From Burkholderia sp. (lineage in GTDB: Bacteria; Pseudomonadota; Gammaproteobacteria; Burkholderiales; Burkholderiaceae): a stretch of 64,000 bases of DNA. Under the pieces are notes generated by a model. It was given only the letters and a program-made list of their open reading frames with translations, had not been told where the DNA came from and made no database searches. The DNA lies in the NCBI GenBank assembly GCA_040954445.1, contig CP144362.1:248001-312000 (forward strand), written 5' to 3'. Positions 1 through 64,000 of the stretch are shown in pieces. A program made the translations under genes and the position numbers. Every line of letters begins with the position of its first letter. Position 1 is the first letter of the stretch.

Positions 1-115
1 AGCGTGAGGACGCAATGGCATCGACAGGCATAATTTCAGGCAATACGAACGGATTGCCTGAAATTATGCCTGTCGATGCCATTGCGTCCTCACGCTCGAT
101 TTATGCAACAACGCC
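1..115. repeat. Foldback element from IS903-group right ends (cut by window edge)
   Basis: Two arms of about 43 bp read towards each other around a short spacer. Both arms are copies of the right end of the IS903-group element. The right arm finishes in the element's terminal repeat at 98-115, and the left TIR lies outside the window. No coding capacity. It directly abuts the truncated IS copy that follows. Confidence 0.75.
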
Positions 116-776
116 ATGCCGAATTACACCACGCTCTGTCGCCGGGCAAAAACGCTTGATGTCGAACTGCCGATCCTTCGTGACAATGAACCGATCCATC
201 TGGTTGTCGACAGCACCGCTCTGAAAGTCTATGGAGAAGGTGAATGGAAGGTTCGCCAGCACGGCTACTCGAAGCGTCGCACGTGGCGTAAAGTCCATCT
301 CGCGCTCAACGCGAATACAGGTCAAGTGCATGCCGCGCTAATGACGAATCAGAATGTGGCTGACGGTGATGCTCTGGCCAAGTTGCTCGACCAGATTCCA
401 GGCGAAGAACAAATCGATGTCATTGGCAGTGATGGTGCCTACGACACCAAGCCATGCCATGCGCCCATTGCTGCACGCAGTGCTGTTCCTTCGATTCCGC
501 CACGCGAGGGTGCCGTTCATTGGCCAGCGGATATGCCCGGTGCGGCGTGGCGTAATGGCGCGGTTGATGCAATTGCCAGTGACGGTCGTCGAGAATGGCA
601 GCAAGAAAGTGGCTACCACCGGCGATCGCTTGCCGAGAATGCGATGTATCGGTTCAAGACCCTCACCGGCAACTGTCTCTGGGCGCGTCACATCGCCGCG
701 CAGGCGACCGAGGTCGCCTGCGCGGCGGCGTCATCAACCGCATGGCGTCCTCTCGCTCGATTTATGCAACAACGCC
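116..776 (+). mobile_element. IS903-group IS, 5'-truncated copy
   Basis: This is the 3' two thirds of the IS5-family (IS903-group) element. It starts inside the transposase gene at the PNYTTLCRR segment and ends with the right TIR (gatttatgcaacaacgcc) at 776. Both Asp motifs (VVDST, GSDGAYD) and the [11 protein letters not shown] glutamate motif are readable, but the first ~98 residues are missing and the last ~30 are lost in an end deletion. The frame runs on without a stop into the helicase fragment downstream, so the long frame is a chimera. Confidence 0.85.
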
Positions 777-1330
777 ACCCTGCGCAGGGCCTGCTCTATA
801 TACCGCGCGACCTGCCGCAGCCATCTTCCCCGATGTTCACCGATGCGGTGTTCAATGCGGCACTGCCTGCCATCGAGGCTTCGGGTGGCGGTGTGTTCAT
901 GCTTTGCACCACCTTGCGAGCAGTCGCCCGGATCGCTTCCAAGCTGCGCGAGACCATCGAGGCGTGCGGCTGGAACATGCCGCTGCTAGTGCAGGGCGAC
1001 GCGCTTGCGCTGGTGGTGATCGACAAGCTGCCGTTCGCGCCGCCCGACGATCCAGTGCTGGCCGCGCGGCTCGATGCGCTGACCAAGAAAGGCTTAAGCC
1101 CGTTCGCCATGCACCAGTTGCCGCAGGCGGTGATTATGCTGAAGCAAGGTGCGGGGCGCCTGATCCGCGCCGAGACCGACCGCGGCGTGCTGATGATCTG
1201 CGATACGCGGCTGGTCGACAAGTCTTATGGCCGGCTCATCTGGCAAAGTCTACAGCCCTTCAGGCGCACCCGAGAGATCGATGTGGTGCGCGAGTTCTTC
1301 GAGGAAGGTGGATGCGGAATTCATGCCTGA
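777..1330 (+). pseudogene. yoaA: ATP-dependent helicase YoaA/DinG family, C-terminal fragment
   Basis: The frame encodes the C-terminal helicase lobe of a DinG/YoaA-type superfamily 2 DNA helicase. LYIPRDLPQPSSP, the FMLCTTLRAVARIA segment, the VVIDKLPFAPPDDP segment, and the motif VI region QGAGRLIRAETDRGV are recognisable. Everything N-terminal, including Walker A and the iron-sulfur cysteines, is missing, and an IS right end sits directly in front. Inside the fragment, MPLLVQGD runs straight into ALALVVIDKL. The segment that normally lies between them in the family (FWEGVDV region) is absent, which suggests a small deletion between similar GGCGAC tracts. It is non-functional as it stands. 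Confidence 0.8.
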
Positions 1331-1436
1331 ACGCGCTTCGGCAGGGCCGGGCCCATTCCAAAGTGACACACAACAAAGTCACACCACCGCCGAGACCGGA
1401 TAATCTTCCGGTCAGGGCCATGGGAAACATGATTGT

Positions 1437-1672
1437 ATGACGGGAAAGCCTTTGAGCGAAAACGAACGGTTTTACATCGAGAAATGCATGGACAAGGGGC
1501 TACACAAGCCGACATCACCAGAGAATTGTAAGTGTCGCCCCGCACCCTCAGCCGTGAGGTACGCAGGAATACTGACCCCGAGTTCCAAGGCCTGTACTCG
1601 TTTAGACGTTCCGCTACCCTGACCCAACGTCAGCGAGGTCAGCGGGCCTCGTCAGCTAAAGCTTTCCGCTAG
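1437..1672 (+). pseudogene. IS30-family transposase, N-terminal relic
   Basis: Starting at ATG 1437 the frame gives LSENERFYIEKCMDKG. After a one-base frame change near 1500 it continues QADITREL, a stop, then VSPRTLSREVRRNTD and FQGLYSFRRSATLTQRQRG before TAG at 1672. The combination (N/E)ERxxIEx...G.sQadIaRELgvsxrTlSREvrRN is the N-terminal helix-turn-helix of IS30-family transposases. A frameshift, an internal stop and loss of the DDE domain make it a relic. The stretch 1331-1436 before it shows no gene. Confidence 0.65.
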
Positions 1673-1676
1673 ATTA

Positions 1677-2797
1677 GGCCTTGTTGCATAAATCGAGCGT
1701 GAGGACGCAATGGCATCGACGGGCATAATTTCAGGCGATACGAACGGATTGCGGACGAGCGAGGTCCGCCATGCGGTTGATGACGACGCCGCGAACGGCA
1801 ACCTCAGTCGCCTGCGAGGCGATGTGACGCGCCCAGAGACAGTTTCCGGTGAACGTTTTGAACCGATACATCGCATTCTCGGCAAGCGATCGCCGGTGGT
1901 AGCCACTGTCTTGCTTCCATTCTCGACGACCGTCACGGGCAATTGCATCAACCGCGCCATTACGCAACGCCGCACTGGGCATATCCGCTGGCCAATGAAC
2001 GGCACCCTCGCGTGGCGGAAGCGAAGGAATAGCACTGCGTGCAGCCATGGCCGCATGGCATGGCTTGGTGTCGTAGGCACCATCACCGCCGATGACATCG
2101 ATTTGTTCTTCGCGTGGAATCTGGTCGAGCAACTTGGCCATAGCGTCACCGTCAGCCACATTCTGATTCGTCATTAGCGCGGCATGCACTTGACCCGTAT
2201 TCGCGTTGAGCGCGAGATGGACTTTACGCCACGTGCGCCGCTTCGAGTAGCCGTGCTGGCGAACCTTCCATTCACCTTCTCCATAGACCTTCAGACCGGT
2301 GCTGTCGACAACCAGATGGATCGGTTCATTGTCACGAAGGATCGGCAGTTCGACATCAAGCGTTTTTGCCCGGCGACAGAGCGTGGTGTAATTCGGCACC
2401 GGCAAGCTCGGGAAGGGCAGATCGCGCCGACTTTGGGTGAAACCTTGCAGGGCGCGCAACGTCCGTCGATAGACGGTCTTCACGCCAAGTAATGCCTGAA
2501 TCAGCGTATCGCCGTATAGACACTGGCGACCACGTGTGGGTATGGCATCGGGTATTCTGGCAAGGACGGCTTCATCTATCCATATTGTTATGTTCCCCCG
2601 GTTGATCAGGCCTTCATTATAGGCCGCCCAATTTCTGACACGGTAGCGTGCCTTCGGCTCACCTTTCTTGTGTATGTCCTTGCGCATTTTCTTGGCAAAA
2701 ATTAGGCAGTTACTCTGGAATCTGACTTGATAGGAGGCTGGCCCCGCGACCGTTGCGCGTAAACGTCAACGGATCTCGCTCGATTTATGCAACAGCC
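1677..2797 (-). mobile_element. IS903-group IS, full-length copy
   Basis: The TIR (with C for G at position 4) begins at 1677, and the opposite, slightly shortened TIR ends at 2797. It contains an intact 318-codon transposase. Flanking 9-mers do not match, so no target duplication remains. That suggests the copy took part in a recombination or deletion after insertion. It separates the IS30 relic from mnmA. Confidence 0.9.
1731..2687 (-). CDS. IS5-family (IS903-group) transposase
   Basis: 318-aa DDE transposase that cuts and rejoins the ends of its own IS. The catalytic triad is visible as D128 (LVVDST), D202 (GGDGAYD) and E270 ([11 protein letters not shown]), preceded by the family segments RNWAAYNEGLINRG and GRxxLYGDTLI. 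The ATG start (MRKDIHKKGEP) is shared with every intact copy here. Length and motif order match IS903/IS102 transposases. Substitutions such as LRNGAV for WRNGAV distinguish it from other copies, so the copies are diverging. It is likely functional by sequence; activity is not shown. Confidence 0.9.
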   Translation of the reverse strand: MRKDIHKKGEPKARYRVRNWAAYNEGLINRGNITIWIDEAVLARIPDAIPTRGRQCLYGDTLIQALLGVKTVYRRTLRALQGFTQSRRDLPFPSLPVPNYTTLCRRAKTLDVELPILRDNEPIHLVVDSTGLKVYGEGEWKVRQHGYSKRRTWRKVHLALNANTGQVHAALMTNQNVADGDAMAKLLDQIPREEQIDVIGGDGAYDTKPCHAAMAARSAIPSLPPREGAVHWPADMPSAALRNGAVDAIARDGRREWKQDSGYHRRSLAENAMYRFKTFTGNCLWARHIASQATEVAVRGVVINRMADLARPQSVRIA

Positions 2798-2902
2798 CTC
2801 CGCAAGTCAAACGCAAAAGCGAGCATCGCAAGGGACGGGGAATCCTCCCGAAGAGATTGAAAGCTTTGTGTTGTCCGTTCAAGCGCTGACGGCACGCGTC
2901 GT

Positions 2903-4075
2903 TTAGCTCGACAGGCCGCTCGTCAGCGCGTGTGCGCGCGCCGCGGCGACCGCTTCGACCGAGCCAAGCTGGCCGTTCGAGACCGATTCGATGATGCCAC
3001 CGCCCAGACAGATCTCGCCGTCGTAGAGCACCGCCGACTGGCCCGGCGTGACGGCCCATTGCGGCGTGTCGAAACCGAGCGAGAAGCGTATTTCGCCGGC
3101 TTCACCAGCCTTAACGTGGGTGAAGGCGCAGGGTACGTCAGCCTGGCGGTAGCGCGTTTTCACGCCGCAGTCGAAGCTGTCTTCGGGCGGTTCTCCGGCC
3201 ACCCAGCTGACGTTGCTGGCCACCAGCTCGCGCGATAGCAGCCAGAGATGCTCATGGCCCTGCGCGACGTAGAGCGTGTTCGAAGCGATGTCCTTTCCGG
3301 CCACGAACCAGGGTTCGCCGCTGCCGTTCTTGTTGCCGCCCAGGCCAATGCCCTTACGTTGGCCGAGGGTATAGAAGGCCAGCCCAATATGCTCGCCGAC
3401 GCGCTTACCGTCGGGCGTCTTCATCGGCCCCGGCTTGGTCGGTAGGTATTGATTCAGGAAATCGCGGAACGGTCGCTCGCCAATAAAGCAAATGCCGCTC
3501 GAATCCTTTTTCTTGGCGTTCGGTAGGCCGATCTGCTCGGCGATCTCGCGCACCCGCGTCTTCGGCATCTCGTGGAGCGGGAACAGGGTCTTCGATAGCT
3601 GCGCCTGGTTTAGACGGTGCAGGAAGTAGGACTGGTCTTTGCTGTGGTCGAAGGCCTTGAGCAGCTCGAAGCGGCCCTCGCGCTCGCGCACGCGCGCGTA
3701 ATGGCCAGTGGCGATGGTCTCAGCGCCGAGCGACATGGCGTGGTCGAGGAAGGCCTTGAACTTAATCTCTGCATTGCAGAGCACGTCCGGGTTCGGCGTA
3801 CGACCGACCGAGTACTCGCGCAGGAACTCCGCAAACACGCGGTCCTTGTACTTGGCGGCGAAGTTGACGGCTGCCACGTCGATGCCGATCAGGTCCGCCA
3901 CCGAGACCACGTCGATCCAGTCCTGGCGGGCCGAGCAGTACTCGCCGTCGTCATCGTCTTCCCAGTTCTTCATGAACAGGCCGAGCACGTCGTACCCCTG
4001 TTTCTTGAGCAGCCATGCGGTGACCGACGAATCGACACCGCCTGACATGCCGACCACGACACGTTGCTTCTTCAT
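2903..4075 (-). CDS. mnmA: tRNA-specific 2-thiouridylase MnmA
   Basis: 390-aa cytoplasmic enzyme that thiolates U34 of tRNA-Lys, -Glu and -Gln using ATP and a persulfide relay. The adenylation P-loop [10 protein letters not shown] is at residues 9-18. The catalytic cysteine pair is C100 ([12 protein letters not shown]) and C196 ([12 protein letters not shown]), and the tRNA-contact segment GHYARV is present. The C-terminal beta domain is complete ([18 protein letters not shown]). Start is ATG at 4075. Downstream lies an IS903-group copy. Upstream (4076-4175) is a short leader with a fragment of a TA-type palindrome (ttattgatccgcaattcg, about 4137-4154). No decay is seen in the gene. Confidence 0.96.
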
Positions 4076-4175
4076 TGTTGGTAAAACATCCTTTCTGCAA
4101 ATTCGTAGCTGTGATTTTCGTGGCCTTGTTGGGCGTTATTGATCCGCAATTCGTGACCTTGACGTGGAACGCGCC

Positions 4176-4559
4176 TCAGGCAACCTGAGGTTCGATTAGT
4201 AGCGCCGCGCCTACCTTGCGGCCTTCGGCCATGAGGATGTTGTAGGTCCGGCAGGCGGCCTGGAAGTCCATGGTCTCGACACCGATCCGGCGCTCGGCCA
4301 GTGTGGCGATCAGCCGCGGATGCGGAAAGCGCAGGCGCGCGCCGCTGCCGAAGATCACTACTTCCGGGGATAAATCGAGCAGCAGTTCGAAGTGGTGGGC
4401 CTTCAGCGCCTCGAAGGCGTCGACCGGCCAGGCCATCACGGGCGTGATCGGCAGCACGATCACGCTGTGTTGGTGGCGCTTCAGGTTAATGTCGACGTAG
4501 TCGGGGCCATAGCCAGTGACAGTATTGCGCGCCTCGCTCGGATCCTGATACAGTTTCAA
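4176..4559 (-). CDS. Mth938-like domain protein (DUF498/Xcc1710 family)
   Basis: Small 127-aa protein of the Mth938/DUF498 fold, common in betaproteobacteria and of unknown biochemical role. Characteristic segments are VDINLKRHQHSVIVLP, EVVIFGSGARLRFPHP and the C-terminal MDFQAACRTYNILMAEGRKV. I place the start at TTG 4559 (product KLYQDPSEA), 7 nt after an AGAGGG ribosome site; no ATG fits. The open frame extends far upstream through the neighbouring IS, but that part is IS sequence. The 109 bp upstream to the IS at 4669 would have to hold its promoter. Confidence 0.8.
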   Translation of the reverse strand: MKLYQDPSEARNTVTGYGPDYVDINLKRHQHSVIVLPITPVMAWPVDAFEALKAHHFELLLDLSPEVVIFGSGARLRFPHPRLIATLAERRIGVETMDFQAACRTYNILMAEGRKVGAALLIEPQVA

Positions 4560-4668
4560 ATCATTGCCCTCTGTATACGTTGGGCGGGTTGCACCGTTTT
4601 GGCCCGCGCGCCGGGAGGGAGTGGGCTTGACCGGCGAGCCAGAATGGTGCATTACGACGGAGTTGTTG

Positions 4669-5796
4669 GGCGTTGTTGCATAAATCGAACGTGAGGACGC
4701 CATGGCATCGGACGGGCATAATTCAGGCGATACGAACGGATTGCGGACGAGCGAGGTCCGCCATGCGGTTGATGACGCCGACGCGAACGGCGACCTCGGT
4801 CGCCTGCGCGGCGATGTGACGCGCCCAGAGACAGTGGCCGGTGAGGGTCTTGAACCGATACATCGCATTCTCGGCAAGCGATCGCCGGTGGTAGCCACTG
4901 TGTTGCTTCCATTCTCGACGACCGTCACGGGCAATTGCATCAACCGCGCCATTACGCCACGCCGCGCCGGGCATATCCGCTGGCCAATGAATGGCACCCT
5001 CGCATGGCGGAATCGAAGGAATAGCACTGCGTGCAGCAATGGCCGCATGGCATGGCTTTGTGTCGTAGGCACCATCACCGCCGATGACATGGATTTGTTC
5101 TTCGCGTGGAATCTGGTCGAGCAACTGGGCCAGAGCGTCACCGTCAGCCGCATTTTGATTCTTCATTAGCGCGGCATGCACTTGACCCGTATTCGCGCTG
5201 AGCGCGAGATGGACTTTACGCCACGTGCGCCGCTTCGAGTAGCCGTGCTGGCGCACCTTCCATTCACCTTCTCCATAGACCTTCAGACCGGTGCTGTCGA
5301 CGACCAGATGGATCGGTTCATTGTCACGAAGGATCGGCAGTTCGACATCAAGCGTTTTTGCCCGGCGACAGAGCGTGGTATAATTCGGCACCGGCAAGCT
5401 CGGGAAGGCCAGATCGCGCCGACTTTGGGTGAAACCTTGCAGGGCGCACAACGTCAGTCGATAGACGGTCTTCACGCCAAGTAATGCCTGAATCAGCGTA
5501 TCGCCGTATAGACACGGGCGACCACGTGTGGGTATGGCATCGGGTATCCTGGCAAGGACGGCTTCATCTATCCACATTGTTACGTTCCCCCGGTTGATCA
5601 GGCCTTCATTATAGGCCGCCCAATTCCTGACACGGTAGTGTGCCTTTGGCTCACCTCACCTTTCTTGTGTATGTCTTTGCGCATTTTCTTGGCAAAAATT
5701 AGGCAGTTACTCTGGAATCTGACTTGATAGGAGGCTGGCCCCGCGACCGTTGCGCGTAAACGTCAACGGATCTCGCTCGATTTATGCAACAACGCC
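4669..5796 (-). mobile_element. IS903-group IS, full length with frameshifted transposase
   Basis: Both TIRs are present (4669 and 5796), spanning 1128 bp. The transposase reads from WIDEAVL to the C-terminus (4723-5577), but a 5-bp duplication (ctcac) near 5655 breaks the first ~35 codons. No target duplication is seen. Immediately left of the element is a stray gttgttg, so it may have landed in the TIR of an earlier copy. Confidence 0.88.
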
Positions 5797-6295
5797 CATG
5801 AAATAGAGAGTGACACGCTTTGGTGATTTCTGGAGACGACGCAGATGGCTGATGACGGCATTTCTTGAAATGCCCTTTGGTTCGCGCCGGAGCTTGCTTC
5901 GTCACGTTTCGCTTTCAGATCCGCGTGAACATTTCCTCTGGATTGAGATCCGGCCTGTTCGGCGGCATGTAGAACACCTCGATCTTGTCAACGTACTGGG
6001 CCAACCATGCCTTGACCGGCTTTGCGTGATGAACCTTGATCAGGTTGTCGAGAATCAAAAACAGCTTCTTGCTGCGCATGTCTTTGATCAGCCTCTTCAG
6101 GAAGTCGAGCAGGATGTTTGCGTTCATCGCGCCCTCGAATACTTTCAAGCGCACCTAGCCTCGGTTTGCCACCGTCGACACCACCGACAGGCCTTCGTGT
6201 CGGCTCGCCAGGCGCCGCTCGGGTGTCTTGCCCATTGGTGCGTAGGAGCGGCGCCTCCTACATCACCCGAGCACAGCTCCGTTTCGTCACCCCAC
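5797..6295 (-). pseudogene. IS630-family transposase, C-terminal relic
   Basis: On the minus strand the frames give, in order, a WWGDETELCSGDV-like segment, an ASRHxGLSVVSTV-like segment, FEGAMNANILLDFLKRLIKDMRSKKLFLILDN, KVHHAKPVKAWLAQYVDKIEVFYMP and PNRPDLNPEEM. This is the DDE domain of IS630-family transposases (LILDN..vHh...V..W......i.vf.lP.ysPelNPdE). Several frameshifts split it, and the N-terminal half is missing. The same relic type recurs at 36880-38356 and 44454-44737. Confidence 0.8.
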
Positions 6296-6393
6296 CATGC
6301 ATCCAAAATTCGGGATCTTGAAATTAGAAAATCGTCCCTCAGGTCTCGTTTTTTCATACCCCTCATATGGGCAATGATTTTCTAATTTCAAGA

Positions 6394-6555
6394 GGCGTTG
6401 TTGCATAAATCGAGTGTGAGGACGTAACGGAACGGATTGCGGACCTCGCTCGTCCGCAATCCGTTCATATCGCCTGAAATTATTGATCCGAAATTCGTGA
6501 TCAATATGCCCGTCGATGCCATTGCGTCCTCGCGCTTGATTTATGCAACAACGCC
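6394..6555. mobile_element. 138-bp-family IS903-group foldback element with perfect 9-bp target duplication
   Basis: Both TIRs are intact (GGCGTTGTTGCATAAATC at 6394 and its complement ending at 6555). The long and short arms meet at GCGGAC-ctcgctc-GTCCGC. The flanking 9-mers ATTTCAAGA at 6385-6393 and 6556-6564 are identical, which shows the short element transposed as a unit. It carries a 24-bp insertion (6483-6504 plus one TA). Without it the length is 138 bp, the same as the copies at 27864 and 44316. It has no coding capacity. Confidence 0.85.
6483..6504. repeat. 22-bp TA-flanked palindrome
   Basis: The element runs TTGATC...GATCAA (10 bp between the arms) and is flanked by TA on both sides (6481-6482, 6505-6506). 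It interrupts the otherwise standard gaaattatgcccg sequence of the foldback element. It matches the fused outer ends of the ~110-bp TA-type palindromes. A second copy is at 50386-50407. Confidence 0.7.
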
Positions 6556-6599
6556 ATTTCAAGATAATGAATTGCTGATCAATATGCAACAACGCCGCC

Positions 6600-8051
6600 T
6601 CAACTACCAGTATGCGCGGCGATGAAATCCTTCACCTGCTGTACATCCGCCTTCACCACCTCGAAGCGTTGCGGCAGCGCCTCGATGCCGGAGAATGCGG
6701 CAGGACGCTCTGCCTCGCGGCCCAGCACCTGGCAGATCGTCTCGCCGAACTTGATCGGCTGGGCGGTCTCGAGTACCACCATCGACACACCCGGTTGAAG
6801 GTGCTCGCGCGCCACCTTCACGCCGTCGGCCGTGTGCGTGTCGATCATAGTCGCGTAGCGCGCGTAAATGTCGCGGATCGTCTCCAGGCGATCTGCGTGC
6901 GTGCTACGGCCCGAGACGAAGCCGAACTCGGCCACGCGCGAGAAATCGCCGCTTGCAGCAAGATCGAAACCGCTCTTGTGCTCGAGGTCGTGGAACAATT
7001 GCAGCACGCGCGCAGAATCGCGGCCCAGCAGGTCGAACACGAAGCGCTCAAGGTTCGAGGCTTTTGAGATGTCCATGCTTGGGCTGCTGGTGTGATAGGT
7101 CTGCTTGGTGCTGCGCACGCGGTAGCTGCCGGTACGGAAGAACTCGTGGAGCACGTCATTCTCGTTGGTGGCCACCACCAGCTTCTCGATCGGCAGGCCC
7201 ATCATACGCGCGATATGGCCGGCGCAGACATTGCCAAAGTTGCCAGAAGGCACCGTAAACGAGACGCGCTCGTCGTTGCCCCTGGTCGCAGCGAAGTAGC
7301 CCTTGAAGTAGTAGACGACCTGCGCGACCACGCGTGCCCAGTTAATCGAGTTGACGGTGCCGATCTTGTGGCGCGCCTTGTAGGCGTGGTCGTTCGAAAC
7401 CGCCTTGACGATATCTTGGGCGTCGTCGAATACGCCTTCCACGGCCAAGTTGAAAATGTTCGTGTCCTGCAAGCTGTACATCTGCGCCGACTGGAAGGCG
7501 CTCATCTTTTGGTGCGGAGAGAGCATGAACACACGCATGCCGGCCTTGCCGCGCATCGCGTATTCGGCGGCGCTTCCAGTGTCGCCTGAGGTCGCGCCGA
7601 GGATATTGAGAGTCTCGCCGTGCCTGGACAGTGTGTACTCAAACAGATTTCCGAGCAGTTGCATGGCCATGTCCTTGAATGCCAGGGTCGGCCCGTTCGA
7701 CAGCTCCAGCAGCGCCAGCATAGTCCCGCCCTCGCTGCCGAGCATCTTGAGCGGCGTGATGTCGGCGGCGTTCTCGCCATGGCGCGTATTGCTGTAGACC
7801 TCGGTGCGATAGGTGCGGCGCGTAAGCGCGCGCAGGTCTTCGTTCGGCATGTCGTCGATGAACTTCGACAGCACTTCGAAGGCCAGCGCCGCGTAAGACA
7901 GACCGCGCCAGCACGCGAATTCATCAGCGCTCACGCGCGGGTATTCGACCGGCAGGTAGAGCCCCCCGTCCTTAGCGAGGCCGCCCAGCAGGATTTCCGA
8001 AAACGTATAGCGCTCGCCGATGTCGGCCCCGCGCGTCGAAATATAATTCAT
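6600..8051 (-). CDS. thrC: Threonine synthase
   Basis: 483-aa PLP enzyme converting O-phosphohomoserine to threonine, the last step of the threonine branch. The PLP lysine is K126 in GPTLAFKDMAMQ. The GATSGDTGSAAEYA phosphate loop and SGNFGNVCAGHIA segment are present, and the N-terminus MNYISTRG matches the long gammaproteobacterial/betaproteobacterial type. ATG at 8051 lies 7 nt after the hom stop, so the two genes are co-transcribed and probably translationally coupled. The stop codon lies 3 bp from an IS903-group TIR tip, so the operon's natural downstream region is gone. Confidence 0.96.
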   Translation of the reverse strand: MNYISTRGADIGERYTFSEILLGGLAKDGGLYLPVEYPRVSADEFACWRGLSYAALAFEVLSKFIDDMPNEDLRALTRRTYRTEVYSNTRHGENAADITPLKMLGSEGGTMLALLELSNGPTLAFKDMAMQLLGNLFEYTLSRHGETLNILGATSGDTGSAAEYAMRGKAGMRVFMLSPHQKMSAFQSAQMYSLQDTNIFNLAVEGVFDDAQDIVKAVSNDHAYKARHKIGTVNSINWARVVAQVVYYFKGYFAATRGNDERVSFTVPSGNFGNVCAGHIARMMGLPIEKLVVATNENDVLHEFFRTGSYRVRSTKQTYHTSSPSMDISKASNLERFVFDLLGRDSARVLQLFHDLEHKSGFDLAASGDFSRVAEFGFVSGRSTHADRLETIRDIYARYATMIDTHTADGVKVAREHLQPGVSMVVLETAQPIKFGETICQVLGREAERPAAFSGIEALPQRFEVVKADVQQVKDFIAAHTGS

Positions 8052-8058
8052 GTCGGCT

Positions 8059-9381
8059 TCAGTTGAGCGCTTCCATGCGCAGCTTTGTGACCTTGGAACG
8101 GATCGTCGGCAGCGCCTCAATGCTCATGATCGCCGCATTTACGTTGCGCTCCACCGTTACATGCGTGATCAGGATAATGTCGGTTTCGTCGCTGCAGCCG
8201 TCGACCTCGGCTGATTCCTTCTGCAGCAGCGCATCGATCGAGATGCCTGATTCGGCCAGGATGCGTGTGATGGCGGCCAGAACGCCGGTTTCGTCGGCCA
8301 CTCGCAGGCGCAGGTAGTAGCCGCTGGTGATCGCCTCAATCTTCAGGATCGGCGTGTTTGACAAACTTTTCGGCTGGAACGCGAGATGTGGAACGCGGTG
8401 TTCCGGATCCGCCGTGTGTAGGCGCGTGACGTCGACCAGGTCGGCCACCACAGCCGAGGCGGTCGGCTCGCCACCGGCACCCTTGCCGTAGTAGAGCGTG
8501 GTGCCCACCGCGTCGCCATGCACCACCACCGCGTTCATTGCGCCCTCCACATTAGCCAGCAGGCGTTTCTCGGGGATCAGGGTGGGATGCACGCGCAGCT
8601 CGATGCCCGCCCCAGTGCGGCGCGTGATGCCCAACAGCTTGATACGGTAGCCGAGCTCCTCGGCGTAGCGGATGTCGGCGGAGGCCAGCTTGCTGATGCC
8701 CTCGACGTAGGCGCGCTCGAACTGCACCGGCACGCCGAATGCAATCGCGCTCATGATGGTAGCCTTGTGCGCGGCGTCCACGCCCTCGATGTCGAAAGTT
8801 GGGTCGGCCTCAGCGTAGCCGAGCTCCTGGGCGGCCTTCAGTGCGGTGGAGAAGTCCAGGCCGCGGTCGTGCATCTCCGAGAGGATGTAGTTGGTGGTAC
8901 CGTTGATGATGCCGGCGATATACTGGATACGGTTAGCGGTCAAGCCCTCGCGAAGCGCCTTGATGATCGGGATGCCACCGGCCACGGCGGCCTCGAACGC
9001 GACCATCACGCCCTTCTCGCGGGCTGCCGTGAAGATCTCGCTGCCGTGCACAGCGATTAGCGCCTTATTGGCGGTCACCACCTGCTTGCCGTTTGCGATC
9101 GAGCGCAGTATCAGCTCCCGGGCGATGCCGGTACCGCCGATCATCTCGGCGACGATTGAGATCGAGGGATCGTCGACCACCGCCTGGAAATCGGTGCTCA
9201 GATCTACGCTCGCTCCGCCCAGCGCGGCCTGTGCCTTGGTCGGGTTGCGGAGCGCGATGCGCGTGATCTCGATGCATCGTCCAGCGCGCCGTTTGATTTC
9301 TTCTTGATTGCGGCGCAGCACCTCGAAGGTGCCCCTGCCAACGGTGCCGAAGCCCAACAGGGCGACTTTGATCGGTTCCAT
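8059..9381 (-). CDS. hom: Homoserine dehydrogenase
   Basis: 440-aa NAD(P)-dependent enzyme reducing aspartate semialdehyde to homoserine, shared by threonine and methionine synthesis. The Rossmann motif LLGFGTVGRG is at residues 7-16. The catalytic segment includes GIINGTTNYIL and YAEADPTFDIEGVDAAHK. A C-terminal ACT domain (YYLRLRVADETGVLAAI) gives the family's usual feedback site. I chose ATG 9381 (MEPIKVALLGF), the conserved start; an in-frame upstream extension is possible but not conserved. It sits between alaA (47-bp gap) and thrC in one minus-strand operon. Confidence 0.96.
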   Translation of the reverse strand: MEPIKVALLGFGTVGRGTFEVLRRNQEEIKRRAGRCIEITRIALRNPTKAQAALGGASVDLSTDFQAVVDDPSISIVAEMIGGTGIARELILRSIANGKQVVTANKALIAVHGSEIFTAAREKGVMVAFEAAVAGGIPIIKALREGLTANRIQYIAGIINGTTNYILSEMHDRGLDFSTALKAAQELGYAEADPTFDIEGVDAAHKATIMSAIAFGVPVQFERAYVEGISKLASADIRYAEELGYRIKLLGITRRTGAGIELRVHPTLIPEKRLLANVEGAMNAVVVHGDAVGTTLYYGKGAGGEPTASAVVADLVDVTRLHTADPEHRVPHLAFQPKSLSNTPILKIEAITSGYYLRLRVADETGVLAAITRILAESGISIDALLQKESAEVDGCSDETDIILITHVTVERNVNAAIMSIEALPTIRSKVTKLRMEALN

Positions 9382-9428
9382 GCTGCCGTGTTGGTTGCGG
9401 TTTGAAGTTAGAGGACGGAAGCGACCGC

Positions 9429-10676
9429 TCACGCAGCGTGGCGTTTGCGATAGCCGTCGAGGAATCGCGTAATGCGATTGATTGAGTCGGTCAGGTCATC
9501 GATGTTCGGCAGGAACACTACGCGGAAGTGATCCGGGGTGAGCCAGTTAAAACCGGTGCCTTGCACCAGCAGCACACGCTCCTTGAGCAGCAGCTCTAGA
9601 ATGAATTCCTGGTCGTTCTGGATCGGGTAGAGCGTGGAGTCCAGGCGCGGGAACATGTAAAGCGCCGCGTCGGGCTTCACGCAGCTGACGCCCGGGATTG
9701 AAGTCAGCATGTCGTAGGCAAGCGCGCGCTGGCGATACAGGCGCCCGCTCGGCATCAGCAGCTCGTTGATACTCTGGTAGCCGCCCAGCGCGGTCTGGAT
9801 CGCGCACTGGCCGGGCACGTTGGCGCACAGCCGCATCGATGAGAGGATCCCGAGCCCCTCCAGATAATCTTTGGCACGCGCGCGGTTCTCGCCGTTCAAG
9901 CCGGCCAGAGACATCCAACCGGCGCGGTAGCCGCAGGAGCGATAGCTCTTGGATAGGCTGTTAAAGGTGACCGTGATCACGTCCTCCGTAAGCGAGGACA
10001 GCGCCGTGTGAATCTTGCCATCGTAGAGGATTTTATCATAAACCTCGTCGGCGAAGATCAGCAGACCGTGCTCGCGCGCGATGGCGATCAGTTCGTGCAG
10101 CAGTTCTTCGGAATACAGCGCGCCGGTGGGGTTGTTTGGGTTGATCACCACCAGCGCCTTGGTGTTCGGCGTAATCTTGCGACAGATGTCGTCGGTATCG
10201 GGCATCCAGCCGTTCTGCTCGTCGCACATATAGTGCACCGGCGTGCCGCCTGACAGGCTCACGGCGGCGGTCCAGAGCGGGTAGTCCGGCGCCGGCAGCA
10301 GCACCTCGTCGCCATTGTTGAGCAGCGCCTGGGTGGCCATCATGATCAGCTCTGAAGCACCGTTGCCGATGTAGATGTCATCCAGGCCGACGCCCTTCAC
10401 ACCTTTTGCCTGGGTGTAGTGCATCACGGCCTTGCGCGCAGAAAACCCCCCCTTTGAATCCGAATAACCCGACGAAGCCGGCAGGTTTCTGATCATGTCC
10501 TGAATGATCTCATCGGGTGCCTCGAAACCAAAAGGTGCCAGGTTGCCGATGTTCAGCTTGATGATCTTGTGCCCCTCCTCCTCGAGGCGCTTGGCGTGTT
10601 CGAGCACCGGGCCGCGAATGTCGTAGCAGACGTTGAGAAGCTTGTTAGATTTATGAATCGGTTTCACGACGGGCAA
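9429..10676 (-). CDS. alaA: Alanine/pyruvate aminotransferase, AlaA-like
   Basis: 415-aa class I/II PLP aminotransferase. NIGNLAPFGF, APDYPLWTAAVSLSGG, INPNNPTGALYS, FADEVYDKILYD and the PLP lysine K243 in FNSLSKSYRSCGYRAGW match E. coli AlaA over most of the length. Its likely role is interconversion of pyruvate and alanine with glutamate, in the cytosol. Its place before hom-thrC is the usual Burkholderia arrangement. The start appears to be TTG at 10676 (PVVKPIHKSNK), preceded by an AGGA-type site. Upstream only repeats are found, so the native promoter may lie in the short 10677-10690 gap or have been lost. Confidence 0.9.
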   Translation of the reverse strand: MPVVKPIHKSNKLLNVCYDIRGPVLEHAKRLEEEGHKIIKLNIGNLAPFGFEAPDEIIQDMIRNLPASSGYSDSKGGFSARKAVMHYTQAKGVKGVGLDDIYIGNGASELIMMATQALLNNGDEVLLPAPDYPLWTAAVSLSGGTPVHYMCDEQNGWMPDTDDICRKITPNTKALVVINPNNPTGALYSEELLHELIAIAREHGLLIFADEVYDKILYDGKIHTALSSLTEDVITVTFNSLSKSYRSCGYRAGWMSLAGLNGENRARAKDYLEGLGILSSMRLCANVPGQCAIQTALGGYQSINELLMPSGRLYRQRALAYDMLTSIPGVSCVKPDAALYMFPRLDSTLYPIQNDQEFILELLLKERVLLVQGTGFNWLTPDHFRVVFLPNIDDLTDSINRITRFLDGYRKRHAA

Positions 10677-10689
10677 GTTCCTGGAAGGA

Positions 10690-10754
10690 TTGTTGCATAT
10701 TGATCCGCACTTCGTGATCTAAAAATTGGAAAATCGTCCCTCATGTGATGAGTA
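10690..10754. repeat. TA-type palindromic element, left half
   Basis: attgatccgcacttcgtgat and the following gaaaatcgtccctcatgtg are the left half of the TA-type palindrome family. The right half is missing and is replaced by the foldback element at 10755. It lies directly upstream of alaA. Confidence 0.6.
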
Positions 10755-10893
10755 GGCGTTATTGCATAAATCGAACGTGAAGACGCAATGGAACGGGTTG
10801 CGGACCTCGCTCGTCCGCAATCCATTCGTATCGCCTAAAATTATGCATCTTCGATGCCATTGCATCCTCACGCTCTATTTATGCAACAACACT
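10755..10893. mobile_element. 138-bp-family IS903-group foldback element
   Basis: A short arm (gaagacgcaatgg joined to aacgggttgc) and a long arm meet at GCGGAC-ctcgctc-GTCCGC. Its length of 139 bp and its deletion junction match the copies at 6394, 27864 and 44316. The right TIR is mutated (caacaacact). No target duplication is visible. It separates alaA from the divergent phosphoesterase gene. Confidence 0.75.
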
Positions 10894-11009
10894 CTGTAGT
10901 CCCCGGTCGCAAGCACCGCGGGTGCGCGCCATATGCGGCGCACAAGGGCGTGATAAGGTTCCAGTTTTCAGGCCCGCCGGCCCCGAGTCAAGCGGAAACC
11001 GTCAACACG

Positions 11010-11774
11010 ATGCGCATTTTTTCCCTGTCTGATATCCATGTCGATTTTGAAAGTAATGCCGAATGGGTGGCTTCGCTGTCGCGAAGCGAGTACCAGCGCG
11101 ACGTGCTGATCCTGGCCGGCGATGTATCCGATTCGCTGGAGCGGCTAGAGCACTGCCTAAGTACCTTCTCGAACTGCTTCCTTCGCGTGTTCTTCGTACC
11201 GGGCAATCATGAGCTGTGGGTGATGCGCGATCCGCCCGGCACCAATTCGCTTGACAAATTCGAGCAGGTACGGCGGGTGGCCGAGGCGAGCGGCGCGACG
11301 CTCCGCCCTGAACTGGTGGACGGCGTGGTGATCGTGCCGCTGCTGGGCTGGTACGACGAATCTTTCGGCATGCCAAGCCAGGAGCTGCGCAATGCTTGGA
11401 TGGACTTTTATGCTTGCCGTTGGCCGAATGGCTGGACCAGCCGGCATGTTACCGAGTATTTCACGGGTCTCAATGTGCTCGACAACCTGCCGCGCGGTCG
11501 GTCGACCATCAGCTTCTCGCATTTTCTGCCCCGCATCGACGTAATGCCCGCTTATATCCCCGCCTCGCGACGCATGCTCTACCCGGTGCTCGGCAGCGGC
11601 CTGATCGAGGCGCAGGTGCGCCGGATCCATCCAGACCTACATCTCTACGGGCATAGCCACGTCAACCGAGAAGTGATGCTCGACGGCATCCGCTACCTCA
11701 ACAACGCGTTCGGCTACCCGCACGAAGAGCGCATCACCAAGAAGGCGCTGTACTGCGTCTACCAGGCCAGATGA
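11010..11774 (+). CDS. Metallophosphoesterase (calcineurin-like)
   Basis: 254-aa protein of the binuclear metallophosphatase superfamily. Metal-ligand motifs appear in order: SDIHVDF (residues 7-13), LAGDVSD, FFVPGNHELW, SFSHFLPR and YGHSHVN near the C-terminus. The substrate cannot be predicted. ATG 11010 (MRIFSLSDIHVD) puts the DxH motif at the usual distance from the N-terminus. The frame is open further upstream, but that sequence belongs to the foldback element. About 115 bp of non-repeat sequence remains upstream for a promoter. It is a single gene with no operon partner left. Confidence 0.85.
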   Translation: MRIFSLSDIHVDFESNAEWVASLSRSEYQRDVLILAGDVSDSLERLEHCLSTFSNCFLRVFFVPGNHELWVMRDPPGTNSLDKFEQVRRVAEASGATLRPELVDGVVIVPLLGWYDESFGMPSQELRNAWMDFYACRWPNGWTSRHVTEYFTGLNVLDNLPRGRSTISFSHFLPRIDVMPAYIPASRRMLYPVLGSGLIEAQVRRIHPDLHLYGHSHVNREVMLDGIRYLNNAFGYPHEERITKKALYCVYQAR

Positions 11775-11836
11775 AGCTGTCTGTACGAGGTGCGATGGGA
11801 CCTCAGTTTCGAAAAATAACCATGTAACCGAGCGAG

Positions 11837-12959
11837 GGCGGTGTTACATAAATCTCGCAGAGCCGGTGACGTTTATGCGCAACGGTCGCGGCCAGCCTCC
11901 TATCAAGTCAGATTCCAGAGTAACTGCTTAATTTTTGCCAAGAAAATGCGCAAGAACATACACAAGAAAGGTGAGCCGAAGGCATGCTACCGTGTCAGGA
12001 ATTGGGCGGCCTATAATGAAGGCCTGATCAACCGGGGGAACATAACAATATGGATAGATGAAGCCGTCCTTGCCAGAATACCCGATGCCATACCCACACG
12101 TGGTCGCCCGTGTCTATACGGCGATACGCTGATTCAAACATTACTTGGCGTGAAGACTGTCTATCGACTGACGTTGTGCGCCCTGCAAGGTTTCACCCAA
12201 AGTCTGCGCGATCTGGCCTTCCCGAGCTTGCCGGTGCCGAATTACACCACGCTCTGTCGCCGGGCAAAAACGCTTGATGTCGAACTGCCGATCCTTCGTG
12301 ACAATGAACCGATCCATCTGGTTGTCGACAGCACCGGTCTGAAGGTCTATGGAGAAGGTGAATGGAAGGTGCGCCAGCACGGCTACTCGAAGCGGCGCAC
12401 GTGGCGTAAAGTCCATCTCGCGCTCAACGCGAATACGTGTCAAGTGCATGCCGCGCTAATGACGAATCAGAATGTGGCTGACGGTGAAGCTCTGGCCAAG
12501 TTGCTCGACCAGATTCCACGCGAAGAACAAATCGATGTCATCGGCGGTGATGGTGCCTACGACACCAAGCCATGCCATGCGGCCATTGCTGCACGCATTG
12601 CTATTCCTTCGATTCCGCCACGCGAGGGTGCCGTTCATTGGCCAGCGGATATGCCCGGTGTGCGGCGTGGCGTAATGGCGCGGTTGATGCAATTGCCCGT
12701 GACGGTCGTCGAGAATGGAAGCAAGACAGTGGCTACCACCGGCGATCGCTTGCCGAGAGAATGCGATGTATCGGTTCAAGACCCTCAGCGGCAACTGTCT
12801 CTGGGCACGTCACGTCGACTCGCAGGCGACCGAGGTCGCCGTTCGCGTCGGCGTCATCAACCGTATGGCGGACCTCGCTCGTCCGCAATCCGTTCGTATC
12901 GCCTGAAATTATGCCCGTCGATGCTATTGCATCCTCACACTCGATTTATGCAACAACGG
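11837..12959 (+). mobile_element. IS903-group IS, full length, frameshifted transposase
   Basis: 1123 bp with degenerate outer bases at both TIRs (ggcggtgttacataaatc; caacaacggc). The transposase opens at ATG 11946. Two 2-bp insertions (near 12660 and 12757) together throw the last third out of frame, so the E270 region is lost from the main product. It ends 34 bp before the der start codon and so replaces whatever lay upstream; in related genomes that is bamB. Confidence 0.88.
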
Positions 12960-12993
12960 CTATTTTGATTAATAATATCGTGGACGACATCAG

Positions 12994-14343
12994 ATGAAAC
13001 CGGTCATTGCTCTCGTCGGGCACCCCAATGTAGGGAAATCCACACTATTCAACCGGCTCACACGCTCGCGCGCCGCCCTCGTCGCCGACCTACCAGGCCT
13101 GACGCGCGACCGCCATTACGGCGAAGGCCGGGCTGGCACGCGCCCTTACCTAGTGGTCGACACGGGCGGCTTCGAGCCGTTCGCCAGGGATGGGATACTT
13201 CACGAAATGGCGCGCCAGACGCGCCAGGCGGTCGAGGAAGCTGACGTGGTGGTGTTCATCGTCGATGGTCGAAACGGGCTCGTACCGCAGGATAAGTCGA
13301 TCGCCAACTACCTGCGTAAGACTGGCCGGTCGATCTTCCTGGTGGTCAACAAGGCCGAGGGCATGAAGTACATGGCGGTGGCCTCCGACTTCTACGAACT
13401 TGGCATGGGCGACCCGCGTGTGATCTCGGCCGCGCACGGCGACGGCGTGATCGACATGATCAACGAGGCGCTGGAAGTTGCCTACGCCGGTCAGCCCGAG
13501 GAAGCCGACAACACCCAGGCCGTACACGGCGTAAAGATCGCGATCGTTGGCCGACCGAACGTCGGAAAGTCGACGCTGGTCAACACGCTGATCGGCGAGG
13601 ACCGCGTAATCGCCTTCGACATCCCAGGCACCACGCGCGATTCGATCTACATCGACTTTGAGCGCAACGGCAAGCCTTACACGCTGATCGACACGGCCGG
13701 CTTGCGCCGCCGCAGTAAGGTGTTTGAGGCGATCGAGAAGTTCTCGGTGGTGAAGACGATGCAGTCAATTTCCGATGCCAACGTCGTCATTCTTCTGCTG
13801 GATGCGCAGCAGGACATCTCCGACCAGGACGCGCACATCGCTGGCTTTGTGGTAGAGCAGGGCCGTGCTCTGGTGGTGGGGATAAACAAGTGGGACGGGC
13901 TTGATGCCCATACGCGCGAGCGTACTAAGGCGGACCTGACCCGCAAATTGAAATTCCTCGAATTCGCTAAGTTCCACTTCATCTCGGCGACCGAAAAGAC
14001 CGGTATCGGCCCGCTGCTGCGCTCAGTCGACGCTGCCTATGCCGCCGCCATAAAGAAGCTGCCCACGCCGAAGCTCACGCGGGCGTTGATCGAGGCGGTC
14101 GAGTTCCAGCAGCCGAGGCGTCGCCACGGCCCAGTGCGACCGAAGCTGCGCTACGCGCATCAGGGCGGCCAGAATCCCCCCGTGATCGTGATCCATGGCA
14201 ATGCGCTCGGCGCCGTCACCGAAACCTATCAGCGTTATCTCGAGAATCATTTCCGAGAAACTTTCGCGTTGACCGGGACTCCACTGCGAATGGAGTTCCG
14301 TGCTTCGGTGAACCCCTACGCGGACAAGGGGCGCAGCGCCTAG
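12994..14343 (+). CDS. der: Ribosome biogenesis GTPase Der (EngA)
   Basis: 449-aa double-GTPase needed for late 50S subunit assembly. The first G domain has GHPNVGKST (residues 9-17, with H where R is usual), DTGG and NKAEG. The second has GRPNVGKST (about 186-194), DTAGLRRR and NKWDG. The C-terminal KH-like domain ends in [19 protein letters not shown]. It heads the der-hfq-hflX-hflK-hflC cluster. Only 34 bp separate the start from an IS end, with no clear Shine-Dalgarno sequence (gtggacgacatcag), so expression may depend on read-through from the IS side. Confidence 0.96.
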
Positions 14344-14471
14344 ACCGAACGGTCGGCACCAGAGCCGGAGCAGGGGAAGCAAAATCGGTTATGGTGTAAC
14401 GATTGAAAGTGGATCTCTTTTTCTGCGCCGCCAATCTAGAAGATCAACTTGCAAAAAAGATGGAGTACGCC

Positions 14472-14711
14472 ATGAGCAACAAAGGGCAATTGTTACAAGA
14501 CCCGTTTTTGAACGCACTGCGTAAGGAGCATGTGCCGGTGTCGATCTACCTCGTCAATGGCATAAAGCTGCAAGGGAATATCGAATCGTTCGATCAGTAC
14601 GTCGTTTTGCTCTGTAACACGGTTACCCAGATGATTTACAAGCACGCTATCTCGACGGTTGTTCCTGTGCGCCCGGTGAATTTCCACCCGGACGCGGAAG
14701 CCTCGTCTTAA
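14472..14711 (+). CDS. hfq: RNA-binding protein Hfq
   Basis: 79-aa Sm-like hexameric RNA chaperone that pairs small RNAs with mRNAs. The start [23 protein letters not shown] and the Sm2 motif YKHAIS are present, and the length is typical of Burkholderia. In E. coli numbering, rim position 47 is K, and it is usually basic; here the segment reads [11 protein letters not shown], so position 47 is Cys (TGT, one transition from CGT). ATG 14472 is chosen from the family N-terminus; the frame is open to 14403. It lies 128 bp after der and 57 bp before hflX. Confidence 0.95.
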
Positions 14712-14768
14712 CCCGACTGCCACGGCTGGCGTCCGTCGCCGCCGGCGATCCAGAACAGCCGCCTTATT

Positions 14769-15971
14769 TTGACATCCAATAATTTGATCAACGCAGCGTT
14801 AGTCGGCCTCGATTTCGGAAAGACTGATTTCGAGGCTAGCCTCGAAGAACTCAGCCTGCTCGCCTCCAGCGCGGGTGCCTGGCCCGTAGTCACGCTCACC
14901 GGCCGACGTTCCAGTCCAGACGCCGCCATGTTCATCGGCAGCGGAAAGGCCGAGGAACTGCGCCTTGCCTGCGACGCCAACGAGGTCGACATCATTATTT
15001 TTAACCACCCGCTCTCGCCTGCCCAGCAGCGCAATCTCGAGCGCACGCTGAACCGCCGCGTGGTGGACCGCACCAGCCTGATCCTCGACATCTTCGCGCA
15101 GCGCGCGCGTAGCCATGAAGGAAAGCTGCAGGTTGAGCTCGCGCAGCTACAGTATTTGTCCACGCGACTGATCCGGGCCTGGACCCACTTGGAGCGACAG
15201 AAGGGTGGTATTGGCCTACGCGGCCCCGGAGAAACGCAGCTCGAAACTGACCGCCGGCTGATCGGCGAGCGTATCAAGATGCTGAAGTCGCGACTCAACA
15301 AGCTGCGCAGCCAGCACAACACGCAGCGGCGCCAGCGCGAGCGTAATCGCACCATGTCGGTGTCATTGGTCGGCTACACGAACGCGGGAAAATCGACGCT
15401 GTTCAATGCGTTGACCAAGGCGAAGGCCTATGCGACCGACCAGCTGTTCGCTACGCTCGACACCGCCTCGCGGCGCGTCTACCTCGGCGACGAGGTCGGC
15501 CAAATCGTGGTGTCCGACACGGTCGGCTTCATCCGCGAGCTGCCCCACCAACTGGTCTTTGCGTTCCGTGCCACGCTCGAGGAAACCATTCACGCCGACC
15601 TGTTGCTGCACGTAGTCGATGCCTCCAGCGCGGTTCGGCTCGAGCAGATCGAGCAAGTCAACGACGTGCTGCACAAGATCGGCGCGGACGCGATCCGGAA
15701 GGTGCTAGTGTTCAACAAGAACGACGCCGTGCCCGAGCTGGCGGCTTCCAGCGAGGCGGTCGAGCGCGATGAGTATGGTAATATCTCTCGCATCTTCTTG
15801 AGCGCACGCACGGGCCATGGGCTCGATGCGTTGCGTGCCGCCATTGTTGAAATCGCGAGCAGCGATGCGCTTTCCGGCACGGGGTTGTTGCCCGAGCGTG
15901 ACGTCCAGTTCCATGGCAACGGATGGACCGAACTGCATGACGACCAAATGGTTTCCAAACACGGGCACTGA
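14769..15971 (+). CDS. hflX: GTPase HflX
   Basis: 400-aa ribosome-associated GTPase that rescues stalled ribosomes, especially under heat stress. The N-terminal HflX domain includes MFIGSGKAEEL and GPGETQLETDRRLI, followed by a coiled-coil-like basic helix (LNKLRSQHNTQRRQRERNR). The G domain has G1 GYTNAGKST (about 201-209), G3 DTVGF and G4 NKND. Start appears to be TTG at 14769 (TSNNLINAALVGLDFG); no in-frame ATG fits. It is part of the hfq-hflX-hflK-hflC operon. Confidence 0.93.
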   Translation: MTSNNLINAALVGLDFGKTDFEASLEELSLLASSAGAWPVVTLTGRRSSPDAAMFIGSGKAEELRLACDANEVDIIIFNHPLSPAQQRNLERTLNRRVVDRTSLILDIFAQRARSHEGKLQVELAQLQYLSTRLIRAWTHLERQKGGIGLRGPGETQLETDRRLIGERIKMLKSRLNKLRSQHNTQRRQRERNRTMSVSLVGYTNAGKSTLFNALTKAKAYATDQLFATLDTASRRVYLGDEVGQIVVSDTVGFIRELPHQLVFAFRATLEETIHADLLLHVVDASSAVRLEQIEQVNDVLHKIGADAIRKVLVFNKNDAVPELAASSEAVERDEYGNISRIFLSARTGHGLDALRAAIVEIASSDALSGTGLLPERDVQFHGNGWTELHDDQMVSKHGH

Positions 15972-16181
15972 CAGGCAGTCTACCTGCACAGTCGAGGCCC
16001 AATCTGGTGAACAAACTTAGGTGAACGATTACAACGAACGGAGTTCTTTGCTACGCAAGCGTCCAATGCTGTCGATCAATGATTCCCGCTGGGGTCGCGG
16101 CGAGGGCAGTGGTGACAAGTCCCGTAAAAACGACCCGAAACGTCCGCAGCGCGACGGCGCAGTCCCCCCGATCTTGACGAA

Positions 16182-17372
16182 ATGTGGCGCAATTTCAACC
16201 GGCGCCTGGCTGGCCTTTTCGGTGGCAATCGTAGCCTCCCTCCCGACAGCGGTCGCGCGGCAAAAGTTGGCGTCGGGATCGTGATCGGCCTGCTGATCGC
16301 TGTTTATGCCGGCAGCGGCGTGTTTGTGGTGCCTGACGGCCAGATCGGCGTGGTGCTGCAGTTCGGCGCGTATCGCGGCACAGTGGGCCAGGGCGTTCAC
16401 TGGCGGCTGCCGTATCCGTTCGAGTCGTACGAGATCGTCGATACCGCCCAGATCCATGCCACCGAGGTCGGTCGCAACAACTTGGTGCGCATCGCCGAAG
16501 TCAAGGACGCCTCGATGCTCACACGCGACGGCGACGTCGTCGACGTGCGATTCATCGTCCAGTACCGGATCCGCTCCGCCACCGATTACCTGTTCGGAAC
16601 CGTCGATCCCGAACTCGCCGTGCGCCAGTCGGCGCAGGCAGCGATTCGTCGTATCGTTGGGACCACGTCGGCCAGCGACGTGACAGGTGCCGATCACGAC
16701 AAGCTGCGAAACCAGTTGAGCGTGACGATCCAGAGCGATCTCGACCGTGCACAGACGGGCCTGGTGGTGACGGGTGTGGTGGTCCAGGCCGCGCAGCTGT
16801 CGGAGCAGGTGCGGGCAGCCGTCGACGAAATCGGTAGGGCGCGCCAGGAGCGAGAAGCAGCCAAGAACGCGGCGCAGGTTTATGCCGACGACCTTCTTCC
16901 GCGCGCTCGCGGCGATGCGGTCAAGCTGGTCGACGATGCGAAAGCCTATGCGGATCGCGTTGTGACGCAGGCGCAGGGTGACGCGGAGCGCTACAAGCAG
17001 GTCTACATGCAATACAAGAAGGCGCCGGCGGTGGTGCGCGAACGCATGTACCTCGACACTATGCAGGACATCTACTCGAAGACCACCAAGGTCTATATCG
17101 GCAACAAGAGCGGCAACAGCCTAGTCTACCTGCCGATCGACAAGCTCTTTGAGCAGCAGCGCCAGCGCGCGGTTGAAGCCGCCAGGAGTGCCGTGCCAGT
17201 TGTGGCCGGGCAGCCGCCGGCCAGCACACCCAATGCGGGCAACACTGCGTCGGCATCTTCCGGTGTCACCCCGGCGGCGGTGAGCGCCGCCAATTCCGCT
17301 GTGCGCGGCAACGATCTACTGAGAGCGCGCGAAGCGTTCCGCAGCCGGTCACGCGAAGACGATATGCAGTAA
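16182..17372 (+). CDS. hflK: FtsH modulator HflK, N-terminal part frameshifted
   Basis: SPFH/band-7 membrane protein that with HflC forms the cage around FtsH. From 16182 (MWRNFNRRLAGLFG) the frame gives 396 aa with one TM segment (about residues 28-46, VGVGIVIGLLIAVYAG), the band-7 domain and a coiled-coil region rich in AAKNAAQ. The family's N-terminus instead starts at GTG 16021 (NDYNERSSLLRKR, then MLSINDSRWGRGEG) and is in another frame. The two frames meet at a run of six C at 16164-16169, where seven would join them. So either the ~54-residue cytosolic Pro/Gly-rich leader is lost, or slippage restores it. hflC follows after 17 bp. Confidence 0.85.
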   Translation: MWRNFNRRLAGLFGGNRSLPPDSGRAAKVGVGIVIGLLIAVYAGSGVFVVPDGQIGVVLQFGAYRGTVGQGVHWRLPYPFESYEIVDTAQIHATEVGRNNLVRIAEVKDASMLTRDGDVVDVRFIVQYRIRSATDYLFGTVDPELAVRQSAQAAIRRIVGTTSASDVTGADHDKLRNQLSVTIQSDLDRAQTGLVVTGVVVQAAQLSEQVRAAVDEIGRARQEREAAKNAAQVYADDLLPRARGDAVKLVDDAKAYADRVVTQAQGDAERYKQVYMQYKKAPAVVRERMYLDTMQDIYSKTTKVYIGNKSGNSLVYLPIDKLFEQQRQRAVEAARSAVPVVAGQPPASTPNAGNTASASSGVTPAAVSAANSAVRGNDLLRAREAFRSRSREDDMQ

Positions 17373-17389
17373 AAAAGGGAGCGCCACAC

Positions 17390-18289
17390 ATGCATCGAAT
17401 CGTTGCGCTCTTCATTGCACTTGTAGTGGTCGTGTTCGTCGCGTCGTCCGCCGTGTTCATCGTCGATCCCTGCCACGTGGCGGTGCTATCGGCCTGCTGC
17501 GGTGACGGCGAACCGACCGTGCTGGGCTCCGGCCTGCACGCGAAGCTGCCCGTGCCGCTGCAGACGGTCGTGCTGATCGACACGCGCCTGCAGACGCTCG
17601 AATGGGACGATCCGCAGAGCTGCGCCACGGCTGACAAGCAGGACGTGCTAGTCAGGCCTGCGGTGCGCTATCGGATCGCCAATCTGCGCAAATATTATGC
17701 GAAAACCAAAGGCGGCCTGCGCGATGCGGTGGATCCGCTGCTGGCCGCGCTGAAGAGCGCGATGACGCAGGCATTTTCGACGCGCTCACTAGTCGATGCG
17801 ATCGGCGCGCAGCAGGCCATCGTCGACGAGGCCAAGCGCTCGCTGCGGACTACGGTCGCCGATTACGGCATTGAAATCGACGACCTGTCGCTGCTGCGCG
17901 TGGATTTGCCCGCCAGCGCGGCTGCTTATCGCCGGATGTCGGTGGCCGAGCGCACCGCCGATACCGAGCGTGTGCAAGGCGCAGTCGATGCGCAACGCAT
18001 CAAGGCTGAGGCGGGCCGCCAGCAACAGCAGATCCTCGCGGACGGTTATCAATCGGCCCAGCGGATCAAGGGGGAAGGCGATGCGAAGGTCGCCTCGATC
18101 GCCCGCGAGGCCTCCGGCCCCGATCCAGGGTTCTACCAGTTCTATGCAAGCCTGCAGGCGTACCGGAACACCTTCCATGTGAACGATCTCATTATCGTCG
18201 ATCCGGACAGCGAGTTTTTTCGCTTCATGCGCAGCCCGATGGGCGGTGGTTGCCACGCGACGCCAGCTCCCACGCTCCGCAAATACTGA
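17390..18289 (+). CDS. hflC: FtsH modulator HflC
   Basis: 299-aa partner of HflK. An N-terminal TM segment (IVALFIALVVVVFVASSAVFIV) is followed by a band-7 domain and a C-terminal coiled coil (RIKAEAGRQQQQILADGYQSAQRIKGEGDAKV), ending with FYASLQAYRNTF. In E. coli the HflKC complex restrains FtsH, which degrades membrane and some cytosolic proteins. Start ATG 17390 follows a GGGAGC ribosome site. In relatives hisZ and purA follow; here the operon is cut by an IS at 18353, and hisZ lies 6 kb away. Confidence 0.95.
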   Translation: MHRIVALFIALVVVVFVASSAVFIVDPCHVAVLSACCGDGEPTVLGSGLHAKLPVPLQTVVLIDTRLQTLEWDDPQSCATADKQDVLVRPAVRYRIANLRKYYAKTKGGLRDAVDPLLAALKSAMTQAFSTRSLVDAIGAQQAIVDEAKRSLRTTVADYGIEIDDLSLLRVDLPASAAAYRRMSVAERTADTERVQGAVDAQRIKAEAGRQQQQILADGYQSAQRIKGEGDAKVASIAREASGPDPGFYQFYASLQAYRNTFHVNDLIIVDPDSEFFRFMRSPMGGGCHATPAPTLRKY

Positions 18290-18352
18290 CGCTGAGAAGC
18301 GGGGGGCACCGCCTTACGCGACTGCAAGCCGGTCACGGTGTCCGATTCGTAG

Positions 18353-19481
18353 GGCGTTGTTGGATAAATCGAGCGAGGTCCGTTGACGTTTACGCGCAAC
18401 GGTTGTGGGGCCAGCCTCCTATCAAGTCAGATTCCAGAGTAACTGCCTATTTTTTGCCAAGAAAATGCGCAAGGACATACACAAGACAGGTAAGCCGAAG
18501 ACACGCTACCGTGTCAGGAATTGGGTGGCCTATAATGCAGGCCTGATCAACCGGGGGAACATAACAATATGGATAGATGAAGCTGTCCTTGCCAGAATAC
18601 CCGACGCCATATCCAAGCGTGGTCGCCCGCGTCTGTATGGCGATACGCCTGATTCAGGCATTACTTGGCGTGAAGACCGTCTATCGACTGACCTTGCGCG
18701 CCCTGCAAGGTTTCACCCAAAGTCTGCGCGATCTCGCCTTCCCGAGCTTGCCGGCGCCGAATTACACCACGCTCTGTCGCCGGGCAAAAACGCTTGATGT
18801 CGAACTGCCGATCCTTCGTGACAATGAACCGATCCATCTGGATGTCGACAGCACTGGTCTGAAGGTCTATGGAGAAGGTGAATGGAAGGGTGCGCCAGCA
18901 CGGCTACTCGAAGCGGCGCACGTAGCGTAAAGTCCATTTCGCGCTCAACGCGAATACGGGTCAAGTGTATCCGCGCTAATGACGCACACAGAATGTGGCT
19001 GACGGTGACGCTCTGGCTAAGTTGCTCGACCAGATTCCACGCGACGAACACATCGATCTCATCGACAGTGACGCTGCCTACGACACCAAGCCATGCCATG
19101 CGGCCATTACTGCACGCAGTGCTATTCCATTCGATTTTGCCACGCGAGGGTGCCGCTCATTGGCCAGCGGATGCGCCCGGTGCTGCGTGGCGTAACGGCG
19201 CGGTTGATGCAATTGCCCGTGAAGTTCGTCGAGAATAAAAGAAAGACATTGGCTACCACCGGCGATCGCTTGCCGAGAATGCGATGTATCGGTTCAAGAC
19301 GCTCACCGGCAACTGTCTCTGGGTGCGTCACATCGACTCGCAGGCGGTCGAGGTCGCCGTTCGTGTCGGCGTAATCAACCGCATAAGTGGACTTCGCTCG
19401 TCTGCGATCCGTTTGTATCGCCGGAAATTCTGTCCGTCGATGCCATGGCATCTTCACACGCTCGATTTATGCAACAATGCC
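18353..19481 (+). mobile_element. IS903-group IS, degenerate full-length copy
   Basis: The element runs from TIR 18353 to caacaatgcc at 19481. The transposase has several frameshifts (extra c near 18649, extra g near 18889) and a nonsense codon (cgtagcgtaa near 18922), plus many substitutions, for example CHAAITARSAIPF. It is one of the most diverged copies, hence probably an old insertion. Confidence 0.85.
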
Positions 19482-19738
19482 TTGCTCGAACCTGGCATCA
19501 GGCCCGTGATTGCAAAGAGCGATACACTGAGCATCGAGATGCGGACTCGGCAGGTATCGTTGGTTTGTCGAACGTACTCATGCTTGGCTCCACAACTTCC
19601 GTCGTCTATGCATTCGCTTCGATTGTCGCGATGACATTCACGAAGCGTTCTTAAAACTTGGCTGCTCGCTCGTCTGTTGGAAGATCTGCAAGCGTGCTGA
19701 GCAGCATTTTGGAACTGACCTCCAACTACCGACCAGCA
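19482..19738 (+). pseudogene. IS5-family (IS427-like) transposase, C-terminal relic
   Basis: Read in one frame, then shifted, it gives PGIRPVIAKSDT, then LGRYRWFVERTHAWLHNFRRLCIRFDCRDDIHEAFLKLGCSLVCW. The YRWFVERTxAWLHxFRRLxIRxxRRxDIHEAFLxLGCxLIC pattern is the glutamate-containing end of the IS427/IS1031-type branch, clearly different from the dominant IS903-group element. It is truncated on the left by the IS and has no known upstream half. Confidence 0.75.
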
Positions 19739-19745
19739 AGCACTC

Positions 19746-20438
19746 ATGTACAAGCTCGTTCTCATCCGCCACGGCGAATCGACCTGGAACAAGGAAAACC
19801 GCTTTACCGGCTGGGTAGACGTCGACCTGACCGAGCAAGGTAACAACGAGGCACGCCAGGCCGGCGTCTTGCTCAAGGAAGCCGGCTACTTGTTCGATAT
19901 CGCCTACACCTCGGTGCTTAAGCGCGCGATCCGTACGCTCTGGCACGTGCTGGACCAGATGGACCAGATGTACCTGCCGGTGGTGCACTCTTGGTGCCTC
20001 AACGAGCGCCACTACGGTGCGCTGTCAGGCCTCAACAAGGCCGAGACGGCCGCCAAGTTCGGCGAAGAACAGGTACTGGTATGGCGCCGCAGTTACGACA
20101 CGCCGCCACCGGCGCTGGAGCCGGGCAACGAGCTCGCGTCCTTCAAAGACCCGCGCTACGCCAAGGTGCCGCGCGAGCAGTTGCCGTTCACTGAATGCCT
20201 GAAGGACACCGTGGCGCGGGTACTGCCGCTGTGGAACGAGTCGATCGCACCGACCGTCAAGGCCAGCAAACAGGTATTGATCGCCGCGCACGGCAATTCG
20301 CTGCGCGCGCTGATCAAGTATATGGACGGCATCTCGGACGACGACATCGTCGGCCTGAATATCCCCAACGGCGTCCCGCTCGTCTATGAGCTCGACGAGA
20401 ATCTGAAGCCGATCCGCCATTACTACCTGGGCGACTAG
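19746..20438 (+). CDS. gpmA: 2,3-bisphosphoglycerate-dependent phosphoglycerate mutase
   Basis: 230-aa glycolytic enzyme interconverting 3- and 2-phosphoglycerate. The phosphohistidine motif [10 protein letters not shown] (H9), the NERHYGAL segment (residues about 87-93) and the second catalytic His in [10 protein letters not shown] are present. It ends at LGD followed by TAG. The next codons still read EAINKA and then a second TAG, as if a CAG codon became a stop, so the usual C-terminal tail of ~18 residues is gone. The core fold is intact, so activity is likely retained. It lies just after an IS427-like relic, with no clear promoter. Confidence 0.94.
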
Positions 20439-20707
20439 GAGGCGATCAACAAGGCCTAGATTGCCTGCGCGCAGCAGGAGGAGGGCAAGGCAAAAAAGCA
20501 TGGCGCCGCCGTCGTGCCGGCCCGGGCCTTGAACCCAGCCGGCGCAGCAGGGCCCTGACTCTTCTCTCCGGCCACAAACGGCTCTTGCTCGCCACCGCGC
20601 GAGCTCGGCAGCCCCCTCGGTCGCGAGATGCCGTCATCTGGCAGACGAAGCAGCGGATGCGGCTGGTCACGGCCCAGTCTGTCGCCACCTGCGCGTCAGT
20701 TTCGCGC
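20439..20707. other. Non-coding remnant between gpmA and the S41 protease region
   Basis: About 270 bp without a convincing gene. The first ~20 bp are the former gpmA tail. The remainder is GC-rich with scattered stops. In relatives an EnvC-type murein hydrolase activator gene lies between gpmA and the S41 protease, so this may be its residue, but I cannot align it. Confidence 0.4.
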
Positions 20708-20721
20708 GGCGTTATTGCATA

Positions 20722-20829
20722 TTAATCTGCAATTCGTGATCTTGAAATTGGAAAAATTGTCTCTCATGTGATTGGCACGGAAAAACAAAATATGAGGGAC
20801 AAATTTCAAAATCACGAATTGCGGATTAA
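20722..20829. repeat. TA-type palindromic element, complete copy
   Basis: The inverted arms ttaatctgcaattcgtgatc and gatcacgaattgcggattaa-type sequence are flanked by TA at 20720-20721 and 20830-20831. It is 108 bp with no coding capacity. It lies inside what was an IS903-group left end: ggcgttattgcat precedes it. Confidence 0.75.
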
Positions 20830-20831
20830 TA

Positions 20832-21652
20832 CTTGGCGTGAAGCCCATCTATAGACTGACGCTGCACGCCCTGCAAAAGGTTTTTCCCAAAGTCTGCGCG
20901 ATCTAGCCTTCCAGAGCAGAGCTTTCCGGTGTCGAATTACAGCACGCTCTGTCTCAGGGAAAAATGTTTGATGTCGAACTACCGATCCTTCTCGACAACG
21001 AACCGATCCATCTGGTTGTCGACAGGACCGGTCTGAAGGTCTATGGAGAAGGTGAATAGAAGGTGCGCCAGCACGGCTACTCGAAGCGGCGCACGTGGCG
21101 TAAAGTCCATCTCGCGCTCAACGCAAATACGGGTCAAGTGCATGCCGCGCTAATGACGAATCAGAATGTGGCTGACGGTGACGCTCTGGCCAAGTTGCTC
21201 GACCAGATTCCACGCGAAGAACAAATCGATGTCATCGGCGGTGACGGTGCCTACGACACCAAGCCATGCCATGCGGCCATTGCTGCACGCAGTGCTATTC
21301 CTTCGATTCCGCCACGCGAGGGTGCCGCTCATTGGCCAGCGGATATGCCCGGTGCGGCGTGGCGTAATGGCGCGGTTGATGCAATTGCCCGTGACGGTCG
21401 TCGAGAATGGAAGCAACATAGTGGCTACCACCGGCGATCGCTTGCCGAGAATGCGATGTATCGGTTCAAGACCCTCACCGGTAACTGTCTCTGGGGCGCG
21501 TCACATCGTCTCGCCAGGCGACCGAGGTCGCCGTTTGCATCGGCGTCATCAACCGCATGGCGGACCTCGCTCGTCCGCGATCCGTTCGTATCGCCTGAAA
21601 TTATGCCCGTAGATGCCATGGCGTCCTCACGCTCGATTTATGCAACAACGCC
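20832..21652 (+). mobile_element. IS903-group IS, left-truncated copy
   Basis: It starts in the transposase gene at LGVKPIYRLTL and runs to the right TIR at 21652. TGG to TAG near 21056 and small indels break the frame, and only 21063-21620 reads well. Its right TIR ends 15 bp before the S41 protease start. Confidence 0.85.
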
Positions 21653-21667
21653 AATGCACACGATCCT

Positions 21668-23134
21668 ATGCGAATGAAATTGAAGAATATTGGCCTTGTT
21701 GCCGCGTACCTTTCCACCGGTGTATTCGCGATGCTGCAGATTTCAGCGTCGGCCCAGCAACCCAAAATCACGACGCCGCTGCCGCTCGACCAGTTGCGGC
21801 TGTTCGCCGAGGTGCTCGGCCAGATCAAGCGCGAATACGTCGAACCCGTCGATGACAAGAAGCTGTTGACGGCCGGGATCAAGGGCATGGTGTCGAGCCT
21901 CGATCCGCACTCGTCCTACCTTGACAGGACAGACTACAAGGAACTGCAGGAACAGACCAAGGGTCGCTTCGCGGGCCTAGGCCTCGAAATCTCGCAGGAA
22001 GACGGTTTAGTAAAGGTGATTTCGCCGATCGAGGACACACCCGCGTTCCGCGCCGGCATCCGTCCAGGCGACCTAATCACGCGTATCAACGACAAGCCGG
22101 TGCGCGGCATGACGCTCGATAAAACTGTTAAGCAGATGCGTGGAGATCTGGGAACTAAGGTCACCCTGACGATCTTCCGCAAGACCGACGACCGCAGCTT
22201 CCCAGTCACCGTCACGCGCGCGATCATCAAGGTGCAGAGCGTGAAGATGAAGATGCTGGACCCGGGTTACGCCTACATCCGGATCACCAGCTTCCAGGAA
22301 CGCACCCCCGACCTAGCCACGCACCTGCAGGAGATCGCGCACCAGCAAACGAACCTGAAGGGTTTGGTGGTCGATCTGCGCAACAACGGCGGTGGCCTTC
22401 TGCAAAGCGCGGTCGGTGTGGCCGGTGCGTTCCTGCCACCGAACTCGGTGGTGGTCTCGACCAACGGTCAAATCCCCGATTCTAAGCAAGTCTATCGAGA
22501 CGACTACGACAACTACCGTCTGCCAATCTTTGATTCCGATCCGCTGCAGGGTTTGCCTGGTATCTTCAAGACCGTTCCGATGATCGTGCTGACCAACGCC
22601 TACTCGGCCTCGGCCTCGGAAATCGTGGCCGGCGCGCTGCAGGATTCGCACCGCGCGCTGATCATGGGTACGACTACCTTCGGTAAGGGCTCGGTGCAAA
22701 CGGTGCGCCCGCTCACCGCCGACACGGCGCTGCGTTTGACCACCGCCTACTACTACACGCCGAGCGGTCGCTCGATTCAGAACAAGGGCATCGTTCCGGA
22801 TATTCCAGTCGATCAGTTCTTAGAAGGCGATCCAGATGACGTACTGATGACGCGCGAAGTGGACTACACCAACCACCTCGCGAACACCCAGGATCCAAAC
22901 GAGAAAAAGGAACTGGAAGGGCGCGAGCAGCACCGCCTCGCCCAGTTGCGCATCCTCGAGGAGCAGAACGACAAGAAGACGCCGGCGCAGCGCGAGCAGG
23001 ATCGCAACCGCAAGCCGGTCGAATTCGGAAGCGCCGACGACTTCATGCTGCAGCAGGCCCTGCATAAGCTGGAAGGCAAGCCGGTCCAGGAGTCGAAATC
23101 GCTGCTCACGGAGAGTACCTCGAAGAGCCGATGA
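21668..23134 (+). CDS. C-terminal processing peptidase, S41 family
   Basis: 488-aa periplasmic serine protease of the CtpA/Prc type. An N-terminal signal sequence (MRMKLKNIGLVAAYLSTGVF...ASA, cleavage near residue 29) is followed by a PDZ domain (about 97-180). The catalytic dyad is S317 (SASASEIVAG) and K340 (TFGKGSVQT). The C-terminal tail is charged. It probably degrades or processes periplasmic proteins and murein enzymes. ATG 21668 or 21674 could both start. The gene follows an IS end by 15 bp, so its native leader and promoter have been replaced. The hairpin at 23153-23176 may end its transcript. Confidence 0.92.
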   Translation: MRMKLKNIGLVAAYLSTGVFAMLQISASAQQPKITTPLPLDQLRLFAEVLGQIKREYVEPVDDKKLLTAGIKGMVSSLDPHSSYLDRTDYKELQEQTKGRFAGLGLEISQEDGLVKVISPIEDTPAFRAGIRPGDLITRINDKPVRGMTLDKTVKQMRGDLGTKVTLTIFRKTDDRSFPVTVTRAIIKVQSVKMKMLDPGYAYIRITSFQERTPDLATHLQEIAHQQTNLKGLVVDLRNNGGGLLQSAVGVAGAFLPPNSVVVSTNGQIPDSKQVYRDDYDNYRLPIFDSDPLQGLPGIFKTVPMIVLTNAYSASASEIVAGALQDSHRALIMGTTTFGKGSVQTVRPLTADTALRLTTAYYYTPSGRSIQNKGIVPDIPVDQFLEGDPDDVLMTREVDYTNHLANTQDPNEKKELEGREQHRLAQLRILEEQNDKKTPAQREQDRNRKPVEFGSADDFMLQQALHKLEGKPVQESKSLLTESTSKSR

Positions 23135-23152
23135 CGATAGGCGTGACCGCGC

Positions 23153-23176
23153 GCCTTCGGTCTCCGCGCCGAAGGC
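23153..23176. terminator. Possible hairpin terminator after the S41 protease
   Basis: A perfect 8-bp stem GCCTTCGG/CCGAAGGC with an 8-nt loop starts 18 bp after the stop codon. No T-run follows, so intrinsic termination is uncertain. Confidence 0.35.
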
Positions 23177-23220
23177 TACCACTGAGCTGGCCAAGGTCTT
23201 GCAGTTCAAAAAGTGAAGTG

Positions 23221-24321
23221 GGCGTTGTTGCATAAATCGAGTGTGAGGACGCAATGGAACGGATTGCGGACGAGCGAGGTCCGCCATGCGGTTGATGACG
23301 CCGACGCGAACGGCGACCTCAGTCGCCTGCGCGGCGATGTGACGCGCCCAGAGACAGTTTCCGGTGAGGGTCTTGAACCGATACATCGCATTCTCGGCAA
23401 GCGATCGCCGGTGGTAGCCACTGTGTTGCTTCCATTCTCGACGACCGTCACGGGCAATTGCATCAACCGCGCCATTACGCCACGCCGCACCGCGGGCATA
23501 TCCGCTGGCCAATGAGGAGCGGCACCCTCGCGTGGCGGAATCAAAGGAATAGCACTGCGTGCAGCAATGGCCGCATGGCATGGCTTGGTGTCGTAGGCAC
23601 CGTCACCGCCGATGACATCGATTTGTTCTTCGCGTGGAATCTGGTCGAGCAACTTGGCCAGAGCGTCACCGTCAGCCACATTCTGATTCGTCATTAGCGC
23701 GGCATGCACTTGACCTGTATTCGCGTTGAGCGCGAGATGGACTTTACGCCACGTGCGCCCCTTCGAGTAGCCGTGCTGGCGCACCTTCCATTCACCTTCT
23801 CCATAGACCTTCAGACCGGTGCTGTCGACAACCAGATGGATCGGTTCATTGTCACGAAGGATCGGCAGTTCGACATCAAGCGTTTTTGCCCGGCGACAGA
23901 GCGTGGTGTAATTCGGCACCGGCAAGCTCGGGAAGGCCAAATCGCGCAGACTTTGGGTGAAACCTTGCAGGGCGCGCAACGTCAGTCGATAGACGGTCTT
24001 CACGCCAAGTAATGCCTGCATCAGCGTATCGCCCCGTATAGACACGGGCGACCACGTGTGGGTATGGCATCGGGTATTCTGGCAAGGACGGCTTCATCTA
24101 TCCATATTGTTATGTTCCCCCGGTTGATCAGGCCTCCATTATAGGCCGCCCAATTCCTGACACGGTAGCGTGCCTTCGGCTCACCTTTCTTGTGTATGTC
24201 CTTGCGCATTTTCTTGGCAAAAATTAGGCAGTTACTCTGGAATCTGACTTGATAGGAGGCTGGCCCCGCGACCGTTGCGCGTAAACGTCAACGGATCTCG
24301 CTCGATTTATGCAACAACGCC
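23221..24321 (-). mobile_element. IS903-group IS, copy carrying the 29-bp right-end deletion
   Basis: Both TIRs are present (23221, 24321), spanning 1101 bp. The right end shows gcaatgg joined to aacggattgcgg, the same 29-bp deletion that defines the 138-bp foldback family. The transposase is frameshifted by small insertions (near 23490, 23515 and 24033). No target duplication is seen. It separates the S41 protease from hisZ. Confidence 0.87.
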
Positions 24322-24370
24322 TTACGGACCCCACCTCTATCGTCCTTGGTCTTGCGAATAGAAAATTGTG

Positions 24371-24399
24371 TTTACTTTATAAGTGCTTGTTTTTATTGT
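24371..24399 (+). promoter_or_regulatory. Possible promoter for hisZ
   Basis: The AT-rich leader contains TTTACT (24371) and, 17 bp on, TATTGT, a weak sigma70-type pair. It is the only such stretch between the IS end at 24321 and the gene. Confidence 0.3.
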
Positions 24400-24488
24400 T
24401 AGAATATAGAATATTTAAACTTTTTACCCTCTGATTCCAAATCCGGTGCGCCAATGCGCGCCGCGGTTGCTTTCGTAGGACCGTGAAG

Positions 24489-25637
24489 ATGTCGACTTGG
24501 TTACTTCCCGAAAATATTGCCGACGTGCTGCCGTCGGAAGCACGCAAGATCGAGGAGCTGCGTCGCAGGCTACTCGACCGCTTCCGTTCGTACGGCTACG
24601 AAATGGTGATGCCGCCCCTGCTCGAGTATCTCGAGTCGCTGCTGGCCGGCGGCGACAATGACCCGCACCTGCGCACCTTCAAACTTGTTGACGAGCTGTC
24701 GGGCCGTACCCTGGGCCTGCGCGCCGACATGACGCCACAGGTCGCACGGATCGATGCGCACCTGCTGAACCGCCAGGGCGTGACACGCCTCTGCTATGCG
24801 GGCAACGTACTGCATACGCGACCGCGTGGCCTGCACGCGACGCGCGAGCAGATCCAGATTGGTGCCGAGCTGTATGGACACGCCGGACTCGAGGCTGATC
24901 TCGAGGTGCAGCAGCTGATGCTCGATGCGCTGCGCTTGACCGGCATCGGAACCATCCGCCTCGACCTCTGCCACGCTGACGTGCTTAATGCGCTGTTCTC
25001 GCGCGACGCGGTGGCCGCCGCGCGCGGCGAGACGCTGTATGGCGCACTGGCGGGCAAAGACGTACCGCTCCTGGACGAACTGACCGAAGATCTGGGGGCG
25101 GACACGCGCGCCGCTTTGCGCACGTTACCGCGTCTATACGGCGATGCATCAGTAATCGAGGAGGCACGTCGCCAGTTGCCGGCGTTTCCTGAAATCACCC
25201 AGGCGCTCGACGATCTCGCCAAGCTCACGGACCAGGTGCAGGGTGCCCAGGTCGCGATCGACCTGGCCGACCTGCGCGGTTACGCCTATCACAGCGGCGC
25301 GATGTTCTCGGCCTACGTCGATGGCGTGCCGAACGCGGTGGCGCGCGGCGGTCGTTACGACCACGTCGGGCAGGCCTATGGCCGTTCCCGCCCGGCCACC
25401 GGCTTCTCGCTGGACCTGCGCGAAATCGCGCGGATTTCGCCGATCGAGGCGCGCGATTTCGCGATCCTCGCACCCTGGTGCCAGGAGGATGCGCTGCGCG
25501 TGGCGGTGGCCGCGCTGCGGGATGCGGGCGAGATCGTGATCCAGGCGCTGCCGGGGCACGATCATGTGCTCGACGAGTGCGCCTGCGACCGCAGGCTGGT
25601 CGAGCAGGGCGGCACCTGGCTCGCCCAAACCCGCTGA
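24489..25637 (+). CDS. hisZ: ATP phosphoribosyltransferase regulatory subunit HisZ
   Basis: 382-aa catalytically inactive histidyl-tRNA-synthetase paralogue. It is required by the short-form HisG for the first step of histidine synthesis. Segments [65 protein letters not shown] and [15 protein letters not shown] are diagnostic. ATG 24489 (MSTWLLPEN) is the family start; GTG 24483 is in frame. In relatives it follows hflC and precedes purA. Both links are broken here, so it is a single gene between IS copies with an AT-rich leader (24360-24440). Confidence 0.95.
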
Positions 25638-25687
25638 AAACAAGCGGGGCGCGGAATATTTCGGGTACCACGTCGGTGACGCGAAAT

Positions 25688-26807
25688 AGCGTTGTTGCAT
25701 AAATCCAGCGAGATCCGTTGACGTTTACGCGCAACGGTCGCGGGGCTAGCCTCCTATCAAGTCAGATTCCAGAGTAACTGCCTAATTTTTGCCAAGAAAA
25801 TGCGCAAGGACATACACAAGAAAGGTGAGCCGAAGGCACGCTACCGTGTCAGGAATTGGGCGCCTATAATGAAGGCCTGAGCAACCGGGGGAACGTAACA
25901 ATATGGATAGATGAAGCCGTCCTTGCCAGCATACCCGATGCCATACCCACACGTGGTCGCCCGTGTCTATACGGGGCGATACGCTGATTCAGGCATTACT
26001 TGGCGTGAAGACCGTCTATCGACTGACGTTGCGCGCCCTGCAAAGTTTCACCCAAAGTCTGCGCGATCTGGCCTTTCAGAGCTTGCCGGTGCCGAATTAC
26101 ACCACGCTCTGTCGCCGGGCAAAATGCTTGATGTCGAACTGCCGATCCTTCGTGACAATGAACCGATCCATCTGGTTGTCGACAGCACCGGTCTGAAGGT
26201 CTAGGGCGAAGGTGAATGGAAGGTGCGCCAGCACGGCTACTCGAAGCGGCGCACGTGGCGTCAAGTCCATCTCGCGCTCAACGCGAATACGGGTCAAGTG
26301 CATGCCGCGCTAATGACGCATCAGAATGTGGCTGACGGTGACGCGCTGGCCAAGTTGCTCGACCAAATTCCACGCGCAACAAATCGATGTCATCGGCGGT
26401 GACGGTGCCTACGACACCAAGCCATGCCATGCGGCCATTGCTGCACGCAGTGCTATTCCTTCGATTCCGCCACGCAGGGTGCCGCTCATTGGCCACCGGA
26501 TATGCCCGGTGCGGCGTGGCGTAATGGCGCGGTTGATGCAATTGCCCGTGACGGTCGTCGAGAATGGAAGCAACACAGTGGCTACCACCGGCGATCGCTT
26601 GCCGAGAATGGGATGTATCGGTTCAAGACCCTCACCGGCAACTGTCTCTGGGCGCGTCACATCGCCTCGCAGGCGACCGAGGTCGCCGTTCGCGGCGCCG
26701 TCATCAACCGCATGGCGGACCTCGCTCGTCCGCAATCCGTTCGTATCGCCTGAATTATGCCCGTCCGATGCCATGACGTCCTCACGTTCGATTTATGCAA
26801 CAACGCC
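25688..26807 (+). mobile_element. IS903-group IS, degenerate full-length copy
   Basis: Left end agcgttgttgcataaatcc at about 25688; right TIR ends at 26807. The transposase is broken by several single-base indels (near 25861, 25973, 26123 and 26375) and a stop (ctagggcgaag near 26202). It is non-autonomous. Confidence 0.87.
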
Positions 26808-26901
26808 TCGCAAAAATGTAAACAGACCCTAGCGGGTACCGTGTTATAGCTGTACGCTCGTGTGCCATCGCTGATCGACCGGCACCCGATAGCCCCGTCG
26901 C

Positions 26902-27552
26902 TCAGGCCTCGATTGGGCCCATCGGCCCCTGGCCGCGAATCCACGACCAGTCTGCGCGCTCAGCCATCTCCTTGTCGCCGCGGCTATCGCCATAGGCATA
27001 GAGCCTGGCGGGCGGCTGGTCGCCCCACCAGGCCGAAAGCCGCGCCACTTTCTGCGGCCCCCAGCAATGCTCGCCATCGAACTGCCCCGCGAAGGCACCG
27101 TCCAGCCAAGCCAGCTGGGTGGCCAGCACCGCGTCAAGCCCGATGGTGGTAGCCCACTTCTCCAGGTACAGCGAAGGCGAGCCACTGACCAGCACCACCT
27201 CGTGGCCACGCGACTGATGCTCGCGCACGCGCTCGAGCATTTCGAGGCGCACTAGCGTGGGCAGTTCGGTTTGCACGAAGGCCGTGGCCAACGCATCGAG
27301 CTCGCGCGCTGGAATCGGCCCGAAGGCGAACCAGGAAAAGCGCGCCTTGGCCGCACCACGCGAGATCAAATCAGCCTTCATGGCGAGGATCCAGGGCAGG
27401 GCACGCAGTCCCGCACAGGCGAAACGGCGTGTGCCTACGGCCCGTCGCACGAAGTGCTGGAAGCTGTCTGCGGTGGTGATGGTTCCATCGAAATCAAAGG
27501 CGGCTACGATGCGGTCGTTTATAAATTCTGGAGCGGGCGGAAGGCTGTCCAA
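26902..27552 (-). CDS. HAD-IB family phosphatase
   Basis: 216-aa haloacid-dehalogenase hydrolase. The motif I nucleophile pair is D20/D22 (VAAFDFDGTIT), motif II is Ser in LVSGSPSLYLEKW, and the motif III acid pair is in YAYGDSRGDKEM. It is close to the SerB-like IB subfamily often annotated as phosphoserine- or phospholipid-type phosphatases; the true substrate is unknown. ATG 27552 is the only good start. It is a single minus-strand gene. About 95 bp to the IS on the left and 85 bp to the IS on the right hold no other gene. Confidence 0.85.
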   Translation of the reverse strand: MDSLPPAPEFINDRIVAAFDFDGTITTADSFQHFVRRAVGTRRFACAGLRALPWILAMKADLISRGAAKARFSWFAFGPIPARELDALATAFVQTELPTLVRLEMLERVREHQSRGHEVVLVSGSPSLYLEKWATTIGLDAVLATQLAWLDGAFAGQFDGEHCWGPQKVARLSAWWGDQPPARLYAYGDSRGDKEMAERADWSWIRGQGPMGPIEA

Positions 27553-27637
27553 CTTTTAGGCTCTCTTGAAAAATGAGTGGGTTATTAATGAGAAATATAT
27601 CATCTTGAATAAAGCTGCATAGCGAATCGGTTTGTGC

Positions 27638-28615
27638 GGCGTTGTTGCATAAATCGACGAAAGCCGTTGACGTTTATGCGCAACGCTCGCCGGCCAGCCC
27701 CCTATCAAGTCAGATTTCAGAGTAACTGTTTAATTTTTCCAAGAAAATGCGCAAGGACATACACAAGACAAGTGAGCCGAAGGCACGCTACCATGTCAGG
27801 GATTGGGCAGCTTTATAATGCAGGTCTGATCAACCGGGGGAACGTGACGATATGGATAGATGAGGCGTTGTTGCATAAATCGAGCGCGAGGACGCAATGG
27901 TATCGACTGGCATAATTTCAGGCAATACGAACGGATTGCGGACGAGCGAGGTCTGCAATCCGTTCCATTACCTCCTCACACTCGATTTATGCAACAACGT
28001 CCATAGATGAAGCCATCCTTGCAAAAATACCCGACGTTATACCCACACGTGGTCGCCCGTGTTTATACGGCGATGCGCTGATTCAGGCATTACATGGCGT
28101 GAAGACCGTCTATCGACTGACGTTGCGCACCCTGCAAGGTTTCACACAAAGTCTACGCGATTTGGCCTTCCCAAGCTTTCCGGTGCCGAATTACACCACG
28201 TTCTGTCGATGGGGAAAACGCTTGATGTCGAACTGCCGATCTTTCGCGACAACGAACCGATCCATCTGGTTATCGACAGCACCGGTCTGAAGGTCTATGG
28301 CGAAGGTGAATGGAAGGTGCGCCAGCACGGCTACTCGAAGCGGCGCACCTGGCGTAAAGTCCATCTCGCGCTCAACGCAAATACGGGTCAAGTGCATGCC
28401 GCGCTAATGACGAATCAGAATGTGGCTGACGGTGACGCTCTGGCCAAGTTGCTCGACCAGATTCCACGAGAAGAACAAATCGATGTCATCGGCGGTGACG
28501 GTGCCTACGACACCAAGCCATGCCATGCGGCCATTGCTGCACGCCGTGCTATTTCTTCGATTCCGCCACGCGAGGGTGCCGCTCATTGGCCAGCGGATAT
28601 GCCCGGTGCGACGCG
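27638..28615 (+). mobile_element. IS903-group IS, right-truncated and interrupted
   Basis: The left TIR is at 27638. The sequence is interrupted at the WIDEA codons by the foldback element 27864-28001, resumes at 28011, and stops around 28615 inside the gene (MPGA), so the right end is gone. The stretch 28616-28687 up to the polA remnant has an imperfect hairpin (ggtaccgtaggccgg...ggtctacc) but no gene. Confidence 0.82.
27864..28001. mobile_element. 138-bp-family foldback element inserted in an IS copy
   Basis: The TIR starts at 27864 and ends near 28001 with one extra T. The arms meet at GCGGAC-gagcgag-GTCTGC. The flanks gatagatga (27855-27863) and catagatga (28002-28010) match in 8 of 9 bases and together restore the interrupted transposase sequence. 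This supports transposition with a 9-bp duplication. Confidence 0.8.
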
Positions 28616-28687
28616 CGAGGTACCGTAGGCCGGTCGGCGGCGGTACGGTCTACCCAAAGAGCTGCCCCGCGCTGATTCCAGTGGCAT

Positions 28688-29000
28688 TCAATGCGCCTCC
28701 TCCCAGTTGTCGCCGGTGCCGACCTCGGCGACCAGCGGCACTTTCAGCTTGGCGATCCCGCTAATCATCTCGGGCAGCTTCTCGCGAACCAGGGCAAGTT
28801 CGTCCTCGGGAACTTCGAGTACCAGTTCATCGTGCACCTGCATGATCAGGCGCGAACGCAGCTGATCACGCTCGAGCCAGTCGTCGACGGCAATCATCGA
28901 TAGCTTGATCAGGTCGGCTGCGGTACCCTGCATCGGCGCGTTGATCGCGGTGCGTTCAGCCGCCTGGCGGCGCGGGACGTTGACGCCGTTGATCTCGGGC
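28688..29000 (-). pseudogene. polA: DNA polymerase I, C-terminal fragment
   Basis: The minus-strand frame reads PEINGVNVPRRQAAERTAINAPMQGTAADLIKLSMIAVDDWL, then LIMQVHDELVLEVPEDEL and a stop at 28688. This is the last ~100 residues of the family A polymerase domain, including the motif C aspartate in QVHDELV. It has no start and is cut off at 29000 by an IS left end. It is the 3' end of the gene whose 5' part is at 29810-30726; about 500 codons between are missing. Confidence 0.92.
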
Positions 29001-29809
29001 GGCGTTGTTGCATAAATCGAGCGAAAGCTGTTGACGTTTACGCGCAATGGTCTCCGGCCAGCCCCCTATCAACTCAGATTCCAGAGTAACTGCCTAATTT
29101 TTCCAAGAAAATGCGCAAGGACATACACAAGACAGGTGAGCCGAAGGCACGCTACCGTGTCAGGAATTGGTCGGCCTATAATGAAGGCGTGATCAACCGG
29201 GGGAACGTGACTATATGGATAGATGAAGCCGTCCTTGCCAGAATGTCCGACGCCATACCCACACGTGGTCTCGCCGTGTTTATACGGCGATACGCTGATT
29301 CAGGCATTACTTGGCGTAAAGACCGTCTATCGACTGACGGTGCGCGCCCTGCAAGGTTGCACCCAAAGTCTGCGCGATCTGGCCTTCCCGAGCTTGCCTG
29401 TGCCGAATTACACCACGCTCTGTCGCCGGGCAAAAACGCTTGATGTCGAACTGCTGATCCTTCGCGACAACGAACCGATCCATCTGTTTGTCGACAGTAC
29501 CGGTCTGAAGGTCTATGGAGAAGGTGAATGGAAGGTTCGCCAGCACGGCTACTCGAAGCCGCGCACGTGGCGTAAAGTCCATCTCGCGCTCAACGCGAAT
29601 AAGGGTCAAGTGCATGCCGCGCTCATGACGCAATTCGTAATCTTGAAATTGGCAATTCGTCCCCCATGTGATGGGCATGGAAACACGAGACATGAGGGAG
29701 AATCTTCTAATTTCAAGATTACGAATTGCGGATCAATAACAGGGCGGCTGGTCCAGCGACCGTTGCGCATAAACGTCAACGGATCTCGCTAGATTGATGC
29801 AACAACGCC
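29001..29809. mobile_element. Composite IS debris inside polA
   Basis: Three pieces sit where the middle of polA should be. An IS903-group left portion in + orientation (29001 to about 29630) contains the transposase start at 29111 but is frameshifted near 29270. A TA-type palindromic element follows (29631-29736, TA at 29737-29738). Last is an inverted IS903-group left end, about 29745-29809. Both outer boundaries are IS left TIRs facing outwards, and no target duplication exists. This fits recombination between two IS copies that deleted the intervening gene segment. Confidence 0.85.
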
Positions 29810-30726
29810 CCTACGCCTGGCGGCATATCGCCGCCAACGTTCGACGAGGCCTCCAGCTCGCGACGCCAGGTCTTGAAGCCGTAGGTCTCGAAGATCGGCA
29901 ACAGCGCCTCGCGCGATTCGCCGCGCGTCGCTAGCGAGGCTTCGATCGATTCCACTTGCGGCTTCAGTTCACAGGCCGTTTCGACTGTCACCAGCTTGCG
30001 CACGAGCGGCAGGAAGTCGAGCGCGCGTCGCAGGTTGTCGCCAACCACGCCTTTGATTTCGACCGCGTGCTCGACAATACCATCAAGCGTCTCGTATTGC
30101 GTCAACCACTTGACGGCCGTCTTCGGCCCGCATTTCTTGACGCCGGGCACGTTGTCGACGGTGTCGCCGATCAGCGAGAGGTAGTCGACGATACGCTCGG
30201 GCGGCACGCCGAACTTCGCGATCACGCCATCGCGGTCGAGCAGCTCGTTGCTCATGGTGTTAACTAGCGTGACCCGCTCCGTCACGAGCTGGGCGAGATC
30301 CTTGTCGCCAGTCGAGATCACCACCTTCATGCCGCGCGCCTCGGCAGCATGCGCTAGCGTGCCGATCACATCGTCGGCCTCGACACCCTCGATCATCAGC
30401 AGTGGCCAGCCGAGCGCACGCACCACCTGGTGGATCGGCTCGATTTGCAAGGCGAGATCGTTAGGCATCGAGGGGCGGTTCGCTTTGTAGTCGGCGCACA
30501 GGTCGTCTCGAAAAGTTTTGCCCTTGGCATCAAACACGCACGCACTATACTCCGCTGTGACTTCCTTGCGCATGCGGCGCAGCATGTTGATGATCCCGTA
30601 CAGCGCGCCAGTTGGTTCTCCGCCCGGCCCGCGCAAATCAGGCATCGCATGATAAGCTCGATAGAGATAGCTCGAACCATCAACTAACAGTAGGGGCTTA
30701 CCTTCCAGGTTCTGTTCTTCAGGCAT
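29776..30726 (-). CDS. polA: DNA polymerase I 5'-nuclease domain, free-standing by truncation
   Basis: The frame starts at ATG 30726 (MPEEQNLEGKPLLLVDGSSYLYRAYHAMP) and gives 306 polA residues plus 10 IS-encoded residues (ALLHQSSEIR) before a stop supplied by the IS end. The 5'-3' flap nuclease domain is complete: metal-binding acidic residues in LLVDGSS, CVFDAKG, EGVEADDVIG, STGDKDLAQL and IGDTVDNVPGV, and the helix-hairpin-helix KCGPKTAVKWL. The 3'-5' exonuclease-like and polymerase domains are absent, apart from the orphan C-terminus at 28688. It could still remove RNA primers as a separate nuclease, while gap filling would need another polymerase. Confidence 0.9.
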   Translation of the reverse strand: MPEEQNLEGKPLLLVDGSSYLYRAYHAMPDLRGPGGEPTGALYGIINMLRRMRKEVTAEYSACVFDAKGKTFRDDLCADYKANRPSMPNDLALQIEPIHQVVRALGWPLLMIEGVEADDVIGTLAHAAEARGMKVVISTGDKDLAQLVTERVTLVNTMSNELLDRDGVIAKFGVPPERIVDYLSLIGDTVDNVPGVKKCGPKTAVKWLTQYETLDGIVEHAVEIKGVVGDNLRRALDFLPLVRKLVTVETACELKPQVESIEASLATRGESREALLPIFETYGFKTWRRELEASSNVGGDMPPGVGALLHQSSEIR

Positions 30727-30804
30727 TACTGACAGATGCACCCAATAAAGCGTGATACGTTACACGGGTATGAAACCGAAAAAAGATGCAAGAAAACTAG
30801 CCTA

Positions 30805-30918
30805 TTAATCCGCAATTCGTTATTTTGAAATCAAAAACTCGTCCCTCATGTCTCGTTTTTCCATGCCCCTCACATGAGGGTCGAGTTTTTGATTTCAAAA
30901 TAACGAATTGCGGATTAA
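30805..30918. repeat. TA-type palindromic element, near-perfect complete copy
   Basis: 114 bp with arms of about 45 bp. Left ttaatccgcaattcgttatt and right aataacgaattgcggattaa are exact inverses. TA flanks both sides (30803-30804, 30919-30920), and the symmetry extends to agccta/taggct outside. The centre carries gtccctcatg/catgaggg-type sequence. It lies between polA and mrcA. Confidence 0.85.
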
Positions 30919-30962
30919 TAGGCTCGAGTCTGAGACGTTGAAGAAGGTGGACCTGTAGGAAA

Positions 30963-31166
30963 TTGCGTTTGTGGCGACGGAGGGAATGCGTAGCGCGAAC
31001 TATAGACGCCACCAGCGCCGCCGAATTCAAACAGTGGTCAGAGCCCCCCGGGCGCAAGCGTGCTGTCATCCTGCGCCTGCTGTGCGGTGAATCCGTTGAT
31101 GCCGTTTCTTGCGAATGCGGCAGTCGTACCACAGACTTCGCGAAAAAGGGCGGCTTCAAAGGGTGA
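30963..31166 (+). pseudogene. Transposase-type HTH relic
   Basis: A 67-residue frame reads TSAAEFKQWSEPPGRKRAVILRLLCGESVDAVSCECG. This resembles the N-terminal helix-turn-helix of transposase OrfA-like proteins (RxAVxLRLLRGESVxxVxRELG) before losing similarity. No DDE partner is found. It is probably an old IS relic; a short hypothetical gene is the alternative. The rest of 30921-31298 shows no gene but must hold the mrcA promoter. Confidence 0.35.
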
Positions 31167-31298
31167 TTTGAAGCCCGTTATGGTAGCCTCTTGACACTCG
31201 TGGCCTGATCGCAAAAGTGTGTCTGAACAACCGGATCCGCTACACTGCAGTCCAACCGCGCACGCCCACTGTGCTGCAGCCGCGCCTGCCATTCCGAC

Positions 31299-33818
31299 AT
31301 GCCGATCATCAAACACCCGTCCGACTCCGAACCTAATTACAAGTTAGGCCGCTCACCTTCCGGTAAGTTCTACTCGGATAAGTCCGATCTCCATAACGGC
31401 GGTGACCACCGGCGCAACCTCGATCGCGACGATCGAGCGCCCCGCGGTCGCTCGATCGGCACGCGCATCACGCTCTGGTTCGCCGGACTATGCGTGGTAG
31501 CCGGCCTGGTCGGCGCGCTGATCGTTGGTTATGCGCTGGTGGTGATGGCCCCGCAACTGCCTTCGCTCGACGCGCTGACCAACTACCAACCGAAGGTTCC
31601 GCTGCGTATCTACACCGCCGACCACGTACTGATCGGCGAGTTCGGCGAAGAGCGCCGCAGGCTGGTGCGCTTCCAGAACATCCCCGACGTGATGAAGAAA
31701 GCGGTGCTCGCAATCGAGGACTACCGCTTCTACGAGCATGGCGGCGTCGATTTCGTTGGCATCCTGCGCGCTGGAGTGGCTGACCTGATGCACGGCGGCG
31801 CACGCCAGGGCGCCAGCACCATCACTATGCAAGTGGCGCGCAACTTTTTCCTGTCAAGCGAGAAAACCTACACGCGCAAGATCTATGAAATGCTGCTCGC
31901 GTACAAAATCGAAAAAACATTGAGTAAAGACCAGATCCTCGAGCTGTACATGCACCAGATCTACCTGGGCCAGCGCGCCTATGGTTTCGCAGCGGCTGCA
32001 CGCGTATATTTCGGCAAGGACCTCAAGGACATCACGTTGGCCGAAGCGGCGATGTTGGCCGGTCTGCCGAAAGCGCCCTCGGCCTACAACCCGGTGGTCA
32101 ACCCGAAGCGCGCCAAAGTGCGGCAAAAGTATATCCTACAGCGTATGCGTGATCTTGGCTACATCACGCTACAGCAGTATGAGCAGGCCGTGAAGGAGGA
32201 GATCCACACGCGCACGCCGGGCAACCAGTACGCGGTGCATGCAGAGTTTATCTCGGAGATGGTGCGCCAGATGATGTACACGCAGTACAAGGACGAAACC
32301 TATACGCGCGGGCTGACGGTTACTACCACCATCAATTCGGCCGACCAGGAAGCGGCTTACCAGGCGGTACGCAGCGGCATCCTTGACTACGAGCGCCGTC
32401 ATGGATATCGAGGCCCAGAAGGCTTTATCGCGCTGCCTGCGCCGGGCGATGCACGCGACGAAGCGATCGACGATGCGCTAGCCGACCATCCTAACACCGG
32501 CGATCTGCAATCGGCGGTGGTCACGGCGGCTTCGCCCTCGGCGGTACAGGTTCAGTTCGTCGGCGGGAAAAGCGCCACTGTGAACGGCGTGAACCTGCGC
32601 TTCGTGGCGACCGCGCTGAGCCCGCATGCGCGCGGTGGGCTGCGTATCAAGCCCGGCTCGATCGTGCACGTCATCAAGGACAGCAAAGACGCCTGGCAGG
32701 TCTCGCAACTGCCGCAGGTAGAAGGCGCGCTGATCGCGCTGACGCCACAGGACGGCGCAATCCGCTCGCTAGTGGGCGGTTTCGATTTCAACAAGAGCAA
32801 GTTCAACCACGTTACGCAGGCCTGGCGCCAGCCTGGTTCTAGCTTCAAGCCTTTCATCTATTCGGCCTCACTCGAGAAAGGCCTTGGGGCGGCGACCCTC
32901 ATCAACGATGCGCCGCTATACTTCCCGCCGAGCACGCCGAACGACACCGCCTGGGAGCCGAAAGACGACGACCAGCCCGACGGCCCGATAGCGATGCGCG
33001 ATGCACTGCGCCGCTCGAAGAACTTGGTCTCGATCCGGATCCTGGCCTCGATCGGCACCAAGTACGCGCAAGATTACGTGACGCAGCGCTTCGGCTTCGA
33101 TCCGTCCAAGACGCCGCCCTACCTTCCGATGGCGCTGGGTGCCGGGCTCGTCACGCCTCTGCAGCTGGCGGGTGCCTACTCGGTATTCGCCAACGGCGGT
33201 TTCCTCGTCGATCCCTACCTAATCGAGGAAGTAGACAATGCGCATGGCCAGCCGCTGCAGAAGGTGCAGCCAGCGATTGCGGGCAGCAACGCGCAACGGA
33301 CGGTCGACGCGCGCAACGCTTACGTGATGAATAGTATGTTGCACACGGTGGCCACTGCCGGTACTGGCACCGGATCGAATGTGCTGGGCCGCGGCGACCT
33401 ACAGGGCAAGACAGGTACTACCAACGACGCCAAGGATGGCTGGTTCGCCGGTTACCAGCAGTCGCTGGTGGCTGTCGCTTGGATGGGCTACGACCAGCCC
33501 AAGAGCCTGGGCAGCCGCGAATTCGGTGCTCAGCTTGCCCTGCCGATTTGGATCAACTACATGCGCACCGCTTTATGCGGGGTGCCAGAGCAGCAAATGA
33601 CGATGCCCGATGGGCTGACCATCATCGATGGAGAGCTGTACTTCGCCGATCACACGCCAGGCAACGGCTTCGTCTCGAACGTCGACATCAACGAAGCCGG
33701 CAACCCAATCAATGCCAACGACGCGCTCGGCGCGACAGGCGCGTCGAGCCTCACGCCGCCGGTTACGCAGCAAGAACGGCAGCAGGTTATAGACATGTTC
33801 GAGGGCAACATGCCCTGA
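31299..33818 (+). CDS. mrcA: Penicillin-binding protein 1A
   Basis: 839-aa bifunctional murein polymerase of the inner membrane. The order is a charged cytosolic leader (1-55), a TM segment (about 57-83), a GT51 glycosyltransferase domain with catalytic E140 (LAIEDYRFYEHGGVD) and RQGASTITMQVARNFFLS, an OB-like insert, and the transpeptidase domain. The transpeptidase has SxxK in PGSSFKPF (about 515), SxN in RRSKNLV and KTG in QGKTGTTNDAKDGWF (about 704). Length and motifs are typical. It is a single gene; the IS downstream begins 81 bp after the stop. No decay is seen. Confidence 0.95.
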   Translation: MPIIKHPSDSEPNYKLGRSPSGKFYSDKSDLHNGGDHRRNLDRDDRAPRGRSIGTRITLWFAGLCVVAGLVGALIVGYALVVMAPQLPSLDALTNYQPKVPLRIYTADHVLIGEFGEERRRLVRFQNIPDVMKKAVLAIEDYRFYEHGGVDFVGILRAGVADLMHGGARQGASTITMQVARNFFLSSEKTYTRKIYEMLLAYKIEKTLSKDQILELYMHQIYLGQRAYGFAAAARVYFGKDLKDITLAEAAMLAGLPKAPSAYNPVVNPKRAKVRQKYILQRMRDLGYITLQQYEQAVKEEIHTRTPGNQYAVHAEFISEMVRQMMYTQYKDETYTRGLTVTTTINSADQEAAYQAVRSGILDYERRHGYRGPEGFIALPAPGDARDEAIDDALADHPNTGDLQSAVVTAASPSAVQVQFVGGKSATVNGVNLRFVATALSPHARGGLRIKPGSIVHVIKDSKDAWQVSQLPQVEGALIALTPQDGAIRSLVGGFDFNKSKFNHVTQAWRQPGSSFKPFIYSASLEKGLGAATLINDAPLYFPPSTPNDTAWEPKDDDQPDGPIAMRDALRRSKNLVSIRILASIGTKYAQDYVTQRFGFDPSKTPPYLPMALGAGLVTPLQLAGAYSVFANGGFLVDPYLIEEVDNAHGQPLQKVQPAIAGSNAQRTVDARNAYVMNSMLHTVATAGTGTGSNVLGRGDLQGKTGTTNDAKDGWFAGYQQSLVAVAWMGYDQPKSLGSREFGAQLALPIWINYMRTALCGVPEQQMTMPDGLTIIDGELYFADHTPGNGFVSNVDINEAGNPINANDALGATGASSLTPPVTQQERQQVIDMFEGNMP

Positions 33819-33899
33819 CAAAGCGGATGCCCGACGCGGCGGCTGTACAATTTTTCTGGGTATTTGTAGAACAAATGTCAGGAAATCTCATGCTAAAGC

Positions 33900-36098
33900 G
33901 GCATTGTTGCATAAATCGAGCGAGATCCGTTGACGTTTACGCGCAACGGTCGCGGGCCCAGCTCCCTATCAAATCAGATTCCAGAGTAACTGCCTAATTT
34001 TTGCCAAGAAAATGCGCAAGGACATACACAAGAAAGGTGAGCCGAAGGCACGCTACCGTGTCAGGAATTGGGCGGCCTATAATGAAGGCCTGATCAACCG
34101 GGGGAACGTAACAATATGGATAGATGAAGCCGTCCTTGCCAGAATACCCGATGCCATACCCACACGTGGTCGCCCGTGTCTATACGGCGATACGCTGATT
34201 CAGGCATTACTTGGCGTGAAGACCGTCTATCGACTGACCTTGCGCGCCCTGCAAGGTTTCACCCAAAGTCTTCGCGATTTGGCCTTCCCGAGCTTGCCGG
34301 TGCCGAATTACACCATGCTCTGTCGCCGGGGAAAACGCTTGATGTCGAACTGCCGATCCTTCGTGACAATGAAGCGATCCATTTGGTTGTCGACAGCACC
34401 GGTCTGAAGGTCTATGGAGAAGGGCGTTGTTGCATAAATCGAACGTGAGGACGCCATGGCATCGGACGGGCATAATTCAGGCGATACGAACGGATTGCGG
34501 ACGAGCGAGGTCCGCCATGCGGTTGATGACGCCGACGCGAACGGCGACCTCGGTCGCCTGCGCGGCGATGTGACGCGCCCAGAGACAGTGGCCGGTGAGG
34601 GTCTTGAACCGATACATCGCATTCTCGGCAAGCGATCGCCGGTGGTAGCCACTGTGTTGCTTCCATTCTCGACGACCGTCACGGGCAATTGCATCAACCG
34701 CGCCATTACGCCACGCCGCACCGGGCATATCCGCTGGCCAATGAGCGGCACCTTCGCGTGGCGGAATCGAAGGAATAGCACTGCGTGCAGCAATGGCCGC
34801 ATGGCATGGCTTGGTGTCGTAGGCACCGTCACCGGCGATGACATCGATTTGTTCTTCGCGTGGAATCTGGTCGAGCAACTTGGCCAGAGCGTCACCGTCA
34901 GCCACATTCTGATTCGTCATTAGCGCGGCATGCACTTGACCTGTATTCGCGTTGAGCGCGAGATGGACTTTACGCCACGTGCGCCGCTTCGAGTAGCCGT
35001 ACTGGCGCACCTTCCATTCACCTTCTCCATAGACCTTCAGACCGGTGCTGTCGACAACCAGATGGATCGGTTCATTTTCACGAAGGATCGGCAGTTCGAC
35101 ATCAAGCGTTTTTGCCCGGCGACAGAGCGTGGTGTAATTCGGCACCGGCAAGCTCGGGAAGGCTAAATCGCGCAGACTTTGGGTGAAACCTTGCAGGGCG
35201 CGCAAGGTCAGTCGATAGACGGTCTTCACGCCAAGTAATGCCTGAATCAGCGTATCGCCGTATAGACACGGGCGACCACGTGTGGGTATGGCATCGGGTA
35301 TGCTGGCAAGGACGGCTTCATCTATCTATATTGTTACGTTCCCCCGGTTGATCAGGCCTTCATTATAGGCCGCCCAATTCCTGACACGGTAGCGTGTCTT
35401 CGGCTCACCTGTCTTGTGTATGTCCTTGCGCATTTTCTTGGAAAAAATTAGGCAGTTACTCTGGAATCTAACTTGATAGGGATCTGGCCCCGAGACTGTT
35501 GCGCGTAAACATCAATGGATCTCGCTCGATTTATGCAACAACGCCATGGAGAAGGTGAATGGAAGGTGCGCCAGCACGGCTACTCGAAGCGGCGCACGTG
35601 GCGTAAAGTCCATCTCGCGCTCAACGCGAATACAGGTCAAGTGCATGCCGCGCTAATGACGAATCATAATGTGGCTGACGGTGACGCTCTGGCCAAGTTG
35701 CTCGACCAGATTCCACGCGAAGAACAAATCGATGTCATCGCCGGTGACGGTGCCTACGACACCAAGCCATGCCATGCGGCCATTGCTGCACGCAGTGCTA
35801 TTCCTTCGATTCCGCCACGCGAGGGTGCCGCTCATTGGCCAGCGGATATGCCCGGTGCGGCGTGGCGTAATGGCGCGGTTGATGCAATTGCCCGTGACGG
35901 TCGTCGAGAATGGAAGCAACACAGTGGCTACCACCGGCGATCGCTTGCCGAGAATGCGATGTATCGGTTCAAGACCCTCACCGGCCACTGTCTCTGGGCG
36001 CGTCACATCGCCGCGCAGGCGACCGAGGTCGCCGTTCGCGTCGGCGTATTTGTCCGTCGATGCCATTGCTTCCTCACGCTCGATTTATGCAAAACGCC
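33900..36098 (+). mobile_element. IS903-group IS interrupted by a second copy
   Basis: The outer copy runs 33900-34422 and resumes 35555-36098. Its transposase is frameshifted near 34330, and its right end is shortened (gcgtcggcgtatttgtccgtcg). It ends 6 bp before the dcd start codon. The inner copy (34423-35545) splits it at the GEGEW codons. Confidence 0.88.
34423..35545 (-). mobile_element. IS903-group IS nested in another copy, with target duplication
   Basis: Exactly 1123 bp between two good TIRs. Flanking 9-mers atggagaag at 34414-34422 and 35546-35554 are identical and rejoin the outer transposase gene in frame. The transposase has one nonsense change (TGG to TAG at the TIWIDEA codons, near 35326). 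It is otherwise close to full length. Confidence 0.92.
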
Positions 36099-36104
36099 CT
36101 TTTT

Positions 36105-36674
36105 ATGAGCCTCAAGTCCGACAAGTGGATCCGGCGCATGGCCGAGCAACACAAGATGATCGAGCCCTTCGTCCCTGACCAGGTTCGTGCCTCCAAGGAG
36201 GGCTACAGGATCGTCAGCTACGGTACCTCGAGCTACGGCTACGACATCCGCTGCGCCGATGAATTTAAGATCTTCACCAACATCAATTCGAGCATCGTCG
36301 ATCCCAAGAACTTCGACGAAGGCTCCTTCGTCGACTTCAAGGGGGATGTCTGCATCATCCCGCCGAACTCGTTCGCGCTGGCGCGCACCATCGAATACTT
36401 CCGGATCCCACGCACCGTGCTGACGGTCTGCCTAGGCAAATCCACCTACGCACGCTGCGGCATCATCGTCAACGTGACGCCCTTCGAGCCCGAATGGGAA
36501 GGCTACGTGACGCTCGAATTCTCAAACACCACCCCACTGCCAGCCAAGATCTACGCGCACGAGGGCGTCGCTCAGGTGCTGTTTTTCGAGAGCAACGAGG
36601 TCTGCGACGTGTCCTACGCCGATCGCGGTGGCAAGTATCAGAACCAGCGCGGTGTCACGCTACCGAAAACCTGA
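36105..36674 (+). CDS. dcd: dCTP deaminase
   Basis: 189-aa homotrimeric enzyme converting dCTP to dUTP for thymidylate synthesis. Diagnostic segments are [52 protein letters not shown] (catalytic Glu in WEGYVTLE) and [19 protein letters not shown] at the C-terminus. ATG 36105 ([15 protein letters not shown]) is the conserved start. Only 6 bp (cttttt plus bases) separate it from an IS right TIR at 36098, with no Shine-Dalgarno sequence. An in-frame open stretch from 35910 in the IS runs straight into it, so a fusion product is conceivable. Confidence 0.95.
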
Positions 36675-36679
36675 TCAAT

Positions 36680-36878
36680 ATTGCTGCATGCAGTGCCGTT
36701 CCTTCGGTTGCGCCATGCGGAGGGGTGCCCCTCGCGCGTTGGCCAGTGGATACGCCTGGTGCGGCGTGGCGTAATCAACCGCATGGCGAACCTCGCTCGT
36801 CCGCAATCCGTTCGTATCGCCTGAAATGATGCTCGTCGATGCCATGGCGTCCTCGCGCTCGATTTATCGAACAATGCA
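36680..36878 (+). mobile_element. IS903-group IS right-end fragment
   Basis: Starts with an internal segment (gcagtgccgttccttcgg) and ends in a mutated TIR (cgatttatcgaacaatgc). There is a deletion between the WPxDTPGAAWR and INRMANLARPQSVRIA codons. A tgatcaatatt remnant of a TA-type palindrome precedes it. Confidence 0.7.
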
Positions 36879-36879
36879 G

Positions 36880-37117
36880 TATGAAATAGAGAGCGACACG
36901 CTTTGGTGATTTCTGAAGACGCCGCAGATAGCTGATGACCGCTTTTTTGAGATGCCCCTTGGTCCGTTCCGGAGCCTGTTTCGTCACGTTCGCCTTCAGG
37001 TGAGCATTGAGCATCTCGTCGGGATTGAGCTCCTCTGGACTGTACGACGGCGGGTAGAGAACACCTCGATCTTGTCCACGTGCTCGGCCAACCATGCCTT
37101 GACCGGCTTGGCGTCAT
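36880..37117 (-). pseudogene. IS630-family transposase relic, part 1
   Basis: The minus frame reads VGRARGQDRGVLYPPS then YSPEELNPDEMLNAHLKANVTKQAPERTKGHLKKAVISYLRRLQKSPKRVA, the C-terminus of an IS630 transposase. It continues on the other side of the IS copy at 37118-38240. The two parts share the 9-bp duplication, so this was one gene before insertion. Confidence 0.8.
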
Positions 37118-38240
37118 GGCGTTGTTGCATAAATCGAGTGTGAGGACGCAATAGCATCGACGGGCATAATTTCAGGCGATACGCACGGATTGCGGACGAG
37201 CGAGGTCCGTCATACGGTTGATGACGCCGACGCGAATGGAGACCTCGGTCGCCTGCGAGTCGATGTGACGCGCCCAGAGATAGTTGCCGGTGAGGGTCTT
37301 GAACCGATACATCGCATTCTCGGCAAGCGATCGCCGGTGGTAGCCACTGTCTTGCTTCCATTCTCGACGACCGTCACGGGCAATTGCATCAACCGCGCCA
37401 TTACGCCACGCCGCACCGGGCATATCCGCTGGCCAATGAGCGGCACCCTCGCGTGGCGGAATCGAAGGAATAGCACTGCGTGCAGCAATGGCCGCATGGC
37501 ATGGCTTGGTGTCGTAGGCACCGTCACCGCCGATGACATCGATTTGTTCTTCGCGTGGAATCTGGTCGAGCAACTTGGCCAGAGCGTCACCGTCAGCCAC
37601 ATTCTGATTCGTCATTAGTGCGGCATGCACTTGACCTGTATTCGCGTTGAGCGCGAGATGGACTTTACGCCACGTGCGCCGCTTCGAGTAGCCGTGCTGG
37701 CGCACCTTCCATTCACCTTCTCCATAGACCTTCAGACCGGTGCTGTCGACAACCAGATAGATCGGTTCATTGTCACGAAGGATCGGCAGTTCGACATCAA
37801 GCGTTTTTGCCCGGCGACAGAGCGTGGTGTAATTCGGCACCGGCAAGCTCGGGAAGGCCAAATCGCGCAGACTTTGGGTGAAACCTTGCAGGGCGCGCAA
37901 GGTCAGTCGATAGACGGTCTTCACGCCAAGTAATGCCTGAATCAGCGTATCGCCGTATACACACGGGCGACCACGTGTGGGTATGGCATCGGGCATTCTG
38001 GCAAGGACGGCTTCATCTATCCATATTGTTACGTTCCCCCGGCTGATCAGGCCTTCATTATAGGCCGCCCAATTCCTGACACGGTAGCGTGCCTTCGGCT
38101 CACCTTTCTTGTGTATGTCCTTGCGCATTTTCTTGGCAAAAATTAGGCAGTTACTCTGGAATCTGACTTGATAGGAGGCTGGCCCCGCGACCATTGCGCG
38201 TAAACGTCAACGGATCTCGCTCGATTTATGCAACAACGCC
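37118..38240 (-). mobile_element. IS903-group IS, intact, with perfect target duplication
   Basis: 1123 bp, both TIRs good. Flanking tggcgtcat at 37109-37117 and 38241-38249 is identical. Removing the element and one repeat rejoins an IS630 transposase relic. This is the clearest single-insertion event in the window. Confidence 0.95.
37172..38128 (-). CDS. IS5-family (IS903-group) transposase
   Basis: 318 aa, ATG 38128 (MRKDIHKKGEP), catalytic D128, D202 and E270 present. Compared with the other intact copies it carries private changes such as CVYGD, TGNYLW and RMTDL, so it is not a fresh duplicate. It sits in an IS with intact ends and target repeats and is a plausible active source for the non-autonomous elements. 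Confidence 0.92.
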   Translation of the reverse strand: MRKDIHKKGEPKARYRVRNWAAYNEGLISRGNVTIWIDEAVLARMPDAIPTRGRPCVYGDTLIQALLGVKTVYRLTLRALQGFTQSLRDLAFPSLPVPNYTTLCRRAKTLDVELPILRDNEPIYLVVDSTGLKVYGEGEWKVRQHGYSKRRTWRKVHLALNANTGQVHAALMTNQNVADGDALAKLLDQIPREEQIDVIGGDGAYDTKPCHAAIAARSAIPSIPPREGAAHWPADMPGAAWRNGAVDAIARDGRREWKQDSGYHRRSLAENAMYRFKTLTGNYLWARHIDSQATEVSIRVGVINRMTDLARPQSVRIA

Positions 38241-38356
38241 TGGCGTCATGAACCTTCCGGTTGTCGAGAAGCAGCAACACCTTCTTGCTGCGCATGTATT
38301 TGATCAACCTCTTCAGGAAGTTGAGCAGGATGTCTGTGTTCATTTCGGCCTCGAAT
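38241..38356 (-). pseudogene. IS630-family transposase relic, part 2
   Basis: The minus frame reads FEAEMNTDILLNFLKRLIKYMRSKKVLLLLDN then RKVHDA, the segment just before part 1. At 38355-38357 the sequence cuts over, at the TA of gaata, into a TA-type palindrome end. The same TA is uninterrupted in the relic at 6135-6140. Confidence 0.78.
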
Positions 38357-38384
38357 ATTGATCCGTAATTCGTTATCTTGAAAT
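38357..38384. repeat. TA-type palindrome, left end, cut by an IS
   Basis: ttgatccgtaattcgttatc and the following cttgaaat match the family's left end. The rest is displaced: the right half (catgaggg...cgaattacggatcaa) lies at about 39511-39555 on the far side of the IS copy 38385-39507. Confidence 0.7.
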
Positions 38385-39507
38385 GACGTTGTTGCATAAA
38401 TCGAGCGAGATCCGTTGACGTTTACGCGCAATGGTCGCGGGGCCAGCCTCCTATCAAGTCAGATTCCAGAGTAACTGCCTAATTTTTGCCAAGAAAATGC
38501 GCAAGGACATACACAAGAAAGGTGAGCCGAAGGCACGCTACCGTGTCAGGAATTGGGCGGCCTATAATGAAGGCCTGATCAGCCGGGGGAACGTAACAAT
38601 ATGGATAGATGAAGCCGTCCTTGCCAGAATGCCCGATGCCATACCCACACGCGGTCGCCCGTGTCTATACGGCGATACGCTGATTCAGACATTACTTGGC
38701 GTGAAGACCGTCTATCGACTAACGTTGCGCGCCCTGCAAGGTTTCACCCAAAGTCTGCGCGATTTGGCCTTCCCGAGCTTGCCGGTGCCGAATTACAGCA
38801 CGCTCTGTCGCCGGGCAAAAACGCTTGATGTCGAACTGCCGATCCTTCGTGACAATGAACCGATCTATCTGGTTGTCGACAGCACCGGTCTGAAGGTCTA
38901 TGGAGAAGGTGAATGGAAGGTGCGCCAGCACGGCTACTCGAAGCGGCGCACGTGGCGTACAGTCCATCTCGCGCTCAACGCGAATACGGGTCAAGTGCAT
39001 GCCGCGCTAATGACGAATCAGAATGTGGCTGACGGTGACGCTCTGGCCAAGTTGCTCGACCAGATTCCACGCGAAGAACAAATCGATGTCATCGGCGGTG
39101 ACGGTGCCTACGACACCAAGCCATGCCATGCGGCCATTGCTGCACGCAGTGCTATTCCTTCGATTCCGCCACGCGAGGGTGCCGTTCATTGGCCAGCGGA
39201 TATCCCCGGCGCGGCGTGGCGTAATGGCGCGGTTGATGCAATTGCCCGTGACGGTCGTCGAGAATGGAAGCAAGAAAGTGGCCACCACCGGCGATCGCTT
39301 GCCGAGAATGCGATGTATCGGTTCAACACCCTCACCGGCAACTGTCTCTGGGCGCGTCACATCGACTCGCAGGCGACCGAGGTCTCCGTTCGCGTCGGCG
39401 TCATCAACCGCATGGCGGATCTCGCTCGTCCACAATCCGTTCGTATCGCCTGAAATTATGCCCGTCGATGCCATTGCGTTCTCACGCTCGATTTATGCAA
39501 CAACGCC
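38385..39507 (+). mobile_element. IS903-group IS, full-length intact copy
   Basis: 1123 bp; the left TIR has A at position 2, the right TIR is exact. It is embedded in a TA-type palindrome whose two halves flank it. The flanking 9-mers differ (tcttgaaat; cccatgagg), so some host-element sequence was lost. Confidence 0.9.
38497..39453 (+). CDS. IS5-family (IS903-group) transposase
   Basis: 318 aa from ATG 38497, catalytic D128, D202 and E270 present. Private substitutions (LIQTLLGV, PNYSTLC, RTWRTVHL, SGHHRRSL, RFNTLTG) show it is drifting. The change Y to H next to the RRSLAE glutamate helix may affect activity. Confidence 0.9.
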   Translation: MRKDIHKKGEPKARYRVRNWAAYNEGLISRGNVTIWIDEAVLARMPDAIPTRGRPCLYGDTLIQTLLGVKTVYRLTLRALQGFTQSLRDLAFPSLPVPNYSTLCRRAKTLDVELPILRDNEPIYLVVDSTGLKVYGEGEWKVRQHGYSKRRTWRTVHLALNANTGQVHAALMTNQNVADGDALAKLLDQIPREEQIDVIGGDGAYDTKPCHAAIAARSAIPSIPPREGAVHWPADIPGAAWRNGAVDAIARDGRREWKQESGHHRRSLAENAMYRFNTLTGNCLWARHIDSQATEVSVRVGVINRMADLARPQSVRIA

Positions 39508-39556
39508 CCCATGAGGGACGATTTTCAAATTTCAAGATAGCGAATTACGGATCAAT
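39508..39556. repeat. TA-type palindrome, right half
   Basis: catgagggacgattttc then aatttcaagatagcgaatta and cggatcaata form the mate of 38357-38384. A loose IS tip gcaacaacgcc follows. From 39570 to 39750 lies the ilvA leader. Confidence 0.65.
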
Positions 39557-39671
39557 AAGCAACAACGCCACTGCTCAGAATTGAAGCCGGCGTGGACGCC
39601 CGAATCTGGCGGGTAAGGTCATCCAGTGCCGCTGCACGGAAATTTCCCGTCTGTCCCCGGTTGTATCACCG

Positions 39672-39700
39672 TTCGCACAAGCTCGACGGGGGGCTAAAAT
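39672..39700 (+). promoter_or_regulatory. Possible promoter of ilvA
   Basis: TTCGCA at 39672-39677 and TAAAAT at 39695-39700, separated by 17 bp, form a sigma70-type promoter candidate 52 bp before the ilvA start. Confidence 0.45.
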
Positions 39701-39751
39701 CACGGCTGTCCCCGCTTATCTAGCGCGCAGATCGATATCCGCGCGACCGTC

Positions 39752-41275
39752 ATGGCTTCTCACGACTACCTTAAGAAGATCCTTACCGCGCGCGTCTACG
39801 ACGTGGCGGTCGAAACCGCGCTGGAACTGGCGCGCAGCCTGTCCGCGCGCGTGCGCAACCCGGTGTTCCTCAAGCGAGAGGACAACCAGCCGGTGTTCTC
39901 GTTCAAGTTGCGCGGTGCCTACAACCGCATGGCGCATCTTTCGGCGGATGCGCTGGCGCGTGGTGTGATCACCGCCTCGGCCGGAAACCATGCCCAGGGC
40001 GTGGCTTTCTCGGCGGCACGGCTCCGCGTTAAGGCCGTGATCGTGGTTCCGGTCACCACCCCGCAGGTGAAGGTGGACGCGGTGCACACCCATGGCGGGC
40101 CGACCCTCGAGGTGATCCAGGCCGGAGAATCCTATAGCGACGCCTATGCGTATGCATTGAAAATACAGGCAGAGCGCGAACTGACTTTCGTCCACCCCTT
40201 CGACGATCCAGACGTGATCGCTGGCCAGGGCACCGTGGCGATGGAGGTGCTGCGTCAGCATCAGGGCCCGATCCACGCGATCTTCGTGCCGATTGGCGGT
40301 GGCGGGCTGGCCGCCGGCGTGGCCGCCTACGTGAAGGCGGTGCGTCCCGAGATCCGGGTGATCGGTGTACAGACTGACGATTCCTGCGCGATGGCGAAGT
40401 CGATCGAGGCTGGCGAGCGGATCACCCTGAGCGAAGTTGGCCTATTCTCCGACGGAACGGCGGTCAAGCTGGTCGGCGGTGAAACCTTCCGCCTCTGCAG
40501 TGTGCTGCTCGACGGCGTGATCATGATCGATACCGATGCGCTGTGCGCGGCAATCAAGGATGTGTTCCAGGACACGCGCAGCCTGCTCGAGCCGGCCGGC
40601 GCGCTAGCTGTGGCCGGTGCAAAGCATTATGCCGAGCGTGAGGGAATCGAGGGCCAGACGCTGATCGCGATCACCTCGGGCGCCAACATGAACTTTGACC
40701 GCATGCGTTTCGTGGCCGAGCGAGCCGAGGTGGGCGAGGCGCGCGAAGCGGTATTCGCAGTGACGATCCCCGAGGAGCGCGGCAGCTTCCGGCGCTTCTG
40801 CGAGCTGGTAGGCGAACGCAATGTGACCGAGTTTAACTACCGGATTGCCGACGAGCGCTCAGCGCATATTTTTGTCGGCGTGCAGATCCGTCGTCGCGAG
40901 GAATCGACTGAGATCGCCTCGAATTTCGAGTCGTATGGCTTCCAGACCGTCGACCTGACCGATGACGAACTCTCGAAAGACCATATCCGCCACATGGTGG
41001 GCGGTCGCTCCCCGCTGTCGCGCGAGGAGCGGCTGTTTCGTTTCGTGTTTCCGGAGCGCCCGGGCGCGCTGATAAAGTTCCTATCCTCGATGGAGCCGGA
41101 CTGGAACATCAGCTTGTTCCACTATCGTAACCAGGGTGCCGACTACAGCGCGATCCTGGTGGGCCTGCAGGTACCGGTCATCGAGTACGCTGGCTTCGAC
41201 GCCTTCCTTGGGGCGCTCGGCTACCCCTTCCACGAAGAGACCGCGAACCCAGCCTACCGGCTTTTTCTAGCCTGA
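39752..41275 (+). CDS. ilvA: Threonine ammonia-lyase, biosynthetic
   Basis: 507-aa PLP enzyme deaminating threonine to 2-oxobutyrate, the entry to isoleucine. PLP lysine K52 lies in PVFSFKLRGAYN; the phosphate loop is IGGGGLAAG. The C-terminus has two ACT-like regulatory domains (VFAVTIPEERGSFRRFC and LFRFVFPERPGALIKFL), the allosteric isoleucine/valine site of the long form. ATG 39752 matches the family start. It is a single gene with its own candidate promoter. Together with the alaA-hom-thrC operon it keeps the threonine-isoleucine branch in this window. Confidence 0.96.
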   Translation: MASHDYLKKILTARVYDVAVETALELARSLSARVRNPVFLKREDNQPVFSFKLRGAYNRMAHLSADALARGVITASAGNHAQGVAFSAARLRVKAVIVVPVTTPQVKVDAVHTHGGPTLEVIQAGESYSDAYAYALKIQAERELTFVHPFDDPDVIAGQGTVAMEVLRQHQGPIHAIFVPIGGGGLAAGVAAYVKAVRPEIRVIGVQTDDSCAMAKSIEAGERITLSEVGLFSDGTAVKLVGGETFRLCSVLLDGVIMIDTDALCAAIKDVFQDTRSLLEPAGALAVAGAKHYAEREGIEGQTLIAITSGANMNFDRMRFVAERAEVGEAREAVFAVTIPEERGSFRRFCELVGERNVTEFNYRIADERSAHIFVGVQIRRREESTEIASNFESYGFQTVDLTDDELSKDHIRHMVGGRSPLSREERLFRFVFPERPGALIKFLSSMEPDWNISLFHYRNQGADYSAILVGLQVPVIEYAGFDAFLGALGYPFHEETANPAYRLFLA

Positions 41276-41294
41276 CAGCGTTGTTACATCAATC

Positions 41295-41464
41295 GGCGTT
41301 GTTCCATAAATCGAGCCAGATCCGTTGACGTTTACGCGCGACGATCGCGTGGCCAGCCTCCTATCAAGTCAGATTACTCTGGAATTTGACTTGATAGGAG
41401 GCTGGCCACGCGATCGTCGCGCGTAAACGTCAACGGATCTGGCTCGATTTATGCAACGAACGCC
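41295..41464. mobile_element. Foldback element from IS903-group left ends
   Basis: 170 bp, with near-perfect arms of ~78 bp that are both copies of the IS left end (gatccgttgacgtttacgcg, then cctcctatcaagtca), facing each other. TIRs are ggcgttgttccataaatc and gatttatgcaacgaacgcc. Immediately before it (from about 41277) lies a lone left-TIR tip of another copy. No coding capacity. Confidence 0.8.
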
Positions 41465-42102
41465 CCGTCGATGCCCTTGTGTCCTCACGCTCGATTTATG
41501 CAACAACGCCGGTGTGCGCCAGCACGGCTACTCGAAGCGGCGCACCATGGCGTAAAGTCCATCTCGCGCTCAACGCGAATACGGGTCAAGTGCATGCCGC
41601 GCTAATGACGAATCAGAATGTGGCTGACGGTGACGCTCTGGCCAAGTTGCTCGACAGATTCCGCGCGACGAACAGATCGATCTCATCGACGGCGACGGTC
41701 CCTACGACACCACGCCATGCCATGCGGCCATTGCAGCACGTAGTACTGTTCCTCCCGATTCCGCCACGCGAGGGTGCCGCTCATTGGCCAGCGGATACGC
41801 CAGGTGCGGTGTGGCCTAACGGCGGCGGTTGATGCAATTGCCCGTAACGGTCGTTGAGAATAGAAAAAAGATAGTGTCTACCACCGGCGATCGCTTGCTG
41901 AGAATGAGATGTATCGGTTCAAGACGCTCACCGGCAACTGTCTCTAGGCACGTCACGCCGACTCGCAGGCGACCTCGGTCGCCTGCGAGTCGGCGTCATC
42001 AACCGTATGGCGGACCGCGCTCGTCTGCAATCTGTTCGTATCGCCTGAAATTATGCCAGTAGATTCCATGGCGTCCTCACGCTCGATTTATGCAACAACG
42101 CC
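41465..42102 (+). mobile_element. IS903-group IS right-end fragments
   Basis: A 46-bp right-end stub (41465-41510) is followed by an internal-to-right-end piece (41511-42102) that starts at the RQHGYSKRR codons. The frame is broken repeatedly. At about 41962-42000 it contains a local perfect palindrome around gactcgcaggcgacc/ggtcgcctgcgagtc not found in other copies. Confidence 0.8.
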
Positions 42103-42149
42103 GATATGAGGGACAATTTTCCAATTTCAAGATACGGATTGCGGATCAA
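42103..42149. repeat. TA-type palindrome, right half
   Basis: tatgagggacaattttcc, then aatttcaagatacggattgc and ggatcaa, with TA at 42150-42151. The left half is absent, replaced by the IS right end. Confidence 0.6.
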
Positions 42150-42180
42150 TAATGCGTCCCCCGCGCTTGCTAGGCCGCCA

Positions 42181-42396
42181 TCATGCGCGCTGATCTAGTT
42201 CGAGTTGCGATTGCAGCATGATGATTTTGTCCTTAGCCATCAGCTTTTCCTTCTTCAGCCGGTGCAGCGTTAGATCGTCGATGTCAGAACGCATTTCTTT
42301 GAGCTCGATCTCACGCGCCATCTGGCTGTGCTGCTCTTGCAGTGACACCAGCCGGTTGCGCAATTCCTGCGTCAGCTCTGCTTGACGGGTTTGCAT
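42181..42396 (-). CDS. YdcH family protein (DUF465)
   Basis: 71-aa, highly charged, almost wholly helical protein: QELRNRLVSLQEQHSQMAREIELKEMRSDIDDLTLHRLKKEKLMAKDKI. The D(D)xxLxxLKKxKLxxKDxI pattern is the DUF465/YdcH signature. Its role is unknown; it probably forms a coiled coil. ATG 42396 follows GAGGAG (minus strand gaggcgagt). Upstream at 42463-42487 a degenerate TA-type mini-palindrome (ttcatccgaaatttgtgatcaa) is visible. Confidence 0.8.
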   Translation of the reverse strand: MQTRQAELTQELRNRLVSLQEQHSQMAREIELKEMRSDIDDLTLHRLKKEKLMAKDKIIMLQSQLELDQRA

Positions 42397-42535
42397 ACTC
42401 GCCTCCTCAAAAGAACCAGCTCAACGCCGCGGTCTTCCAATCCCGCTCGTGATTCACCGGGATATTCATCCGAAATTTGTGATCAACATCCACCCCTCGC
42501 GTCTTGCATGACGACGTGCGCGACACGCCCTACTG

Positions 42536-43194
42536 CTATTGTTTCCGTTGCTCCTTTTCCTTGGTCTTTTTGGCAGCTTGGCACTGCTTGGTCTTCGCAG
42601 CGTAACGCTCGGCACTCTGCGCCCGTTCCTGTGTATTTTGGGCGGCCTCTGTGCGGGGGAGCATTGTCAATGCTTCTTCTGAAAATCGGCCTGCTTCTGA
42701 TCATACGCCTATTGGCTTACCGCTCGCGGCGACGCCTCAGCATCGCGCTGCGCGCGCTTGAGTTCGTTTTCGCGCTGCTTGTTAGCATAGGCGACCGCGC
42801 GCGCGGCATCGCTGGCTGCACCCTGCGCGGCCTTCAGGGCGAGCTCCTCGTCACGGCGCTTGGCGCGCACCGCTCGCTGCTCGTCGTTCAGGGCGAGTTG
42901 CTGCTGCTTGATGCTTGAACGCTCCTCACGCATCGTGTCACGCGCTTTGGTCAGACAATTATTGACGAAGAACTTGCTGTAGCAGTTATATTGGGCCACG
43001 CCATAACGATAATTGTTTTCCGCCGTGCGCTGATTGAGCACTTTTTGGCGGACATCGAAATTACGATCCTGTGCTGCGGCAATAGAATCGCTTGTGGCAG
43101 TCGCATCGGACACAGCAGCCTGCGCGGTGGCCATGGACGAAGAGGCACCGAGCGCGAGGGCTAGTGCGGCAACGAGTAAACGGGAGATCGGCAA
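42536..43194 (-). pseudogene. Secreted charged protein, truncated by nonsense and frameshift
   Basis: From ATG 43194 a signal peptide (MPISRLLVAALALALGASSSMATAQA) precedes a mature part with two Cys (VAQYNCYSKFFVNNCLTKARD) and a Lys/Arg/Gln-rich helical region (IKQQQLALNDEQRAVRAKRRDEELALKAAQ). The frame stops at TAG 42709, yet AYDQKQADFQKK follows at once. After a second stop and a frame change, AQNTQERAQSAERYAAKTKQCQAAKKTKEKEQRKQ runs to a stop at 42536. So the original gene was ~218 codons. A 161-aa secreted product may still be made. Function unknown; conserved in Burkholderia. Confidence 0.65.
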
Positions 43195-43264
43195 CGTCGT
43201 AGAAAGCTAAGTTAAATTCTTACATTACTTCGCCGCCCTCGCATCGGCGCTCCGATCTATTTAT

Positions 43265-44315
43265 GGAGTTGTTGCATAAATCGAGCGTGAGAAGGCAATG
43301 GCATCGATGGGCATAATTTTAGGCGATACGAACAAATTGAGAACGAGCGAGGTCCGCCATGCAGTTGATTACCGCCGACGCGCACGGCGCGACCGAGGTC
43401 GCCTGCGCGGCGATGTGACGGGCCCAGAGACAGTTTCCGGTGAGCGTCTTGAACCGATACATCGCATTCTCGGCAAGCGATCACCGGTGGTAGCCACTGT
43501 CTTGCTTCCATTCTCGACGACCGTCACTGACAATTGCATCAACCGCTCCCGTTACGCAACGCCGCACCCAGCGTATCCGCTGGCCAATGAGCGGAACCCT
43601 CTCGTGGCGGAATCGAAGGAATAGCACTGCGTGCAGTAATGGCCGCATGGCATGGCCTACTGTCGTAGGCACCATCACCGCCGATGACATCGATTTGTTC
43701 GTCGCGTGGAATCTGGTCGAGCAATTTGGCCAGAGCGTCACCGTCAGCCACATTCTGATGCGTCATTAGCACGCGGCATGCACTTGACCCGTATTCGCGT
43801 TGAGCGCGAGATGGACTTTACGCCACGTGCGCCGTTTCGAGTAGCCGTGCTGGCGGGCACCTTCCATTCACCTTCGCCATAGACCTTCAGAACGGCGCTG
43901 TCGACCACCCGATAGATCGATTTGTTGTCGCGAAGGATCGGCAGTTCGACATCAAGCGTTTTTGCCCGGCGACAGAGCGTAGTGTAATTCGGCACCGGCA
44001 AACTCGGAAAGGCCAAATCGCGTAGACTTTGAGTGAAACCTTGCAGGGCGCGCACCGTCAGTTGATAGACGGTCTTCACGCCAAAGAATGCCTGAATCAG
44101 CGTATCGCCGTATAGAGAGACACGGGCCGCCCACGTGTGGGTATGGCGTCGGGTATTTTGGCAAGGACGGCTTCATTTATCCATATCGTCACGTTTCCCG
44201 GGTTGATCAGGCCTTCATTATAGGCTGCTCAATTCCTGACACGGTAGCGTGCCTTCGGCTTACCTGTCTTGTGTATGTCCTTGCGCATTTTTTTGGAAAA
44301 AATTAGGCAGTCACT
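43265..44315 (-). mobile_element. IS903-group IS, left end missing
   Basis: TIR at 43265 (ggagttgttgcataaatc); the element continues to 44315, where the left ~75 bp are replaced by a foldback element. The transposase is split by frameshifts (near 43385, 43545, 43766, 43856 and 44117). Diverged copy. Confidence 0.84.
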
Positions 44316-44453
44316 GGCGTTGTTGCATAAATCGAGCGCGAGGACGCAATGGCATCGACGGGCATAATGTCAGGCGATACGAACGGATTGCGGACGAGCG
44401 AGGTCTGCAATTCGTTCCCTTTCGTCCTCACGCTCGATTTATGCAACAACGCC
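44316..44453. mobile_element. 138-bp-family IS903-group foldback element
   Basis: Exact TIRs at both ends. The long arm and short arm meet at GCGGAC-gagcgag-GTCTGC. The short arm shows the same 29-bp deletion as its siblings. It sits between an IS903-group fragment and an IS630 relic; flanks do not match. Confidence 0.82.
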
Positions 44454-44737
44454 TCTGATTCTCGACAACCTGAAAGTTCATCACGCCAAGCCGGTCACGG
44501 CGTGGTTGCCGAGCACGTCGATGAGATCAAAGTGTTTTACCTGACGTCGTACAGCCCGGGAGTGAATCCCGACGAAATGCTCAATGCTGACCTGAAGGCG
44601 AACGTGACGAAACAGGCTCCGGAACGGAGCAAGGGGCATCTTAAAAAAAGCGGTCATCACCCATCTACTTCGTCTTCAAAAATCACCACAACGTGTCGCT
44701 TGCTATTTCATGCAAAACCAATTCGTTATGCAGCTTA
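44454..44737 (+). pseudogene. IS630-family transposase, C-terminal relic
   Basis: Frames give LILDNLKVHHAKPVTAW, then EHVDEIKVFYLTSYSPGVNPDEMLNADLKANVTKQAPERSKGHLKK, then QKSPQRVACYFMQNQFVMQL. It is the last third of an IS630 transposase with two frameshifts. It ends ~80 bp before ribBX. Confidence 0.78.
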
Positions 44738-44815
44738 AGTCAAGCTATCAATATTATTGACCAATAATCAGCGGTATGTTGCACTTCACGCTTGCAACTA
44801 CTCCTTTTTTCTGAT

Positions 44816-45943
44816 ATGAAGCTCTCCTCTACGCCTGATATCATCTCCGAGTTGAAAGCCGGTCGCATGGTGATCCTCGTTGACGAGGAAGACCGCGAAA
44901 ACGAGGGCGACCTGGTCGTCGCCGCCGAATTCGTCACGCCGGAATCGATCAACTTCATGGCCCGCTATGGTCGCGGCCTAATCTGCCTGACGCTTACCCA
45001 GGAGCGCTGCAAGCAGCTCAATCTGCCGCTGATGACCTACCGCAATGGCACGCAATACGGCACGGCGTTCACGGTCAGCATAGAGGCGGCCGAAAACGTG
45101 ACCACCGGCATTTCCGCCGCCGACCGCGCCCACACGATCGCCACGGCGGTCGCGCGCGACACGCGCGCCGACCAAATCGTGCAGCCGGGCCACGTATTCC
45201 CGATCATGGCCCAGCCTGGCGGCGTGTTGGTGCGCGCAGGCCACACCGAGGCTGGCTGCGATCTGACAGCCCTGGCCGGCCTAACGCCAGCAGCCGTGAT
45301 CTGCGAGGTGATCAAGGACGACGGCTCGATGGCGCGCCTGCGCGACCTGATTGAGTTCGGCAAGGAATATGGCATCAAGATCGGCACCATCGCCGACCTG
45401 ATTCACTACCGAAGCCGTACCGAATCGATCGTCGAGCGCATTTCCAAGCGCACCATGCAGACCGCCCATGGCGCTTTTCAGGCAGTGCTTTATCGTGACA
45501 AGCCGACTGGCTCGCCGCACATCGCCCTAGTGCGTGGCACGCCCTCGCCCGAGATCGACACGCCGGTGCGTGTGCACGAGCCGCTGTCGGTGCTCGACCT
45601 GCTCGAGACTGATGCCTCGACCCACTCCTGGACGCTTGACGCGGCCATGAAGGAAATTGCTGCGCGCGATCTTGGCGCAGTGGTGCTGCTCAATTGCGGA
45701 GATACCAAGGAACATCTGGTCGACGTGTTTCTCGCGTTCAACGAAGAGGATAAGGCGGTCGCGCTTAAGCGCCGTCCGGTCGATTTCAAGACGTTCGGCA
45801 TCGGCGCGCAAATCCTACGCGACGTCGGCGTCGGCCAGATGCAGGTCCTCGCGAACCCGCGCAAGCTCGGCAGCATGTCGGGCTGGGGCCTCGAGGTGAC
45901 GGGCTTCGTGCCGATGCCGGGCGGCGCGGCGGCCAAGCTCTAA
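44816..45943 (+). CDS. ribB: 3,4-dihydroxy-2-butanone 4-phosphate synthase, RibBX type
   Basis: 375-aa protein. The N-terminal half is a complete DHBP synthase, making the four-carbon riboflavin precursor from ribulose 5-phosphate: [39 protein letters not shown]. The C-terminal half (about 205-375) has the GTP cyclohydrolase II fold but lacks the zinc-binding Cys cluster of true RibA. It reads [19 protein letters not shown] in that part and keeps [12 protein letters not shown]. So it is probably RibBX, and GTP cyclohydrolase activity must come from elsewhere. ATG 44816 is the family start. ribH follows after 65 bp and nusB overlaps ribH. Confidence 0.92.
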
Positions 45944-46008
45944 TGTCGACTCAAGCTCCTGCTGACCACCGCTCTCAAACACGCTGAATCCCACCCCACG
46001 GAAAGAAG

Positions 46009-46569
46009 ATGGAAATCCGACAATACCAACCGAATCTCGAGGGTTCAGGCCTTCGCATCGGCATCGTGCAGTCGCGCTTCAATGAGCCCGTCTGCAACAG
46101 CCTGGCCGATGCCTGCGTCGAGGAACTCGAACGTCTTGGCGTCTCCGCCGAGGACGTGCTGCTGATTACCGTGCCCGGTGCGCTGGAAATCCCGCTGGCG
46201 CTGCAGAAGCTCGCGAAAAGCAACCAGTTTGACGCACTGATCGCGCTCGGCGTGGTGATCCGCGGTGAGACCTACCATTTCGAATGCGTCTCGAACGAAA
46301 GCGGCGCAGGCATCTCGCGCATCGCGCTCGACTTCAACACGCCAATCGCCAACGCAGTGCTGACCACCGAGAACGACGAACAAGCCATCGCACGCATGAC
46401 TGAAAAAGGCCGCTATGGGGCCCACACAGCTGTCGAGATGGCCAACCTCATGATGTCGCTTGACCAACTGAGCGACGATGAGGAAGAAGACGAGGAAGAA
46501 GACGAGGAAGAAGACGAGGAAGAAGACGAGGAAAAAAATGAAGAAGGGCGCACGCCGACAATCGCGTGA
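46009..46569 (+). CDS. ribH: 6,7-dimethyl-8-ribityllumazine synthase
   Basis: Lumazine synthase, penultimate step of riboflavin synthesis; icosahedral or decameric enzyme. [41 protein letters not shown] and LTTENDEQA are diagnostic. At 186 aa it is longer than usual because the C-terminus ends in an acidic tail ([25 protein letters not shown]) encoded by a 12-bp tandem repeat. The last 32 nt overlap the nusB start in another frame. ATG 46009 has GGAAAGAAG just upstream. Confidence 0.94.
46480..46539 (+). repeat. 12-bp tandem repeat in the ribH tail
   Basis: The unit gaggaagaagac is repeated four times perfectly (46480-46527), followed by a degenerate fifth unit gaggaaaaaaat that contains the nusB ATG. 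Unit length is a multiple of three, so copy-number change keeps ribH in frame. The purine-rich repeat (gaggaag) lies just upstream of nusB and may serve as its ribosome-binding region. Confidence 0.85.
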
Positions 46570-46972
46570 ACTGGCAACGCAAGGCCTGTATCAGTGGCTG
46601 CTGTCGAACGCGTCCACAAGTGAGATCGAGGCGCAGTTGCGCAGTGCGCAGGGTTACGAGAAGGCGGATCGCGAGCTTCTGGAAACCATCGTGTACGGCG
46701 TGGTCCGCGAGCATGCGGACCTGGCCGAGATCCTGGCACCCAATCTCGATCGCCCGATCAAGCAGCTCTCGCCCGTCGAGCGTGCGGTGCTGCTGATAGC
46801 CACCTTCGAGCTCAAGCACCAGATCGAGACTCCCTATCGCGTGGTGATCAACGAAGCGATCGAGCTGACCAAAACCTTCGGTGGCTCGGACGGCCACAAG
46901 TACGTCAACGGCGTGCTCGACAAGTTGGCCATCAAGTTACGACCGGAAAAAGCTGCCGCGCGCCGCTCCTGA
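46538..46972 (+). CDS. nusB: Transcription antitermination factor NusB
   Basis: 144-aa all-helical protein that with NusE binds boxA RNA to prevent premature termination in rRNA operons. [69 protein letters not shown] are diagnostic. I chose ATG 46538 ([12 protein letters not shown]). Upstream in-frame codons are the tandem repeat read as KKTR repeats and are not family sequence. It overlaps ribH by 32 nt, so the two are probably translationally coupled. Downstream a T-run (47023-47030) may mark termination, though the stem is poor. Confidence 0.94.
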
Positions 46973-47049
46973 TGTGACTTTGTTGGCGGGCGCGCGGATG
47001 CCTGAGCGCTTTGTAGGCCGTTTTTTTTCGAGCTGGCCCCGCCTGAGAT

Positions 47050-47152
47050 ATTGATCAGAATGTGGATGACGGTGACGCTCTGGCCAAGTTACTCGACCAA
47101 ATTCCACGCGAAAAACAAATCGATGTCATCGGCAGTGATGGTGCCTACGACA
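47050..47152 (+). mobile_element. IS903-group IS internal fragment
   Basis: About 100 bp encoding QNVDDGDALAKLLDQIPREKQIDVIGSDGAYD, starting at an attgatca tip of a TA-type palindrome and cut on the right by the foldback element at 47153. Confidence 0.75.
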
Positions 47153-47319
47153 GGCGTTGTTGCATAAATCGAACGTGAGGACGCCATGGCATCGGACGGG
47201 CATAATTCAGGCGATACGAACGGATTGCGGACGAGCGAGGTCCGCAATCCGTTCGTATCGCCTGAATTATGCCCGTCCGATGCCATGGCGTCCTCACGTT
47301 CGATTTATGCAACAACGCC
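47153..47319. mobile_element. Foldback element, perfect 80-bp arms
   Basis: 167 bp. The two 80-bp arms are exact inverted copies of the IS903-group right end, separated by the 7-nt loop gagcgag inside GCGGAC...GTCCGC. TIRs are exact. The full symmetry, unlike the decayed siblings, points to recent formation. It lies between two IS fragments in opposite orientation. Confidence 0.9.
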
Positions 47320-48387
47320 CCATGCGGTTGATGACGCCGACGCGAACGGCGACCTCGGTCGCCTGCGCGGCGATGTGACGCGCCCAGAGACAGTGGCCGG
47401 TGAGGGTCTTGAACCGATACATCGCATTCTCGGCAAGCGATCGCCGGTGGTAGCCACTGTGTTGCTTCCATTCTCGACGACCGTCACGAGCAATTGCATC
47501 AACCGCGCCATTACGCCACGCTGCCAACGGGCATATCCGCTGGCCAATGAGCGGCACCCCTCGCGTGGCGGAATCGAAGGAATAGCACTGCGTGCAGCAA
47601 TGGCCGCATGGCATGGCTTGGTGTCGTAGGCACCGTCACCGCCGATGACATCGATTTGTTCTTCGCGTGGCGTTGTTGCATAAATCGAGCGAGATCCATT
47701 GATGTTTACGCACAACAGTCTCGGGGCCAGAGCGTCACCGTCAGCCACATTCTGATTCGTCATTAGCGCGGCATGCACTTGACCTGTATTCGCGTTGAGC
47801 GCGAGATGGACTTTACGCCACGTGCGCCGCTTCGAGTAGCCGTGCTGGCGCACCTTCCATTCACCTTCTCCATAGACCTTCAGACCGGTGCTGTCGACAA
47901 CCAGATGGATCGGTTCATTGTCACGAAGGATCGGCAGTTCGACATCAAGCGTTTTTGCCCGGCGACAGAGCGTGGTGTAATTCGGCACCGGCAAGCTCGG
48001 GAAGGCCAAATCGCGCAGACTTTGGGTGAAACCTTGCAGGGCGCGCAACGTCCGTCGATAGACGGTCTTCACGCCAAGTAATGCCTGAATCAGCACATCG
48101 CCATATAAACACGGGCGAGCACGTGTGGGTATGGCGTCGGGTATTCTGGCAAGGACGGCTTCATCTATCCATATTGTTACGTTCCCCCGGTTGATCAGAC
48201 CTTCATTATAGGCCGCCCAATTCCTGACACGGTAGCGTGCCTTCGGCTCACCTGTCCTGTGTATGTCCTTACGCATTTTCTTGGAAAAACTAGGCAGTTA
48301 CTCTGGAATCTGACTTGATAGCGGGCTGGCCCCGCGAGCGTTGCGCGTAAACGTCAACGTCTCTCACCAGATTTATGCAACAACGCC
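47320..48387 (-). mobile_element. IS903-group IS, right end missing, with an inserted IS left-end piece
   Basis: It runs from the INRM codons at 47320 to TIR 48387. At 47669-47729 a 60-bp IS left end (TIR, gatccattgatgtttacgc) is inserted, with loss of ~30 bp of the host copy. Further small indels occur at 47520-47560. The N-terminal 180 codons of the transposase (to 48276) read intact. Confidence 0.84.
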
Positions 48388-48448
48388 CCTCGCGAAGTAA
48401 GAGATAACCTCACCTGAATGCATCCACAAACAATACGGGAAATTGATC

Positions 48449-49234
48449 ATGAGCAATCTACCTGGCAAAACCGCGATTGTCACCGGTGCTGCGAGCGGTA
48501 TCGGCAAGGAAATCGCGCTGGAACTGGCGAATGCAGGTGCCGCCGTGGCGATCACCGACCTGAACCAGGACGGCGCGAGCGCCGTAGCCGAGCAGATCAA
48601 GGCTGTCGGCGGAAAAGCGACCGCTATGGCGCTGGATGTCACCAGCGAGGACGCTGTCAATGCCGGCATCGATACGGTTGCCGCCGAGTTTGGCTCGGTC
48701 GACATTTTGGTCTCAAACGCCGGCATCCAGATCGTCAATCCGATCGAGAACTACTCCTTCTCGGACTGGAAGAAGATGCAGGCGATCCACGTCGACGGTG
48801 CATTCCTGACCACCAAGGCCGCACTCAAGCACATGTACAAGGACGATCGCGGCGGTGTGGTGATCTACATGGGCTCGGTGCATTCGCACGAGGCTTCCCC
48901 GCTAAAGTCAGCCTACGTGACCGCCAAGCACGGCCTGCTGGGCCTGGCACGCGTGCTAGCCAAGGAAGGTGCCAAGCATAATGTGCGCTCGCATGTAGTC
49001 TGCCCGGGTTTCGTGCGCACGCCGCTGGTCGAGAAGCAGATCCCAGAGCAGGCTAAGGAGCTCGGCATCAGCGAGGAAGAAGTCATCAAGAGGGTGATGC
49101 TTGGCAATACCGTCGACGGCGTATTCACCATGGTGGAAGATGTCGCCAAGACGGTGTTGTTCCTGTCGGCCTTCCCGAGCGCCGCACTCACGGGCCAGTC
49201 TTTCATCGTCAGCCACGGCTGGTTCATGCAATGA
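48449..49234 (+). CDS. 3-hydroxybutyrate dehydrogenase (SDR family)
   Basis: 261-aa short-chain dehydrogenase. NAD-binding TGAASGIG (residues 13-20), NAG (SNAGIQ), catalytic Ser in [18 protein letters not shown] (Tyr-x-x-x-Lys), and [14 protein letters not shown] C-terminal segment ([22 protein letters not shown]) with the terminal VSHGWFMQ point to D-3-hydroxybutyrate dehydrogenase. This enzyme oxidises the monomer of polyhydroxybutyrate to acetoacetate. ATG 48449 is chosen; ATG 48443 is two codons upstream. The ribosome site is weak (ggga, 48437). It is a single gene between two IS copies. Confidence 0.88.
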
Positions 49235-49259
49235 AGCTCCGCCCGTACCGGCATTGTTG

Positions 49260-50382
49260 GGCGTTGTTGCATAAATCAAGCGAGATCCGTTGACGTTTAT
49301 GCGCAACGGTCGCGGGGCCAGCCTCCTATCAAGTCAGATTCCAGAGTAACTGCCTAATTTTTGCCAAGAAAATGTGCAAGGACATACACAAGAAAGGTGA
49401 GCCGAAGGCACGCTACCGTGTCAGGAATTGGGCGGCCTATAATGCAGGCCTAATCAACGGGGGGAACATAACAATATGGATAGATGAAGCCGTCCTTGCC
49501 AGCATACCCGATGCCATACCCAAACGTGGTCGCCCGTGTCTATACGGCGATACGCTGATTCAGGCATTACTTGGCGTGAAGACCGTCTATCGACTGACCT
49601 TGCGCGCCCTGCAAGGTTTCACCCAAAGTCTGCGCGATTTGGCCTTCCCGAGCTTGCCGGTGCCGAATTACACCACGCTCTGTCGCCGGGCAAAAACGCT
49701 TGATGTCGAACTGCCGATCCTTCGTGAAAATGAACCGATCCATCTGGTTGTCGACAGCACCGGTCTGAAGGTCTATGGAGAAGGTGAATGGAAGGTGCGC
49801 CAGCACGGCTACTCGAAGCGGCGCACGTGGCGTAAAGTCCATCTCGCGCTCAACGCGAATACAGGTCAAGTGCATGCCGCGCTAATGACGAATCAGAATG
49901 TGGCTGACGGTGACGCTCTGGCCAAGTTGCTCGACCAGATTCCACGCGAAGAACAAATCGATGTCATCGGCGGTGACGGTGCCTACGACACCAAGCCATG
50001 CCATGCGGCCATTGCTGCACGCAGTGCTATTCCTTCGATTCCGCCACGCGAGGGTGCCGCTCATTGGCCAGCGGATATGCCCGGTGCGGCGTGGCGTAAT
50101 GGCGCGGTTGATGCAATTGCCCGTGACGGTCGTCGAGAATGGAAGCAACACAGTGGCTACCACCGGCGATCGCTTGCCGAGAATGCGATGTATCGGTTCA
50201 AGACCCTCACCGGCAACTGTCTCTGGGCGCGTCACATCGACTCGCAGGCGACCGAGGTCTCCATTCGCGTCGGCGTCATCAACCGTATGGCGGACCTCGC
50301 TCGTCCGCAATCCGTTCGTATTGCCTAAAATTATGCCCGTCGATGCTATTGCATCCTCACACTCGATTTATGCAACAACGCC
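49260..50382 (+). mobile_element. IS903-group IS, full-length intact copy
   Basis: 1123 bp with exact TIRs at both ends. The left flank gcattgttg looks like a TIR tip of another copy. The right flank is a TA-flanked 22-bp palindrome. No matching target duplication. Confidence 0.92.
49372..50328 (+). CDS. IS5-family (IS903-group) transposase
   Basis: 318 aa, ATG 49372 (MCKDIHKKGEP; second codon CGC changed to TGC). D128, D202 and E270 are intact, and [36 protein letters not shown] is unbroken. It is closest to the apparent family consensus and the best candidate for the active transposase in this window. Confidence 0.92.
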   Translation: MCKDIHKKGEPKARYRVRNWAAYNAGLINGGNITIWIDEAVLASIPDAIPKRGRPCLYGDTLIQALLGVKTVYRLTLRALQGFTQSLRDLAFPSLPVPNYTTLCRRAKTLDVELPILRENEPIHLVVDSTGLKVYGEGEWKVRQHGYSKRRTWRKVHLALNANTGQVHAALMTNQNVADGDALAKLLDQIPREEQIDVIGGDGAYDTKPCHAAIAARSAIPSIPPREGAAHWPADMPGAAWRNGAVDAIARDGRREWKQHSGYHRRSLAENAMYRFKTLTGNCLWARHIDSQATEVSIRVGVINRMADLARPQSVRIA

Positions 50383-50385
50383 CTA

Positions 50386-50407
50386 TTGATCCGCAATTCG
50401 CGATCAA
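50386..50407. repeat. 22-bp TA-flanked palindrome
   Basis: TTGATC...GATCAA with a 10-bp centre (cgcaattcgc), flanked by TA at 50384-50385 and 50408-50409. Same structure as 6483-6504. It lies between the IS right end and fumC. Confidence 0.7.
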
Positions 50408-50511
50408 TACCTACGCATGACTCGGGGACGCCGTGGCTCGCTAGGCCTTCAACGTATGACTCTTTCATTCACTACACCTTGCCGATTTTGACCAGCGTAC
50501 CGGAGTCAAAG

Positions 50512-51927
50512 ATGAGCGAAGCAGGACGGATAGAACGCGACACCCTCGGGGAGATCATGGTACCGAACGCACGCCTGTGGGGCGCGCAGACGCAGCGATC
50601 ACTGCAGAACTTTAAGATCTCAACGGAAAAGCAGTCATCCGAGCTGATCCACGCGCTCGCACTGATCAAGCGCGCGGCCGCCACAGTCAACCGCGAGCTC
50701 GGCCTGCTGGCCGAGGACAAAGCTAATGCGATCATCGTGGTCGCTGACGAGATCATCGCCGGGTGCCATCCCAAGGAGTTTCCTCTAGCGGTCTGGCAGA
50801 CGGGCTCGGGCACGCAGACCAACATGAACCTCAACGAGGTGATCGCAAACCGTGCCAGCGAACTGCTCGGCGGCGTACGCGGCCAGTCGCGCAAGGTCCA
50901 CCCGAACGACGACGTGAACCGCGGCCAGTCCTCGAACGACGTGTTCCCGACCGCTATGCACATCGCCACCGCGTTCTCCATCCATACCCAGCTGCTACCC
51001 ACGCTCAAGCGCCTACGCAGCACGCTCGACGAAAAGTCAAAGGCCTTCTCCGGGATTGTCAAGATCGGTCGCACCCACCTGCAGGACGCCACGCCACTCA
51101 CGCTCGGCCAAGAATTCTCGGGCTACGTAGCCCAGCTCGACCAGGGGATCCGCCACATCGAATCAACTATGCCACATTTATACGAGCTGGCACAGGGCGG
51201 CACCGCGGTGGGCACCGGCCTGAACGCGCATTCGAAGTTCGCGGTGGCGGTGGCCGACGAGCTCGGTCGGCTAACCAAGCTGCCCTTCGTGAGCGCGCCA
51301 AATAAGTTCGAGGTAATGGCCGCCGCCGATGCGCTGGTGTTCGCGCACGGCGGGCTGAAGACGGTCGCCGCGAGCCTGATGAAGATTGCCAACGACGTGC
51401 GCTGGCTGGCTAGCGGGCCGCGCTGCGGCCTGGGCGAGTTGTCGATCCCCGAGAACGAGCCGGGCAGCTCGATCATGCCGGGCAAGATAAACCCAACGCA
51501 GTCGGAAGCCGTCACTATGCTGTGCTGCCAGGTGTTCGGCAACGACGTGGCCGTCAATTTCGGCGGCGCAAGCGGCAACTTCGAGCTGAACGTTTTTCGC
51601 CCGATGATCGCGCACAACGTGCTGCAATCAGTACGGCTACTCGCTGACGGCGCGCTGAGCTTCAACGATCATTGCGCGGTCGGCATCGAGCCGAATTATT
51701 CGCGTATCGACACGCTGCTCAACGAATCGTTGATGCTGGTGACGGCGCTCAATCCGCACATCGGCTACGACAAGGCCGCACAGATCGCCAAGAAGGCGCA
51801 TAAGGAAGGCATCACGCTGAAGGCCTCGGCGCTCGCGCTAGGTTATGTCACCAATACACAGTTCGACGAGTGGGTCAAGCCCACCGAAATGATCAGCAAT
51901 CAATACACAGTTAGTGCAATACCGTAA
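50512..51927 (+). CDS. fumC: Fumarate hydratase, class II
   Basis: 471-aa TCA-cycle enzyme interconverting fumarate and malate, iron-independent. The superfamily signature [16 protein letters not shown] is near residues 323-338. [40 protein letters not shown] and [20 protein letters not shown] supply the active site. ATG 50512 ([15 protein letters not shown]) follows GGAG with 6-nt spacing. Upstream open frame is not family sequence. The C-terminus (NQYTVSAIP) is a few residues beyond the usual end. It is a single gene. Confidence 0.95.
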
Positions 51928-52005
51928 GAGGTCAGTTCAAAAACTCTACTCAGCACGCCTGACAACATTCCAACAGACGAGCGAGCAGCCAAGTTTCAGG
52001 AACAC

Positions 52006-52088
52006 TTAATGATGGATACAAAATTCGAGGTCTTGAAATAGGCGTTGTTGCATCAATCGATACGTGAGGACGCAATGGTATCGACGGG
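52006..52088. repeat. TA-type palindrome remnant and IS right-end stub
   Basis: About 35 bp (gatggatacaaaattcg, then gaggtcttgaaat) resemble a TA-type left end. From 52040 a 49-bp inverted IS903-group right end follows, cut by the next IS at 52089. The stretch 51928-52005 shows no gene. Confidence 0.55.
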
Positions 52089-52797
52089 GGCGTTGTTGCA
52101 TAAATCGAGCGAAAGCCGTTGACGTTTACGCGCAACGCGCGCCGGCCAGCCCTCTATCAACTCAGATTCCAGAGTAACTGCCTAATTTTTCCAAGAAAAT
52201 GCGCCAGGACACACACAAGACAGGTGAGCCGAAGGTACGCTACGGTGTCAGGAATTAGGCGACCTATAATGAAGGCCTGATCAAACCGGGAGAACGTGAG
52301 GATATGGATAGATGAAGCCGTCCTTGCCAGGATACCCGATGCCATACCCACACGTGGTCGCCCGTGTCTATACGGCGATACGCTGATTCAGGCATTACTT
52401 GGCGTGAAGACTGTCTATCGACTGACATTGCGCGCGCCCTGCAAGGTTTCACCCAAAGTCTGCGCGATCTGGCCTGCCCGAGCTTGCCGGTGCCGAATTA
52501 CACCACGCTCTGTCGCCGGGCAAAAACGCTTGATGTCGAACTGCCGATCCTTCGCGCCAACGCACCGGTCCACCTGGTTATCGACAGCACCGGCCTGAAG
52601 GTCTATGGAGAAGGTGAATGGAAGGTGCGCCAGCACGGCTACTCGAAGCGGCGCAGGTGGCGTAAAGTCCATCTCGCGCTCAACGCGAATACGGGTCAAG
52701 TGCATGCCGCGCTAATGACGAATCAGAATGTGGCTGACGGTGACGCTCTGGCCAAGTTGCTCGACCCGATTCCACGCTCGATTTATGCAACAACGCC
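52089..52797 (+). mobile_element. IS903-group IS, 709-bp internal-deletion derivative
   Basis: Both TIRs are present, but the transposase frame goes from LDPIPR directly into the right terminal 25 bp (cacgctcgatttatgc). About 400 bp are missing; a short cacgc common to both sides may have mediated the loss. The first half is also frameshifted (near 52284 and 52434). Confidence 0.85.
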
Positions 52798-52814
52798 CTG
52801 GCCGTGGACACGTC

Positions 52815-53885
52815 TCAACGGTGACGCGCGACCACGGCGACGGCGAGCCCTCGCTCGATATCACCGAGCAAGCGGTCGAACCAGCGGCGCAGCCAGCCGT
52901 TCGACAGCGAACGCGGGATCGACCACGCCACCGCCTTGTAGACCTCGTTGCGACGCACCTTCGAGGCCCGGCCAGGCTCGATCCAGTTCGGATTTGACAC
53001 CAGCAGCCGCAAGGTCATCAAGCCAATCACGATCGGCCAGATGCAGGCCAGCCGAAGCCGCATCGCGCGCGGCGGAATCGCGAAAGTGTATTCGATGCCG
53101 GCGCGGTAATGGGCCAGCGCAATGCGCACCAAGTCGAACATCACGGGACGGGCCAGCTGCGAAGCATTCTGGCCGAGCAGGTCGCCGGGTGCGATCCCTG
53201 CGCGAGCGAGGCGATCGGCGGATAGGTAGCAGCGACCGATCCGCAGGTCCTTAGCCGCGTCGGGCAGCACGTTGGTGAGCTGCAGGGCTTTGCCGAGGCG
53301 GATCCCGAGCGCTTTCATTTCGGCGGGATCGTGCTTCACTACGCCGGGCTCGTGCAGGAAGGTCATGGTGGTCCAGAACTCGCCGACGCAGCCGGCCACC
53401 ATGTAGGTGTAGCGATCGAGCGCGGCATCATCTGGCAGCGCGACCAGTTGCCCCGAGGTTTCGTCCGGGAACGTGACTAGGTCAAACTCCATGCCCTCGC
53501 TCAGCATAGTGACGATGCCCCGCACAGCTGCGCGGTCGGCATCGCTGAGCTGCGCCAGGATCCTGAGCGCTGGCCCCAGCAACTCGAGCAGCACCTTCTC
53601 ATCGGAATCGATGAGTTGGCCCGCCATCTTGGCGGCGATGCTGCGCAGCGTCGCTTCGTTTGGCTGGCCATTGACTTGCGCGCGCAGCGAAAGCAGGCAT
53701 TCAAGGCGCCGAGCCGGCGGCAGCAGGGAAGTATCGGCGATCGTGTCGGCTGCGCGAGCCAGCAGATAGGCTAAGCCGATTGGATCTCGCATGCCGACGG
53801 GCAGCACGGCGAGCGTCAGGTAGAACGAGCGCGATACCCCTTTTAGCAGGGGGCCGAGCAGGAACGCCTGGGAAGCTTGGGTCAT
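52815..53885 (-). CDS. Squalene/phytoene synthase family protein
   Basis: 356-aa isoprenyl diphosphate synthase-like enzyme. SRSFYLTLAVLP and the first Asp-rich motif LLARAADTIADT (residues about 42-53) are present. The second motif is in LQLTNVLPDAAKDLRIGRCYLSADRL, where the usual NxxRD reads NVLPD. A C-terminal hydrophobic stretch (LRLACIWPIVIGLMTLRLLV) probably anchors it in the membrane. It likely condenses two farnesyl diphosphates to squalene, feeding hopanoids. No other hopanoid gene is in the window. ATG 53885. It is a single gene flanked by IS debris on both sides. Confidence 0.85.
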   Translation of the reverse strand: MTQASQAFLLGPLLKGVSRSFYLTLAVLPVGMRDPIGLAYLLARAADTIADTSLLPPARRLECLLSLRAQVNGQPNEATLRSIAAKMAGQLIDSDEKVLLELLGPALRILAQLSDADRAAVRGIVTMLSEGMEFDLVTFPDETSGQLVALPDDAALDRYTYMVAGCVGEFWTTMTFLHEPGVVKHDPAEMKALGIRLGKALQLTNVLPDAAKDLRIGRCYLSADRLARAGIAPGDLLGQNASQLARPVMFDLVRIALAHYRAGIEYTFAIPPRAMRLRLACIWPIVIGLMTLRLLVSNPNWIEPGRASKVRRNEVYKAVAWSIPRSLSNGWLRRWFDRLLGDIERGLAVAVVARHR

Positions 53886-53907
53886 ACGCTATGTGTAGCG
53901 CGGATCA

Positions 53908-54533
53908 ATAGCATGGCATGCACTTAACCTGTATTCGCGTTGAGCGCGAGATGGACTTTACGCCACGTGCGCCGCTTCGAGTAGCCGTGCTGGCGCACCT
54001 TCCATTCACCTTCTCCATAGACCTTCAGACCGGTGCTGTCGACAACCAGATAGATCGGTTCATTGTCACGAAGGATCGGCAGTTCGACATCAAGCGTTTT
54101 TGCCCGGCGACAGAGCGTGGTGTAATTCGGCACCGGCAAGCTCGGGAAGGCCAGATCGCGCAGACTTTAGGTGAAACCTTGCAGGGCGCGCACCGCCCGT
54201 CGATAGACGGTCTTCACGCCAAGTAATGTCTGAATCAGCGTATCGCCGTATAGACACGGGCGACCACGTGTGGGTATGGCATCGGGTATTCTGGCAAGGA
54301 CGGCTTCATCTATCCATATTGTTACGTTCCCCCGGTTGATCAGGCCTTCATTATAGGCCGCCCAATTCCTGACACGGTAGCGTGCCTTCGGCTCACCTGT
54401 CTTGTGTATGTCCTTGCACATTTTCTTGTCAAAAATTAAGCAGTTACTCTGGAATCTGACTTGATAGGGGGCTGGCCCCGCGACCATTGCGCGTACACGT
54501 CAACGGATCTCGCTCGATTTATGCAACAACGCC
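53908..54533 (-). mobile_element. IS903-group IS, left half
   Basis: Encodes the transposase N-terminal half, from the start (54419 region) to NANTGQVHA. It is broken by a nonsense/frameshift near 54166 and has a TIR at 54533. On the left it stops at a gcggatcaata tip of a TA-type palindrome. Confidence 0.82.
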
Positions 54534-55451
54534 CCATACCCACACGTGGTCGCCCGTGTCTATACGGGGCGATACGCTGATTCAGGCATTACTTGGCGTG
54601 AAGCCCGTCTATCGACTGACCTTGCGCGCCTTGCAAGGTTTCACCCAAAGTCTGCGCGATTTGGCCTTCCCGAGCTTGCCGGTGCCGAATTACACCACGC
54701 TCTGTCGCCGGGCAAAAACGCTTGATGTCGAACTGCCGATCCTTCGTGACAATGAACCGATCCATCTGGTTGTCGACAGCACCGGTCTGAAGGTCTATGG
54801 AGAAGGTGAATGGAAGGTGCGCCAGCACGGCTACTCGAAGCGGCGCACGTGGCGTAAAGTCCATCTCGCGCTCAACGCGAATACAGGTCAAGTGCATGCC
54901 GCGCTAATGACGAATCAGAATGTGGCTGACGGTGACGCTCTGGCCAAGTTGCTCGACCAGATTCCACGCGAAGAACAAATCGATGTCATTGGCGGTGACG
55001 GTGCCTACGACACCAAGCCATGCCATGCGGCCATTGCTGCACGCAGTGCTATTCCTTCGATTCCGCCACGCGAGGGTGCCGCTCATTGGCCAGCGGATAT
55101 GCCCGGTGCGGCGTGGCGTAATGGCGCGGTTGATGCAATTGCCCGTGACGGTCGTCGAGAATGGAAGCAACACAGTGGCTACCACCAGCGATCGCTTGCC
55201 GAGAATGCGATGTATCGGTTCAAGACCCTCACCGGAAACTGTCTCTGGGCGCGTCACATCGCCTCGCAGGCGACCGAGGTCTCCGTTCGCGTCGGCGTCA
55301 TCAACCGTATGGCGGACCTCGCTCGTCCGCAATCCGTGCGTATCGCCTGAAATTATGCCCGTCGATGCTATTGCGTCCTCACACTCGATTTATGCAACAA
55401 CGCCCCCGTCGATGCCATTACGTCCTCGCGCTCGATTTATGCAACAACGCC
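54534..55451 (+). mobile_element. IS903-group IS, right three quarters, plus an extra right-end stub
   Basis: It starts at the PHTRGRPCLYGD codons with a one-base insertion (near 54569) and reads unbroken from there to RPQSVRIA (stop 55350), right TIR 55404. Then a second right end (55405-55451) follows. Remains of a TA-type palindrome (atttcaagatc...cgaatcaata) extend to 55482. The transposase lacks about 60 N-terminal residues. Confidence 0.83.
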
Positions 55452-55545
55452 ATTTCAAGATCAAAAAATTACGAATCAATAATTCACCGGCAAAGCCGAG
55501 GGGAGGTTACTTCGTTTATGTACCAGTTAGCGAAGGTGTTGTACT

Positions 55546-56172
55546 CTAGATTTTAGAATGCCCATTATTTGCGCATTTCAGCAAATGATAGTGGACCGTT
55601 CCGGTCTTACCCTCGCGCGTCACCACCCAGCCGGCCAGCGCCTCGTGCCCGGCGGGATCGAGCGGCTCGCCTGATTCCACGTACAGATCGCCGCCCGGCC
55701 CGGCCAGCCGCGCCGCCAGCGGCAGGGCGCGCGCGAACAGTTCAGTTTCAGCGAAGGGTGGATCGAGAAACACTACATCGAACGAGCTCGGCGCTAGGCC
55801 TGCCGCGAGCCGCAGTGCTTCAGACTCGACCACTTCGACGTTGCGCGCCGACAGCTTCTCTCGAACTGCTCTCAATTCCCCGGTCGCGCACGCATTGTGC
55901 TCCACCATCACCACGCTGGCCGCGCCGCGCGACGCGGCCTCGAAACCGAGCGCGCCGGTTCCGGCGAACAGGTCGAGGCAGCGGCGACCGTCGAGATCCT
56001 GGCCGAGCCAGTTGAATAGCGTTTCGCGCACGCGATTGGGCGTGGGGCGCAGGCCGTCGAGGTTAAGCACCCGCAGCGGCGTGCGTTTCCACTCGCCGCC
56101 GATAATGCGCACCGAGTGTGGCTTGCCGCGGGCGGCGCTGGAAGACGGGTGGGCGGCAGGCGAACGGGACAT
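55546..56172 (-). CDS. rsmD: 16S rRNA (guanine966-N2)-methyltransferase RsmD
   Basis: 208-aa SAM-dependent methyltransferase acting on G966 of 16S rRNA during 30S assembly. VRIIGGEWKRTPLRV, the RPTPNRVRETLFNWL segment, the SAM loop DLFAGTGALGFEAASRGA and the catalytic LDPPF are all present. ATG 56172 (MSRSPAAHP) is chosen; the frame is open to 56226. A short C-terminal tail (CANNGHSKI) follows the last conserved segment. In relatives it lies near ftsY; here the two are 4.5 kb apart with otsA and pyrB in between, so the region is rearranged. Confidence 0.92.
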   Translation of the reverse strand: MSRSPAAHPSSSAARGKPHSVRIIGGEWKRTPLRVLNLDGLRPTPNRVRETLFNWLGQDLDGRRCLDLFAGTGALGFEAASRGAASVVMVEHNACATGELRAVREKLSARNVEVVESEALRLAAGLAPSSFDVVFLDPPFAETELFARALPLAARLAGPGGDLYVESGEPLDPAGHEALAGWVVTREGKTGTVHYHLLKCANNGHSKI

Positions 56173-56264
56173 ACGAAATCGGCTGGAGCGGGGTGATCTG
56201 GACAGGCTGGGGGGCGGAACAAGCACACGTTACCACAGGCCCACCCCATTTCCAAAGTGGGGCA

Positions 56265-56865
56265 GGCCGTTATTGCATAAATCGAGGGAGAGCCGTTGAT
56301 GTTTATGCGCAACGGTCGCGGGGGCCAGTCCCCTGTTATTGATCAGTCGATGCTATTGCGTCCTCACACTCGATTTATGCAACAACGCCGTTCATTGTCA
56401 CGAAGGATCGGCAGTTCGACATCAAGCGTTTTTGCCCGGCGACAGAGCGTGGTGTAATTCGGCACCGGAAAGCTCGGGAAGGCCAGATCGCGCAGACTTT
56501 GGGTGAAACCTTGCATGGCGCGCAACGTCAGTCGATAGACGGTCTTCACGCAAAGTAATGCCTGAATCAGCGTATCGCCGTATAGACACGGGCGACCACG
56601 TGTGGGTATGGCATCGGGTATTCTGGCAAGGACGGCTTCATCTATCCACATTGTTACGTTCCCCCGGTTGATCAAGCCTTCATTATAGGCCGCCCAATTC
56701 CTGACACGGTAGCGTGCCTTCGGCTCACCTTTCTTGTGGATGTCCTTGCGCATTTTCTTGGCAAAAATTAGGCAGTTACTCTGGAATCTGACTTGATAGG
56801 AGGCTGGCCCCGCGACCGTTGCGCGCAAACGTCAACGGATCTCGCTCGATTTATGCAACAACGCC
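56265..56865. mobile_element. Three IS903-group fragments
   Basis: A left-end stub (56265 to about 56335, + orientation) abuts a ttattgatc tip. Then a right-end stub (56346-56390) follows. Last is a left part in minus orientation (56391-56865) whose transposase N-terminus MRKDIHKKGEPKARYRV...RDNE reads intact from 56752 to the cut. Before it, cccca/tggggc near 56244-56262 forms a small hairpin. Confidence 0.8.
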
Positions 56866-56914
56866 CTACGTAACGCTAAGCCAGCTGCCGTAACAAGCCA
56901 AGGAAGTCACACAC

Positions 56915-56938
56915 GGCGGCACCCCTGGCTTCAAGGGG
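56915..56938. terminator. Possible terminator hairpin after otsA
   Basis: A cccctggcttcaagggg-type stem (5-6 bp) lies just downstream of the otsA stop on its strand. It lacks a clear T-run. Confidence 0.35.
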
Positions 56939-56942
56939 ATCC

Positions 56943-58355
56943 TCAGACCAGCCCGGTCGGACGGCGCGTGGGCGGGATCGGCGCGTCGTCGAGTGCACCG
57001 AGGAAACCCGTAGTCCACCAGTGTACGTCGTGCCTGCAGATCTCGGCGAGCAGAGCCGTGTGGCGCCGCACGCGCTCTTCCAGCGGCATGGTCAGCGCTG
57101 CCTGGATCGCGCGCGCGGTGCCCTGGATGTCGTATGGATTGACCAGCAACGCGTCGGTCAGCTGTTCGGCGGCGCCGGCGAAGCGCGAGAGCACCAGCAC
57201 GCCTGGATCCCTGCTATCCTGCGCAGCGATGAATTCTTTGGCGACCAGGTTCATGCCGTCGCGCAACGGCGTGACCAGCGCCACGCGACTCGCGCGGTAC
57301 AGGCCCGGCAGCGAGCTGCGGTCGAGGCTACGGTGGATGTAGCGCACCGGCATCCAGTCGAGTTCTCCGTAGTCCCCATTGAGCGAGCCACACAGCGCGT
57401 CCATCTCCTGGCGCAGATGATCGTAGGCGTCGACGTCCTCACGGCTCGGTGCGGCGATCTGGATTAGCGTCGCGCTCTGGCGCATTTTTGGGTAGCGGTC
57501 AAGCATCTCGCGGAACGCCTGCACGCGCTGCGGCAATCCCTTCGAGTAATCGAGCCGGTCCACGCCGAGCAGCAGCTTGCGGCGCGAATACTCGTCGCGC
57601 ATCTGCTCGTAGATGTTGAGGCCGTCGTCGTCGCTGGCCATCTGAGCAAAGCCGTCTACGTCCATGCCGATCGGGAAGCTGCCTACCCGGATGGTTCGGT
57701 CGAAAGCGCGCAGCCGTTCGCCGTCGATGAATTGCGCATCGGCCTCGGCCTGCGCGTAGCGTACGAAGTGGGTGACGTCTGTATGCGCCTGGAAGCCTAC
57801 CAGATCGTAGGCGAACAGCGAGCGCATCAACCATTCGTGCTCGGGGATCGCGGCCATGATCTGCGGCGGTGGCACGGGGATGTGCAGGAAGAAGCCGATC
57901 CGGTTGCGGCAGCCCTGGGCGCGCAGCTCGGTAGCGAGCGGGATCAGATGGTAGTCATGTACCCAGATCACGTCGTTGGGCTTGAGCAGCGGCATCAGCT
58001 TGCACGCGAATAGGAGGTTCACGCGGCGATAGCCCTCGCTGAACTGTACGTCGAAGTTGGCCAGGTCGAGCCGGTAGTGGAACACCGGCCAGAGCACGTT
58101 GTTCGAGTAGCCAAGGTAGTAGGCGTCGTAGTCGCGCTGCGAGAGGTCGATGGTGGCGAGCTCCATGTTGCCGTACTCGCGGATTTGCATCTCCTCATTT
58201 CCGGGGTTGCTGTCGGCCTCGGCGAGCTTTCCGCTCCAGCCGAACCAGATACCGCCGCGCTGCTGCAGGCTGTCGTTGAGTGCGACGGCCAGGCCGCCGG
58301 CGACTTCGTTGTCTGGGTCTGCTGTCCGGTTCGATACAACGATGAGACGGCTCAC
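56943..58355 (-). CDS. otsA: Trehalose-6-phosphate synthase
   Basis: 470-aa GT20 enzyme joining UDP-glucose and glucose 6-phosphate; product trehalose 6-phosphate, an osmoprotectant precursor. SRLIVVSNR at the N-terminus, the GGLAVAL loop, VIWVHDYHLIPLATELR, HIPVPPP, GVDRLDYSKGLPQRVQAF (Arg/Lys of the UDP site) and RDGMNLVAKEF are diagnostic. The start is GTG 58355, preceded by a strong GGAGG with 6-nt spacing. No otsB phosphatase is adjacent. The 327 bp to the upstream pyrB stop (58356-58682) shows no gene but may hold a promoter. Confidence 0.94.
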   Translation of the reverse strand: MSRLIVVSNRTADPDNEVAGGLAVALNDSLQQRGGIWFGWSGKLAEADSNPGNEEMQIREYGNMELATIDLSQRDYDAYYLGYSNNVLWPVFHYRLDLANFDVQFSEGYRRVNLLFACKLMPLLKPNDVIWVHDYHLIPLATELRAQGCRNRIGFFLHIPVPPPQIMAAIPEHEWLMRSLFAYDLVGFQAHTDVTHFVRYAQAEADAQFIDGERLRAFDRTIRVGSFPIGMDVDGFAQMASDDDGLNIYEQMRDEYSRRKLLLGVDRLDYSKGLPQRVQAFREMLDRYPKMRQSATLIQIAAPSREDVDAYDHLRQEMDALCGSLNGDYGELDWMPVRYIHRSLDRSSLPGLYRASRVALVTPLRDGMNLVAKEFIAAQDSRDPGVLVLSRFAGAAEQLTDALLVNPYDIQGTARAIQAALTMPLEERVRRHTALLAEICRHDVHWWTTGFLGALDDAPIPPTRRPTGLV

Positions 58356-58682
58356 GGATACCTCCTGGTGATGACGATGTGGGATGAGGAAGCGATCCGC
58401 CACCGCGGCGTTCGCCGCGCTGGTGGGCGGCGTGGCGGACGGGCAGCAGGTATCGGGGCAGGGCGCTGGCACTGGCCGATACAGGCCTCACGAGACGGAT
58501 CGGACGAAACGGTGTGATGCGCTCCGGCTCGGGCTGCCGATACAATCGGTAGATGCCCGCTTGGCATTTTGGCAGCCTGGTGCGGGCTGGGTGCCGGACC
58601 ATTGTGAGCCGTTTCCGGAAGAGGAACGGGCCCAGCGTACACTATCAATCTATTCAGGTGGATTCCACGTCCCTTGAGACGC

Positions 58683-60035
58683 TCACTTTTGCCTTTGACT
58701 TTCGGAGTTTGATATCTCGCCCCTTGGGGCGGGAAACTTCATTTCGATCCCGTCGTGGAATATCGCATCCTCCGGCCCGAGATAGACCGGCCTACGCCAG
58801 GTCGTGTCGCGCATTGAATGCTGCACCAGGTGATCGACGCCGAGCAGAACCGCGAAGATCGCCATGCGCACTGGGATCCCGTTGTCGGTCTGGCGGAAGA
58901 TCGCCAGCCGCGGATCGCGGTTCAGGTCGATTGACAGGTCGTTCGAGCCTGGCCGGCTGTCGCGTGGCAGCGGGTGCATGATCAGCGTGTCGCTCTCGCA
59001 GACGGTATCCATCAGCGCTTGGGTAATCTGGAAATCGGGCGTGTAGCCCTCGAAGGATTCATCGGTGAAGCGCTCCTTTTGGATCCGCGTGGCATATACT
59101 ACCTCGGCGCCGGCCAGCCCCTTGGCGAGATTGGCCGTCTCCTCGATCACATGACCGTTGCGCGAGATCTGCTCAATGATGTGGCGCGGCATCTCGAGCG
59201 TGGGCGGCGCTACTAGGGTGAAGCGGATGCCATGATAGAGAGCGAGCAGCTTGGTCAGCGAATGCACCGTACGGCCATACTTGAGATCGCCGACGAAAGC
59301 GATGTGCGAACCGTCGACAATTTTGCCGAGCCGCAAGAACTCGCGCTGGATCGTGTAGAGATCGAGCAGGGCCTGGCTGGGATGCTCGCCGGGACCGTCT
59401 CCGCCGTTGATCACCGGCAGGTTAATGGCGCGTGCAAACTCGGCCACCGAGCCCTGCTCGGGATGGCGGATCACGAGCGCGTCCACGTAGCCGGCCATCA
59501 CGCGGCTGGTGTCGTGGATCGATTCGCCTTTCGCCATCGAGGAGAAGGTGAAGCCGGTGGTGTCGCAGACCGAGCCGCCGAGCCGGCAAAAGGCCGCGCC
59601 GAACGAGACGCGCGTGCGCGTGCTGGCCTCGAAGAACAGGTTGCCGAGCACAGCGCCTTCCAGCACCCGCGAGATTTTACGGCGGCGCGCGATCGGTTGC
59701 ATCATGTCAGCCACGCGGAACAGCGCCTCGACCGAATCGCGCGAGAATTGGTCGACCGACAGCAGCTGTGGGCGGCCCTCGAATAAAATTTGGCTGCTCA
59801 GCGAGTTTGTATATACGCTATGCGTATAATTAGACTTATCCACCGCTCGCTCGACGATCTCGCCCACATACCGCTCGACGATCTCTGGCATTGAGCGAGA
59901 TTCCTGCGAATCGTCGGGAAGGAGCCAGGTATCCAGTGCACGTCTGCTTACGCCGACGTGGTTGGCGAAGGCTTCGCGGGTCATGTTGAGGCGGCGCATA
60001 GCATCGCGCAGGAAGGTTTGCTGAGGTACGGTCAT
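58683..60035 (-). CDS. pyrB: Aspartate carbamoyltransferase with N-terminal HTH domain
   Basis: 450 aa, about 140 longer than E. coli PyrB. Residues 1-60 form a helix-turn-helix (MTREAFANHVGVSRRALDTWLLPDDSQ), then a linker (62-82), then a complete catalytic chain: FFEASTRTRVSF, FSSMAKGES, DALVIRHPEQG, GGDGPGEHPSQALLDLYTI, GDLKYGRTVHSL, YATRIQKERF and MHPLPRDSRPG. All expected carbamoyl phosphate and aspartate ligands are there. It catalyses the first committed pyrimidine step. Two identical operator-like palindromes lie at its promoter and in its linker. ATG 60035 gives MTVPQQTFLRDAM. Confidence 0.92.
   Translation of the reverse strand: MTVPQQTFLRDAMRRLNMTREAFANHVGVSRRALDTWLLPDDSQESRSMPEIVERYVGEIVERAVDKSNYTHSVYTNSLSSQILFEGRPQLLSVDQFSRDSVEALFRVADMMQPIARRRKISRVLEGAVLGNLFFEASTRTRVSFGAAFCRLGGSVCDTTGFTFSSMAKGESIHDTSRVMAGYVDALVIRHPEQGSVAEFARAINLPVINGGDGPGEHPSQALLDLYTIQREFLRLGKIVDGSHIAFVGDLKYGRTVHSLTKLLALYHGIRFTLVAPPTLEMPRHIIEQISRNGHVIEETANLAKGLAGAEVVYATRIQKERFTDESFEGYTPDFQITQALMDTVCESDTLIMHPLPRDSRPGSNDLSIDLNRDPRLAIFRQTDNGIPVRMAIFAVLLGVDHLVQHSMRDTTWRRPVYLGPEDAIFHDGIEMKFPAPRGEISNSESQRQK
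59812..59828. promoter_or_regulatory. Operator-like palindrome inside pyrB
   Basis: TATACGCTATGCGTATA: 7-bp arms, 3-nt spacer. It is inside the codons for residues 70-75, in the linker between the HTH and the catalytic domain. It is identical, with one more flanking A, to the site at 60055. Centres are 243 bp apart, about 23 helical turns. Confidence 0.6.
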
Positions 60036-60054
60036 GGCGGGCCCTGTCTAGAAA

Positions 60055-60071
60055 TATACGCTATGCGTATA
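60055..60071. promoter_or_regulatory. Operator-like palindrome upstream of pyrB
   Basis: TATACGCTATGCGTATA, 20-36 bp upstream of the ATG and overlapping the candidate -10 box. Position and symmetry suggest repression by a dimeric HTH protein, possibly the pyrB product itself. Confidence 0.65.
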
Positions 60072-60096
60072 GTAATTCGCTGTCTGCTAAAGTCAA
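60069..60096 (-). promoter_or_regulatory. Candidate pyrB promoter
   Basis: On the minus strand TTGACT (60096-60091) and TACTAT (60074-60069) are separated by 16 bp. The -10 box runs into the palindrome at 60055-60071. Confidence 0.5.
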
Positions 60097-60203
60097 GCGT
60101 CCGCCGCGTCCGATTCTGGGATCGTATTGGCCTGGCCGTACCTCGGCTGCCACGTCAGTCAATCTTTTTGGGTCTGATTCCCCGTGGGGTTATTGGGCGT
60201 TTT

Positions 60204-60282
60204 GGCGTTGTTGCATAAATCGAGCGAGATCCGTTGACGTTTACGCGCAACGGATCTCGCTCGATTTATGCAAAACAACGCC
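60204..60282. mobile_element. 79-bp foldback element from IS903-group left ends
   Basis: Both TIRs (right one with two extra A) and ~33-bp arms close on the hairpin CCGTTG-acgtttacgcg-CAACGG, which exists as a natural inverted repeat in every intact IS left end. It is the smallest foldback here. No target duplication. The stretch 60097-60203 before it shows no gene. Confidence 0.78.
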
Positions 60283-60455
60283 ACCGGAAACTGTCTCTGG
60301 GCGCCTTACATTGACTAGCAGGCGACCGAGGTCGCCGTTCGCGTCGGAGTAATCAACCGCATGGCGGACCTCGTTCGTCCGAAATCCGTTCGTATCGCCT
60401 GAAATTATGCCCGTCGATGCCATGGCGTCCTCACGCTTGATTTATGCAACAATGT
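60283..60455 (+). mobile_element. IS903-group IS right-end fragment
   Basis: Starts at the TGNCLW codons, carries a stop (gactagcagg), and ends with a mutated TIR (tttatgcaacaatg). The following 60456-60724 contains no gene; it should hold the ftsY promoter (gataaaat near 60641 is a weak -10 candidate). Confidence 0.75.
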
Positions 60456-60724
60456 GGTTTTCGATGTAAAATCGTTCATTGGCGCTTAAGTGTTCCCCCT
60501 CATGCAAGCGTGTTTTCAGTGGCTTGACCAGAAAATTATACAGCCTGAGCGGTGGCGTAACTTTGTTGCGTTTCACTTGAGCATAGGCCCGGTGACGGGC
60601 CTCGCTGCCCTCGGCACGACGCGCTGCGTGATGCGCCTCTGATAAAATCGCTGCTTTTGGGGGCCTCCGCTCGGGCTGCCGAGCTTGCTGCGTTCCCGCT
60701 CCTCTTCACTCAAGCCAGCAGACC

Positions 60725-61891
60725 ATGTTCAGCTTGTTCAAACGATTGATTGGATCGAAGGTCGACGGCGCGCAGTCCGACGACCAGGACGGTCCCCCGG
60801 ACTGGCAGGACAGCGCCGAAGTCCCCGCGGCTGAGGCGGGGCAGCCCGCAGCGTCGGCAAGCGACACGCCAGACGTTCCAGTTGAGCAGGCTGCGCTTGC
60901 GCAAGTCGCCTCCGCCCTCCCCGCCGCCGAGGACGAAACGCAGGCGGCCACGGTCGTTGAGATCGTGCCTCCTCCCGCGCCGGAGCCGGTCGCCAAGAAA
61001 TCTTGGATCGCGCGCCTGCGCTCGGACCTGTCGAAGACCAGCTCCAACCTGACTAGAGTCTTCGTCACCACCAAGATCGACGAAGACCTCTACAAGGAAC
61101 TTGAGACCGCGCTGCTGATGTCAGACGCCGGCGTCGACGCCACCGAGTACCTGCTCGGCGCGCTGCGCGAGACGGTCAAGGCCGAGCGGCTGACCGATCC
61201 GCAGCAGGTCAAGGCAGCCCTGCGCGGCCTGCTGATCGAGCTGCTCGCGCCGCTGGAGAAATCGCTGATGCTGGGCCGCGCGCAGCCGCTGGTGATGTTA
61301 ATCGCGGGCGTCAACGGAACCGGAAAAACAACCAGCATCGGAAAGATGGCCAAGCACCTGCAGCACTTCGACCAGTCAGTTCTGCTGGCCGCCGGAGACA
61401 CCTTCCGCGCGGCCGCGCGCGAGCAGCTCGCGATCTGGGGCGAGCGCAACAACGTCATGGTAGTACAACAGGAAAACGGCGATCCGGCCGCGGTGATCTT
61501 CGACGCGGTAGGTGCCGCGCGCGCGCGCAAGATCAACGTGGTAATGGCCGATACGGCGGGCCGCCTGCCCACCCAGTTGCACCTGATGGAGGAGTTGCGC
61601 AAGGTCAAGCGCGTGATCGGCAAGGCACAGGCCGATGCGCCACACGAGGTGATGCTGGTGATCGACGCAAACACCGGCCAGAATGCACTCGCCCAGGTGA
61701 AGGCCTTCGACGACGCGCTGGGCCTCACCGGCCTGATTGTCACGAAGCTCGACGGCACCGCGAAGGGAGGCATCCTCGCCGCGATTGCGCGGCAGCGACC
61801 GGTGCCAGTCTACTTCATCGGTGTCGGCGAGCAGGTGGAGGATTTGCAGCCCTTCAATGCTGAGGAGTGCACCGACGCGCTGCTGGGCTGA
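60725..61891 (+). CDS. ftsY: Signal recognition particle receptor FtsY
   Basis: 388-aa GTPase that docks SRP-ribosome complexes at the inner membrane. The N-terminal amphipathic start MFSLFKRLIGSK and acidic A region (to about 95) are followed by the N domain and the G domain: G1 GVNGTGKTTSIGK (about 196), DTFRAAAREQL, G3 DTAGRLPTQ, G4 TKLDGTAKGG. The C-terminus GVGEQVEDLQPFNAEECTDALLG is complete. ATG 60725 matches the family. It is a single plus-strand gene; the downstream IS foldback begins 30 bp after the stop. Confidence 0.95.
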   Translation: MFSLFKRLIGSKVDGAQSDDQDGPPDWQDSAEVPAAEAGQPAASASDTPDVPVEQAALAQVASALPAAEDETQAATVVEIVPPPAPEPVAKKSWIARLRSDLSKTSSNLTRVFVTTKIDEDLYKELETALLMSDAGVDATEYLLGALRETVKAERLTDPQQVKAALRGLLIELLAPLEKSLMLGRAQPLVMLIAGVNGTGKTTSIGKMAKHLQHFDQSVLLAAGDTFRAAAREQLAIWGERNNVMVVQQENGDPAAVIFDAVGAARARKINVVMADTAGRLPTQLHLMEELRKVKRVIGKAQADAPHEVMLVIDANTGQNALAQVKAFDDALGLTGLIVTKLDGTAKGGILAAIARQRPVPVYFIGVGEQVEDLQPFNAEECTDALLG

Positions 61892-61921
61892 GCCCGGTCG
61901 GTATCGTCAGGAGCGTTGTTG

Positions 61922-62027
61922 GGCGTTGTTGCATAAATCGAGTGTGAGGACGCAATACGTTCGTATCGCCTAAAATTATGTCCGTCGATTCCATTACGTC
62001 CTCATGCTCAATGTATGCAACAACGTC
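61922..62027. mobile_element. 106-bp IS903-group foldback derivative
   Basis: Left TIR at 61922 (gcgttgttg precedes it, a second TIR tip) and a degenerate right TIR near 62027. The left arm is short (gaggacgcaat joined to acgttcgtatcgcc), so the hairpin centre is lost. Its right end overlaps the C-terminal codons of the downstream glycosyltransferase. Confidence 0.7.
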
Positions 62028-63765
62028 GTCCCGGATGACGGTGGATCGGCGTCTTGGGCTGCTCGATCCTCTCGTAGAGACGGAAGCGCTCTTCGCGGTC
62101 GGTCGCGCGGCGGGCTTCCCAGATCAGCCGCCAGACGTATTTCGACATCGAGCTCGGCTCGATGTGGTCGGTCGGGTCTTGGCGCAAAATTACGTCGCAG
62201 TCTTCGGTGAAGGAGAAGTACATATCGCCGAAGTAGGCGAAAGTGGCGATCTGCGCGTCGCCCAGACACACCGGCGAAATGCGCTCGTAGTCGAGCGGCA
62301 AGTGTGCGGCGATCTGTACCGCTACGTCGCGATAGGTCCGGCTGTAATTTACGAAGGGCAGCCACAGCGTCATCAGCAGAACCCACATCAGCGTTGTGCC
62401 GGCACCAGACAGCACCACGCTGCGCGACAGCACCTTGGGCTGGTGCGAGATGCGCCAGCGCACCAACGCGAACCAGCACAGTGTGCTGATCAGCGCGCAG
62501 GCGAAGGCGAGAATGTTGAAGTGCGATTCGTAGCCGGGCACCAGGCGTGCCAGGTTACGAGACAGCGCATGCGGAAAGCCGGTGATTGAAGCCAGCCAGA
62601 CCAACCACACGAAGCTACCGAGGATGGTGAAGCTAAGCACCGCGAACCAGTCGATCGCGTTGATCACGCCGCGCTTCAAGGTGGGCAGGGCAAAGGTGGC
62701 GAGCACCGCCAGCGGCGGCAGCAGCAGCATGTAGACACGGTTAGTTTCTTGGCTCTGCAAGATCACGAGCGCGACCAGCGGGACGGCCACCGCGAACGGC
62801 ACCGCGATATGCGGTCGGTACCGCCAGCCCCTCCAGCTCACCCAGGCCCAAATCGCCAGCGGCCAGGCCGGCCAGGTAAACAACGGTAGATTCTTTGCGG
62901 CGTAGCGTAGCACCGTAGTGGGCGGGCCCGAGAAGCGTATCAGGCTGCAGTGCAGCCACTGGTTGAAGAACCAGTGGGCGTCGGCGGGATAGAGTGTGAG
63001 TGCAGCGAGCGGCCAGAGCGCTAACAGCAAGACGGCGACCGGCACACCGACCAGCAGCAGTTGGCGATGCCGGACCTCGGGCGTGGCCAGCATCAGCACG
63101 GCGGTACTGACGATAAGTGCTGCGGCCAGTACCGGATTGCCGGACAAGAGCAACAGGCCGACCGCGATGCCCCACCAGGCGGCACCGTGCAGCGGCTTGT
63201 CGATCAGCCGTACCAGACCGTAGACCAGCATCGCGATCCAGGCGAACTGGGCCAGCTGCGGAGTAGTTTCATGGCTGCGCTCGGCCAGCCCGAAGCAGGC
63301 CAGCAGCACCAGCAGCGCACCATCGGCTAGCGTGCGACCATAGTCGCGCGGCTCGGGTTCTCCCCCGAAGACGTACTTGAACGGCTGCACCTCTGGGCGG
63401 CGACCGAGCAAGTAAGCAGTGTACCAGACGAAGGCGCAGGCCACGCAGAATAGGATGCCGGTGGCGATTCGCGAGGCGTTGCTGGCCGAGAACCACGGGC
63501 CGAAAGTCTCGACACCGAGCGCACCAAGCCAGTAGCCGAGCGGGCCGTCGGAGGTGATGAACTTGCCGACCAGGTTGGGCAGCAGCCAGTCGTGCAGCGA
63601 GCCACCTGCCATCGTCCACATCACCCCGAAGCCGGCAGCGTCCTCGTTCTTCCATGGGTCGCGGGCAAATAGGCCAAAGCCCGCATAGACCAGGCAGAGC
63701 GTGAGCAGCAGCCAGCGCGGCAGGGCGCGCGTGGCAGCGGCGGTGAGACGAACAACAGGCTTCAT
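62008..63765 (-). CDS. Membrane glycosyltransferase, GT39/ArnT-like
   Basis: 585-aa polytopic inner-membrane protein with about a dozen hydrophobic segments (WLLLTLCLVYAGFGLF, IATGILFCVACAFVWYTAYLLG, LLLVGVPVAVLLLALWPLAALTL and others). The first periplasmic loop carries FARDPWKNEDAAGFGVMW, the acidic motif typical of GT39/ArnT/PMT enzymes, which move a sugar from a polyprenyl phosphate donor to a lipid or protein. The acceptor is unknown. The C-terminal soluble part ends LYERIEQPKTPIHRHPG, followed by RRCCIH encoded by the foldback TIR, so the natural tail is replaced. ATG 63765. Confidence 0.85.
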   Translation of the reverse strand: MKPVVRLTAAATRALPRWLLLTLCLVYAGFGLFARDPWKNEDAAGFGVMWTMAGGSLHDWLLPNLVGKFITSDGPLGYWLGALGVETFGPWFSASNASRIATGILFCVACAFVWYTAYLLGRRPEVQPFKYVFGGEPEPRDYGRTLADGALLVLLACFGLAERSHETTPQLAQFAWIAMLVYGLVRLIDKPLHGAAWWGIAVGLLLLSGNPVLAAALIVSTAVLMLATPEVRHRQLLLVGVPVAVLLLALWPLAALTLYPADAHWFFNQWLHCSLIRFSGPPTTVLRYAAKNLPLFTWPAWPLAIWAWVSWRGWRYRPHIAVPFAVAVPLVALVILQSQETNRVYMLLLPPLAVLATFALPTLKRGVINAIDWFAVLSFTILGSFVWLVWLASITGFPHALSRNLARLVPGYESHFNILAFACALISTLCWFALVRWRISHQPKVLSRSVVLSGAGTTLMWVLLMTLWLPFVNYSRTYRDVAVQIAAHLPLDYERISPVCLGDAQIATFAYFGDMYFSFTEDCDVILRQDPTDHIEPSSMSKYVWRLIWEARRATDREERFRLYERIEQPKTPIHRHPGRRCCIH

Positions 63766-63834
63766 GCAGTGATTAGCTGTTATGAGTAGGTGCGGGTGGC
63801 GGCACCGGGCGATGAAGTGTTACAAGTGTTCAAG

Positions 63835-63865
63835 ATTATAGACGTTGCGAAGGCGGTTACCGCAA
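63835..63865 (-). promoter_or_regulatory. Candidate promoter of the GT39-type gene
   Basis: On the minus strand TATAAT (63840-63835) is preceded by TTGCGG (63865-63860) at a 19-bp spacing, about 70 bp before the start codon. The -10 box is perfect; the spacing is long. No gene is recognised in 63766-64000. Confidence 0.4.
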
Positions 63866-64000
63866 GCTCGGTGCGCCGCAACACGTGCAGACAATAAGGG
63901 GAGCCTGGGCTGTTTTTTTCGCTTCGGACCATGCAGGCTGGCGTTGCCGCTGGCCTGTGTCTCGGGAAGTTGGGCGGTTTCAAGGTAGGCCGCTACGTGG

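Follow-up and report, generated by a model that had tools for sequence, protein, structure and literature searches.

In the window, the whole 64-kb stretch of Burkholderia DNA analysed here, polA is present as two separate pieces on the minus strand, and the gap between them is occupied by insertion sequence (IS) debris. The features of the locus are listed below in order of position.

28688..29000, minus strand: C-terminal polymerase remnant, the last 103 polA codons including the stop codon
29001..29630, plus strand: IS1, the left end (~630 bp) of an IS5-family element, abutting the polymerase remnant
29223..29792, plus strand: transposase remnant ORF (189 aa) in the insert, with PF13737 and PF01609
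29629..29738, no strand assigned: 110-bp palindromic element separating IS1 and IS2
29743..29809, minus strand: IS2, the left 67 bp of a second IS copy in the opposite orientation, adjoining the nuclease
29776..30726, minus strand: free 5'-nuclease ORF (polA N-terminus), ATG at 30726, 316 codons
30727..30798, minus strand: replacement sequence directly upstream of the nuclease start codon, without homology to the relatives' polA upstream region
30799..30924, no strand assigned: palindromic element of 126 bp farther upstream of the nuclease, with 53-bp arms that are 98% complementary

The nuclease ORF is composed of about 305 polA codons (29810-30726) and an IS-encoded tail with the stop. In the profile search, the open frame 29776-30741 (minus strand) matched PF02739 (7e-56) and PF01367 (6.8e-26), and both domains (5_3_exonuc_N and 5_3_exonuc) are intact within this single frame. 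Query residues 1-304 of the nuclease are 93.8% identical to the intact polA of the related genome G017 (tblastn). Within the retained nuclease, neither the ORF check nor the tblastn alignment with G017 polA revealed a stop or frameshift. The nine metal ligands of Taq polymerase all have an acidic counterpart in the nuclease, and in alignments with Taq and with a 908-aa Pol I chain (6vde) the catalytic carboxylates are conserved. The final ten or so codons (...ALLHQSSEIR) are encoded by IS2, which also supplies the stop codon. A sequence-only reading of this locus had described an in-frame 5'-nuclease domain with its metal ligands kept and a stop codon inside an IS end, and the profile matches, the Taq alignment and the position of IS2 agree with both descriptions. 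An independently acquired nuclease gene was ruled out by the 93% identity to the PolA of the nearest relative, G017.

The fragment 28691-29047 (minus strand) matches only profile positions 279-381 of the 381 in PF00476, and the remnant is 91.3% identical to the C-terminus of G017 polA (tblastn). As the reference for the missing part we used G017, the closest among 65 genomes searched. All 65 genomes of its genus (65/65) have a polA match without an internal stop, and their polA open frames are at least 925 aa, except one of 737 aa. The G017 polA has 919 codons by coordinates, and the two pieces in the window correspond to its codons 1-305 and 817-919 (tblastn), so that about 511 codons are missing. 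By blastn, the homology on the nuclease side extends a few codons further and 1520 bp are missing; the polA breakpoint is therefore uncertain by about 3 codons. No polymerase domain was found in the nuclease protein by the profile search, with ~510 codons gone. The sequence-only reading had put these figures at about 100 polymerase residues left in a 3' remnant still present and about 500 codons missing, close to the values obtained here.

Read from the remnant side, the gap consists of ~630 bp of an IS left end, the 110-bp palindrome and 67 bp of an inverted IS left end. IS1 covers IS positions 3-631 with 93.7% identity to the reference copy, and IS2 covers positions 3-67 with 89.2% identity, differing from the consensus at 7 of 67 positions. 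The element is 1123 bp long and belongs to the IS5 family; its 68 BLAST segments make up 35% of the 64 kb, and its transposase is of the DDE type (PF01609/PF13737, profile search). We presume that it belongs to the IS903-like group of this family, which generates a 9-bp target duplication. Two of the nine IS copies examined have a perfect 9-bp duplication (9/9 bases) and the other seven do not, which fits the IS903-like group. At the outer edges of the polA insert there is no target duplication, with 2/9 bases in agreement. A single simple IS insertion was ruled out by the two inverted left ends around a palindrome, the lack of a 9-bp duplication and the ~510 missing codons. The insert would instead reflect two or more insertions combined with at least one deletion. 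The term "IS-mediated deletion", given to the locus in the sequence-only reading, is too simple for the inverted ends, the palindrome and the absent duplication. To trace the element, a 601-base probe consisting mostly of IS sequence was compared with plasmids by megablast and gave no match.

The 110-bp palindrome has related copies elsewhere in the window. The palindrome family comprises elements of ~50-126 bp at 29629-29738, 30799-30924, 20717-20831, 6301-6391, 10695-10748 and 39510-39560. Several members are close to IS ends, and the family may represent a MITE or a hot spot for IS insertion. Two full-length IS copies (37118-38240 and 38385-39507), 97.8% identical and separated by 144 bp, are inverted relative to each other, and both contain an open frame of 340 aa.

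Upstream of the nuclease, the similarity to G017 extends only to 30728, 2 bp beyond the ATG (blastn), and the native polA upstream DNA is gone. The 72-bp stretch 30727..30798 that replaces it has no match in any relative locus compared at E 0.01. On the polA strand the consensus scan detected nothing resembling a promoter, a point against a working nuclease; its sole promoter-like site is on the opposite strand, with 1.3 expected by chance.

A split polA is already in print. The polA of Burkholderia sp. Lv-StB, a symbiont of the beetle Lagria villosa, is described as "two truncated pseudogenes" (PMC7042692, PMC11542224). In the Lv-StB bin of Waterworth et al. (2020), the order is polA fragment, one transposase gene, polA fragment (PMC7042692), and the polA of the LvStB MAGs was characterized in 2024 as highly truncated and pseudogenised (PMC11542224). 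Both papers report Lv-StB polA only as truncated copies (PMC7042692, PMC11542224), whereas an intact polA is reported for the sister lagriamide symbionts, with LhHG_2 as the exception (PMC11542224). PMC3914690 and PMC8493222 contributed nothing on polA. Lv-StB and the window are alike in having two polA fragments flanking one transposase gene (E5299_1120 / E5299_01122 in Lv-StB), and both belong to genome-reduced, IS-rich, gladioli-related Burkholderia. The GC content is 58.63% in LvStB_2023, a complete long-read LvStB genome (PMC11542224), versus 59.1% in the window. By description, the window very probably comes from Lv-StB or a very close relative, and its locus is very probably the same as the published one. 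The Lv-StB papers present the copies as truncated or as pseudogenes; in their polA passages the nuclease frame, selection, IS anatomy and lost 5' flank do not come up, and no test of selection on the nuclease is seen there or among the literature search results. New here is that the pseudogene label is put to the test, the remnant serving as internal control within one gene.

If the published reading is correct (PMC7042692, PMC11542224), both polA fragments are dead pseudogenes, and the nuclease frame would be intact only for want of time. The loss of the native promoter region favors this reading. In several bacteria polA is non-essential, according to work cited by Waterworth et al. (PMC7042692). 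Since the polymerase remnant is still present, the lineage allows retention of the nuclease by selection to be tested against a dispensable polymerase.

The lineage counts cover codons on which the relatives G017, G031 and G018 agree, and a change was scored when specific to the window lineage. This first count leaves out a further relative, G053; a recount used simpler path counting, four outgroup sets (two of them including G053) and bootstrap intervals. As the neighbor set, 24 window genes besides polA were listed, and the 11 with orthologues in the relatives' stretches were used, leaving out 13. On the window lineage, the nuclease has an omega of 0.061 (N7/S37), the polymerase remnant 0.188 (N7/S11) and the 11 intact neighbor genes pooled 0.157 (N215/S454). 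On the G017 lineage, the nuclease has an omega of 0.064, from only N1/S5, and the pooled neighbor genes 0.043 (N10/S74). The difference between 0.157 and 0.043 in the pooled genes (p=7e-5) indicates that the window genome as a whole is relaxed. The nuclease shows no such relaxation on the window lineage, its omega being no higher than in free-living kin. Among the 11 intact genes, hflK, hflC and rsmD (16182-18289, 55546-56226) have open frames and the highest lineage omega, 0.30-0.35.

In the recount, omega was 0.031-0.061 for the nuclease (upper bootstrap limits 0.08-0.12), 0.113-0.142 for the pooled genes and 0.120-0.188 for the remnant. The point estimates follow the order nuclease < pooled genes < remnant in every outgroup set, and the bootstrap intervals of the remnant are wide and overlap both the nuclease and the pooled genes. 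By Fisher tests, the nuclease differs from the pooled genes (p=0.028), for the contrast between nuclease and remnant N/S gives p=0.09 and N per site p=0.06, and the remnant, which is far from neutral, does not differ from the pooled genes (p=0.61). These tests indicate that the nuclease is more constrained than the neighbors and that the remnant is indistinguishable from an intact gene by N/S alone. The dN/dS comparison of 29810-30726 with 28688-29000 that the sequence-only reading had proposed thus gives the contrast in point estimates (0.03-0.06 against 0.12-0.19), but with p=0.09 and overlapping intervals. The low nuclease omega relative to the intact genes of the window speaks against two dead fragments, whereas the p=0.09 contrast and a remnant no more relaxed than intact genes are in their favor.

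Because the N/S of the remnant does not differ from that of intact genes, the case for its decay rests on an invariant-site test and a sister-pair test. At sites invariant in 84 full-length relatives, the window has changed 1/159 in the nuclease and 5/62 in the remnant (p=0.007), a contrast that counts against both fragments being dead. Among intact relatives, taken as 42 disjoint pairs, the differences are divided 461:149 between nuclease and remnant regions, at similar per-site rates. Relative to this ratio, the window-specific splits obtained with three outgroup sets, 6:8 (p=0.01), 5:8 (p=0.005) and 4:7 (p=0.007), are shifted towards the remnant; against G017 alone the split is 11:9 (p=0.06). 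We consider, with moderate strength in view of the Fisher tests (p=0.028 against the pooled genes, p=0.09 against the remnant on N/S), that the nuclease has been retained by purifying selection; part of the branch predates the split.

The time available for decay was judged from the adjoining IS. IS1 is 5.1% from the window IS consensus, has three 1-bp indels in ~630 bp and carries private differences at 2.4% of sites. Its terminal branch is ~0.035 in a tree of 21 IS copies, with a placement support of only 0.06. Synonymous change in the nuclease on the window lineage is ~0.24 per site (37 in 152). A branch of 0.035 compared with 0.24 suggests that the insertion is perhaps a seventh of the lineage age and not fresh. 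A very recent event was ruled out by the IS1 divergence, with a dating that assumes the divergence to have arisen after insertion, whereas it may partly predate it. The idea that the locus was caught just after the event does not agree with the 5.1% divergence and the ~0.035 branch.

The same assumption, that the IS divergence is post-insertion, underlies a neutral-drift simulation of the nuclease. The threshold was set at 11 replacements, the full number of differences between the window nuclease and G017, and for the time before insertion the nuclease omega of the lineage counts was applied. The probability of 11 or fewer replacements was P=0.05 at an IS age of 0.015 and P=0.009 at 0.024, and at 0.035 or 0.05 no run stayed that low (0/3000). 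At the young age of 0.015 neutrality is thus borderline, which leaves some room for two dead pseudogenes. An IS of 5.1% divergence with three indels beside a nuclease without stop or frameshift argues the other way. Overall, we regard the dead-pseudogene reading as possible but rather unlikely.

The split polA probably leaves a working free 5'-nuclease while the 3' polymerase fragment decays. IS copies and then a deletion would have eliminated proofreading and polymerase regions from the Pol I of a Burkholderia symbiont with a shrinking genome, leaving the 5'-nuclease domain free-standing and closed by the IS-encoded tail. The putative flap endonuclease/5'-3' exonuclease, if expressed and enzymatically active, most likely still removes RNA primers, and the resulting gaps would be filled by DNA polymerase III. 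A free nuclease combined with Pol III is the natural reading. On the sequence evidence, it also seems reasonably likely, if slightly less so, that what was published as a "pseudogene" encodes a functional, free-standing flap endonuclease at an intermediate stage towards a nuclease-only state, in which the polymerase arm would have been disarmed by two inverted IS ends and the native promoter replaced at the start codon. If the nuclease survives, polymerase and proofreading are lost and primer removal is not. The fast evolution of Lv-StB has been attributed to the loss of polA (PMC11542224).

An assembly artefact, with the halves misjoined or an intact polA elsewhere in the genome, is very improbable: 35% IS sequence makes the window a setting prone to assembly error, but the fragment order is the same in the Lv-StB bin (PMC7042692), the LvStB MAGs carry a truncated polA (PMC11542224), the window possibly deriving from these assemblies, and the remnant has changes at invariant sites.

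Nuclease-only PolA is a common end point of genome reduction, and the sequence-only reading had named Buchnera among the symbionts that reach it. Among 81 endosymbionts, PolA was complete in 29, reduced to the 5'-nuclease in 23 and missing in 29, and 16/18 Buchnera have nuclease-only PolA (PMC6403173). The PolA.1-only symbionts and the window are alike in keeping only the N-terminal 5'-nuclease, ~290 aa in Buchnera (PMC6403173). Unlike the PolA.1-only Buchnera, the window keeps a 3' polymerase remnant, IS debris and an IS-encoded protein tail. We searched 299 genomes, five of which had no match, and followed up nine with PF02739 and seven with PF00476, picked mainly by small size among the matches listed. 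Among the matches listed, G078 and G098, both 0.5 Mb in size and from the same family, have open frames with PF02739 (290 and 288 aa) and no match to PF00476. Being nuclease-only without a polymerase remnant, these would represent a later stage than the window. If the preferred reading of a surviving nuclease is true, the split polA is a testable step towards the nuclease-only state of Buchnera and of these 0.5-Mb genomes. Full-length polA frames are present in four genomes of 1.1-1.2 Mb (G072, G075, G092 and G131); G119 has a 235-aa PF02739 frame, and G093 has no PF02739 match.

Free-standing 5'-nucleases are also known as FenA of B. subtilis and ExoIX of E. coli, which belong to the same nuclease superfamily and have the same expected role as the window nuclease; ExoIX and other 5'-3' exonucleases match it. 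FenA and ExoIX are separate genes, whereas the window nuclease is the N-terminus of polA. In B. subtilis, the polA fenA double deletion is lethal and the single deletions are not (PMC13082043, a 2026 preprint; lethality also PMC13220808). This lethality indicates that the 5'-nuclease function is essential and that gap filling is open to another polymerase (PMC13082043). Five relatives of the window have one PF02739 protein each (5/5), which is PolA itself, so that no spare 5'-nuclease is evident in its kin.

Two further observations concern polA in relatives. In G122, a 1.2-Mb relative (L157 = G122:C1:643500-654500), polA is divided into a nuclease open frame of 308 aa and a polymerase open frame of 631 aa, through a frameshift or a sequencing error. 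In G017, G031, G018 and G053, the contig carrying polA (2.8-3.9 Mb) differs from that of the hflX, mrcA, ftsY and ribBA orthologues. As polA (28661-30728 in the window) lies apart from those genes in the relatives, a rearrangement either joined them in the window lineage or parted them in the others.
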